A stretch of 13,454 nt of DNA, taken from contig JAIDMU010000243.1 in the NCBI GenBank assembly GCA_029050415.1, positions 1 through 13,454 of the forward strand. The letters are read 5' to 3'. This DNA is from Malacoplasma sp. GTDB taxonomy: Bacteria; Bacillota_I; Bacilli_A; Mycoplasmatales; Mycoplasmoidaceae. The position numbers and the translations under genes are program-made. Positions 1-13,454 of this stretch are shown piece after piece; within the stretch, counting starts at the first letter, position 1, and every line of letters begins with the position of its first letter. Under the pieces are notes generated by a model. That model made no database searches. It was not told the origin of the DNA and saw only the letters and a program-made list of their open reading frames with translations.

Positions 1-5
1 AATAA

Positions 6-1634
6 TTATTTAACTGCTTTAAAGCAACTTTTTGTAATAGTTTTTTTAAAAAATAAGTCAGCATTATGACTATCTTTAGGAGTTTGCTTTTTCAAAACAA
101 AATAATTTATAGTAGGTAAAATAATTATTCATAAAAAGATAAGTCAAAACAAAATAGCATCATAACTTTTAAGCCAAACTTGACCATCTACATCATTTAA
201 TCCTTTACTATAAAACAAACCTGATGAACTCTTTAAATGACCATTAATTGCAACTTCATACATAAAATTGTAGAAAAAGGTATAGCAAAAGACAACAAGA
301 ATTAAAAGTGTTGAAAATATTGCAGCAAAAGTAAAACCAAATAATTGGTTTTTACATAATTTTTTTGTATATCTATCTTTAACTCCTAAAATCATAGTAT
401 ATCCATAAACCAAAAAGAAAACTAATGTTGGAGCATTAGTAGCACTATCAAAAATAGCATCATTATTCATAGCGATTGCTGGAACACCAAAAATAAACAT
501 ATAAAATAAATTTTGGATTAAATACAAAAACAAAGATCCCAAATTATCTTTTTTTGAATTCAACTTTTTAAATTGTTTATAAAACATTACTTCTTCAGCA
601 ATTATTAAACCTTCACAACTTTTTAATGATCCCATTGACAAAGCATTTACTACAAAAATTGCACTTAAACTAATAAAAACATTAATAATAATATCAACTG
701 CTTTTCTAGCAGTTTCAAATTCAGTTCCCTTTGGAAAAAGGGTTTGTAAAATTGTACCAACTGAACCCATCCCAGTTAAACCCGCACCTATTGAGATTAA
801 TATATATACAACTGCAGCAATAACAATTGTTAAAATAGCAATAATAGGAACTCTTTTTTCAGGTTTTTTCATATCTGTTGCCAAATTACCAATTGTTAAA
901 AAAGAATCAAAAGAAAATAAAATCCCTGGAAGAGCTGAAAACACACCTGTAATTTGAAAAAAATTTGTTGAAGGTATTGCATTAACACTAAGTCCGTTAG
1001 CACTATTAATCAAATTATCAGGATTAGTTGTATCAACAATGTCATTTGGATTATTTATTACATGAGATGAATTTGCTCCAATTAAACTAACTACAATAGC
1101 TAATAATAATGGAATTAATTTTGTAATTGTTCCCACTAATTGCAAGCGACTTGAAAATTTTAGTGCCAAATAATTTAAAGCTGTAATTGAAATAAAAACA
1201 ACAAATCCCCCTATAAAAATTCATCCAAAATGAATTGTAGTCCTCCCATTTATTGCACCATCAATTGCATAAAATAAACCTTCTAATGATATTATGGGTA
1301 AACACGAAACTAAAATTGAGTAATATACAGATGAATGAGTGAATTTAACAAATAATCCCTGTTTTCTACCACCTAAAACATCAACTCAACCAGCTAATCC
1401 ACTTTTACTTTGTTTACTTGTAGAAATTTGAGAAAAAGCATAAGCTGCAAAAAGTGAAATAATAGCAGCTAAAATTCATGAAGTAATTAAACCTCAAAAA
1501 CTAAAATTATCACCATCAGTTAAAGAAGCTATAACACTATTATTTTTTAAAAATATTCCAACCCCAATTACTGAACCTAGTGAAATTGATAAGGCTGATA
1601 AAAAACCTATTTTTTTAGCTTGTGCTAAATCCAT
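6..1634 (-). CDS. APC-superfamily amino acid permease
   Basis: Complete 542-aa integral membrane protein, probably importing amino acids across the plasma membrane; the substrate cannot be told. Near the N-terminus, residues 20-28 read GSVIGVGIF, the glycine-rich helix-1 signature of the APC superfamily. Residues 232-263 contain a helix-6-like segment ending in KKPEKRVP, which fits the conserved loop after TM6 of this family. I count about twelve hydrophobic segments, roughly at 10-30, 46-67, 100-124, 135-156, 165-186, 226-250, 262-290, 315-345, 370-395, 400-420, 435-460 and 493-515. A polar Asn-rich loop lies at about 187-225, and a basic tail follows the last helix. The ATG at 1634 has AAAAGGAA a few bases upstream; the stop is TAA at 6-8. 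Most Trp codons are UGA, with a UGG at VWLK. It lies downstream of the lipoprotein operon but beyond a terminator, with its own -10 element. Membership of the family is secure; specificity is not. Confidence 0.95.
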
Positions 1635-1640
1635 AAAATA

Positions 1641-1648
1641 TTCCTTTT
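1641..1648 (-). promoter_or_regulatory. Ribosome binding site of the permease
   Basis: AAAAGGAA on the minus strand, ending six bases before the ATG at 1634. It supports that start codon, which also places the APC helix-1 motif at the expected distance from the N-terminus. Confidence 0.7.
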
Positions 1649-1701
1649 ATTAAAAATATTTTTGCATTTTTAAAAAAATGAAAAAACTTAATAATGTTAC
1701 C

Positions 1702-1710
1702 AATATACCA
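1702..1710 (-). promoter_or_regulatory. Putative extended -10 promoter of the permease
   Basis: TGGTATATT on the minus strand matches an extended -10 (TGn followed by TATATT, one mismatch from TATAAT). No good -35 is visible 16-18 bases upstream, which is common in mollicutes and tolerated with an extended -10. It sits between the lipoprotein terminator and the permease and would give a 5' leader of roughly 60 bases. That leader contains an incidental five-codon frame (ATG ... TAA) that I do not call a gene. Confidence 0.5.
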
Positions 1711-1744
1711 TAAATTTTAAATTTCTTTTTAAGAATATTTTTTA

Positions 1745-1789
1745 AATAAAAATTAAAATAAAGAAAAACATCAAAATGCTTTTCTTTAT
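1745..1789 (-). terminator. Rho-independent terminator of the lipoprotein operon
   Basis: On the minus strand, 1789-1777 and 1770-1758 form a 13-bp stem around a 6-base loop. One pair is a G-U wobble in this orientation; on the plus strand it would be an A-C mismatch. A T-rich run (TTTAATTTTTATT) follows at 1757-1745. The stem starts 26 bases after the TAG of lipoprotein gene A. Orientation and place mark the end of the operon and separate it from the permease. Confidence 0.8.
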
Positions 1790-1815
1790 AAAAAAATTTT
1801 AAAATACTTTTTTGT

Positions 1816-4800
1816 CTAGTCAGTTGTATTTGTTAAATTAATATTTTTTCAATTACTTATTCAAATAATTCCATTTTGAGAAAAAGCATTATATGCTCTA
1901 ACATCATAAACTTCAATTCTGTTTTTGTTAACTATTTGAGGTAAAAAAGTTTCAGTATTTTTATTTGCAAATTGTACAATCAAGTTACAAATTATTTCAT
2001 TTGCAAACTTATAACTATTTTGATCGTTTTGTTTTGCACCCAAAGCTTTTTGTAAACTAGCAAAAGAAGAAAAATCATTATAACTTAATTGATATGCTAA
2101 TGTTCCATATTTAGTAACTGATGAACTAGAACTTGAATAAGCATTTATTACTGTTGTTGAATCACTATTTGTTTCTTCACCTACATAACCATCAAACTTA
2201 GTAAAATAATCAGATGGTAATGTTTCAACAATTTTAATTAATTCTTTTTTCTTTTCAGAAATCTTCAATAAATTATTTTCAATTAAAACAGAAAATGAAT
2301 AATTATAATTTGTCAAAGTATCTAAATTTGATGCTAGGTTTGATAAATTAGCAAAACTTGCAGTGTTATTAATTATTTTTATTAATGCTTCTTTATTGCT
2401 TGCTAAACTATATAAACAACCTTTTAGATTAATATTGTTGTTATATGTTTTTCTAAATAAAGCATCAGCAACATCAGAATCTAAACTATTATCATTATTT
2501 GTTTGCAACCCCATAAAACCCAATAAATTATTGCTAGTATTGTTAGGTGAAGAAGTGGCTAAAAAATAATTTGAATTTACTGTTGATTGATAAAAACTGT
2601 TAGTAATTATATTATTAGTTAAAGCAGAATTTGTAGTAGTTGTACTTGTACTGGCATTACCAACAACTGTATCAGCTTTACCAAAATAAGAACCAAAAAC
2701 TGAATTATTAATATTAGTGTAAATTTTTGATTTTTCTATATCAACTAAAGATTGAGAAGTAGGAGCTTGATTATTGGTATTTAAAATATCATTAGATGAA
2801 TTTTGTCAAACAACAAAAGCATTTTCATTAAGTAAAAAATCTTTCATATATTTTAAAAAATTTGAAAAATTATCTTCCATAAAGTATTTAACTACTGAAA
2901 CTAAATTATATAAAGTATTAAAATTACTAACTTTAGTTAAATACTCATTTTCATTTTGGTTATTTCATAAATCAAAACTATATTTTCTAATGCTTGTTAA
3001 AATATCATCTTTATTTGATTCAGCTGATTTTGTACTAGGTGTTGTTCCATAAGCAAACAATTTATTTGATTCATTTTGGTAATTTTGTATGAAAAAGAAA
3101 TTGTTAATTGCTGATTTTAAATAATCTTGCAAATCACTTACACTTGTATTATCTTCATTATTTGCAGTTTTAAAAGGATTATTTTTTAAATTAAAACTGT
3201 AATCACTAGTTGAATAAAAATCTCCTATATAATTTTCAAAAACAGAATTTTTAATTAATTTTGAAATAAAGTCACTGTCAGATAAAACATTAGTTAATGC
3301 ATAATTTACATAACTGTTTGTACAGTATAAATATTGAGAATATTTATCATATTCAGCTGGTTGTACAACCAGTGAATCAGTAACACTAGATAAAGCATTA
3401 ATTATTGTTGTGTATAAACTAGTGTTTGTTTTATTATTAGTGTTACTATTAACAGAACTATTGTGGTCTGTTTTAAAAGGATTGATACTTGTTGAAGAAA
3501 GAATTGCATTTTTATATAAAAAATTTTTATTTACTGAATAATAATCAGCTTGTGTGTCACTTGCATATTCATAATTATAATTTGAAGCTAATCCATTACT
3601 ATAAACACTATATCCATAATTTTGGTTATAAGTTTTTTTAGAATCATACATTTTTTCAGCAGCTGTTTTTGCTTTATCATAATATCCAACACTTGCTGAA
3701 AAATCAGAAATGGCTGTAGCTAAATTTTTATCTGATTGACTAGAATTTAATGTGTTTACATTAAACATTGTTTGATTAAAATTAGTACCATCAATCCCTT
3801 TATGACTACTTAGTAAAGCAAACTGATAAACTAACCAGTTAACATTAGTTTTGAAAAAATTTGAAAGTTCAGTTAATAAATCAACTGTAAAATTTTGATT
3901 TGAATATTTATTTAAAAAATATCTGTATAAAACTACAAAAGCAGAATTTAGTTTTTTTTGCTGAGTATTTGTACCTTTACTTATCAAACTATCACCATCT
4001 ATTGAAGCAGCATAAACACCATCTTGTGATCTAAAAAAAATAAATTTATTTAAAGAATTTTCATATTCATTTGAAGCATCTATTTTAATTTTACTTGGGA
4101 TAAAATTATCAATTACATAAACATTTTGACTCATCAAATCTTTTAAATTGCCATCATTGTTAACAATATTTTTCAAATAATCAGTTGATAATTGTAATGG
4201 ATTTATTTGATTAGCAGTATCATTACCAGAAGTTTGTGTATTATTATAAGGATTATTTTGATTAATAAAATTTGCAGAAATCAAATCTAAACCTTTATTA
4301 TCAGTAGCAGTTAAATCAATATTATGAGATATAGAACTATTTATATCAGTAAGTTGATTTGTATTTTTACCATACATATATGAAACAGCTGCAGCAAATT
4401 CAGTTCCTTCATCTGAAAATAAAGTACTATTTTTTATTAATTTTGAAGTAGTTACATTATCAGAATTAACTAAAGGAATTGACTTTATTCCTGTTTCTGA
4501 ATCAATTTCATAATTAGTTACATCTTTATTAGAACTACTATTTGTAAATTTACTTCCAGTCAAAAAATTAATGAATTTTGAAAGTGTTCCTTCAACTGTG
4601 TTTGTAGCATTTTCATTCCCAAAATAAGGAAAGGCATAGCTTCCAGCATTTGCTGATGTTTCAGTACCAGAATCCCCTGAATCACCACTAGTACCATCAT
4701 CAGTTGTAGTATCATCATAAAAATTCATATTTTTTTTCATTTTTAATGAAATTTTATTGCTACTTGTTGTAACTTCTGTAGGTGTAGTTTGTTCTCCTTC

Positions 4801-5667
4801 AGTTGGGTTTTGAGTATCATCTGGATTTTGAGCATTAGGATTTTCTGGTGTTTTGTATAAACTGTTTATTCCTAATGGGTCACTTGGAACAGAATAATTT
4901 CACTGAGCAAAATCTACAACATAGGGGTTTTCATATTCAGCATATTTTTGAAAAATAAAATCTTGAAAAGAAGCAAATTCAACATCAAGTCTTTGATTAG
5001 ATGAACTTAGTAAATCTATACGATTATCAAATTTAAACTTATAATCAGAACTTGTAGTAGTAGATGAATTAGCAGTATTTTTTAAAGCACTTAAAATAAT
5101 TTCTTCAGTTGGATTGTAATCAACATTTCCAGTTTTAGTATTATAAACTGATAAATATAAAGTAGAAAATAATTTATCTATAAAAGTTGATCTTGCAAAA
5201 CTATTCAACTTTTTTTGAATATAAGTATTTTTATTTCCACCATTTGGATCTAAAACTTCTTGTTGAAATTTCAATTCTCAATCATTACCATGTAAATTTT
5301 GATAATTTTTTATAGAATCATCATAATCAAAATTAATTTTTTCTTTTTCATTTTCTAGTAATACATTATATTCACTATTTCTTTGAGAAAGAGTAACTAA
5401 TCAATTATATAAAATTTCATCAACTACACCTTCAAAATATCATTGAAATCCACTTGATGTTTTTAATGATTCTTGTGCTATTTGAGAAAGTGAAAAATTA
5501 CTAGTGAAAGCACTACCAGTATTTGCTACTAAATATGAATTACTTATAAGACTTTGATTAACACCACTACAAGCTGTAACTGCAATTGGTACTGCTGTTA
5601 AACTTAAAAATAATCCATATTTAATTAGTTTATTTTTTTTAAATTTTTTATTAAATTTTAATTTCAT
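1816..5667 (-). CDS. Large surface lipoprotein, paralogue A
   Basis: Predicted 1283-aa lipoprotein of unknown function, exported and anchored on the outer face of the membrane. The N-terminus is Lys-rich (MKLKFNKKFKKNK), then a hydrophobic stretch and a lipobox AVTAC with Cys33 as the lipidated residue. Blocks shared with B and C, in order: LKFQQEVLD at 132-140; NPYVVDFAQW ending at W256; an acidic Gly/Ser/Thr-rich linker at about 318-340; PYFG at 347-350; VYVIDNFIP at 516-524; SIDGD near 555; NWLVYQ near 610; NYGYSVYSNGLAS near 683-695; KYSQY at 775-779; VVWQNS with W954; GFMGLQ at 1050-1055; GCLYSL at 1083-1088; VYDVR at 1253-1257. A GTG at 5676 is in frame, but it overlaps the Shine-Dalgarno AAAGGTG, so the ATG at 5667 is preferred. 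Eight Trp codons are UGA and one is UGG (NWLVYQ). Last gene of the operon, 28 bases after B, with a terminator downstream. Confidence 0.95.
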
Positions 5668-5673
5668 ATTTTT

Positions 5674-5680
5674 CACCTTT
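5674..5680 (-). promoter_or_regulatory. Ribosome binding site of lipoprotein gene A
   Basis: AAAGGTG on the minus strand, in the 28-base gap between genes B and A. The AGG core is eight bases before the ATG at 5667. Since this site contains the in-frame GTG at 5674-5676, it decides in favour of the ATG as start. Confidence 0.75.
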
Positions 5681-5695
5681 CACTTCATCAAAATT

Positions 5696-8600
5696 TTAAC
5701 TAGATTGATCTTTATAATTTAAAACTCATCTTGATCCTAATTGATTATTTAGTCTTATATCATAAACTGTTACTTTATTAGTTGAAGTAACATTTGAAAT
5801 AGCTGATGTTTGAATTGATGTATCTGTAGCCATTTGAACTACTAAATTTCAAAATAAATCATTTGCTTGTTTTTCACTATTTGCATTAGTTGTAGATGAT
5901 GTTGTTTGATTTGGATCATTAGTAGTAAAAGCAGTTTCTAAATAATCTAAAAATCCTGTTGCAGAAGTTAAATTATTTTCACTTAATTGAATAACATATG
6001 AAGCATATTTATATCCACTAATTTCATCAGATTCTTCAGAATATAAATCTTGGTTTACATAACCTTGTTTTGGTTTAAAAGCATCATCTTTAATTTTGTT
6101 ATTATCATTAATTATTGATATTAAATTTTGTTGCATTTGAGATAAATTGCTTGCATTTACTATATTTGAAATATCTAAATCAAATAATTTTTGAATATTA
6201 TTGGCTAATGCTAAAACTTGTGAAGAAGAATAATTTTTAACCATATTAACTAAATTTTCTCTTTTATCAGAAAAACCATATAATAATCCCTTCTGATCAG
6301 TTGGAAAATTTACAAATAAATTATTTTCTAAAGACTTAGTAATATTTTGAAAATTAGAGTTTGTTTGGATACCTTGAAAATTTATCATATCAGATACATG
6401 AGTATAGTATGAAGATAAATAACTATCATTAGCAAAAGCTGATCCTAATGTATCAACAACACTATAATCTGAATTAAGCGGATAATAAGCAGATCCTTGT
6501 GAATTGTTAACATTTGAATAAAGATTATCTTTTTGATAAAGTACTTCATTTGGTTTTTTGTTAGTAGTATCTTTTTGATTTTTTGTGTCAATACTTGTTT
6601 CTCAAACCAAAAATGATAAACGAGTATCTGCAGTTGAAAGTTTACTAGAAAGTTGTGAAAGAAAGACTTGACCATCATTTGCCATTAAATAATCAATTGT
6701 TGACAATAAAGTTAAAAAATTAACATAATTATCAGCAGGAATTGCATTCATTTCTATATTTTCTTTAATTCATAAATCTTTTCTATATTTATTTAAAACA
6801 TCATAAGATACAGTTGGTAAACTTGGTGAAGATGTTGATGGTGGTGTTGTAGTTGATGAATTATTAAAATCAAAACTCTGAGTTTGTTTTAAATCAATTC
6901 ATTTACTTGAACTATTTTGAAAATTTGAATTAAAAAAATAATTTGATAACGCACTATTAATGTATGAGCTAACATCATTATTATTAAACTGATAGTTATT
7001 TATGTCATATAATTGGGGAATTATATAATCATAACTACTTAAATTAAATTTTTCTTTTAATCCGCTTTGTAATAAAACATTTTTTTTAATTAAATCTGAT
7101 AATAGATTTCCATCATTACCAACAGCTAAAATTGCTTGGTTTATAAAAAAATCATTGGTATAAATGTATTGACTATATTTAAAACCATCAAAATCTGATT
7201 GTAAAGGTCCAAAAGATTTACTAGTTATATATAAATTAATATCACTATTTAATTTTTTATAAACTCCCCTTTCACCATAAGGATCATTTAAATCTATATC
7301 TTTTAAAGACTGATCATTTACACTAAAAGGATTATCTAATTTCAATGTATCTAAAGCAGTATAATGTCCAATTTCACCAACTTTATTTGTTTCTTGTTTA
7401 ACAGCAGCTGTAAAAGGGTATGGATACATTGCTGCTAGTCCATTAAACAGTGATTTTGTACCATAATTTGATGCTAAAGCAGATTTATCAGATACATCAT
7501 ATTTATTTTTTGTTTCAAAAAGGTTTGTTTCATAATTTTCCATTCTTTTATATCGACTACTAATATAAGCATAATTAGCTAGATCTTGTAGCACAATTAA
7601 AGCATTCTTATCACCATTAATAAAATTGAAGTCAAACAAACTTTGGTTTGTTTCTAATTGAGCATATTTAGTAATTAATCAATCACGATTTTCTTCAAAA
7701 AAAGTTTTTAGAGTTTGTTGTAAATCAATTGAAAATCCTGTATTTGCATTTGATTTGTTTTGTAAATAACGGTATAAAACAATATCTCCAGCCCTTTTTT
7801 TAGCTTCTATTAAATTGCTAGCTTTTGAAATGTAAATTTCACCATCCAAAGCAATAGCATAAACAGCAGCATCATCTCTTAAAAAAATAACATTACTTAA
7901 ATCACTATTATCTGTTGCAATAAATGCATCTATTACATACAACCCATTATTAGTATCATATTTTATTGATGAAGAATCACTACCACTACTAGTAGTAGTA
8001 CTTGCTAATTGTGAATAAGCATTTGAAGATAAAATTTGTTTTACTTGATTATCTTGAATTTGAGTATATGGAACATATGTTGTCTCACTAGAACTATCTG
8101 ATGTACCTGATAAATCTTTGTTTTTAAAAGATTCTTTATCAACACTAACAAAATTAGATGTTATTGAATCAAATGGCAAACCACTACTGCTATTAAACGG
8201 TTTACTAATTTTTTTTCTAATATCATTATTTACTTTTTTATCATTACTATATGCTGTACTAAATAAAAAAGTTGAAGCAAGTGATAAATTAGATGAATTA
8301 CTTGTATAAGTGTTAACATTATTAATTAATTTATAACTGCTTGAAGTATCAGCTGAAAAACCATATTTGTTCATATTAATTAATCCAATGCTTTCAGCAG
8401 CAGCATCATTTTCAAAAAAACCATTCCTAGCAGAATTTTTAAAATTATTAAATTTTTCAACATCTGAATAACTATCATTTGTTTTTGAACTACTAAAATA
8501 TGGAAATTTGTAATTTGCACTAACTGTTTGATTAACTGCATCTTTACCAATAGCATTTGGATTATAAATTGAATCTAATCCATCAACTGGATTTGAATAA

Positions 8601-9346
8601 TTTCATTGTGAATAACTAATCACAAAAGGATTTTCTGACTGAACTCACTGGTCATAAATAAATTGTTGAAAGTTTGCATATTCATTAGCAACATAATTAT
8701 CAATTTTACTATTATTAGTACCATTTTTATTAAATTTAAATGTGATATCTGAACTTTCAGTTAAAGCATTTTCAAGATTTGCTTTAGTAGCAGGAACAAA
8801 ATTATCATTTTTGTCAACTAAAGAAAGATAAAAATTTGTAAATAAATCAGATGCAAATGTAGAACTTGCTCATTCTAGTCATTTTTGCTTTTTTCAAGCA
8901 TCTTCATTTCCACCATTAACATCTAATTCATCTTGCTGAAATTTTAATAAAAAATCATTGCCATTAGAATTTTTTGATGAATCATAAGCATTGTTATAAT
9001 CATCATTAATTTTGTTTTTTTGAGTTTCTCAAAGTCTATTATAACCATCTTTGTTATTTGATAAGTCATTATTAGTTGCAAGTTTTAAATATCACTGATA
9101 AATTGCTTGATTATTAAGTTGATTGTGTCATTTTTTAGAACCTGTTGAAGTTGTTAAAGAATATTTAGCTAAATCAGATAAATTTAAATTATTTGTTAAT
9201 TGTAATCCATTCCCTTTAGAAACTAAATTATCTAATAAAGTTGAAGAAACTTGAGCAGAACAAGATGCTAAAACAGTTGGAACTACAGTTATTGTTCCAA
9301 GAGATAAAACTAAAGGTAAAAATTTTTTTAATCTTTTTTTGTTCAT
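5696..9346 (-). CDS. Large surface lipoprotein, paralogue B
   Basis: Predicted 1216-aa lipoprotein of unknown function, the shortest of the three. The signal peptide MNKKRLKKFLPLVL... ends in the lipobox VLASC with Cys29. Blocks shared with A and C, in order: LKFQQDELD at 134-142; NPFVISYSQW ending at W248; FPYF at 281-284; LYVIDAFIA at 469-477; ALDGEIYIS near 499-507; DWLITKY with W556; NYGTKSLFNGLA at 627-638; KYSQY at 723-727; LVWETS with W915; GIQTN near 992-996; GLLYGF at 1020-1025; VYDIR at 1194-1198. Between the W248 block and FPYF it lacks the long acidic linker of A and C, which accounts for part of its shorter length. I found 14 Trp codons, all UGA, and no UGG. The ATG at 9346 follows AAGGAGAA; an in-frame TTG at 9367 lies upstream of that site and is not favoured. 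Middle gene of the operon, 23 bases after C. The stop is TAA at 5696-5698. Confidence 0.95.
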
Positions 9347-9350
9347 TTTC

Positions 9351-9358
9351 TTCTCCTT
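9351..9358 (-). promoter_or_regulatory. Ribosome binding site of lipoprotein gene B
   Basis: AAGGAGAA on the minus strand in the 23-base gap between genes C and B, with AGGAG six bases before the ATG at 9346. This is the strongest Shine-Dalgarno sequence in the window and fixes the start of gene B. Confidence 0.85.
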
Positions 9359-9369
9359 ATTAAACAACT

Positions 9370-12300
9370 TTATACAGTAGGTGTAGGTTGTGTTTCAGTA
9401 CCTAAAGAATCACTACCACTACTGCTGTTAGATGAAATTGGATTAGTTACTTTTCAATCCAATATCCATTCAACTCCTAAAAATACATAAAGTCTAACAT
9501 CATATGCTTTTATTTTTCCTACACTTGCCAAAATTGAATTCATTATCCTATCTTGTAAATTTGAATCAATTGCTTGTTGAATAACTAAATTACTCAATAT
9601 ATCAAAAGCACCTTCATTATCTGAATTACTTTCTGTTGTATTAACAGATAAAGCATCTAATAAACTGTTACTTGATGATAAATTATATCTGCTTAATTGA
9701 ATTACATATGAAGCAAATTGTAGCAATGGTTGCGATGAATCAGATAATAAACCATTATTATTAGTTTCTGTGAAGTATCCTTCATTTAAAATACCTGCTC
9801 TTTGTGAAAAAACCTTAGTAGAACTTAAACTAGAACTTAAATTAGTAACTGCTGTAATTAATTTATTCTTTTTTTCTTTCAAAGTTATTGTTTTATTTTC
9901 AGCAACTTCTTTTAATTGATTTTGTTTCAATTTAGAAGCTAAATCATTTGCAATATTATTAATACCATCAACTGTTTGAGTATTTTGAATAACTTTAATA
10001 ACAGTTTCTAAGTCAGATCCATAACCATATAAAATTCCAACTAAATCTTTATTATCAAGTGTTGGTGAAGAAAATAATCTATTAGAAACAATTGAATTTA
10101 AACTATTTGAACTATTTTTTTGTAAACCTAAAAAACCAGACATATTATTGCTGATTGAATAATATGCAGGCACTGTGGTTGAATCTTGATATGAAGAATG
10201 AATTCCTATATTTGGATTAGAACTATTAGTTCAAGTAGAATTAATTAATTCTTCTTGATAAGTTATAGTAAGTGGAGCTTTAGTTTGATTAGAATCTTGA
10301 TTAGTTACTTTATAACCACCAATATATGATGAAAAATAACTATTATTAATATTTCTATTAATTGTTTTAGCAGACATTAATGCACTTGCTGAATTATTTT
10401 GATCAGTTGTTTTCTGTAATGCTTTATTTTCAGAATTTTGTCAAGCAACATAAGCATCTTCACCATTACTAATTAATGAAGACATTTGATTTAAAAAGAA
10501 ATCAAAATTATTTTCTACCATAAATTTAGTTGTAGCTACAGTTGTGTATAATTTTAAATAATTTTCAATTGCAGTTGAAGATAAAACTGCATTTTCTGAC
10601 TTTCATAATTTAACTTTATAATTTTGTAAAATTTCATTTAAATCAGTATTATCAGTACTAGTAGTAATTTTAGTATCCCATTTTTTACTTTCTTCATCAC
10701 CTAACTTCAATCATTTAATTTGCACATTATCAAATGAACTATTAAAGAAAAAATTTGATAAAGCATAATTTAAATATTTAGAAATATCTACAGTTTTTGA
10801 ACTATAAGAAACATTTAAAGCACTAAACTTTAAAGTATCAAAATTAAAAAAATCACCAATATATTTTTTTAAATAATTAATTTTGCTTAAATTAGGTAAA
10901 TTGCTTCCTTCATTAGAATAAGCTAATAAAGCAGCATTAACATAACTAGAATTTGAATAAATAAATTGTGAATACTTAAAACCTTCAAAACCTGAATTTA
11001 ATGTTTGCAATTCATTTGCTAAAGCTTGTAAATTTGAATCTAAAATTATTGAACTAGTAAAATTTGATCCATCATAATTTTTTTGTTCATTAGTTTCAGA
11101 AAAAGGATTTAGTGTTGAACTAACTGTTGCAGCAATTTGAAATGAGATATTTTTATTAGAATCATAAGTTTTTGCATCATTATCTGAAAAACTACTATAA
11201 ATTCAAGGTGCTGCTAAACCATTTTCATAAACACTAGTACCATAATTTGCACTATATGTATTTTTTCCATTAATTAATGCTTCATTATATTCATCAACTT
11301 TTTTATAAAAACTAATTTCATGTAAAAAATTATTTATAGCATTTGCAGCATTTTTCTCATTATCAGTTAAATTTAAATCATTAAGATTAAATAAAATGTT
11401 GTCAGTTTTTGTTGATGCATACAAATAAATTAATCAACTAACATTATTTTCATAAAAAGTTTTCAGTTCAGTTTGTAAATTTACATCAAAAGAATAAGAA
11501 GAATCTTTTGCATTTAATGTATTATATAAAGATCTAAATAAAACAATTTGACCAGCTCTTTTCTTTTTTTCACTAGCTGATAAAGTCGAAGTTGCTGTAG
11601 TTGAACCATTAATATAATTATATCCATCAATTGTAATTGCATGAACTCCAGCAGAGTTTCTCAATAACATATAATTAGATAAGTTATTATTTTTTGGGAT
11701 AAAAGAATCAATAACATATAAATCTTTATCTCTTAATTTACTAATATCTCCATTTTGATTAATAACTTTGTTTACATATGATTTATCCAATTTTATTTGA
11801 TATTGATCACCATCACTAAAGATTGAACTAGTAGAAATAAATTCATTTGAAATTGTATCTAATCCAGTTGTAGCATCATTGTTTATTGATATGCTATTTG
11901 ATAAATCTTTTTGAATTTTTGTATCAATATTTGGTATTCCACTATTATTACTTGTAGTTGAAGAATTATTTTTAAAATTAACATCAGTTGTCACATTTGA
12001 ATTTCTTCAAAACAAATAACTTGAAGCAGCAGCAAATTCTATATATAAATCAGAATATATAGAATTATTTTTTGCAAGAATAAAAGTTGAACTGTCATCT
12101 GTATAACTAGTTGGAATGTACAACAAACCATATCCATTTATATCATAACTTGACTTAAATGGAATTTTAGTATTAGAAGCTGTTGTTGTAGAACTAGAAT
12201 CAGTTGGTAATTTAATAGTTGAATCAGTTGCAGAATTAGCTTGATTTATAAAACTTACAAATTTAGAAACTGTACCACTTGTTGAACCTATTGCATCATT

Positions 12301-13314
12301 ACCAAAATATGGATATATATAACTTGCTGCAGCAGCTGATGTAGTTGTTCCACCACTATCACCACCCTCTTCATTATTTCCACTATCATCAGGGTTGGCA
12401 ACATCTTCTTTATATTTTATAACAGTATTATTTTTAGCACTTTGTAAATTAGAACTTGTTGCAATATCAGTTGGAGCAGAAGGATTATTAGTTGATTCAT
12501 CAGGATTTTGCGTAGTAACAGTACTTGATGCATTTGTATATAAAGAACCCAAACCTTGAGGAGGGGTACCATATTTTCAAAGTGACATATCAACAACATA
12601 TGGATTAACAATTTGAACATATTGTTCTCAAACAAATTGCATAAAATCTGCATAAGTTTTGTCTATAACATCATTTGATAATGTTGAAGAATCATTAACA
12701 GTGGGAAAACCAAAAATTAAATTTTGTTTTTCTAAAGCATTATAAACATCTACAACATTAGCATTACTAATGTTTGAAGGATTTACAATTGTTCCATCAT
12801 CTTTTTTATAAGTTAAATAACTTTTATTAAATAAATATGTTTCAAACTGTGCAGTTGCTCAAGAATTTCATTGACTTTGTTTATAAGATTGTTCACTACC
12901 ACCTGAACCATCTAAAACTTCTTGTTGAAATTTTAAAGCCCAGTCATTCTTATATTGTGTTTGATATTTTTTTACTAAATCTTTATAGTTATCTTCTATT
13001 AATTTATTTTGATTAATAAATGAATTTTTAAAATTAATATTTGTTGTTTTACTTAACTTTTCTAGTCATTTAAAAATTAACTGATTAGTAATTTCACTTA
13101 AATAAGCTTTCATTCCAGTATCGCTTTTTAAAGATGAAAAAACATAATCTTTTAAACTAGTATTATTATCAAGAAAAGTACCTGTATCTTTATAAACTGT
13201 TTTGTCAAAAAAATTTGTTTGAGCAGAACAAGATGCTAAAAAAACTGGTAAAATACCAAAAAGTGATATTACAGAAAACTTTCAAATTTTTTTATTCTTT
13301 TTAACTTTTCTCAT
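9370..13314 (-). CDS. Large surface lipoprotein, paralogue C
   Basis: Predicted 1314-aa lipoprotein of unknown function, first gene of the operon. The signal peptide begins MRKVKKNKKIWKF and ends in the lipobox FLASC with Cys29. Blocks shared with A and B, in order: NDWALKFQQEVLD around 123-135; NPYVVDMSLW ending at W246; an acidic Gly-rich linker at about 308-322; PYFG at 335-338; LYVIDSFIP at 532-540; TIDGY near 563; SWLIY with W627; NYGTSVYENGLA at 690-701; KYSQF at 780-784; VAWQNS with W958; GFLGLQ near 1060; GILYGY at 1093-1098; AYDVR at 1270-1274. It carries a Ser/Gly/Thr/Pro-rich tail after the last block that A and B lack. The ATG at 13314 has only a weak Shine-Dalgarno; an in-frame GTG at 13327-13329 would add five residues. 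At least three Trp codons are UGG, the rest UGA. The stop is TAA at 9370-9372. Confidence 0.94.
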
Positions 13315-13322
13315 TTTTTTAA

Positions 13323-13329
13323 CACTCAC
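13323..13329 (-). promoter_or_regulatory. Weak candidate ribosome binding site of lipoprotein gene C
   Basis: GTGAGTG on the minus strand, eight bases before the ATG at 13314, is the only purine-rich stretch nearby with any match to a Shine-Dalgarno, and the match is poor. Its first three bases are an in-frame GTG that could itself be a start. The true initiation site of gene C is therefore uncertain by five codons. Confidence 0.3.
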
Positions 13330-13343
13330 AATTTAAATAACTA

Positions 13344-13352
13344 ATTATAACA
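13344..13352 (-). promoter_or_regulatory. Putative extended -10 promoter of the lipoprotein operon
   Basis: TGTTATAAT on the minus strand is a perfect extended -10 (TGn plus TATAAT). A weak -35 candidate, TTAATC, lies 18 bases upstream at 13368-13373. Transcription would start near 13337, giving a leader of about 20 bases before the ATG of gene C. It is the best promoter-like sequence in the window and precedes the first gene of the operon. Confidence 0.65.
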
Positions 13353-13454
13353 ATTTATTTTAAGCAGGATTAAGATAATTAATAACTAATCTTTTTAATT
13401 TTTATTTTTAAATTTTGTATATTATCATACTACCAAAGTCTTTTTGTTTCACTT
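13353..13454. other. AT-rich intergenic region upstream of the lipoprotein operon
   Basis: Very AT-rich. The part nearest the promoter holds only the weak -35 candidate. The distal end (about 13420-13454) may hold the last codons of a neighbouring minus-strand gene, since short frames run to TAA or TAG there, but too little is present to choose a frame. No convincing hairpin terminator is visible. Confidence 0.5.

What the first reader, a model, noticed from the sequence alone, without database searches (positions are those of the whole stretch)
1816..13314. Operon of three giant paralogous lipoproteins of unknown function
Three lipoproteins of 1216-1314 aa lie in one tight operon and together take up most of the window. 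They share block order but little sequence between blocks. Retaining three diverged copies side by side suggests distinct jobs, a hetero-oligomeric surface complex, or antigenic diversification. This is the strongest candidate for an undescribed system here.
Basis: partly seen in the sequence, partly recalled or inferred. Interest (0 to 1): 0.7.

Follow-up and report, generated by a model that had tools for sequence, protein, structure and literature searches.

The report
Triplet of mycoplasma surface folding enzymes
Three big lipoproteins in a Malacoplasma genome are relatives of Mpn444, a ring-forming surface protein of Mycoplasma pneumoniae labelled as a protein-folding enzyme, and only one of the three keeps the family's typical enzyme-site residues, which suggests a division of labour.

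Summary

What looks new is a division of labour. Each operon position forms its own clade in conserved order. Gene1 keeps 96% of family-conserved residues in the PPIase-like segment, gene2 63%, gene3 79%. A parvulin-like His558 is kept in 6 of 6 gene1 and 0 of 14 gene2/gene3 sequences. Orthologues of all three show dN/dS of 0.12-0.24. In the window's subclade secY has left the ribosomal spc operon and lies directly upstream of gene1 in both relatives whose contigs span the join; its apparent last codons are at the window edge. Whether the three form one mixed ring or three homotrimers is undecided.

The parts
13430..13453 (-). probable last seven codons and stop of secY (SETKRLW*), cut by the contig end
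   Evidence: translation of the window edge; same residues end SecY directly upstream of gene1 in G007, and near-identical ones in G004. Only 24 nt, so it rests on synteny as well; G000 has no other SecY match
13344..13349 (-). TATAAT, putative -10 box of the operon
   Evidence: read; lies in a stretch conserved in G004 and G007
9370..13314 (-). gene1, 1314-aa DUF3713 lipoprotein that keeps the family's PPIase-segment residues (alternative GTG start 13329)
11617..12603 (-). gene1 residues 238-566, PPIase-like segment with a large low-complexity insertion
   Evidence: 242 of 252 family-conserved cells kept in six gene1 orthologues; part of it superposes weakly on SurA 285-385
11641..11643 (-). 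codon of gene1 His558 in the motif AGVHAITIDG
   Evidence: His in 6 of 6 gene1 orthologues
5696..9346 (-). gene2, 1216-aa DUF3713 lipoprotein with a degenerate PPIase-like segment
7859..7861 (-). gene2 codon aligned with His558 (Tyr)
   Evidence: Tyr in 7 of 7 gene2 sequences
1816..5667 (-). gene3, 1283-aa DUF3713 lipoprotein that lacks the pocket-type residues
   Evidence: PF12506 551 bits; not modelled
4012..4014 (-). gene3 codon aligned with His558 (Tyr)
   Evidence: Tyr, Ser or Glu in the 7 gene3 sequences, never His
1758..1789 (-). A+T-rich hairpin, putative terminator after gene3
   Evidence: fold -13.4 kcal/mol against -6.9 in shuffles, z -3.37

Best explanation
The three genes encode giant, membrane-anchored extracytoplasmic foldases of the DUF3713/Mpn444 family. 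The lipid anchor holds them on the outer face of the membrane, where they receive chains leaving the Sec translocon; a PrsA-like helical N-domain and a parvulin-like PPIase-type domain with large insertions, continued by a big C-terminal part, help those chains fold. After triplication gene1 kept the ancestral PPIase-type site, while gene2 and gene3 lost the same strand residues and the site His and probably serve as client-binding or structural paralogues. Shown: family membership, fold (gene2 whole, gene1 N-half), ordered orthologous triplets, residue loss, purifying selection, secY displacement. Inferred: foldase activity (from PDB titles of a distant relative), Sec coupling, loss of catalysis in gene2 and gene3, assembly.
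Confidence: 0.65

Rival explanations
1. One mixed ring: gene1, gene2 and gene3 products assemble 1:1:1 into the Mpn444-type trimer, with one conserved PPIase-type site and two degenerate ones that bind clients or shape the ring.
For: Mpn444 is trimeric. Of 22 genomes with the family, 13 hold three copies and one holds six, in G001 as two complete triplets in the order 1-2-3-1-2-3. Order and phylogenetic identity of positions are conserved.
Against: Mpn444 is deposited as a homotrimer, although M. pneumoniae has three Family 3 lipoproteins (MPN436, MPN444, MPN489; passages of PMC2515320; I did not test that the other two are DUF3713). Seven of the 22 genomes have a single copy and one has two. 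G001 copy a has a gene2 with an in-frame TAA. No complex could be modelled here.
Confidence: 0.3
2. Three separate homotrimers, each specialised for different exported clients; gene2 and gene3 are holdases without isomerase activity.
For: Homotrimer precedent; single-copy genomes exist, so one protein can suffice; orthologues of all three are under similar purifying selection.
Against: Conserved order, tight spacing and duplication as a whole triplet suggest matched dosage.
Confidence: 0.45
3. Variable surface antigens or adhesins kept as three copies for immune evasion.
For: Surface lipoproteins; linker around gene1 275-340 is variable (window against G004: 65% in gene1, 40% in gene3).
Against: dN/dS 0.12-0.24 in nine comparisons; positions stay orthologous; G004 and G007 sit in the same order; fold matches Mpn444. 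The permease control is more constrained (0.073), so the genes do evolve faster than that one.
Confidence: 0.07
4. The degeneracy of gene2 and gene3 is neutral decay without function.
For: PPIase-segment residues lost.
Against: Frames intact in the window, G002 (gene2, gene3), G004, G007, G009 and one G001 copy, with dN/dS well under 1; conserved residues outside the segment kept at 86% in gene2 and 79% in gene3.
Confidence: 0.05

Closest known systems
Mpn444 of Mycoplasma pneumoniae (PDB 9gn0, 9gnh, 9qgq; Pfam DUF3713, PF12506)
   Same: Full-length profile match, same overall fold, lipoprotein, residues around His558 (Mpn444 reads ...GIHLMAVDGG).
   Different: About 19% identity. Here three tandem paralogues, two of them without the site His, in a subclade where secY lies upstream.
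PrsA foldases of Firmicutes and SurA
   Same: Extracytoplasmic; helical N-domain; weak structural matches to the N-domain and, for SurA, to a parvulin domain.
   Different: Four to five times larger, no Rotamase model match, large insertions, trimeric precedent; membership not claimed.
M. pneumoniae lipoprotein Family 3 (MPN436, MPN444, MPN489)
   Same: Three paralogues that include Mpn444 (passages of PMC2515320).
   Different: By their numbers not adjacent genes; their domain content was not tested here.

Membership tests
DUF3713 / Mpn444 family | full-length match to PF12506 above the curated cut-off (27.2 bits) | tested here: met
   610, 485 and 551 bits, profile 6-1143, 1-1144 and 10-1138 of 1144
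DUF3713 / Mpn444 family | Mpn444 fold | tested here: met
DUF3713 / Mpn444 family | homotrimeric assembly | not testable with these tools
   single chains only could be modelled
DUF3713 / Mpn444 family | PPIase activity (label of 9qgq) | not testable with these tools
   needs an enzyme assay
PrsA / parvulin family | match to a Rotamase (parvulin) Pfam model | tested here: not met
   no Rotamase family listed at E <= 1 for any of the three
PrsA / parvulin family | parvulin fold with PrsA/SurA-type N-domain | tested here: inconclusive
PrsA / parvulin family | active-site His in the last strand | tested here: inconclusive
   gene1 has AGVHAITIDG; hhalign pairs it with SurA SFGWHLIEL but P is 0.15; equivalence to the catalytic His is recalled, not shown
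Variable surface antigen | diversifying selection on the whole protein | tested here: not met
   dN/dS 0.12-0.24
Variable surface antigen | phase-variable repeats or promoters | not tested
   no repeat search was run

The most novel reading that the evidence does not exclude
A hetero-oligomeric extracytoplasmic foldase ring with one conserved PPIase-type subunit and two pseudo-enzyme subunits, encoded right behind the relocated gene of the translocon channel, so that export and folding genes form one neighbourhood.
Probability: 0.25. Interest if true: 0.7.

Novelty: new variant of a known kind. Interest (0 to 1): 0.45.

Why it matters
Wall-less mycoplasmas export many surface proteins, and none of the 39 genomes examined here matched a classical parvulin model. 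If DUF3713 proteins are the folding machinery outside the cell, a 'domain of unknown function' becomes a core cell-biology component, and these triplets offer a natural test of what the PPIase site is for: two paralogues have apparently lost it, yet are kept under selection.

Tried and rejected
Tried without result: NCBIfam matched none of the three. Gene1 alone against PDB sequences gave nothing at E <= 1, and P0047 alone gave only 19 chance-level hits; only profiles reach Mpn444. The genome-contig scan found two loci, both from near relatives. hhalign against E. coli SurA and PpiC parvulin domains was not significant, and the N-domain against SurA and PpiD neither (PpiD gave no parvulin piece by my pattern). 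Promoter and terminator scans were at chance. No paper on Mpn444 as a PPIase turned up in nine searches of the held library; most subscription papers and all preprints are outside it.

Considered and rejected: gene2 and gene3 as neutral relics; antigenic variation as the main role; a shared ancestor of gene2 and gene3 as the one explanation of their shared losses is neither shown nor excluded (AU p 0.314; gene1+gene2 p 0.08). Between-paralogue dN/dS (0.81-1.0) is near saturation and was not used. The count of 11 columns lost in both gene2 and gene3 used four outgroup rows that I picked knowing that they carry the His, so I rely instead; its reference of 24 rows leaves out 38 rows listed there as dropped (distant family members and rows close to the window's clade).

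Full report
What is there. The window is contig C161 of a 942-kb, 261-contig genome. Gene2 is identical to a protein that NCBI names from a Malacoplasma sp. MAG (P0014, 100%). Under code 4 three intact lipoprotein genes run on the minus strand with gaps of 23 and 28 nt, followed by a hairpin and an APC-type amino-acid permease at 6-1634.

Family. All three match PF12506 (DUF3713) end to end at 485-610 bits; NCBIfam has nothing. A 46-row family profile (three window proteins and 43 of the 47 proteins found) matches the two PDB sequences of M. pneumoniae Mpn444 at E 9.4e-75 and 1.4e-70; the next hits, from E 0.22, are chance-level. The entries are titled 'CryoEM structure of essential Mycoplasma pneumoniae lipoprotein Mpn444' (9gn0) and 'Homotrimer of the extracellular PPIase Mpn444' (9qgq). 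In the one text passage that I saw on it, DUF3713 has no known function (PMC12323609).

Distribution. Of 39 genomes, 22 carry the family: 22 of 24 in the window's own family (the two without it are 77-78% complete), 0 of 15 outside it, 0 of 14 controls. Copy number: three in 13, six in one, two in one, one in seven (I count the two matches of G012 in one frame as one gene). Canonical parvulin models match 0 of 39 of these genomes and 8 of 14 controls in each of two searches.

Three old paralogues. In a tree of 49 proteins the positions of the window's clade form three fully supported groups of 6, 7 and 7 rows in the same order; a second, slower tree of 27 rows agrees. Triplets of G5, G6 and G8 group by position too, but their relation to the window's positions is unresolved. 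G001 has two whole triplets in a row; in one of them gene2 carries an in-frame TAA. Orthologues show dN/dS 0.115-0.235 in nine comparisons, against 0.073 for the permease in one.

Division of labour. Against 117 columns conserved in at least 80% of 24 reference rows from outside the clade, six gene1 orthologues keep 242 of 252 cells in the PPIase-like segment (gene1 238-566) and 380 of 450 elsewhere; gene2 keeps 160 of 252 and 388 of 450; gene3 231 of 294 and 417 of 525. For the window's gene2 alone the segment's deficit has Fisher p 0.004; for gene3 0.70; for gene1 0.99. So gene2's segment is broadly degenerate, while gene3 lost only chosen positions. Lost in both are M243, L245, K247 and H558, and I412, A414 and Y424 by the other set. 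M243, L245 and K247, and I412 and A414, alternate along strands, so they should lie on one face, while W246 and Y248 on the other face stay in all three. His558 sits in AGVHAITIDG, which resembles the last parvulin strand (recalled; hhalign aligns it with SurA SFGWHLIEL, P 0.15). It is His in 6 of 6 gene1, Tyr in 7 of 7 gene2, and Tyr, Ser or Glu in 7 of 7 gene3 sequences. In G5, G6 and G8 positions 2 and 3 are His in 6 of 6, position 1 is Arg, Arg, His. Reciprocal control: columns kept in gene2 and outgroups but lost in the other two number 3 of 99, for gene3 1 of 86, for gene1 11 of 132, with outgroup rows that I had picked knowing their His.

Sec neighbourhood. In G004 and G007 SecY lies directly upstream of gene1 (Pfam for G004; search), and it is the one SecY match in each. 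In G002 it ends 50 bases before a contig end, behind the same dnaQ-like gene; its triplet lies on another contig whose gene1 is cut. In the window the last 24 nt before the contig edge read SETKRLW*, the end of SecY in G007; G000 has no SecY match elsewhere. In all four genomes the spc operon runs L15-Adk without SecY, while G001 and G003 have L15-SecY-Adk, and SecY follows an L15-like gene in G005, G008, G009 and G010 (read by eye); G006 was not examined. Downstream, trigger factor follows the permease in G004 and lies beside the triplets in G001; in G008 it lies elsewhere, in G006 on another contig, and in G009 at the far end of the same contig. A Lon-like gene follows it (by eye).

Mechanism. 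Most likely the lipoproteins sit outside the membrane near the translocon and act as foldases, with gene1 as the isomerase-type member and gene2/gene3 as diverged partners or separate holdases. The family and fold are shown; the activity is borrowed from a PDB title; Sec coupling and pseudo-enzyme status are inferred. Homotrimeric Mpn444 and single-copy genomes speak against an obligate mixed ring; ordered triplets and copy numbers of three speak for it.

Noticed in passing
L039:3938-7684: In one of two G001 triplets gene2 is split by an in-frame TAA; probably a decaying copy or a sequencing error.
   Followed up: no
L053, L054, L055, L056, L057: Single-copy DUF3713 genes of five more distant genomes stand divergently beside what look by eye like suf (iron-sulphur cluster) genes; no family search was run.
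   Followed up: no
L048 4313-11488 and L049 4428-11698: In G013 and G022 two adjacent DUF3713 genes lie between what look by eye like lysS and a DJ-1-type gene.
   Followed up: no
window 12300-12500 (gene1 linker, about residues 275-340): Low-complexity Ser/Thr/Gly/Asp linker inside the PPIase-like segment, pLDDT under 50 and variable between relatives.
   Followed up: partly
L042:14802-17690: A 962-aa protein near the G009 triplet with no Pfam match at E <= 0.01.
   Followed up: no
window 6-1634: APC-type permease after a hairpin; its G004 orthologue is followed by trigger factor.
   Followed up: partly
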